Program-made: the position numbers and the translations under genes | Source of the DNA: Candidatus Gastranaerophilales bacterium | GTDB taxonomy: Bacteria > Cyanobacteriota > Vampirovibrionia > Gastranaerophilales > Gastranaerophilaceae | Reading direction: 5' to 3' | Length of the DNA: 64,000 nucleotides | Assembly: GCA_944326485.1 (NCBI GenBank) | Contig: CALVED010000005.1 | Coordinates: 1 to 64,000, forward strand | Notes under the pieces: model-generated | Database searches by the model: none | What the model was told of the DNA's origin: nothing | What the model saw: only the letters and a program-made list of their open reading frames with translations | In this document: positions 1 through 64,000 of the stretch, piece after piece | How the letters are laid out: every line of letters starts with the position of its first letter | Position numbering within the stretch: the first letter of the stretch is position 1

Positions 1-98
1 AAAAAAACAAATCTTTAGCTTTTGTGAAATTATGTAAATTTGATTACTTATTGTAATAATCATACATATTCATGATTTCAATTCCTACAAAAGTAGTA

Positions 99-104
99 TA
101 TAAT
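99..104 (+). promoter_or_regulatory. Candidate -10 box for the first gene
   Basis: TATAAT lies 61 bases before the ATG at 166, with a weak TTTCAA 17 bases upstream at 76-81. The leader between them holds a short AGATT/AATCT inverted repeat. This is a consensus match only; the region is so AT-rich that chance matches are expected. Confidence 0.4.
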
Positions 105-165
105 AATAATAGAGATTTTAATAATCTTGGGAAATTGTTCACTTTCTTAAAGAAAGGCATAAAAT

Positions 166-450
166 ATGTCATTCGGTATTAATGGTCCTGATAATAATAT
201 ACCTGCAATTCAAAAATCCCACCACACTAATGATGGAGGTGCCGGTAATTTAGGTTATTTTCAACAAGAAAGAAAAAAGAAAAAAGATGAACAAAAAGAA
301 GAACAAGATGTTTTTGAATTGTCTTCTAAGAAAAAAGAAGAAGACCCGTTAATGGAAGATTTAGATTCTATAGGAACTAAAATAAAAAACTTTTGGAAAA
401 TTATACACGAAAATTTTAATGATAAAGAAGAGAATCCCGAAGATAAATAA
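166..450 (+). CDS. Small hydrophilic protein of unknown function with GIN-type N-terminus
   Basis: A 94-residue protein that I do not recognise. It starts MSFGING and has a strongly charged, Lys/Glu-rich centre (about residues 40-63) and an acidic tail. There is no signal peptide, membrane segment or Cys. The opening resembles that of the glycine-zipper protein at 20946-22055 (MVNGINANN), so the two may share an N-terminal tag or ancestry. A strong intrinsic terminator overlaps the stop codon, so the gene is probably transcribed alone. The low-complexity charged centre suggests a disordered or adaptor protein. The coding call rests on the start, the terminator and the clean frame, not on homology. 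Confidence 0.6.
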   Translation: MSFGINGPDNNIPAIQKSHHTNDGGAGNLGYFQQERKKKKDEQKEEQDVFELSSKKKEEDPLMEDLDSIGTKIKNFWKIIHENFNDKEENPEDK

Positions 451-470
451 TCTTCGGGATTCTTTTATTT
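432..470 (+). terminator. Intrinsic terminator overlapping the stop codon
   Basis: A perfect 12-bp stem (GAATCCCGAAGA at 432-443, TCTTCGGGATTC at 451-462) is followed by TTTTATTT. The TAA stop of the upstream gene lies in the loop. The T-tract runs directly into the start of a dispersed repeat copy. Confidence 0.9.
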
Positions 471-552
471 AATCTAGTATCGCACTTTTTAAAAACGTCT
501 CTCGAAAAAATTCACTCACACCTTCAGCTTATTGTAAATTTTTTCTCGGACA
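468..552 (+). repeat. Dispersed repeat copy A (short, internally deleted)
   Basis: Both family ends are present, TTTAATCTAGTATCGCACTTT and TTCTCGGACA, but the ACTTTGTTA hairpin is missing. The join falls between two similar CACTTT/CACCTTTT words, which suggests slippage or recombination. It fills the space between the first gene's terminator and the clpB stop codon, which lies 2 bp further on. Confidence 0.85.
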
Positions 553-554
553 TG

Positions 555-3167
555 TTATAGTTTTTCGCTTTTAAAAACTAATTCATCATTTTGAACATCA
601 ATAACAACTTTTGAATGAGGTGTTATCTCTTGTTTTAAAATCTTTTTAGACAACGGATTTTCAATAAGTTGTCTTATTGTTCTTTTTAACGGACGAGCAC
701 CATATATCGGATTATATCCTTTTTGAGCAAGAAATTCTTTAGCTTCTTCGGTTATATCAACCGTTATATCTTGTTCAGCTAATAATTTATGAAGATGAAC
801 AACTTGTATATCAACAATTTTAGCAAGTTGAACCATTGTTAAGGCTTTAAAGAATACTATTTCATCTATTCTGTTTAAAAACTCAGGTTTAAATCTTTGC
901 TGTAATAATGATAAAACTTCTTCTTTTGTCTGTTCTGCCTGTTTTTCTGACAGCATCGATTCTAAAGTATTTTTTAATATTATTTCACTACCTATATTAC
1001 TTGTTAAAATTATCAAAGTATTTTTAAAATCAACAGTTCTGCCCTTAGAATCAGTTAATCTACCGTCATCAAAAATTTGAAGCATTATATTAAATACATC
1101 AGGATGTGCTTTTTCTATTTCATCGAAAAGTACAACAGAATATGGTTTCCTTCTTACTTGTTCTGTTAATTGTCCACCTTCATCATAACCGATATATCCC
1201 GGAGGTGCACCAATTAATCTTGCAACAGTATGTTTTTCCATATATTCTGACATATCTATTCTGATCAAAGCATCTTCATCGTTAAACATAAATTCTGCTA
1301 ATGCTTTTGCAAGTTCTGTTTTACCTACACCTGTTGGTCCTAAGAACATAAATGTACCAATTGGACGATTCGGGTCTTTTAACCCTGAACGTGCTCTTCT
1401 TATAGCATCTGATACTGCTTCTACTGCTTCATCTTGTCCTATTACTCTTTTATGAAGATAATCTTCCATTTTAACAAGTTTTTGCATTTCACTTTCTAAT
1501 AATTTATTTACTGCAATTCCTGTCCATTTACTTACTATTTCTGCTATATCATCTTCATCAATCTCTTCTTTTAGAAGAGTATTTTTATGTTCTTGAGAAT
1601 TTTCACCAACCTCTTTTAGTTGTTTTTCAAGTGCCATCAATTTGCCATATTTTAATTCTGCAGCTTTTTGTAAATCCATATCACGTTCTGCAGCTTCTAT
1701 CTCTATTTTGACTTTTTCTATTTCTTCTTTTATTGATGCTTCACCTTGAATACTTTTCTTCTCAAGTTCCCATTGTGCCTTTAATTTGTCTATTTTTTCA
1801 TTTAAATCTTTCAAAATATTTTCAATATTTTGAATTTTCTCTGCATTTTCAGAGTTTTCTTCTTGTTTTAAAGCTTCTCTTTCTATTTCAAGCTGCATTT
1901 TTTGACGAACTAGCATATCCAGTTCTTCAGGCATTGAATCTATCTCAATTCTTAAAGAAGATGCTGCCTCATCAACTAAATCTATAGCTTTATCAGGTAA
2001 AAATCTATCTGTAATATATCTGTCTGATAATTTTGCAGCCGCAACAAGAGCTGAATCTTTAATTCTTACACCATGGTGAACTTCATATCTCTGTTTCAAA
2101 CCTCTTAAAATACTTATTGTATCTTCAACTGAAGGCTCATCTACCATTACTGGTTGGAATCTTCTTTCTAATGCCGGATCTTTTTCTATATACTTTCTAT
2201 ATTCATTAATTGTTGTTGCACCTATACATCTTAAAGTACCTCTGGCAAGCATTGGTTTTAAGAGGTTACCTGCATCTGTTGAACCTTCTGTCGCTCCGGC
2301 ACCTACTACAGTATGAAGTTCATCTATGAACATTATTATTTCACCATTTGAATCTTCTACTTCTTTTAATACGGCTTTCAATCTTTCTTCAAATTCGCCT
2401 CTAAATTTTGCACCTGCAATTAATGCACCTAAATCTAGTGATATTAATTTTGATTCTTTTAAATTTTCAGGCACATCCCCACGTATTATTCTTTGCGCCA
2501 AACCTTCTATAATAGCCGTTTTACCAACACCTGGTTCACCTATTAATACAGGGTTATTTTTAGTCTTTCTATTCAATACCTGAATAACACGTCTTATTTC
2601 ATCATCTCTTCCTATTACAGGATCTAATTTGCCTTTTCGTGCCATTTGAGTTAAATCTGTTGAATATTTTTCTAAAGCTTTATATGAATCTTCTGCATTT
2701 TTGCTGTCCACTTTTTTATTTCCTCTTACTTTCTTCATTGCATTTAATATTGAATTTTTATTTACATTATTATTACTTAATATTTGTTGTATTTTTGACC
2801 CATTTAACTCAGTCATTGCCATTAATATATGTTCAATACTTATAAATGAATCTTTTAAACTATCTGCTTTTTCTTGTGCAATATCAAACATATTATTTGT
2901 CATTTGAGAAATATATAATTGTTGGTTTGGGTTTGTTGTTTGTACTTGCGGCAAAGAAGATATTTCATTTACCAATTGATGTTTAAAATTATCATTATCT
3001 ATTTTGAGCTCACTACAATAATCTTTTGCTATTCCTTCTGCATCTTCTGCGATTGCAAGCATTATATGTATAGGTTCAAGCTGAGAATTTTTGTATCTAT
3101 ACATTATTTGCTGCGAACTATATATTATTTCTTTTGTATAATCCGTTAATCTGTTAAAATCTATCAT
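555..3167 (-). CDS. clpB: ATP-dependent chaperone ClpB
   Basis: Hsp100 disaggregase that threads aggregated proteins through a hexameric ring in partnership with DnaK (dnaK lies at 49760-51601). At 870 residues it has the usual ClpB length and all domains in order: N domain (about 1-150), first AAA+ domain with Walker A GEPGVGKT (210-217) and Walker B IMFIDE (278-283), the long coiled-coil middle domain that distinguishes ClpB from ClpA/ClpC (about 405-530), and a second AAA+ domain with GPTGVGKT (610-617) and VVLFDE (678-683). The ATG is preceded by GAGGTG. It appears monocistronic. No CIRCE-type element was found upstream, so heat control is not visible. Confidence 0.97.
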
Positions 3168-3308
3168 ATTTAGAACACCTCTTTCATATAAGCATTTTTT
3201 TTTTGAATTTTTTGCTTACCTTTTATATTCTTAGTTTAATATTATTTTTTCAGAAATCAGAAAAAATTTATTTTTAATTAAGATTTCAATATAAAATAAA
3301 ATTATAGA

Positions 3309-4400
3309 TTAATTAAATAACGGAAGTGAAAATATTATTGCATTCCCTTTATTTTTAACGTTTTTAGCTATAATTGAACCATTATGTGCTTCTATTATTT
3401 TTCTGCAATTATAAAATTCCAAACCAAAACCTATTTTCCTAAACCTATTTGAACACATAAAATATTCTTCGAATATATCATTAGGATTATTTATATTTGA
3501 AATATTACCTGTATCAATAAAAGATACTTTTACACTATTTTTAATCTTCTCTACTTGAATAATTATCTTTGAATTTTCATAACTTTGTTCTGATGCATTT
3601 ACTATCAAATTATTTACAACATTTCCTATTGCACTTACATCCATACTTACATCATTTATTTTTCCGTTAACAACAAATTCTATGGTTTGGTTCTTTCTGT
3701 TTAACATATTTATTAATGAATTACATTTATCTTTTATTAATTTAATTATTGAATAATTCTGTTTATTTAATTCATACATATTAAATTCATTTTTATACTT
3801 TATTAAAAGATTTTCTGCCATATAATTAATAAAACGACAGGAACCCAATAACTCATCCAATATTGTTTTTAAGTTATTTTCTACTTTCCCGAATTTATTA
3901 TTCAAAATTAGTTCTAGAATTTGAATATTTGCTCTTATCGGATTTCTTAAATCGTGAGAAATAATATCAATAAAAGTTTCTCTCTGTATTCTGTTTCTTA
4001 TTTCTTCTGTAATATCTTGTATGATTATTACAAATCCTTTTAAAATATTATCTTTATTTCTTATTTTACAAACATGCACATCAACCGGAAGATTATTAAA
4101 ATTACCTTCATCATTAAAAATCATCTTTATATAAATATGATTCTTCTCTGAATCAACAAAAGTTTTAATTGTATTTTTAAAATTTTCTGTAATAAAGTTT
4201 TTATCCAAACTTAGAAAATTAGAATTTTCTTTATTTGCAATATATTTTGTATTTTGAAATAATATATTAAACTTTTCATCAGTAATAATAATCTCACCTG
4301 ATGAATATTTTGAAACATTTAAAAAAGCTTCTTTTATAAATTGTGTTTCTTCACTTGATAAATTCAATAAAGAATTCATATTATACCAATCTAAATCCAT
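3309..4400 (-). CDS. Soluble PAS-domain sensor histidine kinase
   Basis: A 363-residue histidine kinase without membrane segments, so presumably a cytoplasmic sensor. A PAS-like region (about 25-135) is followed by a HisKA dimerisation helix with the phospho-acceptor motif ISHDLRNP (His149). A HATPase_c domain follows, with an N box (VVNNLIVNAS), a G1-like DTGNIS and a G2-like GFGLEFYNC. The catalytic His and ATP-binding glycines are intact, unlike in the second kinase at 8630. No response regulator is adjacent, so it is an orphan whose partner and signal cannot be told from the sequence. It could share an output with the degenerate kinase. Confidence 0.85.
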   Translation of the reverse strand: MDLDWYNMNSLLNLSSEETQFIKEAFLNVSKYSSGEIIITDEKFNILFQNTKYIANKENSNFLSLDKNFITENFKNTIKTFVDSEKNHIYIKMIFNDEGNFNNLPVDVHVCKIRNKDNILKGFVIIIQDITEEIRNRIQRETFIDIISHDLRNPIRANIQILELILNNKFGKVENNLKTILDELLGSCRFINYMAENLLIKYKNEFNMYELNKQNYSIIKLIKDKCNSLINMLNRKNQTIEFVVNGKINDVSMDVSAIGNVVNNLIVNASEQSYENSKIIIQVEKIKNSVKVSFIDTGNISNINNPNDIFEEYFMCSNRFRKIGFGLEFYNCRKIIEAHNGSIIAKNVKNKGNAIIFSLPLFN

Positions 4401-4467
4401 TTATAATATTAATTACAATCTAAATTAAAATATGAGAAATTTTATTCCCCGATTGGATATTTTCTTA

Positions 4468-4492
4468 TTTAATCAAATGTCGTACTTTGTTA
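4468..4492 (+). repeat. Dispersed repeat copy B (left-end fragment)
   Basis: TTTAATCaAatgTCGtACTTTGTTA matches the first 25 bases of the family and nothing beyond. Its last three bases (TTA on this strand) are the TAA stop codon of mnmE on the other strand, so the coding region ends inside the repeat remnant. Confidence 0.65.
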
Positions 4493-5827
4493 TTTCCCAA
4501 TACAAAAATTATCAAAAATATTATTCAAAATATCATCCGTAATAACTTCACCCGATACTTCGCTAATAAACATTAATGCTGATTTTATATCAATAGAAAT
4601 TAAATCTTGAATTTCATTATTTTGAGCTGCAATCAGAGCATTAATTAAAGAATTTTTAGTTTGCTCTAAACACTTTTGCTGTCTTTGATTTGTTATATAC
4701 TCAACTTCTGTTAAATTAGTACTTATTATTGCATTTTTAATCTGCTCTTTTAAATATTGAAGATTTTCTCCGGTTTTAAGCGAAATACATATTGACTCAT
4801 TGTCTGTATTATTTGTTAAATCTGATTTTGTAGCTATTTTTATATTCAATTTATCCTTAACAGAATCATAAATTTCTTTATCTTCTAAAGTAAAACCAGC
4901 ACTTAAATCATATAAAAATAAAACAATATCAGCATCTTGAAGATATTTTTTTGAATAATCAATACCAATTGCTTCTACTTTATTAATATCTTTATCATCT
5001 CTTATTCCTGCAGTATCTATTATAGTAGCAGCAATTCCATCTATATCTATTGTTTCTTGAATAATATCTCTCGTTGTTCCTGCAATATCAGTTACAATAG
5101 CTCGTTCTAAATTTAACAGCGCATTAAATAAAGAAGATTTACCAACATTTGGTCTTCCTGCTAAAACTATTTTTATTCCTTGTCTGAATATATTCGAGCT
5201 GTTTGAAAAGCTTAAAATATAATTTATTTTAGAAATTATATTTTCTATTGTTTCTATAATATATGAATATTCAGGTTCCGAAACATCTTCTGGAAAATCA
5301 ACAGCGGCAATAATTCTTGAAAGTAAGTTCATTATATCTTGTCTTATTTGTCCTACTTCTAATGATAATTTACCAAAAAGATTTTTAGCTGTTTTAACAG
5401 CAAATTTTTCTGTTCTGGCATGGATTAAATCCAATACAGCTTCTGCCTGTGATAAATCCATTTTCCCATTTAAAAAGGCTCTTTTTGTGAATTCACCTTT
5501 TTCTGCATATCTTGCACCGTTTTTTATAACTATATCTAATATTTTTTTAGTTATATAAACTCCGCCATGACATTGAATTTCTATTACATCTTCACCGGTA
5601 TAACTTTTAGGAGCTTTAAAAGGTAAAACTATTACATCATCTAAATTTTCAGAATTCTCTTTTATTCTGCCATGATATATTATTCCTGATTTTAAATTTT
5701 GATGAGTAAAAATTTTATCAATTATCAAAAAAGCATCAGGACCTGAAATTCTAATTATACTAACTCCGCCATTTCCAATCGGAGTAGCTATAGCTGCTAT
5801 TGTATCTGTTAAAAATTCATTTCTCAT
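4490..5827 (-). CDS. mnmE: tRNA uridine-5-carboxymethylaminomethyl(34) synthesis GTPase MnmE
   Basis: With MnmG, MnmE modifies the wobble uridine (U34) of several tRNAs. The 445 residues are a normal length. The N-terminal tetrahydrofolate-binding domain begins IAAIATPIGNGGVSIIRISG. The inserted G domain has G1 GRPNVGKS (224-231), IAGTTRD (248-254) and DTAG (271-274). The protein ends with the hallmark FCIGK, whose Cys is needed for activity. The next codon is TAA, supplied by a repeat fragment. A TATAAT-like element lies very close to the ATG on the reverse strand (5841-5846), implying a very short leader. The gene is divergent from hinT. Confidence 0.97.
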   Translation of the reverse strand: MRNEFLTDTIAAIATPIGNGGVSIIRISGPDAFLIIDKIFTHQNLKSGIIYHGRIKENSENLDDVIVLPFKAPKSYTGEDVIEIQCHGGVYITKKILDIVIKNGARYAEKGEFTKRAFLNGKMDLSQAEAVLDLIHARTEKFAVKTAKNLFGKLSLEVGQIRQDIMNLLSRIIAAVDFPEDVSEPEYSYIIETIENIISKINYILSFSNSSNIFRQGIKIVLAGRPNVGKSSLFNALLNLERAIVTDIAGTTRDIIQETIDIDGIAATIIDTAGIRDDKDINKVEAIGIDYSKKYLQDADIVLFLYDLSAGFTLEDKEIYDSVKDKLNIKIATKSDLTNNTDNESICISLKTGENLQYLKEQIKNAIISTNLTEVEYITNQRQQKCLEQTKNSLINALIAAQNNEIQDLISIDIKSALMFISEVSGEVITDDILNNIFDNFCIGK

Positions 5828-5935
5828 ATCTCTTGGTTTTATTATACTCCAGACATAATTTTATAAAATATCTTTATAATAGTTCCTATTTTCTGAAAAA
5901 AGTTATATTATTAATATAAGTTAACGAGGTGTAAA

Positions 5936-6271
5936 ATGAGTTCAGAATGTATTTTTTGTAAAATTGCTAATAAAGAAATCCCATCAAACTTAATTTATGA
6001 AGATAAAAATGTAGTTGCTTTTAACGATTTAAATCCGCAAGCACCTGTTCATTTTCTTGTAATCCCCAAAAAACATTATGCTTCATTAAATGAAATTGAT
6101 TCAGATGAAGCTTTTGCACAAATATTTTCTGCCATACCTAAAATTACAAAGAAACTAAATATAAAAGAATATAGAACTGTTGTAAATACAGGCGAGAGTG
6201 CAGGACAAACTGTTTTTCATATTCATGTTCATGTTATGGCAGGCAGAAACTTCACTTGGCCGGCAGGTTAA
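5936..6271 (+). CDS. hinT: HIT family nucleotide hydrolase (HinT)
   Basis: Histidine-triad purine nucleoside phosphoramidase, cytosolic. The 111 residues carry CIFCKIANKEIPS at the N-terminus and the catalytic triad HIHVH at 95-99 within a GQTVFHIHVHVMAGR block. The RBS-like GAGGTG sits 5 bases before the ATG. It heads a tight same-strand group with the unknown gene at 6278 and the dehydrogenase at 6588, which overlap or nearly abut. In cells its physiological substrate is often unclear, and nothing here resolves that. Confidence 0.95.
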   Translation: MSSECIFCKIANKEIPSNLIYEDKNVVAFNDLNPQAPVHFLVIPKKHYASLNEIDSDEAFAQIFSAIPKITKKLNIKEYRTVVNTGESAGQTVFHIHVHVMAGRNFTWPAG

Positions 6272-6277
6272 TTTATT

Positions 6278-6604
6278 ATGCAATATAAAAGATGGTATGA
6301 TAAATATCCGGAATTAAAATCATTATTAACTCTTTTAGAGAATATTGATGATTATAATGTTGAACTTATTGCACAGGATTTTTTGCAAATTATACTTGAT
6401 AAATATAAAAACGAATTTGATAAAACAATAAAACATATGACTGATAATCCTCCTCCCGGATATAACAGATGGTATGATGAGAATTATAATTTACATACCT
6501 GTATTGAATTTATCAAAACTCTGGATGATAATGAAAAACAAGAGTTAATTAATGCTTTTATAATGTCTTTAATGAGCTTTGTAACAAATGTCGATCATAA
6601 ATAA
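6278..6604 (+). CDS. Conserved-looking protein of unknown function with two RWYD motifs
   Basis: A 108-residue protein I cannot assign. The motif YKRWYDKYPEL near residue 3 recurs as YNRWYDENYNL near residue 62, which suggests an internal duplication of about 59 residues. It is mostly helical-looking and acidic, with no signal peptide or metal motif. It starts six bases after hinT and its last 17 bases overlap the dehydrogenase start, so all three are probably co-transcribed. It has no clear RBS and may rely on coupling. Confidence 0.75.
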   Translation: MQYKRWYDKYPELKSLLTLLENIDDYNVELIAQDFLQIILDKYKNEFDKTIKHMTDNPPPGYNRWYDENYNLHTCIEFIKTLDDNEKQELINAFIMSLMSFVTNVDHK

Positions 6605-7322
6605 AAAAAATATTCTTATAACCGGTTCTTCTCAAGGTATTGGTCTTTCAATAGCAAGAAATTTTGCTATTAATAATAATGTTTATATAACAGGCAGATA
6701 CTTAGAAAAACTTGAAAAATTATGTGAAGAAAATAATTTTGCAGGATTCATAAATGCTGATTTATCCAAAGAAAATGCAGCACAATATTTATTAGATAAA
6801 TTAGATAAAAATATTGATGTATTAATTAATAATGCAGGTGAATACATATATTCACCTGTTGAAAAATTAAAACACGAAGAAATTATTAATTCTTTTATGT
6901 TAAATTCAATATCACAATTAGAACTCATCAAACAAATTGTTACGTATATGAAAGAACAAAACTGGGGAAGGATTATAAATATAGGGTCTATTTCAGGAGT
7001 TATGGGGGAAGCAAATGCTTCTTTATATTCTATGACAAAAGCTTCATTAATTGGTATGACAAAAGCACTTGCTCTTGAACTTGCTCAATATGGAATTACC
7101 GTTAATATAATTAATCCTGGCTGGGTTGACACTGAATTGATTAATAACGAAAATTTGGAAAATGATTTTTCTAAAGACGAAATAATACAAACTATTCCTC
7201 AAAGAAGATTTGTAACTCCTGAAGAAATTGCTAAAACTTGTGAATTTTTAATATCCGAAAATGCAAAAACCATTACAGGTCAATCTATAAATATTTGTGC
7301 AGGATTGTCTTTAGGTTTTTAA
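6588..7322 (+). CDS. Short-chain dehydrogenase/reductase (FabG-like)
   Basis: NAD(P)-dependent oxidoreductase of the classical SDR family, 244 residues. It has the cofactor motif TGSSQGIG (12-19), NNAG (81-84), the catalytic Ser in NIGSISG (about 134-136) and the YSMTK active site (Tyr147, Lys151), ending with a typical ITGQSINICAG block. FabG-type 3-oxoacyl-ACP reductase is the closest familiar relative, but there are no other fatty-acid genes nearby, so the substrate is uncertain. The ATG lies inside the end of the preceding gene, which points to translational coupling. Confidence 0.88.
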   Translation: MSIINKKNILITGSSQGIGLSIARNFAINNNVYITGRYLEKLEKLCEENNFAGFINADLSKENAAQYLLDKLDKNIDVLINNAGEYIYSPVEKLKHEEIINSFMLNSISQLELIKQIVTYMKEQNWGRIINIGSISGVMGEANASLYSMTKASLIGMTKALALELAQYGITVNIINPGWVDTELINNENLENDFSKDEIIQTIPQRRFVTPEEIAKTCEFLISENAKTITGQSINICAGLSLGF

Positions 7323-7379
7323 TATAAAATTTAACTTTAACGGAACTCATAAAAAGTTTTCACGTCAGAAACTTTAAAT

Positions 7380-7466
7380 TGTCTGAGAAGAAATTTACGA
7401 TACGCTGAAAGTGTGAGTGGATTTTTTTTGAGTGGCGTTTTTAAAAAGTACAATACTAGATTAAAT
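7380..7466 (-). repeat. Dispersed repeat copy C (short, reverse orientation)
   Basis: Reads TGTCTGAGAAG... through CTGAAAGTGTGAGTG to ATACTAGATTAAAT, i.e. the reverse of the family consensus, lacking the ACTTTGTTA hairpin like copy A. It lies directly upstream of the sigma-factor gene. With copy D, which is inverted relative to it, it brackets that gene. It contains TTGAGT (7428-7433) and TACAAT (7449-7454), which might act as a weak promoter with a short 15-base spacer. Confidence 0.85.
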
Positions 7467-7484
7467 TAATATGAGGATTTTTTT

Positions 7485-8429
7485 ATGAGTATTCAATATG
7501 TTGAAGATTTTGAGCTGGAAAATAATTTTTTATGTTCAGATGAAGATGATAAAGATAATGATGAAATTATTTCATTTAATAATATTGTCTTTAAAGATGA
7601 CCTACTCCAAATGTATTTAAAAGATATAGGAAAAACAAAACTTCTTAAAAGAAAAGAAGAACAACAACTAGGTAAAGAAATTCTTTACGGAAATAAACAA
7701 GAAATGATTAAAGCAAAGAAAAAATTAATTCAGGCAAATTTAAGACTTGTTGTAAGTATTGCAAAAAAATATGTAGGACAAGGTGTACTATTTATGGACT
7801 TAGTTCAAGAAGGTTCTTTAGGTCTAATTAAAGCTGCAAACAGATTTGATTATTCAAAAGGTTTTAAATTTTCTACTTATGCAACTTGGTGGATTCGCCA
7901 AACTATTGTAAGAGCTATTGCAAATAACTCTAAAGTAATTAGAATTCCTGTTCATATGATTGATAAAATAAGACTTGTTAAAAAAGCTATATTTTCTCTA
8001 AACTATGAACTTGGCAGAGAACCTAATATTGAAGAAATTTCTAAAAGAATAAATTTACCTGAAAAACAAATTGATATTGTTTTAAAAACAATAAAACTTG
8101 AACCTGTTAGCCTTGATACTCCTATAGCAGATAATCTTTCACTTGAGGACTATATTCCTGATGAGAACTATTTGTCTCCTGAAAATAAAACAAAAAATAT
8201 TATGTTAAAACTGCATATTAATAAAATTCTAAAAGACTTAAACCCTAAAGAACAAAAAATAATAATTAATCGTTTTGGAATTAATGGAGAGATGCCAAAA
8301 ACTTTAGAACAATTAGGAAAAGAAATGGGATTTTCTAAAGAAAGAATAAGACAAATTGAAAGTATTGCTTTAAGAAAACTTAGAGCCAAAGAAAATATAA
8401 AACATCTAAAAGATTTTTTATATGATTAA
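7485..8429 (+). CDS. Sigma-70 family RNA polymerase sigma factor, RpoD/SigA-like
   Basis: Group 1/2 sigma factor of 314 residues. An acidic N-terminal stretch precedes region 1.2 ([17 protein letters not shown], about 37-55). Region 2 follows with the core-binding and -10 recognition block ([32 protein letters not shown]), then region 3, then region 4 with the helix-turn-helix ([19 protein letters not shown]). It is intact throughout. It lacks the long 1.1 region, so it could be either the primary factor of a small-sigma lineage or a group-2 alternative. RBS GAGG precedes the ATG. It lies alone between two inverted repeat copies, leaving less than 20 bases of unique sequence upstream, so its promoter may lie in the repeat. 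Confidence 0.92.
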
Positions 8430-8432
8430 ATA

Positions 8433-8555
8433 TTTAATCTAGTATCGTACTTTGTTACCGAGTCATCCTCGCTATCAAAGTACTCACTTTTTAAAAACGC
8501 CACTCAAAAAAAATCCACTCACACTTTCAGCGTATCGTGAATTTTTTCTCGGACA
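8433..8555 (+). repeat. Dispersed repeat copy D (short, full length)
   Basis: A near-consensus 123-base copy that starts 3 bases after the sigma-factor stop codon and ends TTTTTTCTCGGACA. It holds the ACTTTGTTACCGAG / CTCGCTATCAAAGT hairpin with loop TCATC, and the AATCCACTCACACTTTC...GTGAATT right-hand inverted repeat. It is inverted relative to copy C, so the two TGTCYGAG ends face outward around the sigma gene. Confidence 0.92.
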
Positions 8556-8578
8556 TGTTGTTTATTTTCCTTATAATA

Positions 8579-8587
8579 TGCTAAAAT
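8579..8587 (+). promoter_or_regulatory. Extended -10 promoter for the degenerate kinase/ABC pair
   Basis: TGCTAAAAT (extended -10, TGn plus TAAAAT) has a TTGTTT 18 bases upstream at 8558-8563, just past the end of repeat copy D. The ATG follows at 8630 after an AAAAGGGAT ribosome-binding site. The same ATGCTA(T/A/C)AAT style occurs before the genes at 12413, 13188 and 22427. Confidence 0.5.
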
Positions 8588-8629
8588 AGTCACATTAAAG
8601 TAGTTATAATTAACTAAAAGGGATATTAA

Positions 8630-9784
8630 ATGAATTTTTTTAGCTTATTATTGGGAAAACAATATAATGTACTTACTTATTTACCTGAAGCAGTCCTTGT
8701 AATAGACGAAACAGGCAGAATTAATTATGCCAATAAACAAGCTTTTAAATTGTTTGAAACTAATAAGCTTAGAGGGAAAAATATAAATGATTACTTCATC
8801 ACTAATTCTGACAATATAATAAGAAATAAAGATGAAGAAATTAAACAAATTTTAAAAATTGTATCAGAAGAACAAAATACCAAAATTACTGATGTAAAAA
8901 TTACAGATGTATCTTCAAAAAAAAAGAAAAGATATATATTAACTATCATTGATAATACACAAGATCATTCCCTTTTAGATCAATTAATAACAGAAAGACA
9001 AGAACAAAAAATTCTTAATCATACAAAAAATGTTTTACTTTCAAAAATGTCTAATTATTTAAAATCACCTCTTCATTCCGTTGTAGGATTTTCTCAGGCA
9101 ATGCTTGAAGGTTTAAGCGGTGAAATAAATGATAAACAACAAAAATATTTGCAAATAATGAACAGTAACTCATCTGAATTACTTATTTTACTTGAAAAAC
9201 TTATTGAATTGTCACAAGTAGAATCTGACATTATTAAAATAGACTTAAAGAACTTTGATATTGCTCAATTATTATCAATTATAGTAAATGAAACTTCCGT
9301 TAAAGTTCAAAATAAAGATATAAAAATTACAACAAACACAGCAGATTTAATAAAACAAAATTGTTATTCTGATAAAAATATTATAAAAATGATAATTTCT
9401 AACTTAATTGAAAATGCAATAAGTTCAATAGAAACAGGAGCTATTAATATAAATATTTCTAATCCTATACCGGAATTTCTTTTATCTAAAGGTATTGAAA
9501 TAAGTAATAATGTCAACGAAAAATCATATCTTATGGCAGAAATTACTGCAAAAGGAATAGACCCTACGCAATATAATGACCCCGATATATTTGACCCTTA
9601 TGTTCAAGTAGAAAAAAACTCAAAAAAATTTTTACTTCAAAGTTTACTTCTTGGAAGTTCAAAAAAATATATTAATAAATTAAAAGGTGAAATTTGGATA
9701 AATAATCAATATGCAAATCAGGTTTCATTTGTATTTGTAATTCCTATTGAAAAAACAATATTAGAAGATAAATCGGCACAATAA
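8630..9784 (+). CDS. Degenerate PAS histidine-kinase-like protein (probable pseudokinase)
   Basis: A 384-residue protein built like a hybrid-type sensor kinase: PAS domain (about 13-110), HisKA-like helix (about 133-200) and HATPase_c-like domain (about 245-375). The H box, normally MSHELRTPL, reads MSNYLKSPL, so the phospho-acceptor His is replaced by Asn142. The ATP-binding G1 box (normally DTGxGI) reads TAKGID, and the G2 glycines (GLGLS) are replaced by LLLGSS. The N-box Asn (NLIENA) remains. Conserved hydrophobic spacing and the FDPYVQ and GEIWI blocks show true kinase descent. It is therefore probably not an autokinase but a regulatory or scaffold protein. One base separates it from the ABC ATPase gene, which implies one operon. 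Confidence 0.85.
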   Translation: MNFFSLLLGKQYNVLTYLPEAVLVIDETGRINYANKQAFKLFETNKLRGKNINDYFITNSDNIIRNKDEEIKQILKIVSEEQNTKITDVKITDVSSKKKKRYILTIIDNTQDHSLLDQLITERQEQKILNHTKNVLLSKMSNYLKSPLHSVVGFSQAMLEGLSGEINDKQQKYLQIMNSNSSELLILLEKLIELSQVESDIIKIDLKNFDIAQLLSIIVNETSVKVQNKDIKITTNTADLIKQNCYSDKNIIKMIISNLIENAISSIETGAININISNPIPEFLLSKGIEISNNVNEKSYLMAEITAKGIDPTQYNDPDIFDPYVQVEKNSKKFLLQSLLLGSSKKYINKLKGEIWINNQYANQVSFVFVIPIEKTILEDKSAQ

Positions 9785-9785
9785 G

Positions 9786-10841
9786 ATGGCAAAAGTAGAA
9801 CTAAAAAATGTAGTCAAAATTTACGATAAGAAGAAAATAATAGATAATGTAAGTTTAACTATTAAAGATAAAGAGTTTCTTGTACTTGTAGGTTCATCAG
9901 GCTGCGGAAAATCGACAATTTTAAGAATGATTGCAGGCTTAGAAGATATTACTCAAGGTGAAATTTTGATTGATGGTAAATGTGTTAATAATGTTCATCC
10001 AAAAGAAAGAGATATAGCTTTTGTATTCCAAAATTATGCCCTATACCCACATATGAGTGTATATGAAAATATGGCATTCCCCCTAAAAATGAAAGGCATG
10101 AAAAAAGAAGACATAGATAAAAAAGTAAAAGAAACAGCGGAATCGCTTAATTTAACAGAACTGCTCCAAAGAAAACCGAAACAACTTTCCGGCGGACAAA
10201 GACAAAGAGTTGCGTTAGGAAGAGCAATAGTAAGAAAGCCTAAAGTTTTTCTTATGGATGAACCTTTATCTAATCTTGACGCTAAATTAAGAGTCCAAAT
10301 GAGGGCTGAAATTAAAAAATTGCATGAAAAACTTAAGACAACTTTTATTTATGTAACTCATGATCAGACAGAAGCTTTAACTATGGGTGATAGAATTGCC
10401 GTTATTGATAAAGGTATAATTCAACAAATAGATACTCCGCAAAATATATATAATAATCCTATTAATAAATTTGTGGGAGGATTTATGGGCTCTCCTGCTA
10501 TGAACTTTATAAAAGCAGATATTATTAATGAGAGTATTTCTATTAATAATTCTTTATTTAAATTGAATTCTCAACAAGCTGAAAAGTTATTAAATAAAAA
10601 ATCTGTTTTAATAGGAATTAGAGCAGAAAATCTAAATGAATTAAATAATAATTTTGAGTTCAACGCTAATATTGAAATAAAAGAAATGCTTGGCAATGAA
10701 CAAATATTATACTTCAGTGCAAATTCCTGCAGTTGTGCAGCAACAATTCCACCTTCCTTAAAGGTTGAAAAAGAATTTACATTCAAAATTAATACAAATA
10801 ATGTTTTATTATTTGATTCTGAAACCGGACAAAGAATTTAA
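9786..10841 (+). CDS. ABC transporter ATP-binding protein, MalK/UgpC/MsmK type
   Basis: ATPase subunit of a carbohydrate-type (CUT1) importer, 351 residues. Walker A is GSSGCGKS (36-43), the signature LSGGQRQRVALGRA begins at 134, and Walker B is VFLMDE (154-159). The switch His lies in THDQTEA. A C-terminal TOBE/OB-like domain (about 240-351) matches MalK-type regulators. No permease or binding protein is adjacent, as is common for multitasking MsmK-like ATPases. It follows the degenerate kinase by one base, an unusual pairing that could mean the pseudokinase modulates the transporter. Its stop codon abuts the convergent small gene at 10842. Confidence 0.9.
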   Translation: MAKVELKNVVKIYDKKKIIDNVSLTIKDKEFLVLVGSSGCGKSTILRMIAGLEDITQGEILIDGKCVNNVHPKERDIAFVFQNYALYPHMSVYENMAFPLKMKGMKKEDIDKKVKETAESLNLTELLQRKPKQLSGGQRQRVALGRAIVRKPKVFLMDEPLSNLDAKLRVQMRAEIKKLHEKLKTTFIYVTHDQTEALTMGDRIAVIDKGIIQQIDTPQNIYNNPINKFVGGFMGSPAMNFIKADIINESISINNSLFKLNSQQAEKLLNKKSVLIGIRAENLNELNNNFEFNANIEIKEMLGNEQILYFSANSCSCAATIPPSLKVEKEFTFKINTNNVLLFDSETGQRI

Positions 10842-11018
10842 TTATTCTTTTATAATAATTAAATTGTTTGCAATCTTCATCTTACAAGTAGGCAGAACAA
10901 CATCTTGAAGACCGTTAGCAATACTAATAACACTTCTTGCTTCAAGTGTTACATCTTCTCCTTTATATGTAAATGTATAGTCAGTATCTCTGTCTGATCT
11001 AATTGTAATTTGACTCAT
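10842..11018 (-). CDS. Small 58-residue protein downstream of recR
   Basis: Read from the reverse strand: starts MSQITIRSDRDTDYTFTYKG and ends NNLIIIKE. A strong ribosome-binding site (TAAGGAGACAATC-ATG) precedes it, and it begins 10 bases after the recR stop, so it looks like the third gene of a ybaB-recR operon. It is hydrophilic with a beta-like pattern and one Cys, and has no signal peptide. I do not recognise the family. Its good RBS, operon position and exact fit between recR and the convergent ABC gene support it as real despite its size. Confidence 0.72.
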   Translation of the reverse strand: MSQITIRSDRDTDYTFTYKGEDVTLEARSVISIANGLQDVVLPTCKMKIANNLIIIKE

Positions 11019-11028
11019 GATTGTCTCC

Positions 11029-11628
11029 TTAATCTATAATTCTTCTTCCTTCAATTGCTTTTGCAAGTGTTATTTCATCCGCAAATTCCAAATCAGAACC
11101 AACAGGAATTCCAAAAGCAATTCTTGATATTTTAACATTAAAAGGTTTTAAGAGTTTAGTAAGATACATACTTGTAGCTTCACCTTCAACAGAAGGGCTC
11201 AGTGCAAGAATTATTTCTTTTACTTGTTCATCTGTAATTCTGGTTAATAATTCTTTTATTCTAATATCTTCCACACCTATTCCATCTAAAGGGGAAAGTG
11301 TACCTTGCAGAACATGATATAAACCTTTATATTCTCTTGTTTTTTCTATAGCAATTAAATCCTTTGTTTCAGCCACAACACATATAATAGACTTATCACG
11401 ATTTGTATCGGAACAAATTTCGCAAGGATTTGATGCAGACATATTAAAACATATATTACAATAATGAATATTTTCCTTAGCTTCAACTAATATTTGAGAA
11501 AATCTTTTAACATCAGAAAGAGGCATCTTTAGTAAATGAAATGCCATTCTCTGAGCAGATTTTGGTCCTATACCAGGAAATTTTTGAAAAAACTCAATTA
11601 ATTGAGCTAAAGGTTTTGTATACTCCAT
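11029..11628 (-). CDS. recR: Recombination protein RecR
   Basis: Recombination mediator that acts with RecO/RecF to load RecA at gaps. The 199 residues contain the helix-hairpin-helix FPGIGPKSAQRMAFHLL (about 17-33), a four-Cys zinc finger (C57, C60, C69, C72), a Toprim domain (about 80-176) and the C-terminal GIPVGSDLEFADEITL block. It overlaps the end of ybaB by one base, the standard ybaB-recR pairing. Confidence 0.97.
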   Translation of the reverse strand: MEYTKPLAQLIEFFQKFPGIGPKSAQRMAFHLLKMPLSDVKRFSQILVEAKENIHYCNICFNMSASNPCEICSDTNRDKSIICVVAETKDLIAIEKTREYKGLYHVLQGTLSPLDGIGVEDIRIKELLTRITDEQVKEIILALSPSVEGEATSMYLTKLLKPFNVKISRIAFGIPVGSDLEFADEITLAKAIEGRRIID

Positions 11629-11963
11629 TAGAATAATCCCGGAATATTAATTCCAGCAGGAACAATTCCTTTCATTTTATCTTGCATTTTCTTTTGGGCA
11701 TCACCTGTTGCTTGCTTCATTGCAGAAGTAATTAAGTCTTCAAGCATTTCAACTGTTTCTTCATCAACAGATTCAGGATTTTCAGAATTCAAAGCTTGTT
11801 TTGTTAATTTTATAGATTTAAATTTACCATGTCCGTCACAAACAACACTAACAGCACCATTACCTGCTTGAGCAGTAATTTCCGTATTACTTAATTCAGC
11901 TTGAGCATCTTGTAATCTTTTTTGCACTTGCTGAGCTTGTTTCATCATATTTGCTAAATTCAT
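11628..11963 (-). CDS. YbaB/EbfC family nucleoid-associated protein
   Basis: Small DNA-binding protein typically encoded with recR. The start used here is the internal ATG at 11963 (MNLANMMKQAQQVQ), giving 111 residues, because GGAG sits 7 bases before it. An in-frame ATG 18 bases further upstream has no ribosome-binding site. The N-terminal amphipathic helix, the central GNGAVSVVCDGHGKFKSI strand region and the C-terminal KGIVPAGINIPGLF are typical. It probably acts as a dimer on the nucleoid. Confidence 0.93.
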   Translation of the reverse strand: MNLANMMKQAQQVQKRLQDAQAELSNTEITAQAGNGAVSVVCDGHGKFKSIKLTKQALNSENPESVDEETVEMLEDLITSAMKQATGDAQKKMQDKMKGIVPAGINIPGLF

Positions 11964-12031
11964 ATTAAAACTCCATATCACATAACCTAACGAGTCTTAT
12001 TATAATTCAACAAAAAATATTGTTCAAGCAA

Positions 12032-12147
12032 TTTAATCTAGTATCGCTCTTCGTTAGCTGGTTATATCACTAACAAAGTTTTTACTACTAAAATATCAAT
12101 CATATGATTTACTCATCAATTTTTTAGTGAATCATTCTCAGATATTA
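12032..12147 (+). repeat. Dispersed repeat copy E (degenerate)
   Basis: The left end TTTAATCTAGTATCGCtCTtcGTTAGC and the hairpin partner CTAACAAAGT are clear (12032-12078). The rest is eroded, with a possible right end GTGAATcaTTCTCaGata at about 12127-12144. It lies between the ybaB start and the 3' end of the small gene at 12145. Confidence 0.6.
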
Positions 12148-12312
12148 TTTATCCATAAGCTCAGATAATCTCATTTCTCTTTTACGTTTTGGCTTAACTC
12201 TTTTTGATGGAGTTTGTGCGACATATTCAAATTGACATAATCCTATAGGTGTTTTTTCACAATTTCCGCCAAGCATCAATATTTCTTTAACAAAATTAAT
12301 TATTTCACTCAT
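12145..12312 (-). CDS. Small basic protein of unknown function
   Basis: 55 residues from the ATG at 12312 (MSEIINFVKEILMLGG). A GTG six codons upstream is possible, but the GAGG motif fits the ATG better. It has two Cys (GNCEKTPIGLCQFEY) and a strongly basic tail (SKRVKPKRKREMR), which could suggest nucleic-acid contact. No family was recognised. It is flanked by a degenerate repeat copy and a short promoter region shared with the divergent HEAT gene. The coding call rests on codon pattern and spacing only. Confidence 0.5.
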   Translation of the reverse strand: MSEIINFVKEILMLGGNCEKTPIGLCQFEYVAQTPSKRVKPKRKREMRLSELMDK

Positions 12313-12396
12313 ATTTTTCCACAGCCTCACATTAAAAACACTACATATTATATAACTACTTTATAACTGTTTTAGTTCATTTTTAACCTCCAATTA

Positions 12397-12405
12397 TGCT
12401 ATATT
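12397..12405 (+). promoter_or_regulatory. Extended -10 promoter giving a probably leaderless transcript
   Basis: TGCTATATT ends only seven bases before the ATG at 12413, so a start about seven bases downstream would place the first nucleotide at or next to the start codon. No ribosome-binding site is visible upstream, which fits leaderless translation. Confidence 0.45.
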
Positions 12406-12412
12406 TATTTTT

Positions 12413-13144
12413 ATGAAGGATTATTCTGAATTATATGAAAATAATATGAAAACACTTGCTCTTGCTCTTGATTATTGTGAGCAAAACTATTCTCACGAAG
12501 AAATAATAAAAGAACTAGCTTTAGATAACGACATTAAAAAACAGCTTTGTATTATTGAATTAAAAAAAATAAATTCTCAAGAAGATGCAAATATACTTAC
12601 CCAAAATCTTACAGGTAAATCAGGACCTGTAAGAGAAGCTGCTTCTTACAAAATATTAGAATTAATCTCAAATAATTTATATAAAAATTTTTTTCAAACA
12701 AAAGAAATTATTAATATTCTGACAAAAGGAATTACAGATATAAATCCAACTGTATCAAGAAATATTATTGAAACAATTACCTATATTGATAATACCGAAT
12801 ATCTTATAAGTAACATAATTAATGAAATTAAAATAACTTTAAATAATATTGATGATAAAAGTAAAAGTCGTTCTTATGTAAATAACAAGAAAAATTTCAA
12901 TTTATATTGGAATCTTGAAGCGTTAATAAATATTTTCTTCAATACAAAAGCAAGAAATTATACAATTTCTAAAAGCATTATTGAAATTATAAAAATAACA
13001 TATAAATCAAAAGACTATACAATAAGAGAAAAGACAGCAAAATTAATTGGTATTATTCAATATAATAATTCATTAGATGGCATAATAACTGCTTTAAAGA
13101 ACGATAATAACATATATGTAAGAAAATATTTTCCTAATAACTAA
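12413..13144 (+). CDS. HEAT-repeat-like protein of unknown function
   Basis: A 243-residue all-helical protein. The segment SGPVREAASYKILELI (about 69-84) and further regularly spaced helices, including EKTAKLIGIIQYNNSLDG and a terminal YVRKYF, resemble HEAT/PBS-type repeats, which act as protein-binding scaffolds. There is no signal peptide and no catalytic motif. A small HEAT-like protein also occurs at 39081-39374. It ends just before the promoter of the ABC exporter, so the two are separate units. Partner unknown. Confidence 0.75.
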   Translation: MKDYSELYENNMKTLALALDYCEQNYSHEEIIKELALDNDIKKQLCIIELKKINSQEDANILTQNLTGKSGPVREAASYKILELISNNLYKNFFQTKEIINILTKGITDINPTVSRNIIETITYIDNTEYLISNIINEIKITLNNIDDKSKSRSYVNNKKNFNLYWNLEALINIFFNTKARNYTISKSIIEIIKITYKSKDYTIREKTAKLIGIIQYNNSLDGIITALKNDNNIYVRKYFPNN

Positions 13145-13155
13145 TGATTTAATTA

Positions 13156-13164
13156 TGCTATAAT
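13156..13164 (+). promoter_or_regulatory. Extended -10 promoter for the ABC exporter
   Basis: TGCTATAAT is a perfect extended -10 element. The transcript would start near 13171, and AAGGAG at 13177-13182 precedes the ATG at 13188. No good -35 is visible, as expected for extended -10 promoters. Confidence 0.65.
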
Positions 13165-13187
13165 TGACATTAAATAAGGAGATAATG

Positions 13188-15053
13188 ATGTTTCTAAGTC
13201 AATTTAATAAATTTCTAAAATACTTTGGCAAAGGATATGAATTAAAACTTTTATATATGTTATTTATGGCATTTATGACAAGTTTATTGGAATTTCTAAG
13301 TATTGTTCTTGTATTTCCATTTATAATGATAATGGTTAATCCCGGAAGAGTTGTTAATAACCCTTTTGCAATATATTTCCAAGAACATTTAGGTATACAC
13401 GGCATAAATAATATGATTTTATTCATTGGTTGTCTAATCGCCGGAATCATTATTATAAAAAATATTTACAGCATCTGTATTTTATATTGGCAAAATAAAA
13501 TTATGAGTGAATGGGGCCTTGAAATAAAAGAAAAAATGATGAAATTTTTTCTATATTCTCCTTATGAAGCAGATTTAATTAGAGGTGACTCTAATATTAT
13601 TAATCAAATAACAACAAACATTGATAATGTTATGCAATATTTTGTATTTAAAGTAATTAATTTTATATCTAATACTTTAGTAATAATTCTTGTATTTGCA
13701 ATATTAATATTTTTATTACCAATGTTTACTATAATTGCTATATTCTTCTTTACCATTACAGGAACTATACAAAGTGGATTTTTCAGAAGTTGGGGTCAAA
13801 AACTTGCAGATAAAAAATATAAATTGACAAATGGTATATATAGTTCTGTAATAAACAGTTTAAGTTGTATTAAAGATATAAAAATTAATGGTTGTCAAAA
13901 ATTTTTCTATAATTTCTATAAGAATGTTTCAGAAAAAATAATCCCATATAATGAAAAAATAAATTTAATTCCAATAATTCCACAATATATTATAGAAATT
14001 ATCTTTATTTTTACAATGATAATTCTATGTTTAGGCATTTTAAATAAATACGGAGAAGATCCAACTAACATATTAATTACATTTGGTGTAGTAGCAATTG
14101 CAATATATAGAGTTGTTCCACAAATATATAAAAATCAAATGTACTTAAACTACATTAATATATATTCAAAAAATGTTGATGTACTATTCAATCTATATGA
14201 CGCTTATAACAAATTTGAATATTCAGATAATCAAGACAGTGAAACAAGAATAAAATTCGAAAAAAACATAAATATAAAAGACTTAAATTATTCTTACAAT
14301 AAAAAAACTGATGTACTAAGAAATATTAATTTGCAAATAAATAAAGGTGAATTTATTGGCATAGTAGGCTTATCTGGTGCAGGTAAAACCACATTAATTG
14401 ATTGTTTGTTAGGATTATTAGGCTATAAAGGTGAAATATTTGTTGATGACAATCTTCTAACTACGGACAATATAAAAACATTTAGAAATATAATAGGTTA
14501 TGTACCTCAAAAAATATGTACAATTGAAGGAGACATTTATACAAATGTTGCTTGGGGTGTAGAACGAAAAGATATTGATAAAGAAAAAGCTGATGAAGTT
14601 TTAAAAACTGCACAATTATATGATCAATTGGTTCAAACAGAAAATGGTTTAGATATTGAACTAAAACAAGATGGCACAGGTCTTTCTTTTGGACAAAAAC
14701 AAAGAATAGGAATAGCAAGAGCATTATATAGAGATCCTGAAATTATAATTCTTGACGAAGCAACATCTAATCTTGACGTAAAGATAGAAAATAAATTAAC
14801 TGAAATATTAAATCAAATAAAGGGTAATAAAACAATTATAGCTATTGCTCACAGATTAAGTACATTAATAAATTGTGATAGAATAGTTTACCTTAAAGAA
14901 GGTCAAATAATAGATGTCGGAACTTTCCAAGAATTAAGTCAAAAATATGAAGACTTTGAAGAGATTGTAAAACTATCCAGAATTAAATTGGATAATAAAG
15001 AGGAAGAAATAGACGAACCTTCAAAAAATGAAATAGAAACAGACGAAAATTAA
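13188..15053 (+). CDS. ABC exporter, permease-ATPase fusion (MsbA/PglK-like)
   Basis: A half-transporter with an N-terminal six-helix membrane domain (about 10-320) and a C-terminal ATPase. Walker A is GLSGAGKT (about 394-401), the signature reads LSFGQKQRIGIARAL (Phe in place of the second-position Gly) and Walker B is IIILDEATSNLD. The start at 13188 is preferred because AAGGAG sits 5 bases before it. A TTG at 13164 lies in the -10 box and would include the RBS as coding. At 621 residues it is typical of lipid or lipid-linked glycan flippases and other type IV exporters. An acidic tail follows the ATPase. Substrate cannot be assigned; glycosyltransferases occur at 31-34 kb but not next door. 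Confidence 0.9.
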   Translation: MFLSQFNKFLKYFGKGYELKLLYMLFMAFMTSLLEFLSIVLVFPFIMIMVNPGRVVNNPFAIYFQEHLGIHGINNMILFIGCLIAGIIIIKNIYSICILYWQNKIMSEWGLEIKEKMMKFFLYSPYEADLIRGDSNIINQITTNIDNVMQYFVFKVINFISNTLVIILVFAILIFLLPMFTIIAIFFFTITGTIQSGFFRSWGQKLADKKYKLTNGIYSSVINSLSCIKDIKINGCQKFFYNFYKNVSEKIIPYNEKINLIPIIPQYIIEIIFIFTMIILCLGILNKYGEDPTNILITFGVVAIAIYRVVPQIYKNQMYLNYINIYSKNVDVLFNLYDAYNKFEYSDNQDSETRIKFEKNINIKDLNYSYNKKTDVLRNINLQINKGEFIGIVGLSGAGKTTLIDCLLGLLGYKGEIFVDDNLLTTDNIKTFRNIIGYVPQKICTIEGDIYTNVAWGVERKDIDKEKADEVLKTAQLYDQLVQTENGLDIELKQDGTGLSFGQKQRIGIARALYRDPEIIILDEATSNLDVKIENKLTEILNQIKGNKTIIAIAHRLSTLINCDRIVYLKEGQIIDVGTFQELSQKYEDFEEIVKLSRIKLDNKEEEIDEPSKNEIETDEN

Positions 15054-15072
15054 TAAACTTAATAGAATACCT

Positions 15073-15318
15073 TTAATTAATGACTTCATATAAACCAGAA
15101 GCTTCTTGAACAGAAACATTATTTAAAGGTATTTTTATTATTCTAACTTTTATTTGAGTATCAGATTGCACTATTGTAATAACATCACCTTCTTTTAGCT
15201 GTTTAGACGGTTTTGCAATTACATCATTAACATAAACTCTACCTTGATCAGAAACTTTATTTGCAATAGTTCTTCTTTTTATTAACCTTGATACTTTTAA
15301 AAACTTATCTAATCTCAT
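15073..15318 (-). CDS. S4-domain RNA-binding protein, RqcP/Hsp15-like
   Basis: An 81-residue protein with an S4 fold: MRLDKFLKVSRLIKRRTIAN, then DQGRVYVND and KPSKQLKEGDVITI. This matches the small RqcP (YabO) family, which helps RqcH add C-terminal alanine tails to stalled nascent chains on the 50S subunit. Hsp15 is a related alternative. It is convergent with the ABC exporter, only 20 bases apart. A degenerate repeat copy lies in its upstream region. Confidence 0.85.
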   Translation of the reverse strand: MRLDKFLKVSRLIKRRTIANKVSDQGRVYVNDVIAKPSKQLKEGDVITIVQSDTQIKVRIIKIPLNNVSVQEASGLYEVIN

Positions 15319-15344
15319 AATTAAACTATATTACAATTAAACAA

Positions 15345-15464
15345 TTTAATCCAGTATAGCACTTTGTTATCAATAATAACTTTTTAACAAAGTATTCACA
15401 TTTTGAAAATACTACTCAATAAAACCCTCTTATAAACCCAACATATTATGAATTTTTCCAGAAC
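15345..15464 (+). repeat. Dispersed repeat copy F (degenerate)
   Basis: The left end TTTAATCCAGTATAGCACTTTGTTA and hairpin partner TAACAAAGT are well kept. The right half is eroded, ending ATGAATTTTTCCAGAACT. It lies between the start of the S4 gene and the terminator of the pilin-like gene. Confidence 0.75.
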
Positions 15465-15470
15465 TAAAAA

Positions 15471-15505
15471 AATGGAGTTTCAATATTGAAACTCCATTTA
15501 AAATT
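15471..15505 (-). terminator. Intrinsic terminator of the pilin/YadA/S74 gene
   Basis: A long perfect inverted repeat (AATGGAGTTTCAAT / ATTGAAACTCCATT, 15471-15498). For minus-strand transcripts coming from the gene ending at 15517 it is followed by TTTTTTAGTTC, so termination is expected here. Confidence 0.85.
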
Positions 15506-15516
15506 AAATAATTATA

Positions 15517-17649
15517 TTATTTTAACTTTTCTTCTAATTTTTGAAGCCTTAATTCAAATTCAGCATTTTGAAGTTTTAAGTCAGCATTTTCTTTTTCAAG
15601 TTCAGTAATTCGCTTATCCAATCCAGTTACTTTTGCAGTTAAATCAACAATCGAAGCATATAATTCCTTGATTGAATTAACCATAGCATAGAATATTTCT
15701 TCAGTACGAATCTTTAAGTATCCTTTTTCATCTTCAGTTACAGAATTAGGGAATACTTTTTGTAATTGCTGAGCTATAACACCAACATGAGGAGTATTGT
15801 TTTTATCATCTTTATAAGTATAATTTTTAACCTCTAAAGCATTAATTTCTTTTAAACCTGCACTACTATCACCTATAATATTTTTCAATCGTTCATCAGA
15901 ATATGCAGATATCATTGATTCTAGTTGATTTATTTTTTGATAAACATTTACAAATGCCTGAACTATATTATCAGTACCTGCAGGTGTACTTGTTAAATTA
16001 GAAACTTTGACATTATCTGTGAAAGTAGCAGCCTTTGTAACTCTAAAAGGAACCTTTATTTCTGCAACAGTTGTATCCATATTAAAGTTAGATGACATTA
16101 AAGTTATAGAAGTATCATCGTTTAAAATTATACCGGCATTATTTGCAGCATTTTGTAATCTTATATTACCTAAAGAATCAAACTTAATTCCCGGAATTTT
16201 AGTTCCATTTTCGATAATAATTCTGTTATCAAATAAATAAAGATTATCAGCATCAGAAGTAACAACTAAATCATTTCCGCCAGCACCACTGCCTGAAGAA
16301 TTAAAATCTAAATTTAACATATCATTATTAATATGTATATTTTTATAATTTGTAGACGTTTCATTACCATTATCATTAGCTAGAATATCTATATCATTAG
16401 GATTACCATATATAGAGAAGAAAGTATCATTTCCACTGCCGTTTCTATAAGCTCTTAAACTTAATCTACCTGAATAATCACTGCCAATAGTAGCACCATC
16501 AGTACCGGCATATGATGATACACCTAAAATAGGAAGCGCACCATTAAATGTATTAATAGCAAATTGAGAAGTATTAAAGCCAACTTTTCTTGTTCTGTTA
16601 TTAGTACTGTCATGCTGCATTCTACCAAATATTAATGGAGCAGCAGATATTTTGCCTGTTGAATCTGTTCCGTCCGGCGTACTTCCAATATATAATATAT
16701 TTCCTGAAGATTCTGTTAATCCTTCATTTGCTATAAAGTCAGCTTCCATTGAAGAAGTAGAATCATATAAATTTCCTGCATTTAAACCAATACAAACATT
16801 ATTGACACCTGTAGTTATTTGGTTACAAGCATTAGCACCTATTGCTGTATTTCCCAGTCCTGTAGTAAGTGCAGATAAAGAACTAAATCCAACAGCAGTA
16901 TTAGCCTGACCTAAATTACTTAGTTTTAATGCTTGTGAACCTATTGCAGTATTTCTTGCTGCATTATCATCAGCAGCAGCTGTAGAATCTCTATCTAAAT
17001 ATAAACCTGCTTGAAAACCTACAGCTGTATTATGACTTGCATATTTATTATTAGAAAGAGCATTTTCTCCAACTGCAGTATTATAAGAACCACCTTTATT
17101 TGCTAATAAAGTATAATGACCTAATGCAGTATTCTTACCGAAAAATCCCGAATCTGTTTGAGTTGTATCATCCATACTTTGAAGTGCACCAATACCTAAA
17201 GCCATATTATGTCTTTCCATAGAAAGTCGACCGGCATATACAATATCATTTGTTGTTGCACCTGAAGTATTTGAAAGAGTATAAAATGAAATATGTGAAT
17301 TCATTAAATGTGCATTTGCATTATCATTTGGTGATTGCTTCAATATAACAAGTTTATCACCTGAATTTGTATATCTTAAGCTTGTTGTATCAATACCATC
17401 AAGCCCTTCAATACTTGCAAAAGTATTTGAAATATTTACATCAGGAACAGAATCATTACCTAATATTGCACTTTGAAGAGCCCCCATTCCAAAATATGCA
17501 CTGTTATTAGAATTAGCCCATCGCCATATTTGTTCTGACCCTGCCGATCTTTTTGTTAATGTTGGTATTGCTGCAGATAGTACAATACTAATTACCAATA
17601 AAGAAATTAATAATTCTGCAAGAGAAAAACCTTTCATTTTTTTCATCAT
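15517..17649 (-). CDS. Pilin-signal protein with YadA-head repeats and C-terminal Peptidase_S74 chaperone domain
   Basis: A 710-residue surface protein with three parts. The N-terminus (MKGFSLAELLISLLVIS...) is a type IV prepilin-like leader with hydrophobic helix; cleavage would follow the Gly. The middle has repeated NTAVG/NTAIG motifs about 15-25 residues apart (NTALGHYTL, NTAVGENAL, NTAVGFQAG, NTAIGSQAL, NTAIGANAC), the left-handed beta-roll signature of YadA/trimeric adhesin heads. Near residue 584 SDERLKNIIG opens a Peptidase_S74 domain, an intramolecular chaperone of phage endosialidase tail spikes that self-cleaves at this Ser. A coiled coil ends the protein. Inference: a trimeric, autoprocessed adhesin anchored by a pilin helix. 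Its ATG overlaps the preceding gene by 4 bases. Confidence 0.88.
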   Translation of the reverse strand: MMKKMKGFSLAELLISLLVISIVLSAAIPTLTKRSAGSEQIWRWANSNNSAYFGMGALQSAILGNDSVPDVNISNTFASIEGLDGIDTTSLRYTNSGDKLVILKQSPNDNANAHLMNSHISFYTLSNTSGATTNDIVYAGRLSMERHNMALGIGALQSMDDTTQTDSGFFGKNTALGHYTLLANKGGSYNTAVGENALSNNKYASHNTAVGFQAGLYLDRDSTAAADDNAARNTAIGSQALKLSNLGQANTAVGFSSLSALTTGLGNTAIGANACNQITTGVNNVCIGLNAGNLYDSTSSMEADFIANEGLTESSGNILYIGSTPDGTDSTGKISAAPLIFGRMQHDSTNNRTRKVGFNTSQFAINTFNGALPILGVSSYAGTDGATIGSDYSGRLSLRAYRNGSGNDTFFSIYGNPNDIDILANDNGNETSTNYKNIHINNDMLNLDFNSSGSGAGGNDLVVTSDADNLYLFDNRIIIENGTKIPGIKFDSLGNIRLQNAANNAGIILNDDTSITLMSSNFNMDTTVAEIKVPFRVTKAATFTDNVKVSNLTSTPAGTDNIVQAFVNVYQKINQLESMISAYSDERLKNIIGDSSAGLKEINALEVKNYTYKDDKNNTPHVGVIAQQLQKVFPNSVTEDEKGYLKIRTEEIFYAMVNSIKELYASIVDLTAKVTGLDKRITELEKENADLKLQNAEFELRLQKLEEKLK

Positions 17650-18029
17650 AAATTATGCTCTTTCCATTTTCTATAATCAAACTTAATATCTTTTAATTTA
17701 ATGCCCAATTTTTCTGCTTTTTTATTAACTAATGAAAAAATTTTTTCTTTTTCAAAATATAATTCATTTGCGACAAAAGAATCTTTGCATACTACTGTAA
17801 GAACATTATCGGCAGAAATTTCAAAAAGTTTAGAAAATTTTGAAATTTTATTACCAATTATTTCTTCCCAACTGTTAAACAAATCTGCTTGGGCTTTTTG
17901 ATTTGTTTCTTCATAATGAAAATCAATATTATTAATTATATTTTGTATTGATTCAAAATCTGAATTATTTATCTTTTTCATAAATATTATTATAAAGCTA
18001 TTTTTAATTTTCTCAAAAGACTTAATCAT
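17646..18029 (-). CDS. DUF721/DciA-like protein
   Basis: A 127-residue protein whose core (LFNSWEEIIGNKISKFSKLF, VLTVVCKDSFVANELYF) matches the DUF721 family, whose member DciA loads the replicative helicase DnaB in bacteria lacking DnaC/DnaI. The ATG at 18029 overlaps the end of the upstream thymidylate kinase, favouring coupling; MKKINNSDFE at residue 17 is an alternative start without a clear RBS. A DciA loader fits a cyanobacterial-type lineage. Assignment is by motif only. Confidence 0.75.
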   Translation of the reverse strand: MIKSFEKIKNSFIIIFMKKINNSDFESIQNIINNIDFHYEETNQKAQADLFNSWEEIIGNKISKFSKLFEISADNVLTVVCKDSFVANELYFEKEKIFSLVNKKAEKLGIKLKDIKFDYRKWKEHNL

Positions 18030-18690
18030 TTACTATATCAAGAATAGTTTTTACTTTATTAACAATCTTTTTATGAATTTCTTTTTCACTTAAAGTACCA
18101 TCTATTGAAATAAACCCATATTCTTTAATCATTTTTTGATATTCATCTAAACATTTACCTTGATAAATTTGAAAACTTTTATAAAAATCACTACTTAAAC
18201 CAATATCTCTGCCGGATTCCCAATAATCAAGACCGGTAGTACCTATAATTCTCTTCAAGAGAATTTCAACCGGAACATCTAAATAAAAAACCATATCAGG
18301 CTCTGGGGCATATTCATATAAATTTTTCAGCCAATTTATATCATGCCCTCTTACTACATCACGTGCATATGCAGTATATACATATCTATCAAGAATAACA
18401 ACAAATCCTGCTTTTAAAGCAGGTAATATTATATTTTCTAATCTATCTGCAAAATCAGCAGCATATAATAAACTAAATGTAGTAGCATTTAAAAGATTTC
18501 TTTCTTTTGCATCATTAATAGCATCTGCAATAAATTTAGAAGTTTTCCACTCACTTACCATAACTCCGTAGGATTGATCTTCAATCCAACGTTTTAAACG
18601 CTCAATTTGAGTAGATTTACCGGAACCATCAGTCCCTTCTATTACTATTAATAAGCCATCATAGCCACTTTTTGATTTATATTCAGCCAT
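18022..18690 (-). CDS. tmk: Thymidylate kinase, downstream copy
   Basis: dTMP kinase family, 222 residues. The P-loop is GTDGSGKST (19-27) and the nucleotide-binding block DRYVYTAYARD begins at 101. RIIGTTGLDYWESGRDIG stands where the lid lies. It abuts the upstream paralog with no spacer and has the same architecture, which indicates tandem duplication. Either copy, or a heteromer, could provide cellular dTMP kinase activity. Confidence 0.88.
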   Translation of the reverse strand: MAEYKSKSGYDGLLIVIEGTDGSGKSTQIERLKRWIEDQSYGVMVSEWKTSKFIADAINDAKERNLLNATTFSLLYAADFADRLENIILPALKAGFVVILDRYVYTAYARDVVRGHDINWLKNLYEYAPEPDMVFYLDVPVEILLKRIIGTTGLDYWESGRDIGLSSDFYKSFQIYQGKCLDEYQKMIKEYGFISIDGTLSEKEIHKKIVNKVKTILDIVND

Positions 18691-19374
18691 TTATAAAGTA
18701 ATTCCTTTTTGAGCCAATACTTTTTTCACTTCTTCTCTAAAGAATAATTGTTTTTTATGAATGCTATCATTAGCATCAATTTCAACTAAACCATACTCTT
18801 CAATCATTTTTTGATACTCATCATTTACACGTTTTTGAAAAATTCTGTAACTTTCGTATGGATCATTACTTATTTTTAAATCCATACCTGCTTCATAAAA
18901 TTTAGGTGAACGATTTGAACATATTCTTTCGAGCGAAACATCTTCAGACACTCTAAAATACAAGGTTAAATCAGGTCTTACAGCAAAACCGTATACCTTT
19001 CTAACCCAATTCCTATCTACACCTCTTGCAACATCACGAGCAAATGCTGTATAAACATATCTATCCGCTAAAACTATAAAACCAGCCTTTAATGCAGGTA
19101 TAATAACCTGTTCCAATCTGTCTGCAAAATCTACTGCATGTAAAAGTGAAAATGTTCTGGGACTTAAAAGATTCTTCTTTTTTGCCAATTTTGTAGTTTG
19201 TGAGATTAAATCAGAAGAATTCCATTCAGTAAAAATTACATCTTGCTTAAGAGATTTCAGCCAATCCCTTAATATTACAAGTTGTGTAGATTTACCTGAG
19301 CCATCAATTCCTTCAACACAAATTAAAGTCCCTGGAAGATTATGAGGTTGATTTAATCTTGATTTATTTCTCAT
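18691..19374 (-). CDS. Thymidylate kinase, upstream paralog
   Basis: A 227-residue paralog of the following gene: P-loop GIDGSGKST (22-30), DRYVYTAFARDVARGVD, and a lid-like segment around ERICSNRSPKFYEAG. It has a longer basic N-terminus (MRNKSRLNQPHNLPG). Conservation of catalytic blocks in both copies argues against simple decay. One may have shifted to a different nucleoside monophosphate. It is the first gene of a four-gene unit (kinase, kinase, DciA-like, pilin-like). Confidence 0.85.
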   Translation of the reverse strand: MRNKSRLNQPHNLPGTLICVEGIDGSGKSTQLVILRDWLKSLKQDVIFTEWNSSDLISQTTKLAKKKNLLSPRTFSLLHAVDFADRLEQVIIPALKAGFIVLADRYVYTAFARDVARGVDRNWVRKVYGFAVRPDLTLYFRVSEDVSLERICSNRSPKFYEAGMDLKISNDPYESYRIFQKRVNDEYQKMIEEYGLVEIDANDSIHKKQLFFREEVKKVLAQKGITL

Positions 19375-19723
19375 TTGTACCCTAAAATATTACTCTTTAG
19401 ATAATAACACAAATAAAAAAAGAAAAACTATAGAAAAATATCTCTATTCTTTTGTTTAATTTAAATTAATATCAAATAAATTTAATTTAGTATAATACAT
19501 TATTAAATTTTGTTAACAAATTTTCTAATATATTATTTTTTTGTAACAAAATGTTAAAAGTGTAAAAAGTACACGATTAATTATTTAAATAAAGTGGAAC
19601 TAATAAAATAGAAATAAACGAGATAAATAAGTGTTCTCTTTCTCTATTCCTCTCTCTAATATATAGTGAACTTAACCGATAAAATCGGTTTTTTTATTTT
19701 ATAAGTTTAGATAATCGTGAATA
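19375..19723. other. Intergenic stretch with possible small RNA
   Basis: About 350 bases without a convincing gene. It holds TATAAT (19491-19496), a 12-bp palindrome TTTGTTAACAAA (19509-19520) and, at the end, a clear plus-strand terminator although no plus-strand gene lies upstream. A small RNA ending at the terminator would explain it. No known RNA family (6S, tmRNA, SRP, RNase P) was recognised. Confidence 0.35.
19673..19699 (+). terminator. Intrinsic terminator without an upstream gene
   Basis: AACCGAT-AAA-ATCGGTT followed by TTTTTATTTT. Plus-strand orientation is set by the T-run. The nearest plus-strand gene is more than 4 kb upstream, past four minus-strand genes. Confidence 0.7.
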
Positions 19724-19884
19724 TTTAATCTATTATCGCACTTTGTTACCGAGTCATTCTCGCTAACAAAGTACTCACCTTCGTTTCACTACGGATACAA
19801 GCACAGTCAAAACAGAATTTTTGGTTCGTTTTTGTAAAAAATTTCACTAACACTTTCAGCTTATAGTGAATTTTTTCTTGGACA
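19724..19884 (+). repeat. Dispersed repeat copy G (long form)
   Basis: Starts TTTAATCTATTATCGC and keeps the hairpin ACTTTGTTACCGAG / CTCGCTAACAAAGT with loop TCATT. It carries the long-form insert (TTTCACTACGGATACAAGC, TTTTTGGTTCGTTTT) before the right end, which reads TTCTTGGACA. It lies between the orphan terminator and the tyrA stop codon. Confidence 0.92.
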
Positions 19885-19911
19885 TTTTTCTCAGATATTT
19901 TCCAATAAATT

Positions 19912-20721
19912 CTAAAAAATATTTTTTCCATCTTTTGAATACATAACTGAGCGTTTGTTCTTTATATCCATAATTTTTTCATAATATTTTGTAGTTCTAA
20001 GGGAATTTAAAGAAGACTCCAATAAATTAACAGCTTGATTAATATTTTCAGTATTATAATTGAGCATATCACTTGCCATATCTGTATTAGACATAGCTAA
20101 ACGTGTCATATCTCTAAATCCGCTTGAAGCAAGTTTCATTGCAAGATTATTATTCATTGCTGCAGAAAATATAGCTTGTGAAACAAGCATTGGCATATGA
20201 CTTATTAATGCCACTGCAATATCATGTTCTTTTGCTTCAGCAATTATAGTCTTTGCTCCTGTTAAACTTATAATATGTTGCACCAATTGAACATCTTCAG
20301 GTAAAACATTATCTTGAGGAATTAAAACCCATTTTGCTTCATCAAAAAGTTCTTTAAATGAATTTTTAAACCCACTAAACTCAGTTCCAGCCATTGGATG
20401 TGACCCTATAAATTTATATGGTCTTTTTTTCATCATTATAAATTCTTTCACACTGGCACAATCAAGTACAATTGTTTTATTAGAAACAATTTTCTCAAGT
20501 TCATCAAGCATTTCAATAGTTTTATTAATAGGAGAGGCAACAAAAATTATATCGCAATCTTTTAAAATATTTAAATTATCACTTACAAAACTAGAATATT
20601 TTTTTGCATCTTCAATTGTTTCTTTGTTTCTTGTTACTGCATAAATTTTATTATCTGTTTCAATCAAACATTTAAATAAAGAACCGCCTATTAAACCTAA
20701 AGAAATTATACCAATATTCAT
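19912..20721 (-). CDS. tyrA: Prephenate/arogenate dehydrogenase (TyrA family)
   Basis: Oxidative decarboxylation step of tyrosine synthesis, 269 residues. A Rossmann N-terminus (MNIGIISLGLIGGSL) is followed by VTRN, then GSHPMAGTE (106-114), the substrate-binding block of TyrA. The helical dimerisation domain includes HDIAVALISHMPMLVSQA and FRDMTRLA. There is no ACT or chorismate mutase fusion. Prephenate versus arogenate preference cannot be told from sequence reading. A 10-bp inverted repeat lies 62 bases upstream and may regulate it. Confidence 0.92.
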   Translation of the reverse strand: MNIGIISLGLIGGSLFKCLIETDNKIYAVTRNKETIEDAKKYSSFVSDNLNILKDCDIIFVASPINKTIEMLDELEKIVSNKTIVLDCASVKEFIMMKKRPYKFIGSHPMAGTEFSGFKNSFKELFDEAKWVLIPQDNVLPEDVQLVQHIISLTGAKTIIAEAKEHDIAVALISHMPMLVSQAIFSAAMNNNLAMKLASSGFRDMTRLAMSNTDMASDMLNYNTENINQAVNLLESSLNSLRTTKYYEKIMDIKNKRSVMYSKDGKNIF

Positions 20722-20782
20722 TTTTTACCTCTTTTTTAGATTAACATTTTAAATTGATTGTTAAAAACTATTAACAAATGTT

Positions 20783-20811
20783 CATATATTTGCGTACTAA
20801 TCAAATATATG
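20783..20811 (-). promoter_or_regulatory. Ten-base inverted repeat upstream of tyrA
   Basis: CATATATTTG (20783-20792) and CAAATATATG (20802-20811) form a perfect inverted repeat with a 9-base centre. It is too AT-rich for a good terminator and sits in the promoter region of tyrA, so an operator is possible. Function is inference. Confidence 0.4.
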
Positions 20812-20858
20812 TAATAATACAAATAAATTAATAGTCTAACCATTCCTTTCTTGACTTA

Positions 20859-20885
20859 TGCGGCTTAATGTCGCATTTTATTTTA
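20859..20885 (+). terminator. Possible plus-strand terminator
   Basis: TGCGGC-TTAAT-GTCGCA (one G-T wobble) followed by TTTTATTTTAT. There is no plus-strand gene upstream. A TTGACT just before it at 20851 is noted but does not fit as its promoter. Confidence 0.4.
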
Positions 20886-20900
20886 TAAAATAATACGAAA

Positions 20901-20921
20901 AGACCGCTATAACAGCGGCCT
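20901..20921 (-). terminator. Terminator of the glycine-zipper gene
   Basis: AGACCGCT-ATAAC-AGCGGCCT hairpin with one mismatched pair. On the minus strand it is followed by TTTTCGTATTATTTT. It lies 25 bases past the stop codon of the gene ending at 20946. Confidence 0.7.
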
Positions 20922-20945
20922 TATATATTATATGAAACGATATAA

Positions 20946-22055
20946 CTATGCTGCAAAAGGATTTGTACTATCAAGATTTTCTAATGTATCAAGAGCAATT
21001 TGTGAATCTTCTGATAATTGTCCATTATTTATAGCAGCTTCTTCTTGTATCTTAGTCATTGTTTCTTCTTTTAATTCTTGCATTTTTTCATCATTATTTA
21101 CAATTTCTTGTGCTAAATTATTCTCCTGGTTTTCTTTTGCTATTTCTCTTTCAGATTTACCAACAATAGCTTTAGTAACTTTACCCATAACAAAAGAACC
21201 TAACAAACCTCCAACAAATCCAACACCGGCACCAATTGCACTGCCAATTCCTGGACAAATTGCTGTTCCTATTGCAGTACCTATTGCAACACCTGCCTGT
21301 TGACCTGCTATAAATCCTACTGTATCACCTGCAACTTTAACAGCAGACTTACCTATTTGCTTAATTCCTTTTTCTGTGCCTAATTCTTTAAAGGTTGGAA
21401 TTACTTCTGTAGCGGCTTCAATAATACCACTAAATACAAGCATAAATCCGGCACCTGATGACTTCATAAACTTAGTAAATTTGCTTAATTTTCCAGCTGA
21501 CTTAGCAGCTGTTTTTGCTGCTTCTTTTGCTGTTGTTTCTGCTGCTTCTTTTGCAGCTGTTTCTGCTGCTTTCTTTGCAGTCGTTTCTACTGTTTCTTTT
21601 GCAGCTGTTTCTGCTCCTTTTTTAGCAAGTTTTGCTGCTGCTTTTTCTGCTTTGAATTGCGCTTTAACTGCAGATTTAATTTCTGAATATGTTTTATTTG
21701 ACTCATTTGCCGTTTTTATAAAATCTTTTATTCTTGTTGTAAGTTTTCCTTCACCTTTCAATAAATTTTCTAATGCTTTTTTATTTACTTGAGCAAGTTC
21801 TTTCATTGAATCATTGATGAATACTCCTTGAAGTTTTTTATTTCTTTTTAAAAGAAAAGCAAAAGGTAAACCTTCAAATAATAAAGCACTTGAAGCACCA
21901 CTCTTTGTATTGCTTACAAAAGTATCAGGAACATCTTTTATTGCTTCACCACTTGTATATCTTAATAATTTTTTAACCTGATCTGTACCACCTGAAACAT
22001 CAGAAGCTACTTGTTGTACATTTATAACATTATTTGCATTTATTCCATTTACCAT
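20946..22055 (-). CDS. Glycine-zipper protein with Ala/Lys/Thr repeat region
   Basis: A 369-residue protein of unknown function. The N-terminus MVNGINANNVINVQQ resembles that of the first gene in the window. Residues about 130-190 are a low-complexity helix of repeated AAKEAAETTAK-type units. Residues about 235-300 are a long hydrophobic glycine zipper (AGVAIGTAIGTAICPGIGSA, IGAGVGFVGGLLGSFVMGK), the kind found in membrane-inserting or pore-forming segments. A charged Gln/Glu-rich tail follows. It lacks a classical signal peptide. Inference: a membrane-active or exported protein, perhaps leaving through a leaderless route. It is transcribed alone, with its own terminator. Confidence 0.75.
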   Translation of the reverse strand: MVNGINANNVINVQQVASDVSGGTDQVKKLLRYTSGEAIKDVPDTFVSNTKSGASSALLFEGLPFAFLLKRNKKLQGVFINDSMKELAQVNKKALENLLKGEGKLTTRIKDFIKTANESNKTYSEIKSAVKAQFKAEKAAAKLAKKGAETAAKETVETTAKKAAETAAKEAAETTAKEAAKTAAKSAGKLSKFTKFMKSSGAGFMLVFSGIIEAATEVIPTFKELGTEKGIKQIGKSAVKVAGDTVGFIAGQQAGVAIGTAIGTAICPGIGSAIGAGVGFVGGLLGSFVMGKVTKAIVGKSEREIAKENQENNLAQEIVNNDEKMQELKEETMTKIQEEAAINNGQLSEDSQIALDTLENLDSTNPFAA

Positions 22056-22163
22056 ATATTTTCCTAAAACCTTTTCTACACATGTATATAAAAGATTTTT
22101 TTCTATAAAAATTTACAAAATTTAAATCTTTTGTAAACTTTTTTAATCATTTATTTGTTTCCA

Positions 22164-22251
22164 TTTAATTCAGAATTACACTTTGTTAGCTATAATGATT
22201 AAGTAAAAAAGTATTTACATTTTCAGCTTATCGTAAATTTTTTCTCGGACA
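22164..22251 (+). repeat. Dispersed repeat copy H (internally deleted)
   Basis: Left end TTTAATTCAGAATTACACTTTGTTAGC and right end TTTCAGCTTATCGTAAATTT...CTCGGACA are clear. The central part is shortened and the hairpin's right arm is degraded. Confidence 0.8.
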
Positions 22252-22333
22252 ATTTTTATATTAAAAACTTTTCCTTTTATTTAAAAATAGACATATAGAT
22301 AAAATATAGAATAATTATATTGTTATTAAATAA

Positions 22334-22342
22334 TGCTACAAT
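22334..22342 (+). promoter_or_regulatory. Extended -10 promoter of the cupin gene
   Basis: TGCTACAAT fits the extended -10 style seen elsewhere in the window. It implies an 80-base leader before the ATG at 22427. Confidence 0.45.
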
Positions 22343-22396
22343 TTGTATAAATAATTTTAAAAAATATTAAAATATTATAAAAAAATATACATAATA

Positions 22397-22412
22397 AAAT
22401 GTCAACATTTTA
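22397..22412 (+). promoter_or_regulatory. Inverted repeat just ahead of the cupin RBS
   Basis: AAAATGT-CA-ACATTTT, seven-base arms, five bases upstream of a purine-rich GGGGGG ribosome-binding site. It could be an operator or could modulate translation of the leader. No known regulator motif was recognised. Confidence 0.4.
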
Positions 22413-22426
22413 TAGGGGGGCAATAT

Positions 22427-22909
22427 ATGAAAAATATATTCTTACTTATTTTAACAATTTTATTAATCATTTCTATTATCTTTAATATAAAATTTAACAA
22501 TGAAATTAATACTTATAAGACAATGGTTTTAGTTTCAAATCAACAACTTACTACTAATGAATACGAGAAAATAGAAATTGAAAAAATATTTAAATTTGAT
22601 AAAATTAACTACATTGTATCAAGTTTCAAGTATTATGCTGCAACTCCTTGGTGTTGGCATATACACGAAGATGGTCAATTATTATATGTAGTTAGTGGTT
22701 ATGGTTTTTATCAAGAAGAAAATGAGAAAGTTAAAAAAATAAAAAAAGGTGATATTATATACACAAAACCAGGGGTAAAAAGCTGGCATGGTTCTACACA
22801 AGATGATGATTTAGTTATAATTACTATATCACCTTATTCAGAACATGTAGTTAAAATATTAGAACCTGTAAATAAAGTATATTATGATGATATTAATGAA
22901 GAGGGTTAG
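22427..22909 (+). CDS. Membrane-anchored cupin-domain protein
   Basis: A 160-residue protein with one N-terminal membrane anchor (about 4-22) followed by a cupin barrel on the outer face. Metal-ligand-like residues are seen in CWHIHEDGQLLYVVSG and, in the second half, PGVKSWHGS. Small cupins of this kind often sit in gene clusters with aldo/keto reductases and flavodoxins, as here, but their substrates are mostly unknown. RBS GGGGGG precedes the ATG and a strong terminator overlaps the stop, so it is its own unit upstream of the redox operon. The membrane anchor is unusual for the family and matches the exported nature of its neighbours. Confidence 0.82.
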   Translation: MKNIFLLILTILLIISIIFNIKFNNEINTYKTMVLVSNQQLTTNEYEKIEIEKIFKFDKINYIVSSFKYYAATPWCWHIHEDGQLLYVVSGYGFYQEENEKVKKIKKGDIIYTKPGVKSWHGSTQDDDLVIITISPYSEHVVKILEPVNKVYYDDINEEG

Positions 22910-22925
22910 AAAACCCTCTTTTTTA
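22899..22925 (+). terminator. Intrinsic terminator of the cupin gene
   Basis: AAGAGGGTT-AGAA-AACCCTCTT followed by a T-run. The stop codon lies in the hairpin. The T-run leads straight into repeat copy I. Confidence 0.9.
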
Positions 22926-23107
22926 ATTAATCCAGTATTTCACTTTGTTAGCATATAATCTTCGCTAACAAAGTAATTACCTTTTTGAAAACTTTGCTCA
23001 CCTCAGTTTCTCTACGGATACAAGCTCACTCAATAACAAAGTTTTTGGTTCGTTTTGTAAAAAAATTCACTCACTCTTTCAGCTTATCGTGAATTTTTTC
23101 TAGGACA
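22926..23107 (+). repeat. Dispersed repeat copy I (long form)
   Basis: About 182 bases: TTAATCCAGTATTTCACTTTGTTAGC..., hairpin partner CGCTAACAAAGTA, long-form insert (CTACGGATACAAGCTCACTC, GTTTTTGGTTCGTTTTGTAA) and right end TTCTAGGACA. It is in the same orientation as copy J, and the two bracket the nine-gene redox/nickel block. Both are followed by ATTGACTGATAGT. Confidence 0.93.
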
Positions 23108-23114
23108 TAATATA

Positions 23115-23143
23115 TTGACTGATAGTAAATCTCAGATTATAAA
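23115..23143 (+). promoter_or_regulatory. Promoter of the redox/nickel operon
   Basis: TTGACT (23115-23120), a 17-base spacer and TATAAA (23138-23143), eight bases past repeat copy I. RBS AAAGGGGAA precedes the ATG at 23171. The TTGACTGATAGT word recurs before the flavodoxin gene and, slightly varied, before larB. Confidence 0.65.
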
Positions 23144-23170
23144 ATAAATAAATAATAAAAAGGGGAATTA

Positions 23171-24406
23171 ATGAAAAGACGCGAGTTTATATTAAGTTCA
23201 ATAATGACTCTTGGAGCAAGTACATTATTAACTTCAGGATGCACCAAAAAAGAAATAAAAAAATCTGACAACCAAATATTAAGAATAAAATTTAAAGATA
23301 TTGATATACCTATTTTAGGATTCGGTTGTATGAGACTACCAATGAGAAATGGAAAAATTGATATTATTGAAATGGAAAAAATGGTTGAACATGCAATGGC
23401 GCATGGTGCTAATTATTTTGATACCGCTTATATGTATGTAAAATCTCAATCAGAAATTGCTATCGGAAAAATTTTAAAAAAATACCCAAGAAAAAGTTTT
23501 TTCTTAGCTGATAAATGTCCTGCTTATCTTGTTAATTCAAAGGAAGATGTACAAAAACTTTTTAAGGAACAATTAAAAAAATGCCAAGTTGATTATTTTG
23601 ATTTTTATATGGTACATAATATCAATAAAAATAGTATAAGTAACTACAGAAATAATGATATGTACGAAGAGCTTTTAAAACTCAAGAAAGAAGGAAAAAT
23701 TAAATATCTTGGGTTTTCTTTTCATGGCGACACAAAAATGCTAAAAGAAGTTATAAATGAACACGTTTGGGATTTCTGTCAATTACAAATAAATTATCTT
23801 GATTGGGAAATTACTAATGCAAAAGAATTATATGAAATAGCAGATAAAGCAAAAGTTCCAATTATAGTGATGGAACCGTTAAGAGGCGGAGGTTTATGCA
23901 AATTACCAGATAAGGCAATTAATATACTAAAAGAAAATTGTCCTAATGATACTCCGGCTTCTTTTGGCTTAAGGTGGTTATCTGCACAAAATAAATCACG
24001 AATTTTCCTTATTTTAAGCGGAATGAGTAATACTCAACAAATGAAAGAAAATCTTGATACATTTGTTAATTATAGAGAATTTACAAAAGAGGAAGAAAAT
24101 ATATCTTCTGATATTGTTAAAATAATACAACAGCAAGGTGAAATTAATTGTACTGCTTGTAAATATTGCTTAGAAGTTTGCCCCAGAGGAATTAATATTC
24201 CGGCTATTTTTAATATTTACAATAATTACAAAGGAAATAAAGAAAACTCATTTTTTAAAATGTATTATAATTCTCTTAATGATTCAGAAAAAGCAGAAAA
24301 TTGTATAAAATGCGGATTATGTAATAAAAACTGTCCTCAAGGTCTTGATATTCCAACATTACTTACAAAAGTAGAAGATACATATAAAAATATTAAAGGG
24401 AAATAA
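23171..24406 (+). CDS. Tat-signal lipoprotein aldo/keto reductase with C-terminal 4Fe-4S clusters
   Basis: A 411-residue oxidoreductase. The N-terminus MKRREFILSS...LLTSGC combines a twin-arginine motif (Arg3-Arg4) with a lipobox (Cys24), so it should be exported folded by Tat and anchored as a lipoprotein. The aldo/keto reductase barrel keeps the catalytic tetrad: Asp and Tyr in FDTAYMYVKSQSE, Lys in FLADKC, His in YMVHN. Two C-terminal ferredoxin motifs follow (CTACKYCLEVCPRGI and CIKCGLCNKNCPQGL), each with four Cys. It abuts the polyferredoxin gene with no spacer, and tatA and tatC follow. Inference: a periplasmic reductase fed electrons through its Fe-S clusters by the next protein. Substrate unknown. 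Confidence 0.9.
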   Translation: MKRREFILSSIMTLGASTLLTSGCTKKEIKKSDNQILRIKFKDIDIPILGFGCMRLPMRNGKIDIIEMEKMVEHAMAHGANYFDTAYMYVKSQSEIAIGKILKKYPRKSFFLADKCPAYLVNSKEDVQKLFKEQLKKCQVDYFDFYMVHNINKNSISNYRNNDMYEELLKLKKEGKIKYLGFSFHGDTKMLKEVINEHVWDFCQLQINYLDWEITNAKELYEIADKAKVPIIVMEPLRGGGLCKLPDKAINILKENCPNDTPASFGLRWLSAQNKSRIFLILSGMSNTQQMKENLDTFVNYREFTKEEENISSDIVKIIQQQGEINCTACKYCLEVCPRGINIPAIFNIYNNYKGNKENSFFKMYYNSLNDSEKAENCIKCGLCNKNCPQGLDIPTLLTKVEDTYKNIKGK

Positions 24407-25687
24407 ATGAAAAATAAACTTTACCAAATCAGATTATTTATAACACTTATAATCTTTATTTTTATAATTTTAGGAATTATAGGTATTTTTTATCCTATTA
24501 ATATATTTGATATTCAATTAGTTCCTCTCTTACAAAAATCCATTATAAACTTCTCAATAATTACTATTATTATACTTTCTGTAATATTAATAATAACATT
24601 ATTTTTCGGAAGATTATATTGCTCATTAATATGTCCTATGGGCATTTTTCAAGAAATACTAGGTTTAATTTTCAAAAAAGATAACGAATATCAGAAAAAT
24701 AAACCATATAAGTATTTCATTTCAGCAATAACAATAGGATTTATGATTGGTGGAAGCACTTTATTAATAAAATACTTAGATCCATACACTTTATTTACTT
24801 CTGCTTTTACATATTCAATAATAGGTTTATCAGCAATTATAATAATTGCAATTATTACTTTCTTTAAGAATAGATTTTTCTGCACTAATATATGTCCTGT
24901 TGGAACTATTTTAGGATTAATTTCTAAAATTTCTATTTTTAAGTTATACATAGATAAAAATGAATGTTTATCTTGTTCTAATTGTGAAAGAAATTGTCCT
25001 ACCGGTTGTATTAATTCTGATGAAGAAATTATTGATAATGAAAACTGCATAAAATGCTTAAAATGTATTGGTAATTGTCCTAAAGATGCTATAAAATTCG
25101 GAATAAAACCAAAAGAAGAAGTTAAATTTAATATAAAAAGACGTGAAACAATAATAGCAATATCAGCTTGTGCAATATTTTTAGGTGCTATAAAAATAGG
25201 TTTTGAAAAATTAAATAATACAATTAGTAAATTTAGAGATGTTATTCTACCTCCTGGCAGTATTAATGAAGAAAGACTTTTAGATAAATGCTTAAATTGT
25301 AATTTATGTGTAAATGCTTGTCCTAATAAAATTATTAAAAAAGCAGATAATGAATTTAATGCGGTACATATTGATTATAATAGCGGAGAAAAATTTTGTA
25401 AGTTTAACTGTAATGAATGTTCAAAAGTATGCCCATCAGGTGCTATAAAAAGAATTTCATTAGAAGAAAAGCAAAAAACAAGAATTGCAATGGCTACAAT
25501 TAATGAAGATAAATGTATAAATTGTAATTATTGTATTTCTGTATGTCCTGTTAATGCTATTTCTAAATCAGAGAGAGGAAAATCAATAGTTGATGCATCT
25601 AAATGTATAGGCTGCGGAGCTTGCGTTAAAAACTGTAATGTCAATGCTATTAATATATTTGCCGTAAAAGAGCAAAAAGTATTATAA
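24407..25687 (+). CDS. Membrane polyferredoxin, NapH-NapG-like fusion
   Basis: A 426-residue protein in two halves. The first resembles NapH: four membrane helices with paired CxxxCP motifs at their ends (YCSLICPMG at about 71-79, FCTNICPVG at about 158-166) and two cytoplasmic 4Fe-4S motifs (CLSCSNCERNCPTGC, CIKCLKCIGNCP, 187-224). Next comes KRRETIIA (244-251), a twin-arginine-like sequence leading into a further membrane helix. The second half resembles NapG, with four-Cys clusters at 295-305, 331-342, 370-380 and 400-410. If the internal RR segment is a Tat anchor, the second half lies outside. Inference: it moves electrons from quinol or cytoplasm to the exported reductase. Confidence 0.88.
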   Translation: MKNKLYQIRLFITLIIFIFIILGIIGIFYPINIFDIQLVPLLQKSIINFSIITIIILSVILIITLFFGRLYCSLICPMGIFQEILGLIFKKDNEYQKNKPYKYFISAITIGFMIGGSTLLIKYLDPYTLFTSAFTYSIIGLSAIIIIAIITFFKNRFFCTNICPVGTILGLISKISIFKLYIDKNECLSCSNCERNCPTGCINSDEEIIDNENCIKCLKCIGNCPKDAIKFGIKPKEEVKFNIKRRETIIAISACAIFLGAIKIGFEKLNNTISKFRDVILPPGSINEERLLDKCLNCNLCVNACPNKIIKKADNEFNAVHIDYNSGEKFCKFNCNECSKVCPSGAIKRISLEEKQKTRIAMATINEDKCINCNYCISVCPVNAISKSERGKSIVDASKCIGCGACVKNCNVNAINIFAVKEQKVL

Positions 25688-25708
25688 TAAACAAAAAAGG
25701 AGAAATAA

Positions 25709-25924
25709 ATGTCATTAGGCATAACTGAAATTACATTAATATTAGTTGTTATATTACTTCTATTTGGTGGAAAAAGAATTCCTGAACTTGCAAGAGCACT
25801 CGGAAAAGCTTCTTATGAATATAAAAAAGCAAAAGAACTTATAAAAAAAGAAGCAGATGAAATTAAAGATGCTATTGAAGATGCACAGGAAAAACCTGAA
25901 GAATATAAACCTAATGATGTATAA
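25709..25924 (+). CDS. tatA: Sec-independent protein translocase TatA/TatB family
   Basis: A 71-residue TatA-type protein: short hydrophobic helix (TEITLILVVILLLFGGKRIP), the conserved FG-x2-(K/R)-(I/L)-P hinge, an amphipathic helix (ELARALGKASYEYKKAKEL) and an acidic tail. TatA oligomers form the Tat pathway conduit. With RBS AAAGGAG it follows the polyferredoxin gene by 21 bases and precedes tatC by 5. No separate tatB is present in the window, so a minimal TatAC system is likely. Confidence 0.94.
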   Translation: MSLGITEITLILVVILLLFGGKRIPELARALGKASYEYKKAKELIKKEADEIKDAIEDAQEKPEEYKPNDV

Positions 25925-25929
25925 ATAAA

Positions 25930-26685
25930 ATGAGTAATGAAGAAAATAATGAAAGTTTTATCTCACATTTAGAAGCTTTAAGAAGCACTATTTTAAAGTG
26001 TTTATATTCTGTTGCTATTGTTCTTCCTTTTACATTTTTTATTTCACCAAAGGCTTTAAATTGGCTACTAGACATAATTTTAAGAGATAATAAAGTTACT
26101 CTAAATTATTTTTCACCTGTTGAAGTTTTTTTAATTCAAATAAAAATAGCTATTTTAATAGACTTAATAATATGTTTTCCATATATAGCAAAACAAATTT
26201 GGAATTTTATTCTTCCTGCATTATATGAACATGAAAAAAAATTTATAAAATCTATTGTACTATTTTCAAGTTTATTATTCATAAGTGGAGTATTATTTTG
26301 TATATTTTTTATTCTTCCTTTAATAATAAATTTTGGACTTAGCTTTACAACAGAAAATATTCAAGCAGTACTAAATATATCAAATATTGTAATGCTTTCA
26401 TTATGGTTAAGTATAGCATTCGGTATAATGTTTCAAGTACCTATAATAACAATGGCACTAATAAAATCAGATTTTATTTCTTATGAAACAATTGCAAGTA
26501 AAAGGCCTTACATTATTGTTGTATTGCTTATTATTGCCGGTATTTTAACTCCTCCTGATGTTATAAGTCAATTAATGCTTGCTATTCCAACTTATTTACT
26601 ATTTGAAGCAGGACTTCTATTTTCAAAAAAAAGCAAAAAACAATTAATTTCACCTGTAGAAAATGAAAATACTTCTCTTGACTGA
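25930..26685 (+). CDS. tatC: Sec-independent protein translocase TatC
   Basis: The receptor for twin-arginine signal peptides, 251 residues with six membrane segments. Conserved features are the N-terminal SFISHLEALRSTILK, FSPVEVFLIQIKIAI in the first periplasmic region, KQIWNFILPALYEHEK, and the C-terminal ILTPPDVISQLMLAIP with YLLFEAG. It sits directly after tatA and after two genes bearing RR motifs, which suggests a system whose local clients are the reductase and polyferredoxin. The TGA stop overlaps a TTGACTGA motif ahead of larB. Confidence 0.95.
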   Translation: MSNEENNESFISHLEALRSTILKCLYSVAIVLPFTFFISPKALNWLLDIILRDNKVTLNYFSPVEVFLIQIKIAILIDLIICFPYIAKQIWNFILPALYEHEKKFIKSIVLFSSLLFISGVLFCIFFILPLIINFGLSFTTENIQAVLNISNIVMLSLWLSIAFGIMFQVPIITMALIKSDFISYETIASKRPYIIVVLLIIAGILTPPDVISQLMLAIPTYLLFEAGLLFSKKSKKQLISPVENENTSLD

Positions 26686-26708
26686 CAGCTACTCTTAAAA
26701 GGTAAAAT
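26678..26708 (+). promoter_or_regulatory. Promoter-like motif before larB
   Basis: TTGACTGACAGCTACTCTTAA overlaps the tatC stop codon and closely matches TTGACTGATAGTTACTATTAA before the flavodoxin gene (30591). TAAAAT at 26703-26708 is a possible -10 with a long 19-base spacer. It may be an internal promoter, a regulator site, or chance. Confidence 0.45.
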
Positions 26709-26714
26709 TATAGA

Positions 26715-27398
26715 ATGAAAGATAAAAATAAATATATTGATATTGATTTTGCAAAATTGGATATTGATAGAGAAAAAAGACGAGGATATAGTGAAGCTAT
26801 ATTTTGTGAATGTAAAACTAATGAACAATTAATTAAAATTTTTTCAGAATTAAAAGATAAAAATAAAAATATAATTGGTACAAGAGCAAGTTTTGAACAA
26901 TATCAAGCATTAAAAACTAAATTTGATAATATAAATTATCATAAAGAAGGAAGAATATTAACTCTTATTCAAAATGAAATTAACAAAATAGGAGAAGTTG
27001 CAGTCTGCACCGGAGGCACAGGTGATATTCCTATTGCAGAAGAAGCTGCTATTACAGCAGAATTTTTTGGAAGTAATGTTAAAAGATATTATGATATAGG
27101 CATTTCTGCCATGCATAGACTACTTGATAAAATTGATGAAATTAAAAAAGCTAATGTAATTATTGCAGTAGCAGGCATGGAAGGTGCTTTAGGCTCTATC
27201 ATAACAGGGTTAGTAGATGTACCTGTTATTGCAGTTCCAACATCAATAGGTTATGGTTCTTCATTTAACGGATTAAGCGCCCTTCTTACAATGCTTAATT
27301 CTTGTGCAGAAGGTATGACTGTTGTTAATATTGATAACGGTTTTAATGCAGGATACAGCGCAAATCAAATAAACAGAAAAATATCAGGAGTTAAATAA
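26715..27398 (+). CDS. larB: Nickel pincer cofactor biosynthesis protein LarB
   Basis: Carboxylase/hydrolase that converts nicotinic acid adenine dinucleotide to the dicarboxylated pyridinium mononucleotide, the first step to the nickel-pincer nucleotide of lactate racemase. The 227-residue length fits the family: an N-terminal domain, then a PurE-like domain beginning VAVCTGGTGDIPIAEEA (about 96-112), with YYDIGISAMHRLL, VAGMEGALGSII and VPTSIGYG. It overlaps larC by one base. It follows tatC by 29 bases, so it joins the redox genes. Confidence 0.93.
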   Translation: MKDKNKYIDIDFAKLDIDREKRRGYSEAIFCECKTNEQLIKIFSELKDKNKNIIGTRASFEQYQALKTKFDNINYHKEGRILTLIQNEINKIGEVAVCTGGTGDIPIAEEAAITAEFFGSNVKRYYDIGISAMHRLLDKIDEIKKANVIIAVAGMEGALGSIITGLVDVPVIAVPTSIGYGSSFNGLSALLTMLNSCAEGMTVVNIDNGFNAGYSANQINRKISGVK

Positions 27399-28147
27399 TG
27401 AATTTATATTTTGAATGTAAATCAGGAATATCAGGAGATATGTCAGTTGCAGCCTTATTAGATTTAGGTGCTGATAAAAAATTACTAGAAAAAGCTCTTA
27501 ATTCAATGATGTTAGATGACGAATTCAGCTATGAAATTTCAAAAGTAAAAATAAATTCTATTGAATCAACTGATTTCAATGTAATTTTAAAAGAAGATTT
27601 ACATCATCATCATATTGAACATCATCATGAACACAGAAATTTAGATGATATATATAAAATAATTGATAGAACAGATATTAGTGAAAATGCCAGAAATCTA
27701 TCAAAAAAAATATTTAAAATAGTAGCTCAAGCTGAAGCAAAAGTTCATGGAAAAAATATATCAGAAATTCATTTCCACGAAGTAGGAGCAATTGATTCTA
27801 TAATAGATATAATAAGTTTTTCTGTTTTGTATGATAGTTTAAATGTTGAAAAAGTATATTTTTCAACACTAAGTGAAGGAGAAGGTTTTGTTGAATGTAC
27901 ACACGGCATACTTCCCGTTCCTGTTCCTGCCGTTTGTGAAATAGTTAAAGAATATAATCTTCCTATAAGAATAACAGATAATAACGGAGAAATGATAACA
28001 CCAACCGGTGCTGCTATTGCTGCTGCATTATATACAAAAGAAAAGTTACCAGATTCTTTTATAATAGAAAAAATAGGTTATGGCGCAGGAAAAAGAAAAT
28101 ATAAAAATCCTATTTTAAGAGTAATGTCAATAAAAGGAGAAAATTAA
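27398..28147 (+). CDS. larC: Nickel insertion protein LarC, N-terminal (LarC1-like) part only
   Basis: LarC (DUF111 family) is a CTP-dependent nickel insertase that completes the cofactor. This protein has the N-terminal features: FECKSGISGDMSVAALLDLG, a His-rich metal-binding loop (HHHHIEHHHEH, about 68-78), EIHFHEVGAIDSIIDI, CTHGILPVPVPA and ITPTGAAIAA. At 249 residues it is far shorter than the usual 400 or so and ends near GYGAGKRKYKNPILRV, where the C-terminal LarC2 domain would begin. The next gene starts within its stop codon, so no LarC2 follows. In Lactobacillus the two parts are joined by frameshifting; nothing like that is possible here without reading into cbiM. Confidence 0.9.
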   Translation: MNLYFECKSGISGDMSVAALLDLGADKKLLEKALNSMMLDDEFSYEISKVKINSIESTDFNVILKEDLHHHHIEHHHEHRNLDDIYKIIDRTDISENARNLSKKIFKIVAQAEAKVHGKNISEIHFHEVGAIDSIIDIISFSVLYDSLNVEKVYFSTLSEGEGFVECTHGILPVPVPAVCEIVKEYNLPIRITDNNGEMITPTGAAIAAALYTKEKLPDSFIIEKIGYGAGKRKYKNPILRVMSIKGEN

Positions 28148-29058
28148 TGCATTTAGGTAATTCAATTATATGCCCTGTAACAGGTATACCAATGATTGTT
28201 CTAGCTGGTATCATGGCATATATTTCATATAAAAAAGCTAAAAAAGATATAAAAAAAGAAAATATAACATTAATAAGTTCATTAACAATGCTGGTTTTTT
28301 CAATGCAAATGATTAATTTTTCAATTCCGCAAACAGGTTCAAGCGGACATATAATAGGTGCTGTATTACTTTCAGCTATCTTAGGACCATATATTGGATA
28401 TATTGCAATGTGTATTATTTTACTTATTCAAGCAATATTTTTTGCAGATGGAGGATTATTAGCTTTAGGCTGTAATATATTTAATATGGCATTTTTAACT
28501 TGCTTTATTGTTTATCCTTATATTTATAAACCATTAGCAGATAAGAATAAACTTATACCAGCAGCAATTATATCAAGCATAGCTGCTTTACAATTAGGTT
28601 CTTTAGCTGTTGTGATTGAAGCGAAATTATCAGGAAGTATTTCAAATAATATAAGTTATTTTTTAAGTTTAATGCAAACAATTCATCTTCCAATAGGAAT
28701 TATTGAAGGGATTTTTACTGCTTTAATTATTCTTCTAATAAAAAAATATGAATTATCAAACAAATTAAATTACATATTCTATAGTATATCTATAGTTCTT
28801 GCGAGTATAATTTCACAATATGCATCAAATAAACCAGATGGTCTTGAATGGTCTTTATTAAAAATATCTGATTCTTTTATGGAATTAACTCAAGGTATAA
28901 TATTTTCATTCAGTACTTACTTACAAGAAAAACTTGCTGTTTTAATTAATATTAATTCAATATTAGCAAATACTATTGGCATATTTATTATAATGATAAT
29001 TATGTTAATTATAAAGAAAACCATTTGTTATGAAGTAATAAGAAAAGATGAAAAATAA
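28147..29058 (+). CDS. CbiM/NikM-like energy-coupling factor transporter substrate-binding membrane subunit
   Basis: Integral membrane subunit of a cobalt/nickel ECF-type importer, 303 residues. It begins MHLGNS; the N-terminal Met-His is the metal-coordinating start in CbiM/NikM. Typical core motifs follow (SIPQTGSSGHIIGAVLLSAI, LGPYIGYI, FFADGGLLALGCN, FNMAF). The usual MHIPDG is altered to MHLGNS, and a C-terminal extension adds extra helices, possibly a fused CbiN/PDGLE-like part (NKPDGLEW near 240). Its placement among lar genes points to nickel as the metal. No CbiQ or CbiO partners are in the window. It overlaps larC by one base and larE by 11. Confidence 0.88.
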   Translation: MHLGNSIICPVTGIPMIVLAGIMAYISYKKAKKDIKKENITLISSLTMLVFSMQMINFSIPQTGSSGHIIGAVLLSAILGPYIGYIAMCIILLIQAIFFADGGLLALGCNIFNMAFLTCFIVYPYIYKPLADKNKLIPAAIISSIAALQLGSLAVVIEAKLSGSISNNISYFLSLMQTIHLPIGIIEGIFTALIILLIKKYELSNKLNYIFYSISIVLASIISQYASNKPDGLEWSLLKISDSFMELTQGIIFSFSTYLQEKLAVLININSILANTIGIFIIMIIMLIIKKTICYEVIRKDEK

Positions 29059-29845
29059 ATTTGAAGAACTTAAAAAGTATTTATTAAAAATAGAAAAGCA
29101 AGGTATTTGCCTTGCTTTTTCCGGTGGAATTGATTCCAGCTTACTTCTTTATTTATGTAAAGATCTTAATGTTCATGCAATTACTTTTAAATCAATTTTT
29201 CAAACTGAAGAGGAAATACAAGAAACAATAAATTTCTGTCAAAAATATAATATTAAACACAAAATAATAGAATTTTTTCCATTAAATAATCCTTTAATAA
29301 AGGCAAATCCAATTGATAGATGCTATTTTTGTAAAAAATATTTTTTTATAGAATTAATTAAATATTCAAAAGAAAACAATTTAAACTATATAATTGACGG
29401 TACAAATTTTGATGACACAAAGACATATCGCCCGGGAATTAAAGCACTTAAAGAATTAGGGATTATTTCTCCTTTTGCTGTTTTTAAAATAAAAAAAGAT
29501 GAAATTAAAAATTATTTAAAAGAATTAAATATTGATATTTATAATAAAGTATCAAAACCTTGTATTGCTACAAGGTTTGAATATAATAAAGAATTTTCCG
29601 AAAAAAATATTGAAATGGTAAAAAAAGGAGAAAAAATACTAAAACAATACGGATTTATAAATAATAGGTTAAGATTTCATAATAACATTGCAAGGATAGA
29701 AATAGATAAAAATAAATTTAATAATTTTATAAATCATAGTAAAAAAATAACAGAAGAATTAAAAAATATTGGTTTTAAATATGTTACACTTGATGTTGAG
29801 GGCATAAGAAGCGGAAGTATGGATATAGATATAAATGGATATTGA
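29048..29845 (+). CDS. larE: Nickel pincer cofactor sulfur transferase LarE
   Basis: ATP-dependent sulfur insertase of the PP-loop family that adds sulfur to the pyridinium carboxylates of the nickel-pincer nucleotide. The 265 residues include the P-loop SGGIDS (25-30), the RCYFCK motif (Cys92, Cys95) and KPCIATRFEY with Cys172, equivalent in position to the sacrificial Cys176 of Lactobacillus LarE. I see no extra Cys cluster next to Cys172, which favours the sacrificial type over the 4Fe-4S type (inference). It overlaps the gene before and the gene after. Confidence 0.93.
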   Translation: MKNKFEELKKYLLKIEKQGICLAFSGGIDSSLLLYLCKDLNVHAITFKSIFQTEEEIQETINFCQKYNIKHKIIEFFPLNNPLIKANPIDRCYFCKKYFFIELIKYSKENNLNYIIDGTNFDDTKTYRPGIKALKELGIISPFAVFKIKKDEIKNYLKELNIDIYNKVSKPCIATRFEYNKEFSEKNIEMVKKGEKILKQYGFINNRLRFHNNIARIEIDKNKFNNFINHSKKITEELKNIGFKYVTLDVEGIRSGSMDIDINGY

Positions 29846-30401
29846 TAATTTTGAAAAATTTTTAAATAGCGTTAATGAAGATTTAGCTAAAATTTTTGAA
29901 TATCAAAAAGAATATATTTTATGTAAAAAAGGTTGTTCATACTGCTGCAAGCAAGGTGATTTTCCAATATCTGAAATTGAATATAAATATTTAATGTTAG
30001 GATTTAATAAGCTTGATGAATTAACAAAGAAAGAAATAAATAAAAATATAAAAAAAATAAAAGAACAACAAAATAAAGACTCCTATGTTTGTCCATTTTT
30101 AATAAATGATATTTGTTCTATATACGAATACAGACCTTTTGTATGCAGAACTTTTGGCGTACTTACAGAAGATGCAAAAGGAAATCCAACATTCCCTTTT
30201 TGTGCTTCTTTAAATTTAAATTATTCACAAATTTATGATAAAGAAAAAAAACATTTATCAATGGATTTAGTTGAAAAAAATAACTTTAAAATATACCCTA
30301 AAATTTTTAGATTAAATAATAAAATAATAATGAATTTACCACTTGCTAAACAACTAAACATAAATTTTGGTGAAGCAAAAAAAATGATAGATTTTCTATA
30401 A
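29835..30401 (+). CDS. YkgJ-family cysteine cluster protein
   Basis: A 188-residue protein with the Zn/Fe-binding cluster motif CKKGCSYCC (about 32-40), then CPFLINDICSIYEYRPFVCR (about 96-115) and a further Cys in FPFCASL. The family binds a metal cluster and has no settled function, though members are sometimes linked to flagellin methylation or metal handling. It overlaps larE by 11 bases and is the last gene of the nine-gene block. A repeat copy begins six bases after its stop. Confidence 0.85.
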   Translation: MDIDNFEKFLNSVNEDLAKIFEYQKEYILCKKGCSYCCKQGDFPISEIEYKYLMLGFNKLDELTKKEINKNIKKIKEQQNKDSYVCPFLINDICSIYEYRPFVCRTFGVLTEDAKGNPTFPFCASLNLNYSQIYDKEKKHLSMDLVEKNNFKIYPKIFRLNNKIIMNLPLAKQLNINFGEAKKMIDFL

Positions 30402-30406
30402 AAAAA

Positions 30407-30588
30407 TTTAATCTAGTGTCACAATTTGTTACCTTCTCATCCTCGCTAAAAAAGTTCTCACCTTTTAAAAACGCTACTAACCTTCATTTAACTACGGATA
30501 CAACCTCACTCAAAAACAAAGTTTTTGGTTCGTTTTGTAGAAAAAATTCACTAACACTTTCAGCTTATCGTGAATTTTTTCTCAGACA
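30407..30588 (+). repeat. Dispersed repeat copy J (long form)
   Basis: TTTAATCTAGTGTCACAATTTGTTACC..., long-form insert (AACTACGGATACAACCTCAC, GTTTTTGGTTCGTTTTGTAG), and right end TTCTCAGACA. It is a direct repeat of copy I about 7.5 kb upstream. An open frame that crosses it is judged non-coding. Confidence 0.93.
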
Positions 30589-30590
30589 TA

Positions 30591-30619
30591 TTGACTGATA
30601 GTTACTATTAAGAATTAAA
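30591..30619 (+). promoter_or_regulatory. Promoter of the flavodoxin gene
   Basis: TTGACT (30591-30596), a 17-base spacer and ATTAAA. The surrounding ATTGACTGATAGT is identical to that at 23114, and both lead to an AAAAAGGG-type RBS about 10 bases before the ATG. Confidence 0.55.
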
Positions 30620-30640
30620 ATTTATAAAAAAGGGAATATT

Positions 30641-31231
30641 ATGAGAAAGAATTTTTTATTAATTTTAATAATAATTATTATAACAATCGGATTTTTATTT
30701 ATAAAAGTTAATGCAGAAAATAATACAGATTTAAAAAAAGGAGCTATTATGCCGGAAAGAAAAATACTTATAGCATATTATTCATATTCAGGTAATACAA
30801 AATATATAGCTGAAAAAATTCAAAAAATAACAAAAGGTGATTTATTTGAAATAAAAACAGTAAAAACATATCCTAAAAATTATAATGAAGTTGTAGAAGA
30901 AGCTAAAAAAGAAAAAAATAATGATTATAGACCGGAACTTCAATCAAAAGTAGAAAATATAAATGAATATAATATAGTATTTATAGGAACGCCTGTATGG
31001 TGGTATACAATGGCACCTGCAGTTAAATCATTTATAAGTGAAAATGATTTAAAAGGAAAAATAATTATTCCATTCTGCACACACGGTGGCGGAGGTGCTT
31101 CTTCTACATTTATTGATATGGCTAAATTATTACCTTATTCTAAAGTATTAAAAGGTATTGAAATTTATGAAAGAGGTAATGCTTCTACAGATAAAGATAT
31201 TAATATTTGGATTGAAAACTTAGATATTTAA
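30641..31231 (+). CDS. Flavodoxin-family protein with N-terminal membrane anchor
   Basis: A 196-residue flavoprotein. A hydrophobic signal/anchor (about 5-25, ending VNAENN) precedes a flavodoxin fold with the FMN-phosphate loop YYSYSGNTKYIAEKI, a WWYTMAP loop (FIGTPVWWYTMAPAVKSFI) and THGGGGASSTFIDMAKLLP. Flavodoxins are normally cytoplasmic electron carriers; an exported one fits the exported cupin and aldo/keto reductase nearby. The shared promoter motif and repeats suggest common control with the preceding operon. An internal ATG (MPERKILIAYY) could give a soluble form. Confidence 0.85.
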   Translation: MRKNFLLILIIIIITIGFLFIKVNAENNTDLKKGAIMPERKILIAYYSYSGNTKYIAEKIQKITKGDLFEIKTVKTYPKNYNEVVEEAKKEKNNDYRPELQSKVENINEYNIVFIGTPVWWYTMAPAVKSFISENDLKGKIIIPFCTHGGGGASSTFIDMAKLLPYSKVLKGIEIYERGNASTDKDINIWIENLDI

Positions 31232-31238
31232 TTTATTA

Positions 31239-31358
31239 TTTAATCCAGTATCACACTTTGTTAGAGAGTCATCCTCTCTAACAAAGTACTCACCTTTTAA
31301 AAACGCTACTCCAAAAATTAACTCACACTTTCAGCTTATCGTGAATTTTTTTCGAACA
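31239..31358 (+). repeat. Dispersed repeat copy K (short form, best hairpin)
   Basis: It contains a perfect 14-bp stem, ACTTTGTTAGAGAG (31255-31268) and CTCTCTAACAAAGT (31274-31287), with loop TCATC. The base pairs near the loop differ from other copies yet stay paired, which supports selection on the fold. It starts 7 bases after the flavodoxin stop and ends 2 bases before the convergent GT2 stop codon. Confidence 0.93.
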
Positions 31359-31360
31359 AT

Positions 31361-32437
31361 TTATTTTTTATAATCATACCATTTTTCAAATGTAGAAAAG
31401 AAAATTACAGCATAATTTTTCTTACCAAATTCTATTCTAAAAATTTTATCGAAAAAGAAAAATAAAGGGTAATAAACAAAAAATGGCATTTTAGTAAATC
31501 TATCTATTAAAAATAATGTACGATTTCTAACAAATTCTTTATCTTCTTCCTTCATACCAAGATTTTTAAAATCATATTTCATTCTATTAAAAAACTCACG
31601 TTTATATGGAAGTTTTACTTTCATAAACCACCAATAAAGAGTTATAACTTTATAATCCCAATAGTAATATTTCATTTCATCAAATAAATTTATTTTCTTT
31701 AAATTATCACCAATTAAATTAAATATATTAAAATAATCAAAGAAAATACGATTTCTTGAACTTGTAACAGCATTTTTTCTGTTAATACGATAATATACAA
31801 GATCTTCTCTTAACACAGACATTTTTTCAGCTTTAAATAATGCATCATATACAAAAACATTATCTTCAAAATAAGTACCGCCGGGAAATTTAACATTTTT
31901 TTTAATGAGAAAATCACGTTTATAAATTTTATCCCAAGGAACACTGGTTTGCCAAAAAACACTGTATTTTATATCTCGCCAATTAAAAGTTTTATTATCA
32001 AATTCTGCTGGAATTTGTTTTAATTTAGCATATACATGGTTTTTATCTATTTTACCTGTAGCATCATCAAATTGATTCCAAGTACATAAAGTTAAATCAG
32101 CACCAGATTCGGTTATTTTATTATACATTTTCTCAATACAGGTTAAATCCATATAATCATCACCATCAATAAAGAAAATGTATTCACCGCGTGCCATTTG
32201 AACGCCAAAATTTCTTGCAATACCTTGTTTTAAATTTTCACTATTTTTATATATTACAAAACGGCTATCATTTTTTGCATATTCATTAACTATATCAAGA
32301 GTTTTATCTGTTGATTTATTATCTACAACTATTATTTCAATATCTTTAAAAGTTTGATTAACAACACTATCTAATGTTTGTTTAATATACTTTTCTACAT
32401 TGTAAACAGCTAAAATAATACTAACTTTAACAGACAT
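31361..32437 (-). CDS. Glycosyltransferase family 2
   Basis: A 358-residue GT-A fold transferase. The nucleotide-sugar-binding start is VSIILAVYNVEKYIKQTLD, with VVDNKSTDKT following and the metal-binding motif FIDGDDYMD. The C-terminal part is basic and aromatic and may contact lipid or cell wall. It probably acts in surface polysaccharide synthesis, as does the broken GT4 gene next door. Donor and acceptor cannot be predicted. The start ATG is divergent from the small gene at 32475. Confidence 0.92.
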   Translation of the reverse strand: MSVKVSIILAVYNVEKYIKQTLDSVVNQTFKDIEIIVVDNKSTDKTLDIVNEYAKNDSRFVIYKNSENLKQGIARNFGVQMARGEYIFFIDGDDYMDLTCIEKMYNKITESGADLTLCTWNQFDDATGKIDKNHVYAKLKQIPAEFDNKTFNWRDIKYSVFWQTSVPWDKIYKRDFLIKKNVKFPGGTYFEDNVFVYDALFKAEKMSVLREDLVYYRINRKNAVTSSRNRIFFDYFNIFNLIGDNLKKINLFDEMKYYYWDYKVITLYWWFMKVKLPYKREFFNRMKYDFKNLGMKEEDKEFVRNRTLFLIDRFTKMPFFVYYPLFFFFDKIFRIEFGKKNYAVIFFSTFEKWYDYKK

Positions 32438-32474
32438 ACTTCACCTTTAACTAATTAAATAATAAAATAATTAT

Positions 32475-32774
32475 ATGATATTAAAAGAATTTTCAAAATA
32501 CTTACAAGAAAATAAAAATAAGAATTCTGTAAATCTATTAAATGAATGGATAATAGAAAGATTACAACGTCCATCATTAGATAAAGTTGATAATATACTA
32601 AAAACAGAATTATATTTTGCAAAAAATAATAACGGAAAAACTTTAGTTATAGCAAAAAGTGAAACAGGAAGAACTTTAATTAATGCTTTATATAATTTTG
32701 CATTGAGTTTTGAACAATATAAAATGGCAAAATTTTTACACGATAAAAAATCTAATGATTTCAATAAAATATAA
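32475..32774 (+). CDS. Small protein of unknown function
   Basis: A 99-residue frame (MILKEFSKYLQENKNKNSVN) that is helical and basic with no known motif. There is no clear ribosome-binding site, and an almost co-extensive frame exists on the other strand. The plus-strand reading has the more natural composition (Lys, Asn, Leu and Glu in helical patterns), so it is preferred, but the case is weak. Confidence 0.45.
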   Translation: MILKEFSKYLQENKNKNSVNLLNEWIIERLQRPSLDKVDNILKTELYFAKNNNGKTLVIAKSETGRTLINALYNFALSFEQYKMAKFLHDKKSNDFNKI

Positions 32775-32861
32775 AAATAAATATATTAAATTATTTTTAA
32801 TTGATCTTAAAATTTTAATAAACTAATATATATATAAATTTTTATTTATGGAATATGAAAA

Positions 32862-33961
32862 ATGATTAATCAAAAAAAAGTTATATTTGTAGTTAAAGAA
32901 TATACTGAAAATGTTTTTTTAGGTGGTGGTGAAAAAGTTAATCACTTTATAATAAAAGAACTTTTAAAAAGAAATTATATAGTTGATGTTTATGCAAATA
33001 TTTCTTACATTAAAAAAAGTAATATAGTAAATTTATATATTAAAGATAAAGATTTTTATAATAATTTTGAAAATATAGTAAAAACTATGATTTAGTTATT
33101 TCTACAGATTTAGAATGTCCATCAGAAATTTCATATTCTCATAATCACTCATATTTGTGGAAAAAAAATAAAATAAAATTACTTATATGCAAAATTTTTA
33201 GTAAAGCATATAAAAGAAAAATTATAAATTATAAAAAAGAGTTAAAAAATGTATCTAAAATTAATAAAATAGTAATTTCTTCAAATATTATAAAAGAAGA
33301 TTACGTAAAAAATTATAATATACCAACAGATAAAATATATATATTACCACCTGGAGTAGAAATAAAAGAAGAAAAAATTAAAACAAAAAATGATAATATA
33401 TTTAAATTTGGAATAGTAGCAAAAAGTTTTAATAAAAAAGGTGCTTTTATAACATTATTTTCAGTATTTTATTTAAAAAATAAATATAAAAATTTTAAAG
33501 TTAAAATAATAAATAAAGACACATTTAAAAATTCAATAAACAAATTTATAATTATATTGTTAACAAAAATACTTAATATAGAAAATTATATTGAATATAT
33601 GCCATTACAAGAAGATATGGATAGTTTTTACAATTCAATAGATTGTTTACTTGTACCATCTATAAAAGAACCATTTGGTCTTGTTGTAACAGAAGCTATG
33701 GCACATTCATTACCAACAATAGTTTCTTCTGTAACCGGTGCAGCAGATATAATTAAAAATGAAGAAAATGGATTTATAATTGATTATTCAAAATTAAATA
33801 AATCAAAAGAATTATTTAAAACTATGTGTAAAGCTTTAAATTTAAATGATGAAAAATATAAAAATATATCAAAAAATGCATATGATACTGTAAAAAATAT
33901 GACATATGATAAATTTGCAGAAGAATTTGTAAATATAGCTGAAAAAATAAATAAAATTTAA
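32862..33961 (+). pseudogene. Glycosyltransferase family 4 gene with a frameshift
   Basis: Two frames form one GT4 protein. The first (32862-33095) carries the N-terminal donor-site start VIFVVKEYTENVFLGGGEKV. It ends early in VKTMI. Reading on in the next frame from 33086 gives YDLVISTDLECPSEISYSHN and then the rest to 33961, including DSFYNSIDCLLVPSIKEPFG and VTEAMAHSLPTIVSS, the conserved EPFGLVVTEAM donor-binding block. One extra A in the five-A run at 33080-33084 would restore VKNYDLVIST. It may be a true mutation, a phase-variable tract or a sequencing error. The high conservation after the shift suggests a recent event. Confidence 0.85.
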
Positions 33962-34441
33962 AGTTTTGAACAGTTTAAAAATATAAACAAATTATTGACA
34001 AATTAATTTTAAAATTATAAGCATGCTGAAATTTAATAAAATAGCATGTTTACATGACATTTTTGTATTAAAAATTTACAACTTTAAAATTTATTAATAT
34101 GTATAAAACCTGTAGAAAACTTTTTATAAAAATGTTTATAATTTTAATTAATATTTTAAAAATTATTTTAATTTGAAAAAAATATGTTTTATTAAACATT
34201 TAATAAACAAATTTAAATTATAATCTACATTTTATCTACAAGTTAAAAATACAATAAAAATAATACTTTAAGATATTTTTATACAAATTTATTAGTTATT
34301 TATTACTACTTTTATATTAAATATATATAAATAAGTAATTAATAAAAAAAATACATTAATTTTTAAAGAAAAATAAAGGTTTTAAACTTTTTATTTTTCT
34401 TATATAATAAGAAGGTAAAAAAAGAAATTGAGGATTATTTT
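33962..34441. other. Candidate chromosomal origin region (oriC) upstream of dnaN
   Basis: 480 bases of extremely AT-rich DNA with no gene, directly upstream of dnaN. It has DnaA-box-like words one base from the consensus TT(A/T)TNCACA: TTATCTACA (34232-34240), TAATCTACA (34221-34229, two bases away in direct orientation) and TGTAGAAAA (34111-34119, reverse of TTTTCTACA). A stem CATGCT/AGCATG (34022-34057) may end the GT4 transcript. In Synechococcus the origin also adjoins dnaN rather than dnaA. Gene-strand bias around it is not typical of an origin, so this stays a candidate. Confidence 0.45.
34403..34408 (+). promoter_or_regulatory. Candidate -10 for dnaN
   Basis: TATAAT 33 bases before the dnaN ATG, with GAGG at 34430-34433 as ribosome-binding site. 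The -35 is weak (TTTAAA near 34381). Confidence 0.45.
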
Positions 34442-35557
34442 ATGCTTTTTACAATAGATAAAGATTCATTATTGAATAAACTAAAAATAGTTGAAAAAGT
34501 AACAGCACAAAGAGGAAATGTACATCCTGTTTTAGCTAATGTTTTATTTGAAGCAGAAAATAATACACTTAATTTAAGTGCAACAGATTTAGAAATTTCA
34601 ATAAAAGCAAAAACAACTGTTGCGGTAAAAAAAGAAGGTAAAATAACACTTCCTGCTAAAAAATTATTAGAAATTGCAGCAAAATTACCTGATAAACCTG
34701 TTGAATTTTCATTAAATGAAGATACAAATGTAGTAAGTATTACTTGCGGAAATTCAAAATTTGAAATAATAGGTATATCAGCTCAAGAATTTCCAAATAT
34801 AGAAGATGAAGTTTCTGACGGTAGTGAAATAGAAATAGAATTAGAACCTTTATTAAAATGTATAAAAAATACAGTATATGCTGCTGCTAATTATGAAAAT
34901 AGAAATGTTATATCAGGTGTTTTATGTTTAATAAAAAATAACTCACTTGAAATGGCAGCTACAGATGGAAATAGATTAACAAGAATTATAGAATCTATTA
35001 AAAATAAAGATGATAAATCGGCTAAAATAGTTATTCCATCTAAAACATTAAATGAATTTGTAAGAATATGTTCATATATAGTAGAAGATAAAGTAGTTTT
35101 GATTGTTAATAAATCAAGATTAACATTAAAAACAATGAGTTTTTCAATAAATTCAAGATTAATAGAAGGTGAATATCCTCCTTATGAACAGTTAATACCA
35201 AAAACTACTGCAAATAATTCTATTATATCAAGAGATGATTTAATAATTGCTTTAGATAGGGTTTCTACAATGGTTAATGATAGAACCAGCATAGTTAAGT
35301 TTATATTTGCAGGAAATAAGCTTACTTTAAAAGCAGAAACTCCTAATTCAGGAACATCAGAAGATGTAATTGATTGTGAATATAATGGTGAAGATTTAAC
35401 AATAGCATTTAATTATAAATATGTATTAGATTCCGTAAAAACAATGGAAGCTAAAAACGTTAAAGTAGGATTAAACGGTAGTCTTTCAGCTACATTATTT
35501 AAACCTGACAGCGAAGAAGATTATATATGTTTAATAATGCCTATACAGATAAGGTAA
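34442..35557 (+). CDS. dnaN: DNA polymerase III subunit beta (sliding clamp)
   Basis: Dimeric clamp that tethers the replicative polymerase. The 371 residues cover three clamp domains, with VHPVLANVLFEAENNTLNLS and SATDLEIS near the start, ANYENRNVISGVLCLI and ATDGNRLTR in the second domain, and the C-terminal end CLIMPIQIR. It heads a plus-strand group dnaN-thrB-pgk with gaps of 10 and 21 bases. The pairing with thrB and pgk rather than dnaA and recF is unusual. Confidence 0.97.
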   Translation: MLFTIDKDSLLNKLKIVEKVTAQRGNVHPVLANVLFEAENNTLNLSATDLEISIKAKTTVAVKKEGKITLPAKKLLEIAAKLPDKPVEFSLNEDTNVVSITCGNSKFEIIGISAQEFPNIEDEVSDGSEIEIELEPLLKCIKNTVYAAANYENRNVISGVLCLIKNNSLEMAATDGNRLTRIIESIKNKDDKSAKIVIPSKTLNEFVRICSYIVEDKVVLIVNKSRLTLKTMSFSINSRLIEGEYPPYEQLIPKTTANNSIISRDDLIIALDRVSTMVNDRTSIVKFIFAGNKLTLKAETPNSGTSEDVIDCEYNGEDLTIAFNYKYVLDSVKTMEAKNVKVGLNGSLSATLFKPDSEEDYICLIMPIQIR

Positions 35558-35567
35558 AAGGTTAAAA

Positions 35568-36494
35568 ATGAAAGTTAGTGTAAAAGTTCCTGCGACAACA
35601 GCAAATTTAGGGCCTGGTTTTGATTGTTTAGGATTAGCACTGCCTTTATATAATGAAATTACTGTTGAAGAACAGGTTATGCCTGGAAGCGGTATAGAAA
35701 TTAATATTATAGAAGATAGTGAAACTTTTGATACTTTATCAATACCTAAAGATGAAAATAATATAGTTTATAAAGCAATAGAACTTTTGTATAACTTTGT
35801 AGGTCAAAGTGTAAGTGATATAAAAATTACAATAAAAACAAATATTCCTGTAACAAGAGGTTTAGGAAGCAGTGCTTCAGTAATAGTAGGCGGATTAGTT
35901 GCAGCAAATGAACTTTTAGGAAGACCTGCAGATAAAGCCGTAATATTATCAATAGCATCAGAAGTAGAAGGTCATCCTGATAATGTTGCTTCTGCTATTT
36001 TTGGAGGTTTTTGTCTTTCTTGTATGGAAAATGACGGAAGTGTTTCTTATTCTAAAATACCTTGGCCTTCTGATTGGAAATTAACTGTTATAATTCCCGA
36101 TTATGAATTAGATACTAAAATAGCTCGTTCTGTTTTACCTTCTAATATTAGTATAAAAGATGCCGCTTTTAATATTAGAAAGTGTGCAATGCTTGTTGAT
36201 TCAGTATATAGACAAGATGCCGAATCTATGAAAAAATGTTTAAAAGATAAATTACATCAGCCATATAGAGAACAATTAATAAAAGGTTTTAAAGAATTAA
36301 GTGAATTTTTAGAAAATAAAGATGATATATTAGGTTGTGTTATATCAGGTGCAGGACCTACTATATTAATTATTTCAAAAGATAATGGTTTTGAAAAAGT
36401 TCATAATGATGTTAAAACAATTTTATCTGATTTAAATGTTAATTGTGATATAAGAACATTTAATATAGAAAATGAAGGTACAAAAGTTATATAA
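35568..36494 (+). CDS. thrB: Homoserine kinase
   Basis: GHMP-family kinase that phosphorylates homoserine in threonine synthesis. The 308 residues contain PATTANLGPGFDCLGLAL at the start, the phosphate-binding loop TRGLGSSASVIVGGLVAAN, the EGHPDNVASAIFGG block and the C-terminal SGAGPTIL. It is intact. It lies ten bases after dnaN and 21 before pgk, probably in one transcript. No other threonine genes are in the window. Confidence 0.96.
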   Translation: MKVSVKVPATTANLGPGFDCLGLALPLYNEITVEEQVMPGSGIEINIIEDSETFDTLSIPKDENNIVYKAIELLYNFVGQSVSDIKITIKTNIPVTRGLGSSASVIVGGLVAANELLGRPADKAVILSIASEVEGHPDNVASAIFGGFCLSCMENDGSVSYSKIPWPSDWKLTVIIPDYELDTKIARSVLPSNISIKDAAFNIRKCAMLVDSVYRQDAESMKKCLKDKLHQPYREQLIKGFKELSEFLENKDDILGCVISGAGPTILIISKDNGFEKVHNDVKTILSDLNVNCDIRTFNIENEGTKVI

Positions 36495-36515
36495 ATTATT
36501 TGAAAGGAGAGAAAA

Positions 36516-37712
36516 ATGAAAAAATCAATTAAAGATTTAGTTGATATTAAAGGAAAAAGAGCTCTTGTAAGAGTTGATATAAATGTTCCTTTAGATGAAA
36601 ATAAAAATGTAACTGATGATACAAGAATTCAAGCTATAATGCCTACTTTAAATTATTTAAAAGATAAAGGTGCAAAAATAATATTAATGGCACATTTAGG
36701 CAGACCAAAAGGTGAAAAAAATCCTGAATTTACACTAGCACCTGTTGCTAAATATTTGTCAAAAGTATTAGGTGAAGAAGTAATGTTTATACCGGATATT
36801 GCTGATGCAGAGAAAATGATTGCAAATTTAAAAGACGGACAAGTTGCATTACTTGAAAATATTAGATATTACAAAGCAGAAGAAGCAAAAGATGATGATA
36901 TGACTTTTGCAAATGAATTAGCTAAACTTGGTGATTTTTATGTAAATGATGCATTTGGTGCAGCACATAGAAATCATACTTCAACTGCTAAATTAGCAAA
37001 AGTTTTAAAACCTGCAGTATCAGGTTTATTAATGGAAAAAGAATTAAGATGTTTATCTCAAGCATTAGATAATCCTACAAGACCATTTACAGCTGTAGTA
37101 GGCGGTGCTAAAGTTTCTTCTAAAATTGGTGTTTTGGAAAATTTAATTGATAAAGTAGATAATTTAATTATCGGTGGCGGTATGGCTTATACATTTGTTA
37201 AAGCTAACGGTGGTAAAATAGGTAATTCTATTTGTGAAGATGATCAATTGGAAGTTGCAAAAGCTATTGAAGAAAAAGCAGCTAAAAAAGGTGTTAAATT
37301 GGTAATGGCTACAGATGTTCTGGTTACTGATGATTTTTCAGGTAACGGAACAAATAAATTTGTTAAAATTAATGAAATACCTGATGGATTTGAAGGTGTT
37401 GATGCAGGACCTGATTCAAGGAAAGCTTTTGCTGATGTTTTAAAATCATCAAAAACTATTTTAATGAATGGACCTGTTGGTGCATTTGAAAATCCTAAAT
37501 TTGCAGAAGGTACAAAAGCTGTTTTACAAGCTATTGTTGACGCAACTAAAAATGGTGCTATATCAGTTATTGGCGGTGGTGATTCTGTTAGTGCTGCTAA
37601 AAAATTCTTTAAGGCAGAAGACTTTACACATGTTTCAACAGGTGGAGGTGCTTCTTTAGAATTTATTGAAGGTAAAGTATTACCTGGTGTTGCTGCTTTA
37701 GATGATAAATAA
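36516..37712 (+). CDS. pgk: Phosphoglycerate kinase
   Basis: Glycolytic enzyme forming ATP from 1,3-bisphosphoglycerate, cytosolic. The 398 residues hold RVDINVPLD, AHLGRPKG, ALLENIRYYKAEE, VNDAFGAAHRNHTS, the hinge, and the nucleotide site GGGDSVSAAKKF. The RBS is AAAGGAGAG. It ends a three-gene group closed by a strong terminator. Confidence 0.98.
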   Translation: MKKSIKDLVDIKGKRALVRVDINVPLDENKNVTDDTRIQAIMPTLNYLKDKGAKIILMAHLGRPKGEKNPEFTLAPVAKYLSKVLGEEVMFIPDIADAEKMIANLKDGQVALLENIRYYKAEEAKDDDMTFANELAKLGDFYVNDAFGAAHRNHTSTAKLAKVLKPAVSGLLMEKELRCLSQALDNPTRPFTAVVGGAKVSSKIGVLENLIDKVDNLIIGGGMAYTFVKANGGKIGNSICEDDQLEVAKAIEEKAAKKGVKLVMATDVLVTDDFSGNGTNKFVKINEIPDGFEGVDAGPDSRKAFADVLKSSKTILMNGPVGAFENPKFAEGTKAVLQAIVDATKNGAISVIGGGDSVSAAKKFFKAEDFTHVSTGGGASLEFIEGKVLPGVAALDDK

Positions 37713-37729
37713 ATACAAAATTATAATAA

Positions 37730-37765
37730 AAAGAGAGAAAGATTTTTTCTTTCTCTCTTTTTATT
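37730..37765 (+). terminator. Terminator after pgk
   Basis: A 13-bp perfect stem AAAGAGAGAAAGA / TCTTTCTCTCTTT with a five-T loop, followed by TTATT. It probably acts in both directions for the convergent Hsp20 gene. Confidence 0.88.
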
Positions 37766-37799
37766 ATTTAAGAAAAAATTTATAACAAAAAGTTAATTA

Positions 37800-38402
37800 T
37801 TAATCATCATTGTTTGAATCATCCATTTCTTCTTTTAAAGGTATTTGAATTATAAGTTTTTTACCATCTTTTATTTTCTGTATATTTTCTATATCTGCAT
37901 TAATAGGAAGTATAAAATCTTGAGAAAATGAAATATCTTGTTCCATATCAGAATCTTTTACCATTGATTGACCAAATACAGTAAGTTTTCTGCCTTTTAT
38001 ATTATAATTTACTTTATTTTCATCATATTGAAACGGTTTTAAATCAATGATAATTTCAAAATTATTATCTTCAAGTTCAGTTTTTATTTTAACAGAATCC
38101 ATCATAAAAAATGGCATATTTAAGTCATTAGTTTTCATTTTAGGCATATTATATTTTTTCATAATTTTCTCAAATGATTTTAAATCATGTTTATATGACC
38201 TTTCCATATCATCAAATAATCTTTTTTCAAATTTTTTAGGATTAAAATAGTAATGATTATATCTATACATCATTTGATCAGCTACAAAATAAAAAGCTAA
38301 AAATCCACCAATAAATGCAGCAATAATCATAGCAAGACATTTTTTCCAACAATGATTTTCAAAACATATATTTTTTCTTTCATTATTATTGTTTTCTTCC
38401 AT
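37800..38402 (-). CDS. Membrane-anchored Hsp20/alpha-crystallin-like protein
   Basis: A 200-residue protein. A Cys-containing basic N-terminus precedes one membrane helix (about 23-41, AMIIAAFIGGFLAFYFVA). A charged linker follows, then an alpha-crystallin-like domain (about 103-190) with VKIKTELEDNNFEIIIDL, YNIKGRKLTVFG, DFILPINADIENI and KKLIIQIPL, the last resembling the C-terminal IxI anchor. Small heat-shock proteins are rarely membrane-tethered; here it would guard the envelope. It ends with an acidic tail. Confidence 0.78.
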   Translation of the reverse strand: MEENNNNERKNICFENHCWKKCLAMIIAAFIGGFLAFYFVADQMMYRYNHYYFNPKKFEKRLFDDMERSYKHDLKSFEKIMKKYNMPKMKTNDLNMPFFMMDSVKIKTELEDNNFEIIIDLKPFQYDENKVNYNIKGRKLTVFGQSMVKDSDMEQDISFSQDFILPINADIENIQKIKDGKKLIIQIPLKEEMDDSNNDD

Positions 38403-38469
38403 AGTGCTTCCTTTCTTTTTGCAAGTTTATTATATATATTGTTTTAACTTTTTACAATAATACAACTGA

Positions 38470-38778
38470 TTAATCGTTTATACAATTGTTTAAATATTCA
38501 ATTGTATCAATTTTATTATCATATAAAAATTTTAAAAAATATAAATAATTAATATCGTTGGAAGAAACTGTAATATTTATTTCAAAACCATCAGAACAAA
38601 ATGGTTCATAATCATAAATAACATAACTGTTATATTTACTTTTCCATTCTTTTTTATCAATCAGACAGTTATTTTCTAATGCAGTATTTTCAAGCCAAGG
38701 AATAAGTTCTTTAGATATATTTTTGAATTCAATTTGACTTCTTTGATTTAGTCCGTTAATGTATTTTTCAACTAGCAT
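38470..38778 (-). CDS. Small protein of unknown function
   Basis: A 102-residue acidic protein (MLVEKYINGLNQRSQIEF...) with two Trp, aromatic-rich centre (YNSYVIYDYEPF) and three Cys. No family recognised. A GGGG ribosome-binding site precedes the ATG. It may pair with the Hsp20 gene 67 bases downstream, but no coupling is visible. Confidence 0.6.
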   Translation of the reverse strand: MLVEKYINGLNQRSQIEFKNISKELIPWLENTALENNCLIDKKEWKSKYNSYVIYDYEPFCSDGFEINITVSSNDINYLYFLKFLYDNKIDTIEYLNNCIND

Positions 38779-39080
38779 TTTTTATACCCCGTAATAACTT
38801 TTATTTACACACTCCCATACATCCTTAAAAGGTAAGGATATATTAAGTTTAAATTTATTTTAAAACTAATAAAATATACCAAGGTATAATATTTTAGTTG
38901 TATAAATGGGCTATTATTTATTTTTTTATAATAAAAATATAAATTTTTATTATGGTAAAGATACTTATTTTTATTGAATTTGAACGCTGATATAAAGATT
39001 ATATTAAAAAACCGGAAATTTGAATTTTTTGCTTTATAATAAAATCGGAAGTTGAGAATTATATAAAAGAGGCTAAATAG
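38779..39080. other. AT-rich intergenic region with inverted repeats
   Basis: 300 bases separating divergent genes. It holds an operator-like TATACC-AA-GGTATA (38875-38888) and an 11-bp perfect inverted repeat ATAATAAAAAT / ATTTTTATTAT (38928-38938 / 38943-38953). A TATAAT at 39035-39040 is the best -10 for the HEAT gene. No small gene seen. Confidence 0.5.
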
Positions 39081-39374
39081 ATGAACACAGTATTATTACC
39101 AATAAATGAATATTTAAATAAACTTGAAAATGCAGATAACAATGTAAAAAATGAAATAGAAAATGAATTAGTTAACATAGGCAAAGATGCAGTACCTTCT
39201 TTAGTTGATTCACTTCAAGTTGTAAAAGGCAGAACAAGAGGTATTGTTGCTATGGTATTAATAAGAATTGGGGAATCTTCAATTGATTATCTTAAAAAAG
39301 CAGCAAAATCTAATAGTGATTTTGAATGGATTGCTAATTATTTAATTACTGAAATTAAAGGTGTTGCTGCATAA
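39081..39374 (+). CDS. Small HEAT-repeat-like protein
   Basis: A 97-residue helical protein. NIGKDAVPSLVDSLQ and IRIGESSIDYLKKAAK look like two HEAT/PBS-lyase-type repeats, in which a short helix ending in a conserved Gly/Asp turn is followed by a longer one. Such proteins mediate protein contacts. RBS AGAGG is present and a terminator follows the stop closely. Partner unknown. Confidence 0.72.
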   Translation: MNTVLLPINEYLNKLENADNNVKNEIENELVNIGKDAVPSLVDSLQVVKGRTRGIVAMVLIRIGESSIDYLKKAAKSNSDFEWIANYLITEIKGVAA

Positions 39375-39395
39375 TTAAAAATTTTTATTAAAAAA

Positions 39396-39428
39396 AACGA
39401 TCGTATATCGGCGGTCGTTTTTTTTTGT
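39396..39428 (+). terminator. Terminator after the small HEAT gene
   Basis: AAACGATCG / CGGTCGTTT stem with one T-G wobble and a long T-run (at least eight T). Confidence 0.88.
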
Positions 39429-39457
39429 ATCTTATTGTAAGAAAAAATCCGAAAATC

Positions 39458-39487
39458 TTGACTCTTTAATTCTTTTTTAGATATCAT
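39458..39487 (+). promoter_or_regulatory. Candidate promoter of the LysM gene
   Basis: TTGACT (39458-39463), an 18-base spacer and TATCAT (39482-39487). It stands between the upstream terminator and the RBS of the gene starting at 39530. Confidence 0.45.
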
Positions 39488-39529
39488 GATATTAGTTAAG
39501 AAGGATTGGGGAAAGGATGGGTTAATTAT

Positions 39530-40114
39530 ATGAGAAATTCATCAATGTATAGGTCAAATCTTTCAGGTGAAAAAATAGCTTTTTTATCTGAAATTAAAAA
39601 TCAAAAAGAATTAAATCAAGATGATAATGCACCAAAAACATATAAAAGACCCGGCAAACAAAAAGAATTAGATCTTTTATGGCAGAATTTTAAAATAAAT
39701 CCAAAAGAAGAAAAGTCACCGGGAGTTTATTTATTAACAGGTTTTATAGCTGGTGCTTTATGTATGTTTTTAATGAATGCCATTTTGAGTATCGGTTCTA
39801 ATTTATCTGAAAATTCTACTCAAACATCTTTAGGTCAACCTAAATTTGAAAAGAAAATTTCAAGAAAAAGTAAATTGCCTATTGCTTCACAAGTTGAAGT
39901 TATACCAGCTGTTCAAACAACTGCTGAAAAACAAGAAGAAATTCCTACGGTTGAAACTTATACAGTAAAAAGTGGTGATTCTATGAGCAGTATTGTTTCT
40001 CGTTTTTACGGCAGGTATGATTTATCTAAAGTAGAAAAAATAAAACAAGCTAATAATTTAACTAATCCACATAAACTTTCAATAGGTCAAAAATTAATTA
40101 TTCCTCTTGATTAA
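39530..40114 (+). CDS. Membrane-anchored LysM-domain protein
   Basis: A 194-residue protein: cytoplasmic N-terminus, one membrane helix (about 65-87, LTGFIAGALCMFLMNAILSI), linker and a C-terminal LysM domain (YTVKSGDSMSSIVSRFYGR to LSIGQKLIIPL) that binds peptidoglycan. The ATG at 39530 is preferred because AAAGGATGG lies 9 bases before it; a TTG 24 bases upstream has its GGA motif directly adjacent, which is too close. A cell-wall attachment role is likely. Its last 17 bases overlap the convergent rsmD gene. Confidence 0.85.
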   Translation: MRNSSMYRSNLSGEKIAFLSEIKNQKELNQDDNAPKTYKRPGKQKELDLLWQNFKINPKEEKSPGVYLLTGFIAGALCMFLMNAILSIGSNLSENSTQTSLGQPKFEKKISRKSKLPIASQVEVIPAVQTTAEKQEEIPTVETYTVKSGDSMSSIVSRFYGRYDLSKVEKIKQANNLTNPHKLSIGQKLIIPLD

Positions 40115-40640
40115 TAGTTAAGAATGTTATTTGTTTATTTCCGTAAGTTTTAATTTTTATTTCTTGATATCCTGTTAAATTTATTATTTTATTAATAGGA
40201 TGTTCAAGGATTATGATACCATTTTTATTAAGAATATTATTTTCTTTAATTATAGATAATGCTTTATCATAAAGATTTGATTCATAAGGCGGATCAATAA
40301 AAATAACATCAGCTTTTATATTAACTTTTAAAATATTTTTAAGTGAATTTCCAAAATATAGATTAGGATTTAAATTTAAACTCTTAAAACTTTCTTTTAT
40401 AGCGAATAAAGTTTTTTTATCTTGTTCAAAAGTAAATGCTTTAAAACCTCTTGATATAGCTTCTAAACTCATAATACCGCTTCCTGCAAATAAATCAAAA
40501 AATATTTTATTTTCAAAATTAATAATAGAAGAAAGGGTATTAAATATACCTTGTCTTGTTTTAGATAAGGTCGGTTTAATATTATCATAATCAGGAGTTT
40601 TTATTTTTCTTGAATTAAACCTGCCTCCGGTAATTTGCAT
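40098..40640 (-). CDS. rsmD: 16S rRNA (guanine(966)-N(2))-methyltransferase RsmD
   Basis: Methylates G966 of 16S rRNA in the assembled 30S subunit. The 180 residues contain the N-terminal MQITGGRFNSRKI, PTLSKTRQGIFNTL, the SAM-binding FFDLFAGSGIMSLEAISRG and the catalytic motif IDPPY. It is the last gene of the minus-strand group starting at gmk. Confidence 0.95.
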   Translation of the reverse strand: MQITGGRFNSRKIKTPDYDNIKPTLSKTRQGIFNTLSSIINFENKIFFDLFAGSGIMSLEAISRGFKAFTFEQDKKTLFAIKESFKSLNLNPNLYFGNSLKNILKVNIKADVIFIDPPYESNLYDKALSIIKENNILNKNGIIILEHPINKIINLTGYQEIKIKTYGNKQITFLTINQEE

Positions 40641-40649
40641 ATTTTTTCC

Positions 40650-41177
40650 TTAAAGTTCAATAAGATTTAAAGGTTTTTCTTGTGAATTATCAGGGGTGTA
40701 TAATTTTACACTTCCAAGAATATTTACCCAATTAGTAAAAATATTTTGTGAATAATGAGGCATTTTATTTATATATGTTACAAGTACAATACCTTGATTT
40801 CCTTGAAATGCACGTGAAATTGAACAAGTTGAATAAAGTTTACTACACCAGGTTGCAATGGCATCATCCATATCTTGTTTTATATATTGCGGTGCAATAT
40901 CTTTATAGTTATTTTTGTCTTTTCCTAATTGTTTGTTTAATATAACAATAGGACTTATTCCCGGATTTTTAAGTATTCTTTCATAGAATATTAACATTTC
41001 TGTATAATTGTCATTTGTTTGATTATAAGGAACATAACATTTTTTACTTTCAACATTATCAGGACTTATGACTTTATGCCAGCCTTCATTTGGAAAATCA
41101 AATTGTATTATATCTTTTGCAAAGCAAATACCTTGTATAAAGGTAAAACAAATAATCAATAAAAATATCTTTTTCAT
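40650..41177 (-). CDS. Exported protein of unknown function
   Basis: 175 residues from the ATG at 41177, chosen because GGGAG precedes it and it overlaps the nif3-like stop (TAATG). A clear signal peptide (MKKIFLLIICFTFIQGICFA) leads to a soluble domain with three Cys and the segment FPNEGWHKVISPDNVESKKC. I do not recognise the family; several cyanobacterial-lineage exported proteins look like this. It lies between nif3-like and rsmD genes. Confidence 0.72.
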   Translation of the reverse strand: MKKIFLLIICFTFIQGICFAKDIIQFDFPNEGWHKVISPDNVESKKCYVPYNQTNDNYTEMLIFYERILKNPGISPIVILNKQLGKDKNNYKDIAPQYIKQDMDDAIATWCSKLYSTCSISRAFQGNQGIVLVTYINKMPHYSQNIFTNWVNILGSVKLYTPDNSQEKPLNLIEL

Positions 41178-41911
41178 TATATAATCTCCCATGCCGGTTT
41201 TTCAGATGCTTTTACCAATATAACATCTTCATCTTTTAAAATGTTTTCAAAAATTTCAACAACAAATTTTTCACTTTGAAAATGACCTAAATCAATAATA
41301 GTCATACTATTTGAATTAAGAGCTTGATGATGTTTTAAATCGCCTGTAATAAAAACATCAATACCTATTTTTTCAATATTGTCAATAAAATCAGCACCGC
41401 TTCCTGAGCAAAATGCTATTGAATTATAAGTTTTTCTTTTGCTATTAACAACTCTTAAAGAATTTATATTAAAAGTTTGTTTTAATTTATTTATAAGTTC
41501 ATTAAAATCTTTATTTTCATCAAATTTTTTATATTTAATAAATTCAAAAGCTGTATCTAAATCTTTAAATCCGCATTTTTCAGCTAAATATTCACTTACT
41601 CCGCCTTGTGCTATATCAAGATTTGTATGGGCAGAATATATTTGTATATTATTTTGTATAGCTTTTATTATAAATGGTTTTTCAATTACTTTAATAGAAT
41701 TAAAAAATATTGGATGATGAGATAAAATTAAATCACATTGTTTATCAATGGCTTCATCTATTGTTTTTTCTGTAACATCTAAGGTAAGCAAAATAGAATT
41801 TGTTTCTTTATTATTAAGATTAATTTGCCAGCCTGAATTATCCCAATTTTGCATTGTGTCTAACGGTGCAAATTCTTCTATTTTTTTTATTATCTTATTT
41901 ACACAAGCCAT
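41177..41911 (-). CDS. Nif3-like dinuclear metal centre hexameric protein
   Basis: 244-residue NIF3/YbgI (GTP cyclohydrolase I type 2-like) family protein. Metal-binding blocks include CDLILSHHPIFFNS, YSAHTNLDIAQGGV and the C-terminal IDLGHFQSEKFVVE. Biochemical role is debated (a GTP cyclohydrolase-like activity has been reported for some). It overlaps coaBC by 17 bases, so coupling is likely. Confidence 0.9.
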   Translation of the reverse strand: MACVNKIIKKIEEFAPLDTMQNWDNSGWQINLNNKETNSILLTLDVTEKTIDEAIDKQCDLILSHHPIFFNSIKVIEKPFIIKAIQNNIQIYSAHTNLDIAQGGVSEYLAEKCGFKDLDTAFEFIKYKKFDENKDFNELINKLKQTFNINSLRVVNSKRKTYNSIAFCSGSGADFIDNIEKIGIDVFITGDLKHHQALNSNSMTIIDLGHFQSEKFVVEIFENILKDEDVILVKASEKPAWEII

Positions 41912-43079
41912 AAATCTCTTCCAATATTTTTAATGCTGCATTTTGTTTATCAGTTTTTTCTATTTTAGATATATTTAATTCTTTATCTATTATATACAAT
42001 TCGTTGTAATCTGACGAGAAGCCGATATCTTTTTTTGAAATATCATTTGCGCAAATGTAGTCGCATCCCTTATTTTTAATTTTATTTTTAGCATTTTCTA
42101 TTAAATTTTGGCTTTCTGCACAAAATCCTATAACAATTTGATTATCTTTTTTATTTTTTGAAATTTCTTTTAATATGTCAGGATTTTCAATAAGTTCAAT
42201 AGTAAGCGGATTACCGTCTTTTTTAATTTTGTGTTCAGATATATTTTTAACCCTGTAATCACTAACAGCAGCAGCCATTATTAAAGAATGTGCGTTATTA
42301 AATTCGTGTTTAACAGCTTCATACATTTCTTGTGCTGTTTGAACATTAATTGTTTTATATTGTTTTTTAACATCAACAGTTGATATAAGAGTTACATCAG
42401 CTCCCAATTTATATGCATTATCAGCAAGAGCTATTCCCATTTTACCGGAACTATAGTTTCCTATATATCTTACTGCATCTATATTTTCTTTGGTTCCGCC
42501 TGCTGTTATAACAATTTTTTTTCCTTTTAAAATTTGTTTTGGAAGTAATATATTTTTTGCAGTTTCAAAGATAACATTAATATTGGCTAATCTTCCTTTT
42601 CCTTCAGTTCCGCACGCAAGAAAACCTGTTTCAGGTTCTATTATTTTTATGTTCCTTTTCTTTAAAATTTCTAAATTTTCAATTATAGCAGGATTCTCCC
42701 ACATATTTGTATTCATGCACGGGGCTATTATTACAGGTTTCTTGAATGCGCAATATGTTGATGTGAGCAAATTGTCGCTAATTCCAAGGGTTATTTTTGA
42801 AATGGTATTTGCTGTTATAGGTGCAATTATAAATATATCCGCTTCATCTGTTAATGCTATATGTTCAGGTTTATATTCATCTATGTTAAATTGGTCTATA
42901 TATATTTGGTTTTGACTTAATGCTTCAAGAGTTGTTTTAGTAACAAAATTAAGTGCATTAGGAGTTGTTACAACTCTAACATTTGCATTGTTCTTTTTAA
43001 ATAATCTAATAAGTTCACATATTTTATAAGCTGCAATAGCACCTGTTATACCTATTAATACTGTTTTGCCGCTTAACAT
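41895..43079 (-). CDS. coaBC: Bifunctional phosphopantothenoylcysteine decarboxylase/phosphopantothenate-cysteine ligase
   Basis: Two steps of coenzyme A synthesis. The 394 residues form an FMN-binding CoaC half (ITGAIAAYKICELIRLF, APITANTISKITLGISDNLL, APCMNTNMWENPA, with FLACGTEGKGRL) and a CoaB half starting near 185 (TAGGTKENIDAVRYIGNYSS, MAAAVSDYR, NPDIL). It overlaps gmk by seven bases. Confidence 0.96.
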   Translation of the reverse strand: MLSGKTVLIGITGAIAAYKICELIRLFKKNNANVRVVTTPNALNFVTKTTLEALSQNQIYIDQFNIDEYKPEHIALTDEADIFIIAPITANTISKITLGISDNLLTSTYCAFKKPVIIAPCMNTNMWENPAIIENLEILKKRNIKIIEPETGFLACGTEGKGRLANINVIFETAKNILLPKQILKGKKIVITAGGTKENIDAVRYIGNYSSGKMGIALADNAYKLGADVTLISTVDVKKQYKTINVQTAQEMYEAVKHEFNNAHSLIMAAAVSDYRVKNISEHKIKKDGNPLTIELIENPDILKEISKNKKDNQIVIGFCAESQNLIENAKNKIKNKGCDYICANDISKKDIGFSSDYNELYIIDKELNISKIEKTDKQNAALKILEEIYGLCK

Positions 43080-43639
43080 TTTGTATTCCTCTTTGTATTG
43101 AATATATTTTGTAAGTTAGCTAAAGCATCTTCTATATTATCATTAACAATTTTATAATCGAATTTTTCGCCTGCTTCAATTTCTCTTTGAACTTCATGTA
43201 ATCTTTTTTGAATAGTTAGTTCATCTTCAGTTTTCCTGCCCCTTAATCTTGCTTCAAGAACATCAATAGAAGGCGGCATTATAAATATTGATATAGCTTC
43301 AGGCATTTTTTCTTTAACTTGTTTTGCTCCTTGAACTTCTATTTCAAGAATTAAATCAATTCCTTTTGCTAATGTTTTCTCAACAAAACTTTTTTTGGTT
43401 CCATAATAATTATCACTAAATTGAGCCCATTCTAAAAATTCGTTGTTATTAATAGCTTGTTTAAATTCTTCTTTAGAAATAAAGAAATAATTTACCCCGT
43501 CTTCTTCACCCGTTCTCGGTTTTCTTGTTGTGGCAGAGATAGATAATTTAATATTAGGATTTTTTTCAAGAAGCAACTTTAGAAGAGTACCTTTTCCTAC
43601 CCCTGAACACCCTGATATTATGAATAATCGTCCTGACAT
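43073..43639 (-). CDS. gmk: Guanylate kinase
   Basis: GMP to GDP kinase, 188 residues. P-loop SGCSGVGKGT (8-17), the GMP-binding block SATTRKPRTGEEDGVNYFF, and the lid region RLRGRKTEDE. First gene of a five-gene minus-strand group (gmk, coaBC, nif3-like, exported protein, rsmD). Confidence 0.96.
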   Translation of the reverse strand: MSGRLFIISGCSGVGKGTLLKLLLEKNPNIKLSISATTRKPRTGEEDGVNYFFISKEEFKQAINNNEFLEWAQFSDNYYGTKKSFVEKTLAKGIDLILEIEVQGAKQVKEKMPEAISIFIMPPSIDVLEARLRGRKTEDELTIQKRLHEVQREIEAGEKFDYKIVNDNIEDALANLQNIFNTKRNTKC

Positions 43640-43716
43640 ATTAATCCTTAATATACTGATTTTTAAAGATTATAACCCAATTTTATTTTATAATCTACTG
43701 TTTTAATCAAATTTAA

Positions 43717-44946
43717 TTATTCATATCTTAAAGCATCAATAGGATTTAATAAAGAGGCTTTATATGCAGGATAATAACCAAAACCTATACCTACAAGTCC
43801 TGAAAAACCCAATGATAGAAGAATTGAAAAAAGTGAGATAGAAACACTCATACTTTCTGAAAAAAATTCAACTGCTTTAGCACCTATAATACCAGTTAAA
43901 ACTCCAATTAATCCGCCAATAATAGAAAGCATAAATGATTCAATTAAAAATTGCCAGCGAATGTCTGATGCTCTTGCTCCTATTGCCATTCTTATACCTA
44001 TTTCCTTAGTTCTTTCTGTAACAGATACAAGCATAATATTCATAATGCCTATACCTCCAACTAATAATGATACAGAAGCAATAGATGCAAGCAATATAGC
44101 AAATGTTTTCACTGTCGACTTCATTCTTTCCTGAAATTCTGCAGAATTTCTTATTTCAAAGTCATTTGTTTGATTTTTACCTATGTTATGTCTTACAATT
44201 AAAAGTTCTTCTACTTCTTTTTCAACATCGTTAAGAGAATCTGCATCAACACCTTTTACAACAATCATTTTAACGGTTCCCGGAAATACTACACCGAATA
44301 ATTTCTTTTGGGCTGTTGTTATTGGTATAAAAATCAAATCATCTTCATCAAAAGGACCTGTTGAGCCTTTTGTTTTAAGTACTCCTAAAACTTTAAATGG
44401 AACATTACCTATTCTTATAACCTTATTGACAGGGGTTACATCTCCAAATAATTCTTTTGCAACCGTAGAACCAATAAGAGCAACTTTAGCGCTGTTTTTA
44501 ACATCTTCCATTGTAAAACTGCGCCCTGATTCTATGTCATAATTTTTTATATATAGATAAGAAGGCATTGTTCCATATACTGTAGTTGACCAGTTTTGAT
44601 TGGAATACATTATTTGTTTGGTCTCATTTGATACAGGTGCAACTGCCTCAACTCCGTCAATAGTTTTTTGGATAGCAGAGGCATCTTTTAATGTTAAAGA
44701 AGGTCTTGAGCCCATCCCCATACTTACTCCGCCTGTTCTTATTGATGCAGAACGTATTGTAAGGATGTTAGACCCCATGGATTCCATATTTTTTTGTACT
44801 TGTTCACTTGCTCCTGTTCCTATTGCAAGCATTATTATAACTGCACTTACACCTATAATAATTCCTAAACTTGTTAAGGCAGAACGAAGTTTATTCACCT
44901 TGAGTGAATTTATTGCTATTTTCATTGTTGATTTGAAATCTATCAT
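43717..44946 (-). CDS. ABC transporter permease, MacB/FtsX type
   Basis: 409 residues: an N-terminal membrane helix (SLGIIIGVSAVIIMLAIGTG), a large periplasmic domain (about 45-280), and three C-terminal helices with NIMLVSVTERTKEIGIRMAIGAR between them, the mechanotransmission motif of MacB. It works with the ATPase encoded next to it, the MacA-like adaptor and the TolC-like channel to export peptides, toxins or drugs. In this genome MacB is split into separate permease and ATPase chains. Last gene of the four-gene operon. Confidence 0.93.
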   Translation of the reverse strand: MIDFKSTMKIAINSLKVNKLRSALTSLGIIIGVSAVIIMLAIGTGASEQVQKNMESMGSNILTIRSASIRTGGVSMGMGSRPSLTLKDASAIQKTIDGVEAVAPVSNETKQIMYSNQNWSTTVYGTMPSYLYIKNYDIESGRSFTMEDVKNSAKVALIGSTVAKELFGDVTPVNKVIRIGNVPFKVLGVLKTKGSTGPFDEDDLIFIPITTAQKKLFGVVFPGTVKMIVVKGVDADSLNDVEKEVEELLIVRHNIGKNQTNDFEIRNSAEFQERMKSTVKTFAILLASIASVSLLVGGIGIMNIMLVSVTERTKEIGIRMAIGARASDIRWQFLIESFMLSIIGGLIGVLTGIIGAKAVEFFSESMSVSISLFSILLSLGFSGLVGIGFGYYPAYKASLLNPIDALRYE

Positions 44947-44947
44947 A

Positions 44948-45664
44948 TTATGTCTGCCTTGTTCTTGTTTTCATCCATTCTTCTTTTGGTAAATCAGATA
45001 TTATTTTACCGTCTTTGAATTTTATTATTCGTTTGCAATATTCTGCGATATCAGGTTCATGTGTAACAAGAACTATTGTTTTGCCTGTTTTATTATTTAG
45101 GTTAACGAAGAATTCCATAACTTCAATACTTGTTTTTGTATCAAGGTTACCTGTAGGTTCATCTGCAAGAATTAAAGGTGCATCGTTTACAATTGCTCTT
45201 GCAATAGCTACCCTTTGCTGCTGACCTCCTGACATTTGATTTGGCATGTGGTCTTCTCTTTTTTCAAGTCCTACAATTTTTAATGCTTTTCTTGCTCTTT
45301 CATGTCTTTCTGCTTCAGCTACACCTTTATATATCATAGGAAGTTCTACATTCTCTAATGCTGATGTTCTCGGTATTAAATTAAAGCCTTGAAATACAAA
45401 TCCGAGTTTTAAATTTCTTATATCTGAAAGTTCATCTGCGCTTAATGATAAAACATCTACTCCATCAAGATAATAACTTCCTGAACTTGGTTTATCTAAA
45501 GTGCCAAGCATATTCATACAAGTTGATTTGCCGCTGCCTGATGTCCCCATTATTGCTACAAATTCTCCTTCTTCTATGCTTAAAGAAACATCATCTAATG
45601 CATTGAAACTGTCTTCTCCTGTTGTATATGTTTTTATTGCGTGCTTTACTTCGATTAAACTCAT
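44948..45664 (-). CDS. ABC transporter ATP-binding protein, MacB/LolD type
   Basis: 238-residue ATPase: Walker A GTSGSGKST (about 39-47), signature MSGGQQQRVAIARAI, Walker B LILADEPTGNLD and the switch His in VTHEPD. It drives the permease encoded 1 base downstream. A basic C-terminal tail (KEEWMKTRTRQT) is present. Confidence 0.93.
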   Translation of the reverse strand: MSLIEVKHAIKTYTTGEDSFNALDDVSLSIEEGEFVAIMGTSGSGKSTCMNMLGTLDKPSSGSYYLDGVDVLSLSADELSDIRNLKLGFVFQGFNLIPRTSALENVELPMIYKGVAEAERHERARKALKIVGLEKREDHMPNQMSGGQQQRVAIARAIVNDAPLILADEPTGNLDTKTSIEVMEFFVNLNNKTGKTIVLVTHEPDIAEYCKRIIKFKDGKIISDLPKEEWMKTRTRQT

Positions 45665-45678
45665 TAATATCTATACCT

Positions 45679-46818
45679 TTATAACCTTGGTACTCTCATT
45701 GCTTTTTTTGCTGCTTTACTGCCTTCTGTTCCTACGTATACCAAATCGCCTTCTTTTACTTCATCTGAAATAATTTGTGTATATGAATCATCACTTGCAC
45801 CTGTTTCTACATTTATTCTTTTGGGTTTACCTTTTTTAGATATCCAGATGCCTCTTCTTTCATATTTTTGCTTGTTATCAACAAGCGTAAATTTTAATGC
45901 AGCATTTGGTACAGTTAGTACATCCTCTTGCTTATCCGTAATAATTGATACATTAGCTGTCATACCAGGAAGCAGTTTACCTTCTTCATTATCTACTTCA
46001 ATAATTACAGTGTAAGTTACTACATTAGATTCTGTGGTCGGAGATAATCTTACCTGACTTACTTTTCCTGTAAATACACTATCAGGATATCCATCAAGAG
46101 TATAATTTACATCTTGACCTACTATTACTTTTCCTATATCAGCTTCGGATACACTTGTTTCAATCTGCATCATTGTTAAATCTTCTGCAACAGTAAATAA
46201 TGTAGGAGTTTGATAACTTGCAGCTACTGTTTGACCTTCTTCAACTTCTTTTGAAATAACAATGCCATCAACCGGTGATTTTATTTTTGTATATCTCATA
46301 TTTGCTGATGCTGTATCGTAACTTGCTTGTGCCTGCATTATTGATGCTTTTGCTGCTGCTACTTGTGCTAAATCTGATTTATATGCTGATTCTGCTGAAT
46401 CTAAATCATTTTTTGATACTAAATTTCTTGCATATAGATTTTTATATCTTTTATATGTTTTTGTATCATAATCTAATACAGCTTGATTTTTTGCCAGAGT
46501 TGCTTTTGCATTATTTATATTTGCTATTGCTTGTTGAAGTTGTGCTTCAAATAATGATGTATCTATTTGTGCAAGTAATTGTCCTTTTTCTACTTGTGAA
46601 TTATAATCTACATATATTTCACTTATCATACCTGATACCTGAGAACCTACATCTACTGTATTCACTGGTTCTATTGTTCCTGTTGCCTCTACTATTTGAG
46701 TAATTGTTCTTTTTTCTATCGGAGATGTTACATATTTTATTTTATTTTTATTCTTCATATATATAAAAGGAACTAATATTATTAATAATATTAAGACTAT
46801 AATTATTATTTTCTTCAT
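45679..46818 (-). CDS. Membrane-fusion protein, MacA/HlyD-like
   Basis: 379-residue periplasmic adaptor linking the ABC permease to the TolC-like channel. N-terminal anchor (about 3-20), first lipoyl half (ATGTIEPVNTVDVGSQVSGM), a long alpha-helical hairpin (about 90-180, alanine and Gln-rich), second lipoyl half with SPVDGIVISKEVEEGQTV, then beta-barrel (VRLSPTTESNVVTYTVI) and proximal domains. It overlaps the end of the channel gene by one base. Confidence 0.93.
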   Translation of the reverse strand: MKKIIIIVLILLIILVPFIYMKNKNKIKYVTSPIEKRTITQIVEATGTIEPVNTVDVGSQVSGMISEIYVDYNSQVEKGQLLAQIDTSLFEAQLQQAIANINNAKATLAKNQAVLDYDTKTYKRYKNLYARNLVSKNDLDSAESAYKSDLAQVAAAKASIMQAQASYDTASANMRYTKIKSPVDGIVISKEVEEGQTVAASYQTPTLFTVAEDLTMMQIETSVSEADIGKVIVGQDVNYTLDGYPDSVFTGKVSQVRLSPTTESNVVTYTVIIEVDNEEGKLLPGMTANVSIITDKQEDVLTVPNAALKFTLVDNKQKYERRGIWISKKGKPKRINVETGASDDSYTQIISDEVKEGDLVYVGTEGSKAAKKAMRVPRL

Positions 46819-48236
46819 TATCTTTCTCCCATTGCTGTTTGAAGATTTACTAAAGCTACATTATATTGATATATTGTTTGAACATAATCTCTTTGTGCAT
46901 TATTATAATTTTCTTTTGCATCTTGTAGTTCTATAAAGTTGCCTAAACCTACTTCATATCTTGCATCTGCAAGTTCATAATTTTCTAATGTTTGTTTTAC
47001 TTTAGTTTTCATTAAAGGTATATTTTTCTCTAACTGCAGCATATTAATATATGCATTTTGTACTTCAAAGTAGATATTTTGTTTTGTTAAATCTACATTC
47101 TTTTTTGCAATTTCAAGTTGAGATTTACTTTCTTTTATCTTTAATCTGGTTTCCATTATGTTTAAATTGCTTGTTGTTAAATATGCTCCTATATTAATGC
47201 CGTTGGTTGAATAATATGCATTATTTTGCCAATTATATCCTACTTGACCTGTTAAATCAGGCAGGTATGATTTTTTTGTGTAATTTAGTTCTTCATTTAC
47301 TGCTTTTTGTGTTGCTTCCATTGATAGTAAATCGGGTCTGTTTTTATATGCTTTTTCTATTGATTCTTCAAGAGTATATGGATATTTATTAAATGTATAA
47401 TTTTCTAGTATATCTGTTTTTTCGACTTGAGTTGTTAATACAGCTTCTTTGGGTTCAATTGTTCCGTCATCTTTTGTTGTTGTGTTCGCTATATTTAAAA
47501 GATTTATTTCTGCATAATTATCTTTAAAATTAAATGTTTCGGTATTTTCAATTTGATAATCGGGCGCATTTACTATATACATTGCATTATTTAGTGCTAC
47601 TATTGCATTTTGATATACATTTTCTGCACTTATTAAATTTATTTTTGCATCACTTAAATATACTTCTTGATTAACTAAATCAATTTTAGAAACTAACCCT
47701 TCATCAAAAAAAGCTTTTGTTCTGTTATATTGTCTTTCATTAACTAATACATTTGCTTGTTGTATATCTACATTGGCTTTTGCTGCTAAAACAGCATAAT
47801 ATGTAGATTTAACATTGTTTGATGTATTTAAAATTGCATTTTTTAAATCAAATTCTGCTGCAATTTTATAAAATTTTTGCATTTTAACTTGCGAAAATAC
47901 TTTTCCAAAACTATATATTAACTGGTTTAATGATACTTGTGTTGAAAAATTATTTCGATTCGTAGAACGTATCATTGAATTTGAATTGTTATATCCATAA
48001 CCTGCACTTGCTCCTATTGTTGGAAAATAACTCGATTTACTTTGTCCTATTCTTGAATCATACATTTTTATGTATTCTTCATATATTTGAATTTCGGGAC
48101 TATTTTTTATTGCAAGTTCTACACATTCTTCTATACTTAATGTTGCACCTTGAGTAATTTCATCTATTGCTTTTGCCGGTGAGTTTATTATAAATATCAA
48201 AAATATTACTGTATATAATTTTATTTTCTTAAACAT
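46818..48236 (-). CDS. TolC-family outer membrane efflux protein
   Basis: 472 residues with signal peptide (MFKKIKLYTVIFLIFIINSP, cleavage near AKA) and the duplicated outer-membrane-factor fold: LSIEECVELAIKNSPEIQ near the start and the second repeat YTLEESIEKAYKNRPDLLSM near 275. Long coiled hairpins and an ARYEVGLGNFIELQDAKENY end motif are typical. Its presence is direct evidence for an outer membrane. It heads the export operon; an inverted repeat 36 bases upstream may bind a regulator. Confidence 0.93.
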   Translation of the reverse strand: MFKKIKLYTVIFLIFIINSPAKAIDEITQGATLSIEECVELAIKNSPEIQIYEEYIKMYDSRIGQSKSSYFPTIGASAGYGYNNSNSMIRSTNRNNFSTQVSLNQLIYSFGKVFSQVKMQKFYKIAAEFDLKNAILNTSNNVKSTYYAVLAAKANVDIQQANVLVNERQYNRTKAFFDEGLVSKIDLVNQEVYLSDAKINLISAENVYQNAIVALNNAMYIVNAPDYQIENTETFNFKDNYAEINLLNIANTTTKDDGTIEPKEAVLTTQVEKTDILENYTFNKYPYTLEESIEKAYKNRPDLLSMEATQKAVNEELNYTKKSYLPDLTGQVGYNWQNNAYYSTNGINIGAYLTTSNLNIMETRLKIKESKSQLEIAKKNVDLTKQNIYFEVQNAYINMLQLEKNIPLMKTKVKQTLENYELADARYEVGLGNFIELQDAKENYNNAQRDYVQTIYQYNVALVNLQTAMGER

Positions 48237-48271
48237 AATTTTGCTTTTTTTAAATTATATAAAATATTACT

Positions 48272-48293
48272 TAACCGATAAATCAATCGGTTA
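48272..48293 (-). promoter_or_regulatory. Inverted repeat upstream of the efflux operon
   Basis: TAACCGAT (48272-48279) and ATCGGTTA (48286-48293) with a six-base centre, 36 bases before the TolC gene. It has no T-run on the side facing the efflux operon, so it is more like a TetR-type operator than a terminator, though termination of the upstream gene is possible. Confidence 0.5.
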
Positions 48294-48343
48294 TACTATA
48301 TTCTATATTTATTAAACGATTAAAATTTAAATTAGTTCAAGAA

Positions 48344-48955
48344 TTAAATTAAATTTATTTCTCTAGCAAGTTCAATCGAATCTTTTGTTATAGATACAGG
48401 AATTTTCTCAAATCCCATATCTCTTAGAACGGCAAATCTATGTCTTCCATCATTGACATGGGCAGATATTTGACCATTTTTTTCTCTTCTTAAATATACA
48501 CTTGTTGCTGTTATTGGTTGATTTGTTTTTAAATATCTTTTGAATCTTTCATATCTAAATCCGGATCCGTTTTTTCCATTTATTCCAACATACATTTTAG
48601 GATTATTCTTAAGAGCATTGTCAAGGATTTGTGTATTGGCATCTATTAATATATTACCTTGGTGTTTATCAAAATCTGATAAGAATATTCTTGAATGTAT
48701 AGCTTCATTATCTAAACTTTCTTTAGGATTTATTGATTGAAATGGTAATTTCATTGATATTAACATTTGTGTAATATTATTATCATATTCTTGTGGTGAG
48801 TGTATATATAATTTATTATTTTCCATAGATGTTCCTGGTTCAAAAACCATGCCATATTCATTGGATTTGGAAAATAATTTTTTACAACTTTTCTTTGTTA
48901 ATGAATTAATGGGAATACAATATGTTCCTTTAAAACTTATTGGATTTATATTCAT
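48344..48955 (-). CDS. Protein with N-terminal FKG motif and ParB/sulfiredoxin-like motif
   Basis: 203 residues. The N-terminus MNINPISFKGTY is of a kind often seen in proteins of AT-rich gut Melainabacteria and of unknown use. The C-terminal half has HVNDGRHRFAVLRDMGFEKI followed by PVSI, which matches the DGRHRxxAxxxxG..(I/V)PV core of ParB-N/sulfiredoxin-like folds (nucleotide-binding or nuclease-like). The usual ParB helix-turn-helix is absent, so it is not a partition protein. Function unknown; it may act on nucleotides or be an effector. Confidence 0.7.
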   Translation of the reverse strand: MNINPISFKGTYCIPINSLTKKSCKKLFSKSNEYGMVFEPGTSMENNKLYIHSPQEYDNNITQMLISMKLPFQSINPKESLDNEAIHSRIFLSDFDKHQGNILIDANTQILDNALKNNPKMYVGINGKNGSGFRYERFKRYLKTNQPITATSVYLRREKNGQISAHVNDGRHRFAVLRDMGFEKIPVSITKDSIELAREINLI

Positions 48956-49025
48956 ATTAAGACCTTTTCTGCAGAGATATTTTTTTAAAAGTGGTAAATT
49001 TTTTAAATTGCTATTTTTTTAAGAT

Positions 49026-49601
49026 TTATTTAACTAATAATTTTCTTTTTTTATAAAGTATAACAAAAAATAATACCATTAGAACAGTAACTAAAATAAT
49101 AACTAATTCAATATATTGTTTTATTGCTTCACCAAATAACATTAAAACAATACTTACTATAAAAAATCTTAAACCTCGTCCGAAGAAACTTGCAAGCATA
49201 AATTTCCAAAAGTTCATGCTTAAAATACCGCTTGCTATTGTAAACACTTTATAAGGAATAGGTGTAAAAGCTGAAAAGAAAACAGCAAATGTTCCATATT
49301 TATTATATAAAGCTTCTACTGCTTCAAATTTTTCCATACCGCTTTTTCTAAATATCCAGTTAAAAGCAGGTCTTCCACCCCAGTAACCTATTGCGTATCC
49401 TGCGCCTCCGCCTATTGCAGATGCTATCGTACATATAAATGCATAATATAATGCTTTGGATGGATTAGCTAAATCCATTGCTATTAATAAAATATCAGGA
49501 GGCGGTACTAAAAAAAAGCTTTCTATAAAAGCATTTAATGCTAAACCCTCTACTCCCATTGCTTGAAAGATATCATTCATTCTTACAAAAATTTCATGCA
49601 T
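49026..49601 (-). CDS. DedA/VTT-family membrane protein (YqaA-like)
   Basis: 191 residues with four to five membrane segments. The core FYEE-like region FFLVPPPDILLIAMDLANP, the GGGAGYAIGYWGGRPAF segment and FFSAFTPIPYKVFTIASGIL with FGRGLRFF match VTT-domain proteins thought to move lipids or act in membrane homeostasis. RBS GGAGAAGGG is strong. Single gene with its own promoter space. Confidence 0.85.
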   Translation of the reverse strand: MHEIFVRMNDIFQAMGVEGLALNAFIESFFLVPPPDILLIAMDLANPSKALYYAFICTIASAIGGGAGYAIGYWGGRPAFNWIFRKSGMEKFEAVEALYNKYGTFAVFFSAFTPIPYKVFTIASGILSMNFWKFMLASFFGRGLRFFIVSIVLMLFGEAIKQYIELVIILVTVLMVLFFVILYKKRKLLVK

Positions 49602-49709
49602 TTTCCCTTCTCCTCAAATAAATTTTAACATAAATATATTTTGAATGCTGTTTTTAAATGGTTAGTACTTTTTTGCAGGGTTATACTAGTATAAACAAAT
49701 TATTAAACA

Positions 49710-49741
49710 AAAAAGCCTGAAGAATTTTCTTCAGGCTTTTT
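49710..49741 (-). terminator. Terminator after dnaK
   Basis: AAAAGCCTGAAGA / TCTTCAGGCTTTT hairpin with A/T flanks on both sides, so it can work in either direction. It lies 18 bases past the dnaK stop. Confidence 0.9.
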
Positions 49742-49759
49742 AAATTTATCAGAACATTA

Positions 49760-51748
<1,989 letters not shown>

Positions 51749-51930
51749 TGTCCGAGAAAAATTCACGATAAGCTGAAAGTGTGAGTGAATTTTTTTTACA
51801 AAACGAACCAAAAACTTTGTTTTGGAGTGAGCTTGTATCCGTAGTGAAACGAAGGTGAACAGCGTTTTCAAAAGGTGAGTACTTTGTTCGCGAGGATGAG
51901 AAGGTAACAAAGTGCGATACTAGATTAAAT
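51749..51930 (-). repeat. Dispersed repeat copy L (long form, reverse orientation)
   Basis: A full 182-base copy: TGTCCGAGAAAAATTCACG, AGCTGAAAGTGTGAGTG, long-form insert (TTGTATCCGTAGTGAAAC, TTTTACAAAACGAACCAAAA), the ACTTTGTTCGCGAG/...AACAAAGT stem and ATACTAGATTAAAT. It lies between dnaK start and the folC stop codon, seven bases away. An open frame through it is not coding. Confidence 0.94.
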
Positions 51931-51936
51931 CTTGTT

Positions 51937-53175
51937 TTATATTATTTCAAGGCTGTATAGTTCACCTATCATATATAAGCTTCCTGATATAACTTTTAAA
52001 GTATTTTGTTTTAATATTTCATGTATATCTTTTAATTCTATTCTTTTTATATTTAATTCTTCTTTAACCTCTTTTATATAGTCATTATATTTTAGAGTAT
52101 TTTTATTATTAAATTCATAATAGAATATTTCATCTTTTTTTCTAAATAATTCTTTTGCTATTGTTTTATAATCTTTTGTGTTTAATGTTGAATAAATAAA
52201 TATTCTTTTTTCATTTCCGAAATAATAATCAAGACTTTTTCTTAATTCTTTTGCAGCGTCAGGGTTATGAGCTCCGTCTATAATTATATTTTTATCTTTT
52301 ATATATTCTAATCTTGCTCTCCATTTTGCTGTTTTAAAACCTTCTTCAATTGCTTTTTCATTTATTAATATATTTTCTTCTTTTAATTGTTCTATTGCTT
52401 TTATCACTATTGCCATATTTTTGTTTTGATAACTGCCTAAAAGTGAAAATTCATATTCTTTATTATTGTATAAAATATAGTTTTGATTATTTTTATATAT
52501 TGTCTTAATTTTATCGTCAGTACATATTATTTCTGTATTTTTCTTATTGGCTATCTCTTTTATTGTTTTAAATCCTTTATTTTCTTTTGAAAGAATAACT
52601 TTTGAATTATTATTTATTATTCCTGCTTTTTCAAAAGCTATTTCTTCGATTGTAGAACCAAGTCTATCAATATGGTCTAATGATATTGATGTAATTATAG
52701 AGAAAAGTTTATTATCTGAAGTATTAGTTGCATCAAATCTTCCGCCCAAACCTGTTTCTATTACTGCTATATCAACTTTATTATCATAAAAATATTTGTA
52801 TGCACAAACTGTTAGAATTTCAAATTCTGTTAATTCTATATTATTTTTATCTGCAAGTGAACATATTTCACTTATATATTCAGCAAAAATATTTTCTTGA
52901 ATATCTTCATTATTAATTTTTATTCTTTCTGTATATTTTATTAAATGCGGACTTGTGTATAATCCTGTTTTATATCCTGCAATAGTAAGAATATTAGCTA
53001 ATACGCATGAGACAGAACCTTTGCCGTTAGTGCCTGCTATATGAATTATTTTAATTTTATTTTGAGGATTATCTAATAGTGAAAGTATTATTTTAATTCT
53101 TTCTAGTCCTAATTTAATGTAAAATTTCCCCTGCGATTGAAGCAGTTCTTCGGTTTCATTATATGTTAAATTCAT
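51937..53175 (-). CDS. folC: Bifunctional folylpolyglutamate/dihydrofolate synthase FolC
   Basis: 412 residues: IAGTNGKGSVSCVLANILT nucleotide loop, GLYTSPHLIKYTERI, VIETGLGGRFDATN, SLDHIDRLGSTIEEIAFEKA, and IIDGAHNPDAAKEL. Mur-ligase-like fold that adds glutamate to folates. Here it ends a cell-wall cluster, overlapping murG by four bases, perhaps reflecting shared fold rather than shared pathway. Confidence 0.94.
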   Translation of the reverse strand: MNLTYNETEELLQSQGKFYIKLGLERIKIILSLLDNPQNKIKIIHIAGTNGKGSVSCVLANILTIAGYKTGLYTSPHLIKYTERIKINNEDIQENIFAEYISEICSLADKNNIELTEFEILTVCAYKYFYDNKVDIAVIETGLGGRFDATNTSDNKLFSIITSISLDHIDRLGSTIEEIAFEKAGIINNNSKVILSKENKGFKTIKEIANKKNTEIICTDDKIKTIYKNNQNYILYNNKEYEFSLLGSYQNKNMAIVIKAIEQLKEENILINEKAIEEGFKTAKWRARLEYIKDKNIIIDGAHNPDAAKELRKSLDYYFGNEKRIFIYSTLNTKDYKTIAKELFRKKDEIFYYEFNNKNTLKYNDYIKEVKEELNIKRIELKDIHEILKQNTLKVISGSLYMIGELYSLEII

Positions 53176-54296
53176 TTTATTATGCTTTTTAATTGTTTTA
53201 CTATTTCTTCTGTAGGATTTGACTTAATAAGATTTTTAGTATTTTCCTGCATTAATTTTAATTTCTTTTCATCATTAAGAATAGAATTAATGAGTTCTAA
53301 TAGTTTTGTATCATTGCACTCAGAGTCTTCAAGATAAATTGAAGCACCTTTTTCACACATTTCTTTTGCATTTTTTCTTTGATGATCTTGTGCTGCATAA
53401 GGATATGGCACTAATATTGATGCTGCCTGACATTCAATTATCTCGCTTAAACTTACAGAACCTGCTCGTGCTATTACAATATCGCAAGACTTTAAAGGAT
53501 ATACCATCTCATCAAAGTATGGGCGAATTAATATATTATTTTTTTCTTTGTATTCAGGATATTTTTGTTCTAACTCTGATATTACATCTTCATAATTTTT
53601 TTTGCCTGTTTGAAGAATAATATAATTATTTTCATCAGATGAAAGGTCTTTTAATATTGCACTCATTGCATTATTTATTGTTTTTGCTCCTTGAGAACCT
53701 CCCATTGCAAATATTACTTTATTCTTATCATTAATATGTAATTTTTCTCTTGCTTCTTCTTTTGTGATAGTAAAAAAAGCATCTCTTACAGGGTTGCCGT
53801 TGTATATAATATTTTGTGATTTTAAAATTTTTTTAGAATTTTCAAATGCAACAGAAACAACTTTTGCAAAAGGAGCTGCTATTTTTGATACTAAACCAGG
53901 AACTGAATCACAATCGTGTATCATATATGGTTTTTTGAGTGTTATTGCTGCAAGTACAATTGGAGCTGAAACGTATCCTCCCGTTGTAAAAATAGCATCA
54001 GGTTTATATTTTCTTATATACTTAATTGCTTTTACATATGCAAAAAATAACTGAAATAACCATTTAACAAGTGCAAAATTGATTCTCCTCGGCATGCCTG
54101 ATACACTTACAGGTAGGAAAGTAACATTATTGTATTTTTGAGCTATTTCATATTCAAGATTTTTAGGATTACCTATAAAAAATACTTTTTCAGTTTCAGT
54201 GTCATTTAATAATTTTTCAACAACGGTAAAAGCAGGATAAATATGTCCTCCTGTTCCTCCGCCTGAAATAAAGTATGTTTTTTTATTGTTCATCAA
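53172..54296 (-). CDS. murG: UDP-GlcNAc-lipid II transferase MurG
   Basis: 374-residue GT28 enzyme attaching GlcNAc to lipid I at the inner face of the membrane. SGGGTGGHIYPAFTVVEKL start, HDCDSVPGLVSKIAAPFAK in the centre, MGGSQGAKTINNAM and RAGSVSLSEIIECQ with PYPYAAQDHQRKNA at the donor site. Overlaps ftsW by 14 bases. Confidence 0.97.
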   Translation of the reverse strand: MMNNKKTYFISGGGTGGHIYPAFTVVEKLLNDTETEKVFFIGNPKNLEYEIAQKYNNVTFLPVSVSGMPRRINFALVKWLFQLFFAYVKAIKYIRKYKPDAIFTTGGYVSAPIVLAAITLKKPYMIHDCDSVPGLVSKIAAPFAKVVSVAFENSKKILKSQNIIYNGNPVRDAFFTITKEEAREKLHINDKNKVIFAMGGSQGAKTINNAMSAILKDLSSDENNYIILQTGKKNYEDVISELEQKYPEYKEKNNILIRPYFDEMVYPLKSCDIVIARAGSVSLSEIIECQAASILVPYPYAAQDHQRKNAKEMCEKGASIYLEDSECNDTKLLELINSILNDEKKLKLMQENTKNLIKSNPTEEIVKQLKSIIK

Positions 54297-55425
54297 ATTG
54301 CATAATCCTTCTTATTCTTTTTTTAGATATATTTAGTAGAATTCCAATCATACACATAGTAATAAATAAAGATGTACCGCCGTAACTTATAAATGGAAGA
54401 GGAACACCTGTTGCCGGAAGCATTGAACTTGCAACTGATATATTGATGAATGCTTGAATACATATTGATACAGTTATACCTGCTGCTAAGAGTTTTCCAA
54501 AAACATCTTCACATTTTGCTGATATTAAAAGTCCTCTTTGTAAAAATGCCAAGAATAAACCTATTATAATTACACATCCTAAAAATCCAAATTCTTCTCC
54601 TAATACTGCATAGATAAAATCAGTATGCCCCTCAGGCAGCCAGCCTAGTTTTTGTCTTGAATTTCCATATCCTTCTCCGAAAAATCCTCCGGCTACAAAT
54701 GCAAGCATTGATTGAATTATATTATATCCGCCGCCATAAGGGTCTGCATCAGGATTTAACCATATAAGTATTCTTTGTTTTTGGAATGATCTTATCATTG
54801 TGCTTACACCCAATACACCAAGCCCTATCATACTTATTATAAATTTTATGCTCCCGCCCGCTGCAAAGTACATAAACATTGACGATAATCCTAATATTAT
54901 TACCATACTCAAATTCGGTTGTTTGAATATTAAACCTACCATGATAAGTATTGGTATAAAATATTTAAATTGTCTTGAATCAAAAACATTTATATTTCTT
55001 GAAAAACAGCTTGATAAAAGCATTATTACCGCTAATTTTGATGCTTCTGACGGTTGAAACTGTATTGGACCTATTGTTAACCATCTTGTTGCTCCGTTTA
55101 CGGTAGTTCCGAAAAAATGCACACCTATTAATAAAACTATTATTCCCCAAGCAAATTGAATAGCAATTTTATCATATAATTTATAGTTTATTTTACTTAG
55201 AGAATACATTGCAAAAAGTCCTAATATAAACCATATAAATTGCCTTGATACAAAATATGTTGATGGAGCCCCTTGTATTATACATTTTGGTGCTCCTGCT
55301 GAAAATATTGCAAGTAAGCCTATAATTATAAGAAAAATAACTATGAATGTTAATGTACCGTCATAAGGCGATAATATTACAGAGCTTTGAGTATTTTTTC
55401 TGTCTTTATAGTTTGGATTTGACAT
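54283..55425 (-). CDS. ftsW: Lipid II polymerase/flippase-family protein FtsW
   Basis: SEDS-family protein of division, about ten membrane segments. 380 residues from the ATG at 55425 (MSNPNYKDRKN), where AAGGA lies just upstream. A longer frame reaching 55482 overlaps murD coding and has no RBS. Features: INYKLYDKIAIQF, GATRWLTIGPIQFQPSEASK, and PEGHTDFIYAVLGEEFGFLG with LPFISYGGTSLF at the end. FtsW over RodA because of location between murD and murG. Confidence 0.92.
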   Translation of the reverse strand: MSNPNYKDRKNTQSSVILSPYDGTLTFIVIFLIIIGLLAIFSAGAPKCIIQGAPSTYFVSRQFIWFILGLFAMYSLSKINYKLYDKIAIQFAWGIIVLLIGVHFFGTTVNGATRWLTIGPIQFQPSEASKLAVIMLLSSCFSRNINVFDSRQFKYFIPILIMVGLIFKQPNLSMVIILGLSSMFMYFAAGGSIKFIISMIGLGVLGVSTMIRSFQKQRILIWLNPDADPYGGGYNIIQSMLAFVAGGFFGEGYGNSRQKLGWLPEGHTDFIYAVLGEEFGFLGCVIIIGLFLAFLQRGLLISAKCEDVFGKLLAAGITVSICIQAFINISVASSMLPATGVPLPFISYGGTSLFITMCMIGILLNISKKRIRRIMQFDEQ

Positions 55426-56758
55426 AGTCCTTAAATACTTCTCCTCTGTGTTCATAACTGTTAAACATATCATAACTTGCACAAGCAGGTGATAATAATA
55501 CTATTTCCGTATCAAGCGTCATTGATATATCAATAGCTTCTTGCATCGTGTTTGCTAATATTATATTTGTGAAACCATTCTTTTCCATATTTTCTTTGAA
55601 TCTTTGAGTAGCTTCACCTATTAAAATAACTGTAGATACATATTTATTTATATAATTTTGGCAAAATTCTGTTAAATCAGTGTTTTTATCTCGTCCACCT
55701 GCTATTAGTGTTAAATTTTTCCCTTCAAATGATTTTATTGCAACAAATGATGCTTCAGGGTTTGTTGCTTTAGAGTCATTATAAAAAGATTTCCCGTTTA
55801 TATTTGCTACATATTCAATTCTATGTTCCACAGCTTTGAAAGACATTATTCTTTCTCTTATGTGTTCATTTGAAATACCTGTTAATTTTGCTACAATGAT
55901 TGCGCACATTGCATTTTGATAATTGTGTTCTCCGACAAGTGATATTTCTTTTAATTTTATTATTTCTTCTTCTTCTTTATCTTTTTTAAAGTATATTGAA
56001 TCATTTTTTATATAGCAGCAATTCCTTTCCAGTTCTTTAGCGTAAATAAATTTTCCTCCGCTGTATGTCTTTGAAAATTCATAAATTTTTTCATCAGCAC
56101 CGCTAAATACTGCATATAATGGCTGTCTTTCCTGTTTAAATAAACTTATTTTTGCTTCAAAATATTTATCTAATCCACCATGCCAGTCAAGATGATCAGG
56201 AGTAAATGTTAAAAAACAAGCGATTTGCGGTTTGAAAGTTGGTGCTGTTTCTAATTGAAAAGAACTTACTTCACAAACAAAATAATCTAATTTCTCTTCT
56301 AATAAAGAAGTCGGTGGTACTCCTATATTTCCGCATACCGGTGCATTATACTCACTGTTTAATATATGAGAAGTTAACATTGTTGTTGTTGTTTTCCCGT
56401 TTGTTCCCGTTATTGCAATAAATGGAGCATTTGCCTCTAAGTATGCAAGTTCAACTTCTCCTATAATTTCTATATTTTTTTCTTTTAATCTTTGAAATAT
56501 TTCACTTTTAGGCGGTATTCCAGGACTTGTTATTGCTATATATGAACCGTCTATAAATTCATCAGAATGCTTTCCTGTTTCAACTTTTATATCTTCTTTT
56601 TCAAGTTCTTCTATAAGTTTTTTATCTTTCTCCTGCATTGGTTTTGATTCTGTTATATAACAATCAGCACCTTTTTGAGAAAGATATCTTGCTGCTGAAA
56701 TTCCACTTTTTGATAGCCCTAAAATTAATACTTTTTTATCTATCCATTTTCTTTTCAT
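55406..56758 (-). CDS. murD: UDP-N-acetylmuramoylalanine-D-glutamate ligase MurD
   Basis: 450 residues from the ATG at 56758 (MKRKWIDKKVLILGLSKSG); an ATG five codons earlier overlaps the mraY stop and lacks spacing for the GGTAGGT motif. Mur ligase with GTNGKTTTTMLTSHILN, LTFTPDHLDWHGGLDKY, YNDSKATNPEASFVAI and AGGRDKNTD. Adds D-Glu to the muramyl peptide in the cytoplasm. Normal length. Confidence 0.95.
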   Translation of the reverse strand: MKRKWIDKKVLILGLSKSGISAARYLSQKGADCYITESKPMQEKDKKLIEELEKEDIKVETGKHSDEFIDGSYIAITSPGIPPKSEIFQRLKEKNIEIIGEVELAYLEANAPFIAITGTNGKTTTTMLTSHILNSEYNAPVCGNIGVPPTSLLEEKLDYFVCEVSSFQLETAPTFKPQIACFLTFTPDHLDWHGGLDKYFEAKISLFKQERQPLYAVFSGADEKIYEFSKTYSGGKFIYAKELERNCCYIKNDSIYFKKDKEEEEIIKLKEISLVGEHNYQNAMCAIIVAKLTGISNEHIRERIMSFKAVEHRIEYVANINGKSFYNDSKATNPEASFVAIKSFEGKNLTLIAGGRDKNTDLTEFCQNYINKYVSTVILIGEATQRFKENMEKNGFTNIILANTMQEAIDISMTLDTEIVLLSPACASYDMFNSYEHRGEVFKDYVKSKL

Positions 56759-56766
56759 ATAAATAC

Positions 56767-57741
56767 CTACCATAATAAATTAAATAAAGTTACTGCGATT
56801 GTACAAAATATTAAACTTATTAATGAAAATACTACTACAATTTTATTTTCTTTCCAGCCTGAAAGTTCAAAATGATGATGGATTGGACTCATTTTAAATA
56901 CACGTTTACCTGTTAGTTTAAAACTTGTAACTTGTATAATTACAGACATTGTTTCTAAGAAGAAGATTACCCCTATAAATAATATCCATAACTCAAATTT
57001 ACCCATGACAGCTATCGTTGCTAAAAGTCCTCCCAATGCTAATGAGCCGGTATCTCCCATAAAAACTTTTGCAGGATTATGGTTGAAATATAAAAATCCT
57101 ATTAAACTGCCCATTGTTGCTGCTGATATAATTGCTAAATCAATATGGCCAGATATTATACAAATTATAGTACAAGCAAGCATTGCTACTGCTGCATTTG
57201 ATGCGGCTAATCCGTCAAGTCCATCTGTTAAATTTACAGCATTTGAAACTCCTGTCATAAAGAATATTACGAAGAACGGATATAAATAATGTAAGTCTAT
57301 ACTATATTCTCCGATATTTAAATATGTTTGTCCTGATATTGTCATATATACAGCAGGTAAAAGAGCTATTGCAATTTGGAAAAATAGTTTATTTCTTGGT
57401 GTTAATCCGCCTTTATTTTCTTTATGACTTATTTTCCCAATATCATCTTTTAGTCCTGCAAGCATAAAAAATAAAAATGTCATTAATGTTATTATTGCAG
57501 GTGTTGTAAGACTTTGATTCATTGTTAAACCAGCAAGTGATGCAAGTATTATTGAAACTACTATAAATACTCCGCCTGTTGTTGGTGTACCTGCTTTTTT
57601 TGCATGATTTTCAGGTGCATCTTCTAATATATATTGTGTCATCATTCTTTTTTTTAAAAAATCTATATAGACAACACCTAAAAGTAATGTCAAAACAAAT
57701 GATACAAGCAATGATACAATTACCAGAATATTAAATTCCAT
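56767..57741 (-). CDS. mraY: Phospho-N-acetylmuramoyl-pentapeptide transferase MraY
   Basis: 324 residues, ten membrane helices; makes lipid I. KKAGTPTTGGVFIV, LDDIGK-like GLKDDIGKISHKENKGGL, NLTDGLDGLAASN, FMGDTGSLALGG and the HHHFE-type MSPIHHHFELSGWKENKIV are all present. Two bases before the end of murF's stop, in tight succession. Confidence 0.97.
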   Translation of the reverse strand: MEFNILVIVSLLVSFVLTLLLGVVYIDFLKKRMMTQYILEDAPENHAKKAGTPTTGGVFIVVSIILASLAGLTMNQSLTTPAIITLMTFLFFMLAGLKDDIGKISHKENKGGLTPRNKLFFQIAIALLPAVYMTISGQTYLNIGEYSIDLHYLYPFFVIFFMTGVSNAVNLTDGLDGLAASNAAVAMLACTIICIISGHIDLAIISAATMGSLIGFLYFNHNPAKVFMGDTGSLALGGLLATIAVMGKFELWILFIGVIFFLETMSVIIQVTSFKLTGKRVFKMSPIHHHFELSGWKENKIVVVFSLISLIFCTIAVTLFNLLW

Positions 57742-57743
57742 TG

Positions 57744-59063
57744 TTATTTATTTAACTCCTCAATAATTTCTTCAAACTTCATAAATCTCGATGCTTTTAA
57801 GAGAATATTTGTACCTTCTTTTAAATGAATTTTTATATAATTAACTAAATCCTCTTTTGTCTCAAAATGTTTAGTTTTTAAATTCTTAGGTTTAATATAT
57901 TTTGCAAATTCTCCAAGTGTAAGGATATAATCACACTCAAAATCATCAAGAAATTCACCTATTTCTCTATGATATTTTTCGCTATCAGAACCAAGCTCAC
58001 CCATATCTCCAAGTACAATGGCTTTTGGTTCTTTCGTAAATGTAAGAAATGTTTTTATTGCTGCTTTTACAGAATCTGGATTCGAATTATAACTGTCATT
58101 TATGATTTTATAACCTTTTACCTCTTTTATATCCCATCTTTTCTCTATTGGTATAAATTCTTCCAGACCTTTTGCTATTATTGAATTATCAATTCCTGCA
58201 TATATCCCTGCTTCTATTACTGCAAGTGAATTTTCTATATTATGCTCACCTGAAACATTTAATTTGTATTCATAGCCTTTATACTTGAATTTGCTTGATG
58301 TTTCATTCATTTCAATAATTTCTAAATCTTTGTCTTTGATACAAAAATAAATTGTTTTATGTTTATTATCATTTATTTGTTTTATGAGTTCATTATTATG
58401 GGCAATTAAAATCCCATTTGGATTTAGATAATTAGTAATTTCAAATTTTGCTTTTGCTATATTTAATAAAGAGCCCAATCTGCCTATATGAGCACTTCCT
58501 GCATTTACAATTACTGCAATATCAGGCTGGGCATATTTAGATAAAAGTTCTATTTCACCTTGTGCTCTCATTCCCATTTCAACTATTAAATATTTAGTGT
58601 TTGCTTTGAGTGCAGATAATGTTTGACACAAACCTATTTCATTATTATGATTTAGCTCCGATTTTACAGTTGAACCGGCATTTTTAAATACACTGTACAT
58701 CATTTCTTTAACGGTTGTTTTTCCGCTGCTTCCTGTAATTGCTATTGTTATTGGTTTGATTTTGTTTTTATAATAATTTGCAATTTGTAAATATGCTTCT
58801 TTTGTATCTTTTACATAAAAGATATATTCAGCTTTATCAAATATTTTATTTTTATCTGATGTAAAATAGCCCAAAGCTTCATTCTCGAGAGCTTTTTCTA
58901 TAAAATTAGTACCGTCAAAATTTTCACCTTTTAATGGAATATAAATATCTGAACTTTTTATTGTTCTTGTATCGGTTGAAAATTCAAATAATATATCCTT
59001 ATCATACCCTTTTATTAATTCAGCATTTGTTGATTTTAATATTTCACTAAAATTAAGCTTCAT
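57744..59063 (-). CDS. murF: UDP-N-acetylmuramoyl-tripeptide-D-alanyl-D-alanine ligase MurF
   Basis: 439-residue Mur ligase: AITGSSGKTTVKEMMYSVF loop, ELNHNNEIGLCQTLSAL, LIVEMGMRAQGEIELLS, NAGSAHIGRLGS, and NDSYNSNPDSVKAAI. The D-Ala-D-Ala dipeptide is added here. First gene of the murF-mraY-murD-ftsW-murG-folC run. murE and murC are not in the window. Confidence 0.95.
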   Translation of the reverse strand: MKLNFSEILKSTNAELIKGYDKDILFEFSTDTRTIKSSDIYIPLKGENFDGTNFIEKALENEALGYFTSDKNKIFDKAEYIFYVKDTKEAYLQIANYYKNKIKPITIAITGSSGKTTVKEMMYSVFKNAGSTVKSELNHNNEIGLCQTLSALKANTKYLIVEMGMRAQGEIELLSKYAQPDIAVIVNAGSAHIGRLGSLLNIAKAKFEITNYLNPNGILIAHNNELIKQINDNKHKTIYFCIKDKDLEIIEMNETSSKFKYKGYEYKLNVSGEHNIENSLAVIEAGIYAGIDNSIIAKGLEEFIPIEKRWDIKEVKGYKIINDSYNSNPDSVKAAIKTFLTFTKEPKAIVLGDMGELGSDSEKYHREIGEFLDDFECDYILTLGEFAKYIKPKNLKTKHFETKEDLVNYIKIHLKEGTNILLKASRFMKFEEIIEELNK

Positions 59064-59123
59064 AATATCCCCAGTCTGTTTAATTTTAACATAAAAACCG
59101 TTATTAAAATCAACTATTATAAT

Positions 59124-60623
59124 TTATATTACGTTATCAGAAATAATTTGTGGAACTTGTTTGTCGAGTGCATCAGGTAATATATAATCAGTATTTAATT
59201 CATTATCTTTTATCATTGAAGCTAAAGCAAATGCACAATTTAATTTGATTCCATTAGTTATTTTTTTTATATTATGTTTTAAAACTCCATTAAATAATCC
59301 TGGAAAAACAAGAGAGTTATTTATTTGATTTGAGAAATCACTTCTGCCTGATGCTGTTATAAAAGCACCATATTCTTTTGCTTTATCAGGTAATATTTCA
59401 GGTGTCGGATTTGCAAGTGCAAAAACTATTGATTTTTTATTCATAGATTTAATCATTGCTTCATTAAGTAAATTAGGAGCAGATAGACCTATAAATACAT
59501 CAGCACCTTTGATTCCTTCTTCAAGTGAACCTTTAAACATATCTATATTTGTATATTTTGATATTTCTTCATGAGCAAAATTATTTTGTTCTCTACCTTT
59601 ATAAATAGCACCGTCAATATCAAACATAATTATATTCTTAGCACCTACTGCAAGTATTAATTTACATACGGCAATTGCAGCAGCGCCTGCACCTGAGAAT
59701 ACTATTTTTACTTCATCAACTTTTTTCTTTGCAAGATGAAGAGCATTTAAAAGTGCTGCTAAAACTACTATTGCTGTTCCGTGCTGATCATCATGAAAAA
59801 TTGGTATTGTTGATTTTTTTATTAGCTCTTCTTCTACCTCAAAACATCTTGGAGCTTTTATATCTTCTAAATTTATTCCTGAGAATGAATTTTGAAGCAA
59901 TAGTACTATGTCAATAATTTCTTCTGTTTTTTGAGTTTTAAGACATAAAGGCATAGCGCTGACATTTCCTAATTCTTGAAATAAAACAGCTTTTCCTTCC
60001 ATAACAGGAAGACCGGCTAGACCGCCAATATCTCCTAAACCTAAAACAGCACTTCCGTCTGACACTATTCCTACGGGTTTTGTATGTTCTTCTTCTGTTA
60101 ATTGAGTTTCTACAACTCCACCAGCCATTTTCCTTAGTTGTAAAGATTTTTCATTGTTATCACCGATTAATTTATCGTAGCTGAACATAAATAAGTTTTT
60201 TGAAACACATAGAAAAAATTTTTTTAAATCTTCAACCTTTCCTTTTAATACAGGTATTGAAACATTAAAATCTATATTTTTTACGTTATTTTCTATTAAG
60301 CTTAAATCAATAGCACCAAAGGATGGTTCAATATTTTCAACTACAAGTTTTATTTTTTCAGAATCTTCTGATGAAATTTCTAGTGGGTATGCATCAATAC
60401 CAAGGGTGCTTTTTAGAAATATAGAACGTTCCAAAGATTTTTCATAATTAAAAGATACTACAGCTACTGAATTTTCTCTATTTGTATAGTCATAAGATTC
60501 TTCACTATTCTCTTTTATTTTTAAACAAGATGCAGCAACACCAGGTGTATATACAATTGCAAGTGATGCTTTATCTTCAACTTTTACTTTTGAAACAATC
60601 TTTATTCCTTTAAATTTAGTCAT
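59124..60623 (-). CDS. NAD(P)-dependent malic enzyme with an inserted domain
   Basis: 499 residues. Malic-enzyme core: SLAIVYTPGVAASCLKI (about 20-36), GIVSDGSAVLGLGDIGGLAG with PVMEGKA (185-211), IPIFHDDQHGTAIVVLAA and IVFSGAGAAAIAVCKLIL, then FALANPTPEILP. In usual small bacterial enzymes YTPGVA and VSDGxAVLGLG are only about 30-35 residues apart. Here about 120 extra residues (about 58-181) lie between, starting after NSVAVVS, itself a copy-like match to the strand before VSDG. The insert has no motif I recognise. Oxidative decarboxylation of malate to pyruvate is the likely reaction. Confidence 0.88.
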   Translation of the reverse strand: MTKFKGIKIVSKVKVEDKASLAIVYTPGVAASCLKIKENSEESYDYTNRENSVAVVSFNYEKSLERSIFLKSTLGIDAYPLEISSEDSEKIKLVVENIEPSFGAIDLSLIENNVKNIDFNVSIPVLKGKVEDLKKFFLCVSKNLFMFSYDKLIGDNNEKSLQLRKMAGGVVETQLTEEEHTKPVGIVSDGSAVLGLGDIGGLAGLPVMEGKAVLFQELGNVSAMPLCLKTQKTEEIIDIVLLLQNSFSGINLEDIKAPRCFEVEEELIKKSTIPIFHDDQHGTAIVVLAALLNALHLAKKKVDEVKIVFSGAGAAAIAVCKLILAVGAKNIIMFDIDGAIYKGREQNNFAHEEISKYTNIDMFKGSLEEGIKGADVFIGLSAPNLLNEAMIKSMNKKSIVFALANPTPEILPDKAKEYGAFITASGRSDFSNQINNSLVFPGLFNGVLKHNIKKITNGIKLNCAFALASMIKDNELNTDYILPDALDKQVPQIISDNVI

Positions 60624-61234
60624 TATTCTCTAACTTTATTTTCGGTTCCGTTTAAGAGTCTTTTAATATTTTCTTTATGTAATATTACTACGTAAATTGC
60701 GCCTAAAGCGGCAAAACAAATATAATATACATTTTGATCAAATGCATTCATTAGTAATGGAGCAATAGCAACTGCAATGATAGATCCTAAAGAAACATAT
60801 TTAGATAAATATGTAATTATACTCCATACAATTGCAACAATTAAACCAACAGGCCAACATAAAGCTAGTATTGTTCCTACTCCAGTTGCTACTGATTTTC
60901 CACCTTTAAAGCCTAAAAATATTGATTTGCTATGTCCTATTATTGCTGCTGTTGCTGCAAGTACCGGTCCTAAACCTTTGAAATGCCATAAATCAAACCA
61001 ATGTATTGCTATGAATACTGATATGGCACCTTTTAATGCATCTAAAAACATTACGGTGAAAAACCATTTTGTCCCTAATACTCTTTTTACATTTGTCGCT
61101 CCTGTTGAGCCTGATCCTGTTTCTCTTATATCAATTCCTTTTAATTTTTTTACTATTAAGTACCCTGTTGGTATTGAGCCTATAAGATATGCAATAATAG
61201 TAATAATTAATAATTTAAATATAATAGCTATCAT
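60623..61234 (-). CDS. plsY: Glycerol-3-phosphate acyltransferase PlsY
   Basis: 203-residue, five-helix membrane enzyme that acylates glycerol-3-phosphate from acyl-phosphate, first step of phospholipid synthesis. YLIGSIPTGYLIVKKLKGID, REТGSGSTGATN-type block (GSGSTGATNVKRVLG), GHSKSIFLGFKGGKSVATG and KENIKRLLNGTENK. It overlaps both neighbours by one base, the der-plsY arrangement. Confidence 0.96.
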   Translation of the reverse strand: MIAIIFKLLIITIIAYLIGSIPTGYLIVKKLKGIDIRETGSGSTGATNVKRVLGTKWFFTVMFLDALKGAISVFIAIHWFDLWHFKGLGPVLAATAAIIGHSKSIFLGFKGGKSVATGVGTILALCWPVGLIVAIVWSIITYLSKYVSLGSIIAVAIAPLLMNAFDQNVYYICFAALGAIYVVILHKENIKRLLNGTENKVRE

Positions 61235-62562
61235 TATTTCTTTTCTCCTTTTTCTCTGGCAGAAATCCTTATTGGAGTTCCTTTAAATCCAAATGCTTCT
61301 CTTAATTTATTTTCTAAATATTTTGTATAATTATCTTTTAATAAATCCTCGTTGTTTATAAATAATATAAATGTTGGCGGATTTGTTTTTACCTGTGTGG
61401 TATAGAATAATTTTAAACGTTTTCCTCTTATACTTGATGGAGGATTCATGGATATAGCATCCATTATTACTTTATTTAAAATACTTGTTGATACTCTTTT
61501 TGATGATTCCGAATATACTTCTTTTGAAAGTTTATATAAATTAACTAATCTTTGCTTTGTTTTTGCACTTATAAATACCTTTGGCACATAGCTTAAAAAA
61601 GGCATTTCTTTTTCTATTTCTTTTTCAAATTTATTTATTGTAGAAGATTGTTTATCTTCAATTAAGTCCCATTTGTTAATTGCTAATACCATTGCTTTTC
61701 CGGCATCAATAATAGTGCCTGCTATTTTTTTATCTTGGTCGGTAATACCTTCTTTTGCATCTACTACTAAGATTGCAACATCACAATTTCTTATTGCTCT
61801 TATTGACCTGTCAACTGCAAATTTTTCTATGCCCCAATCAACTTTTGATTTTTTTCTTATCCCTGCTGTATCTACAAGAATGAATTCTTCTCCTTCGTAT
61901 TTTACTTTTGAGTCAATAGCGTCTCTTGTTGTTCCTGAAATATCTGAAACTATTACTCTTTGTTTATTTAAAAGAGCATTTACTATTGAAGATTTTCCTA
62001 CATTTGGTTTCCCGACTATAGCAATACGAATATTCTCAGATTTTATTTCTTCTTCAATATAATCAAAATCTTTTGTTACGGCCTCTAATAAATCTCCTAT
62101 TCCGCCTGAGCCATGTAATGCTGATACTGCAAATGGCTCACCAATCGCCAGTGCATAAAAATCTGTTGTATTTATAAATTTATTTGGTTCATCCAGTTTA
62201 TTTACGGCAAGAAAAACTTCTTTTCCGCTTTTTCTTAGAACATTTGCTATGTCATAATCAATAGGATTTATACCTTCTTTACCGTCAACTAAAAATATTA
62301 TTTTATCTGCTTCTTCACAGGCAACTTTTGCTTGAGTGAAGATATTTAACATTATTTCATCTTCATCTCCTGGAATAATTCCTCCTGTATCTATAACAGT
62401 AAATTCTTTATCCATCCATTCAACATCAAAGTATATTCTGTCACGCGTTACACCTGCTTGATCATCTACTATTGAATGTCTTGCACCTAATAGTCTATTT
62501 ACAAATGTAGATTTCCCTACATTTGGCCTTCCTACTATTGCTACTATTGGTTTATTTGCCAC
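61234..62562 (-). CDS. der: Ribosome biogenesis GTPase Der
   Basis: Double-GTPase protein needed for 50S assembly. 442 residues with two G domains: GRPNVGKST (about 11-19) with DTGG, and GKPNVGKSS (about 184-192) with SGTTRD and DTAGIRKKSKV, then a KH-like C-terminal domain ending FKGTPIRISAREKGEKK. Fully intact. Confidence 0.97.
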   Translation of the reverse strand: MANKPIVAIVGRPNVGKSTFVNRLLGARHSIVDDQAGVTRDRIYFDVEWMDKEFTVIDTGGIIPGDEDEIMLNIFTQAKVACEEADKIIFLVDGKEGINPIDYDIANVLRKSGKEVFLAVNKLDEPNKFINTTDFYALAIGEPFAVSALHGSGGIGDLLEAVTKDFDYIEEEIKSENIRIAIVGKPNVGKSSIVNALLNKQRVIVSDISGTTRDAIDSKVKYEGEEFILVDTAGIRKKSKVDWGIEKFAVDRSIRAIRNCDVAILVVDAKEGITDQDKKIAGTIIDAGKAMVLAINKWDLIEDKQSSTINKFEKEIEKEMPFLSYVPKVFISAKTKQRLVNLYKLSKEVYSESSKRVSTSILNKVIMDAISMNPPSSIRGKRLKLFYTTQVKTNPPTFILFINNEDLLKDNYTKYLENKLREAFGFKGTPIRISAREKGEKK

Positions 62563-62633
62563 TATTATTTTATTCCTGTTATATTTACAGGTTATATTTT
62601 ATTACAAATATCTCTTCAATACCAGTTTTATTT

Positions 62634-62754
62634 TGTCCGAGAAAAAATTCACGATAAGCTGAAAGTGTGAATGAATTTTTTAGTGGTGTTTTCAAAAGGT
62701 GAGTATTTTGTTAGAGAGGATGACTCGGTAATAAAGTGCGATAATAAATTAAAT
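62634..62754 (-). repeat. Dispersed repeat copy M (short form, reverse orientation)
   Basis: TGTCCGAGAAAAAATTCACG, AAGCTGAAAGTGTGA, hairpin TTTTGTTAGAGAG...CTCGGTAATAAAG, and end ATAATAAATTAAAT. It lies 70 bases upstream of der. The stop codon of the spermidine-synthase-like gene (62749-62751) is inside its end, a second case after mnmE. Confidence 0.92.
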
Positions 62755-63672
62755 TGTTTTTGTTGAATTTTTATAATAATCGGCTAAATAGTCTTTTATG
62801 TTTATATTTAATCTTTCTATTTTGTCACTTAAATCTTTTTTTTCATTTATTTTATTATACTTATCTGATGATATTATTATTACATTTGTTATATCAATAA
62901 CTCTTTCATCTATATTGAAAAAACATTTATAGTATATTTTATCTGAATAATTTCCTTTAAAAACTAAATTATTTCGGAAAAATTGTTGATAAATAGGGAA
63001 AAAATCTTTAAAAAATTTATTTTTTTTATTTTTAAAGTCAGGACTTGAACACATATTTGATACGAATATACCGTCTTTTTTTAATGAAGTTTTTATAGCA
63101 TTAAAATAATCTTCGCTTAAAAATCTTAAATCGATTCCATCATTATTTGCAACATCAACAACAATTAAATCATATTTCTTTTTATTGCTTCTTAAATATG
63201 TTATTCCGTCTTGAAGAAAAAAATTAAATTTATCTGATTCTTTGAAATTAAAAAAATTTTTAGCTATATTTACAATATTTTCCTCTAAATCAATAACATC
63301 AATGTTTTTTAAATTTTCAAATAAATATTCAAAGTCATTGATTATTTTACCTGATCCCATTCCGATTAAAAGAATATTCTTAATTTTAGGATTTATTAAA
63401 TAAGGAATCAAAAAGTAATTGATGTAAGGAAGATTACCTTTATAGAAGTTTGTATTAATAAAACCTGCTTGATACGTATCTTTATAATGAAGAAATCTGC
63501 CAATTTCATTTTCTACAACTTTTATATTGTGAAAAGCAGATTGAATTTGAAAAAGAACTTTATCGTTAAATTGTTTATTATTTATGATTTTTAAAAGAGT
63601 ATCTTTAGGTTTTTTTATAGCAAGGTTTTCTGGTATTAAAATATTATTTTTCATACATAAATTATTATACAT
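62749..63672 (-). CDS. Spermidine-synthase-like SAM-dependent methyltransferase-fold protein
   Basis: 307 residues; an internal ATG (MKNNILIPENLAI) at residue 7 is as likely a start, as neither has a clear RBS. The Rossmann core shows ILLIGMGSGKIINDF, DVIDLEENIVNIAKNFF, DGITYLRSNKKKYDLIVVDV and the catalytic-loop-like DVANNDGIDLRFLSEDYF. It resembles polyamine aminopropyltransferases, but the usual Asp pair is not clearly kept, so the substrate is uncertain. The basic C-terminal part is unusual. Its stop codon lies in repeat copy M. It follows the CHAP gene by five bases. Confidence 0.78.
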   Translation of the reverse strand: MYNNLCMKNNILIPENLAIKKPKDTLLKIINNKQFNDKVLFQIQSAFHNIKVVENEIGRFLHYKDTYQAGFINTNFYKGNLPYINYFLIPYLINPKIKNILLIGMGSGKIINDFEYLFENLKNIDVIDLEENIVNIAKNFFNFKESDKFNFFLQDGITYLRSNKKKYDLIVVDVANNDGIDLRFLSEDYFNAIKTSLKKDGIFVSNMCSSPDFKNKKNKFFKDFFPIYQQFFRNNLVFKGNYSDKIYYKCFFNIDERVIDITNVIIISSDKYNKINEKKDLSDKIERLNINIKDYLADYYKNSTKTI

Positions 63673-63677
63673 AAATA

Positions 63678-64000
63678 TTATGTAATTTTACAGAATGCCA
63701 TATTGCAATTTGCAGGATTATCTAAATTGTATTCAACAATTCTTACTTGGTTACCTGAATTACCTTCTATTGTAATCATTTTATTGCCTTCCATTGCAAC
63801 AACTATACCAATATGTTGCATTGTGCCATCTCCATTATAATCATAAAGTACAATATCTCCCATTTTTGCTTCAGAAGAATCTATGATTGCACCGGCTTCT
63901 TTTGCTGCATTATGTACATTTACTTGCCAATATTGGTTTTCTATGTCTTGATACCATTGAGGTATTTGATCTGCGGATTTCATATGTTCATATACATAAC
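63678..64000 (-). CDS. CHAP-domain protein, partial at window edge
   Basis: The C-terminal part of a larger protein that runs past the window end; the frame is open through the last base. The visible part has AKMGDIVLYDYNGDG, QHIGIVVAMEGN (catalytic His) and TIEGNSGNQVRIVEYNL, typical of CHAP amidase/peptidase domains that cut peptidoglycan stems. The catalytic Cys would be upstream, outside the window. The ATG at 63983 is probably internal. Confidence 0.8.
   Translation of the reverse strand, partial: YVYEHMKSADQIPQWYQDIENQYWQVNVHNAAKEAGAIIDSSEAKMGDIVLYDYNGDGTMQHIGIVVAMEGNKMITIEGNSGNQVRIVEYNLDNPANCNMAFCKIT

What the first reader, a model, noticed from the sequence alone, without database searches (positions are those of the whole stretch)
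24407..25687. NapH-NapG-like fusion with an internal twin-arginine anchor
Seen: a four-helix NapH-type half with CxxxCP motifs and two cytoplasmic-type ferredoxin motifs is followed by KRRETIIA plus a membrane helix (about 244-267) and four further Cys clusters. In Nap systems NapH and NapG are separate and NapG is exported by Tat. A fused form with an internal RR would be a dual-topology protein needing Sec/YidC and Tat, like the Rieske and some actinobacterial iron-sulfur proteins.
Basis: partly seen in the sequence, partly recalled or inferred. Interest (0 to 1): 0.7.

Follow-up and report, generated by a model that had tools for sequence, protein, structure and literature searches.

The report
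Dual Sec-Tat membrane polyferredoxin with Tat operon
A gut bacterium related to cyanobacteria carries one membrane protein with iron-sulfur wires predicted on both sides of its membrane; the protein type was described in 2017, but here its gene sits beside the genes of the export machine that should move its outer half, in bacteria reported to lack membrane electron carriers.

Summary
ORF 24407-25687 (426 aa) has a NapH-like four-helix half with two CxxxCP motifs, two 4Fe-4S motifs, KRRETIIA, a fifth helix and four more Cys clusters. The architecture is not new: Tooke et al. 2017 (PMC5449189) described NapH-NapG fused "polyferredoxins" with RR before TMD5 and showed Tat-dependent export of reporters fused after the TMDs of the MLMS-1 member. 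This protein meets the sequence criteria used there: RR is invariant in 32/32 homologues; computed insertion energy of TM5 is positive in 32/32; lysines follow TM5. New here is the context. The gene lies between a Tat-signal lipoprotein aldo/keto reductase with two 4Fe-4S motifs and tatA-tatC. The order AKR-polyferredoxin-tatA-tatC is contiguous in 28 loci, and tatC lies just downstream in 46 of 47 family genomes with both located. Gastranaerophilales are described as fermenters without membrane electron carriers; no MenD or MqnA/D was found. Best reading: a dual Sec/Tat-assembled electron wire delivering cytoplasmic electrons to exported acceptors. Direction, donor and substrate are inferred. 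AlphaFold models were too poor to test topology. Two Tat-signal-like radical-SAM proteins elsewhere argue against a Tat system for this module alone.

The parts
22427..22909 (+). Cupin with N-terminal membrane anchor or signal; possible extracytoplasmic accessory
   Evidence: Cupin_2 1.5e-9; hydrophobic N-terminus; cupin or CMD-cupin also upstream of AKR in G044 and G019
23171..24406 (+). Aldo/keto reductase with Tat signal (MKRREFIL...LTSGC, lipobox-like Cys) and C-terminal 2x[4Fe-4S]-type Cys motifs
   Evidence: Aldo_ket_red 3e-37 and Fer4 families; RR and Cys24 in 29 of 30 aligned N-termini, D84/Y89/K115/H149 in 32/32, eight Cys conserved where present
24407..25687 (+). NapH-NapG-like polyferredoxin (the finding)
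24428..24868 (+). TM1-TM4 (residues 8-29, 49-71, 102-124, 133-154), predicted Sec-inserted
   Evidence: dG -4.7, -3.5, -0.3, -1.8
24620..24637 (+). First CxxxCP motif (C72-P77)
   Evidence: Cys in 31/31 rows with letters
24881..24898 (+). Second CxxxCP motif (C159-P164)
   Evidence: Cys in 31/31 rows with letters
24965..25078 (+). Predicted cytoplasmic 2[4Fe-4S] ferredoxin (C187-C224)
25139..25144 (+). Internal twin arginine R245-R246
   Evidence: 32/32 invariant
25145..25204 (+). TM5, predicted Tat-dependent, low hydrophobicity, with K263 and further lysines downstream
   Evidence: dG +0.39 here; +0.09 to +1.72 in 32 homologues
25289..25636 (+). Four predicted extracytoplasmic [4Fe-4S] motifs (NapG-like)
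25709..25924 (+). TatA
   Evidence: TatA_B_E 9.4e-16, above Pfam cut-off
25930..26685 (+). TatC, the only TatC found in this genome
   Evidence: TIGR00945 170 bits, cut-off 132.7; single hit in own genome
26715..29845 (+). LarB, LarC, CbiM-like transporter, LarE (nickel-pincer cofactor genes) in the same gene run; probably not part of the redox module
   Evidence: LarB, LarC and LarE retained in G024 without AKR and polyferredoxin
30641..31231 (+). Flavodoxin with N-terminal signal or anchor; possible extracytoplasmic acceptor
   Evidence: Flavodoxin_4 1.8e-29; anchored homologue directly upstream of AKR in G019

Best explanation
24407-25687 encodes a dual-targeted transmembrane polyferredoxin of the NapH-NapG fused kind. 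TM1-4 enter by Sec with the N-terminus and the first ferredoxin pair inside. TM5 is too polar and too lysine-rich at its C-terminal end to be kept by Sec, so the RR before it hands it to TatAC, which moves the folded, cluster-loaded C-terminal domain outside. The finished protein is an iron-sulfur wire across the membrane, taking electrons from cytoplasmic ferredoxin (less likely a quinol) to extracytoplasmic acceptors. The favoured acceptor is the co-encoded Tat-exported Fe-S aldo/keto reductase lipoprotein, possibly with the anchored flavodoxin and cupin. Shown: sequence features, conservation, gene order. Inferred: actual Sec and Tat use, orientation, donor, direction of flow, substrate.
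For: Domain halves. RR 32/32, TM5 dG positive in 32/32 while TM1, TM2 and TM4 are negative in all 31 and TM3 has median -0.96; Tooke et al. list TM5 values of 0.30 to 1.72 for their polyferredoxins and show Tat dependence for the MLMS-1 member. AKR starts MKRR[ED]F in nearly all, with RR and lipobox Cys in 29/30. AKR-FUS-TatA-TatC contiguous in 28 loci; in the family sample tatC follows the fusion on the same strand in 46 of 47 genomes with both located. In 35 genomes of the genus: 28 have fusion and TatC, 6 neither, 1 TatC only. MenD below cut-off and MqnA/D not found in the 97%-complete genome. Published absence of respiratory carriers.
Against: No experiment on this lineage. AlphaFold models failed (pLDDT 36 and 40), so topology rests on sequence. 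The co-occurrence count ignores relatedness, and since the genes are adjacent, one deletion or assembly gap removes them together. G024 kept tatAC after losing AKR and the fusion, and Tat-signal-like radical-SAM proteins exist elsewhere, so Tat has other likely clients. A MenA-like prenyltransferase is present, so quinone use is not excluded. The AKR tetrad is intact, so NAD(P)H chemistry is not excluded.
Confidence: 0.72

Rival explanations
1. It is a fused NapGH-type quinol dehydrogenase: electrons come from a menaquinol made from scavenged naphthoate, not from ferredoxin.
For: NapH-like half with CxxxCP pairs; a MenA-like UbiA prenyltransferase in this genome and most of the genus.
Against: MenD and MqnA/D not found; the MenA-like gene is equally present in genomes that lack the fusion; Di Rienzi et al. 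report no quinone electron carriers, although they add that one gut genome may make vitamin K.
Confidence: 0.3
2. Electrons run inward: the exported AKR oxidises an outside alcohol and the wire delivers electrons to cytoplasmic ferredoxin or hydrogenase.
For: Fe-S chains are reversible and AKRs can work as dehydrogenases (general knowledge).
Against: Low-potential 2[4Fe-4S] ferredoxins are hard to reduce with alcohols (general knowledge); no direct test either way.
Confidence: 0.2
3. The RR is only a positive-inside anchor; TM5 is inserted by Sec/YidC and the outer domain gains its clusters outside or does not carry them.
For: Lysines and arginines before a helix are common (general knowledge).
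Against: RR invariant in a lysine-rich protein, TM5 dG positive in 32/32, tatAC next door, experimental precedent.
Confidence: 0.08
4. TM5 does not span the membrane and both ferredoxin parts are cytoplasmic.
For: Marginal predicted TM5 hydrophobicity.
Against: Marginal hydrophobicity is the published signature of the Tat-dependent helix in this protein type; RR conservation.
Confidence: 0.07

Closest known systems
Polytopic polyferredoxin (PFD), MLMS-1 Q1NSB0 and homologues, Tooke et al. 2017 eLife 26577
   Same: NapH-NapG fusion, five TMDs, cytoplasmic clusters then RR directly before TMD5, four outer clusters, positive charges after TMD5, positive TMD5 insertion energy
   Different: TM5 at 245-266 here versus 338-359; two canonical cytoplasmic 4Fe-4S motifs plus two CxxxCP motifs versus three clusters reported; AKR and tatA-tatC next door; sequence identity to Q1NSB0 not computed
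NapH and NapG of nitrate respiration (NapGH quinol dehydrogenase)
   Same: Membrane half with CxxxCP and 2[4Fe-4S]; Tat-exported four-cluster half
   Different: Separate proteins there; both halves score far below curated cut-offs here; no nap genes seen in the gene run; no menaquinone route found
Actinobacterial Rieske QcrA and Sco3746 (dual Sec-Tat proteins)
   Same: Last TMD preceded by RR and handed from Sec to Tat because of low hydrophobicity and C-terminal charge (experimental there)
   Different: Unrelated domains (Rieske; heme b and MoCo)

Membership tests
Tooke et al. NapH-NapG polyferredoxin (dual Sec-Tat) | NapH-like four-TMD half fused to NapG-like multi-cluster half | tested here: met
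   Profile matches 42-237 (NapH) and 239-419 (NapG), five helices
Tooke et al. NapH-NapG polyferredoxin (dual Sec-Tat) | Twin arginine directly before TMD5, conserved | tested here: met
   32/32
Tooke et al. NapH-NapG polyferredoxin (dual Sec-Tat) | Positive predicted insertion energy of TMD5 and positive charges after it | tested here: met
   0.09 to 1.72 kcal/mol by my own implementation with recalled Hessa 2007 parameters; paper 0.297 to 1.715
Tooke et al. NapH-NapG polyferredoxin (dual Sec-Tat) | Tat-dependent export of the C-terminal part | not testable with these tools
   Needs reporter fusions
Tooke et al. NapH-NapG polyferredoxin (dual Sec-Tat) | Three cytoplasmic and four outer 4Fe-4S clusters | tested here: inconclusive
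   Two canonical inner motifs plus two CxxxCP motifs; four outer motifs, one degenerate in 10/32
NapH (TIGR02163, NF007013) | Score over curated cut-off | tested here: not met
   102.4 against 213; 102.0 against 234
MauM/NapG (TIGR00397, NF007012) | Score over curated cut-off | tested here: not met
   56.9 against 178.9; 53.8 against 269
TatC (TIGR00945, PF00902) | Score over curated cut-off | tested here: met
   170.2 against 132.7; 189.6 against 25.1
Aldo/keto reductase (PF00248) | Family match and Asp-Tyr-Lys-His tetrad | tested here: met
   3e-37; D84, Y89, K115, H149 32/32
Aldo/keto reductase (PF00248) | NAD(P)H as reductant | not testable with these tools
   Needs purified enzyme; AKR model too poor

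The most novel reading that the evidence does not exclude
A lineage called strictly fermentative keeps a quinone-independent, outward electron-export module (polyferredoxin wire plus Tat-exported Fe-S aldo/keto reductase) whose translocase is encoded in the same operon and largely gained and lost with it, i.e. a Tat system kept mainly for one extracytoplasmic reduction pathway.
Probability: 0.3. Interest if true: 0.65.

Novelty: new member of a known kind. Interest (0 to 1): 0.4.

Why it matters
It extends the 2017 dual Sec-Tat polyferredoxin type to gut relatives of cyanobacteria and ties it by gene order to its translocase and to a plausible exported redox partner. It also questions the published statement that Gastranaerophilales lack membrane electron carriers: a conserved transmembrane Fe-S chain is predicted there, and an external electron sink would change how their fermentation balance is modelled.

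Tried and rejected
AlphaFold2 on the polyferredoxin and on AKR (three-row alignments from the loci allowed in such jobs): mean pLDDT 36 and 40, discarded, no fold search run. 'Stops inside' the NapH-like paralogues of G006, G011 and G021 suggested recoding; G021's copy is simply a separate 233-aa NapH-only gene followed by a YkgJ-like gene, and G006, G011 and G001 show the same order. Bacteroidales hit L032 is NapH-like only, not a fusion. A functional link to the MenA-like prenyltransferase was rejected because it is present with or without the fusion. A link to the Lar genes was judged weak: G024 keeps Lar genes without AKR and fusion. A Tat system exclusive to this module was rejected after two more Tat-signal-like proteins were found. 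Sequence identity to Q1NSB0 could not be computed.

Full report
What is there. The ORF at 24407-25687 encodes 426 residues. NapH-family profiles match residues 42-237 and NapG-family profiles 239-419, both well below curated cut-offs, and Fer4 families match repeatedly. Helices are predicted at 8-29, 49-71, 102-124, 133-154 and 245-266. Two CxxxCP motifs (C72, C159) follow TM2 and TM4. A 2[4Fe-4S] ferredoxin (C187-C224) comes next, then KRRETIIA with R245-R246, TM5, and four Cys clusters from C295 to C410.

Is it more than chance. I collected the homologous protein from the genus and order and aligned 32 rows. R245 and R246 are unchanged in all 32, while K outnumbers R about three to one in these proteins. 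All outer-cluster Cys are invariant except C373, which is N or T in 10 of 32. Predicted insertion energy is favourable for TM1, TM2 and TM4 in every complete row, has median -0.96 (range -2.11 to +0.25) for TM3, and is positive (median +0.68, range +0.09 to +1.72) for TM5 in all 32. The energies come from my own implementation with parameters recalled from Hessa et al. 2007, so they are approximate; the contrast between helices is the result.

Prior art. Tooke et al. 2017 (PMC5449189) describe this protein type: five TMDs, cytoplasmic clusters, a conserved RR directly before TMD5 and four outer clusters, explained in their discussion as a fusion of NapH with NapG. For the MLMS-1 member they show that MBP and AmiA reporters fused after the TMDs are exported only with Tat and with RR intact, and that the protein is membrane-inserted without Tat. 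They report positive TMD5 energies of 0.297 to 1.715 and attribute hand-over from Sec to Tat to low hydrophobicity plus C-terminal positive charge. The present protein meets those sequence criteria, so it is filed as a new member of that kind. 'Dual-topology' in the finding should read 'dual-targeted'.

Surroundings. AKR ends at 24406 and the polyferredoxin starts at 24407; tatA follows after 21 bases and tatC after 5 more. AKR begins MKRREFIL and has a lipobox-like TSGC; across relatives RR and the Cys are kept in 29 of 30 aligned N-termini, the AKR tetrad in 32/32, and the eight C-terminal Cys wherever that part is present. AKR is therefore a likely Tat-exported lipoprotein carrying two 4Fe-4S clusters, a plausible partner for the outer half of the polyferredoxin. 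In G019 a CMD-cupin protein and a flavodoxin, both with N-terminal anchors, lie directly before AKR; G044 has an anchored cupin before AKR and an anchored flavodoxin after LarE. The window itself has a cupin at 22427 and a flavodoxin at 30641 of the same style.

Conservation of gene order. AKR-polyferredoxin-tatA-tatC is contiguous in 28 loci. Contig ends interrupt it in G023 and G031. In G022 and G009 AKR and the fusion are together but tatC is on another contig. In the genus sample of 35 genomes, 28 have fusion and TatC, 6 have neither and 1 has TatC only (the unweighted Fisher probability is 4e-6, but relatedness and adjacency inflate it). In the family, 88 of 239 sampled genomes have TatC over the cut-off; for the 47 genomes with both genes located, tatC is immediately downstream of the fusion in 46. 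G024, whose TatC is 95% identical to the window's, has lost cupin, AKR and fusion but keeps tatA-tatC and lar genes.

How it most likely works. Positive-inside reasoning (lysines around the TM2-TM3 loop and after TM4) puts the N-terminus and the first ferredoxin pair inside. With an odd number of helices the last four clusters are outside. They must be loaded before export, which is what Tat allows and Sec does not (established knowledge of the Tat pathway). The result would be an electron wire across the membrane. As donor I favour cytoplasmic ferredoxin: MqnA/D was not found and MenD is below its cut-off, and published reconstructions find no quinone carriers or respiratory complexes in these organisms (Di Rienzi et al. 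2013, PMC3787301; Soo et al. 2014, PMC4040986), although Di Rienzi et al. add that one gut genome may make vitamin K. A MenA-like prenyltransferase exists, but it occurs also in genomes without the fusion, so a quinol donor remains a rival. The favoured acceptor is AKR. Direction of flow and substrate are inference.

Other Tat clients. A pattern scan of the genome gave in-frame RR starts; two, at G000:C9:49067 and G000:C1:210899, open proteins beginning MKRRDF[IL]CG..C.LAGF that match Radical_SAM. Homologues with the same kind of start occur in other TatC-bearing genomes, and in TatC-lacking G021 the copy is frameshifted with the RR replaced. So Tat here probably serves more than this module. 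The scan covered only signals with Phe at +2 and a second codon starting with A, and its matches were no more numerous than those of the reversed control pattern, so it is not a census; only the read-out proteins count as evidence.

Limits. The two structure predictions were unusable. No sequence of Q1NSB0 was compared. All functional steps beyond sequence and gene order are inferred.

Noticed in passing
L121:900-1865 (G000:C1:210899) and L120:595-1587 minus (G000:C9:49067): Two radical-SAM-like proteins with textbook Tat-type N-termini (MKRRDFLCGASCLLAGFALG, MKRRDFICGLSCMLAGFGL). An exported radical SAM enzyme would be very unusual; relatives with the same start are in TatC-bearing genomes.
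   Followed up: partly
L135 (G021:C6, about 65234-66194): In G021, which lacks TatC, AKR and the fusion, the Tat-signal radical-SAM gene is broken into several frames and its RR is lost: a natural hint that the gene needs Tat.
   Followed up: partly
window 25930-26685 and relatives: TatC has HLEALR where E. coli has HLIELR: Glu15 is replaced by Ala in most of the genus, with Glu at the preceding position; the Glu103 region is kept (E. coli sequence recalled from memory).
   Followed up: partly
window 8448, 19739, 31254, 51894, 62718; L064:6864-6891: A short dispersed repeat around GGATGACTCGGTAACAAAGTG (five near copies in the window, none expected by chance); a copy lies at the point where G024 lost cupin-AKR-polyferredoxin, and a similar translated stretch flanks the G024 radical-SAM remnant (L136).
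   Followed up: partly
L058, L059, L060, L061 and L062, L063: Separate NapH-only paralogues (233-235 aa in the two read out, L060 and L062) in six genomes; in four of them they precede a YkgJ-like gene whose homologue follows larE in the window (29835-30401).
   Followed up: partly
window 26715-29845: LarB, LarC, CbiM-like and LarE genes follow tatC, but no LarA was seen in the stretch read; the nickel-pincer enzyme served is unknown.
   Followed up: no
window 18022-19374: Two tandem, related thymidylate-kinase-like genes.
   Followed up: no
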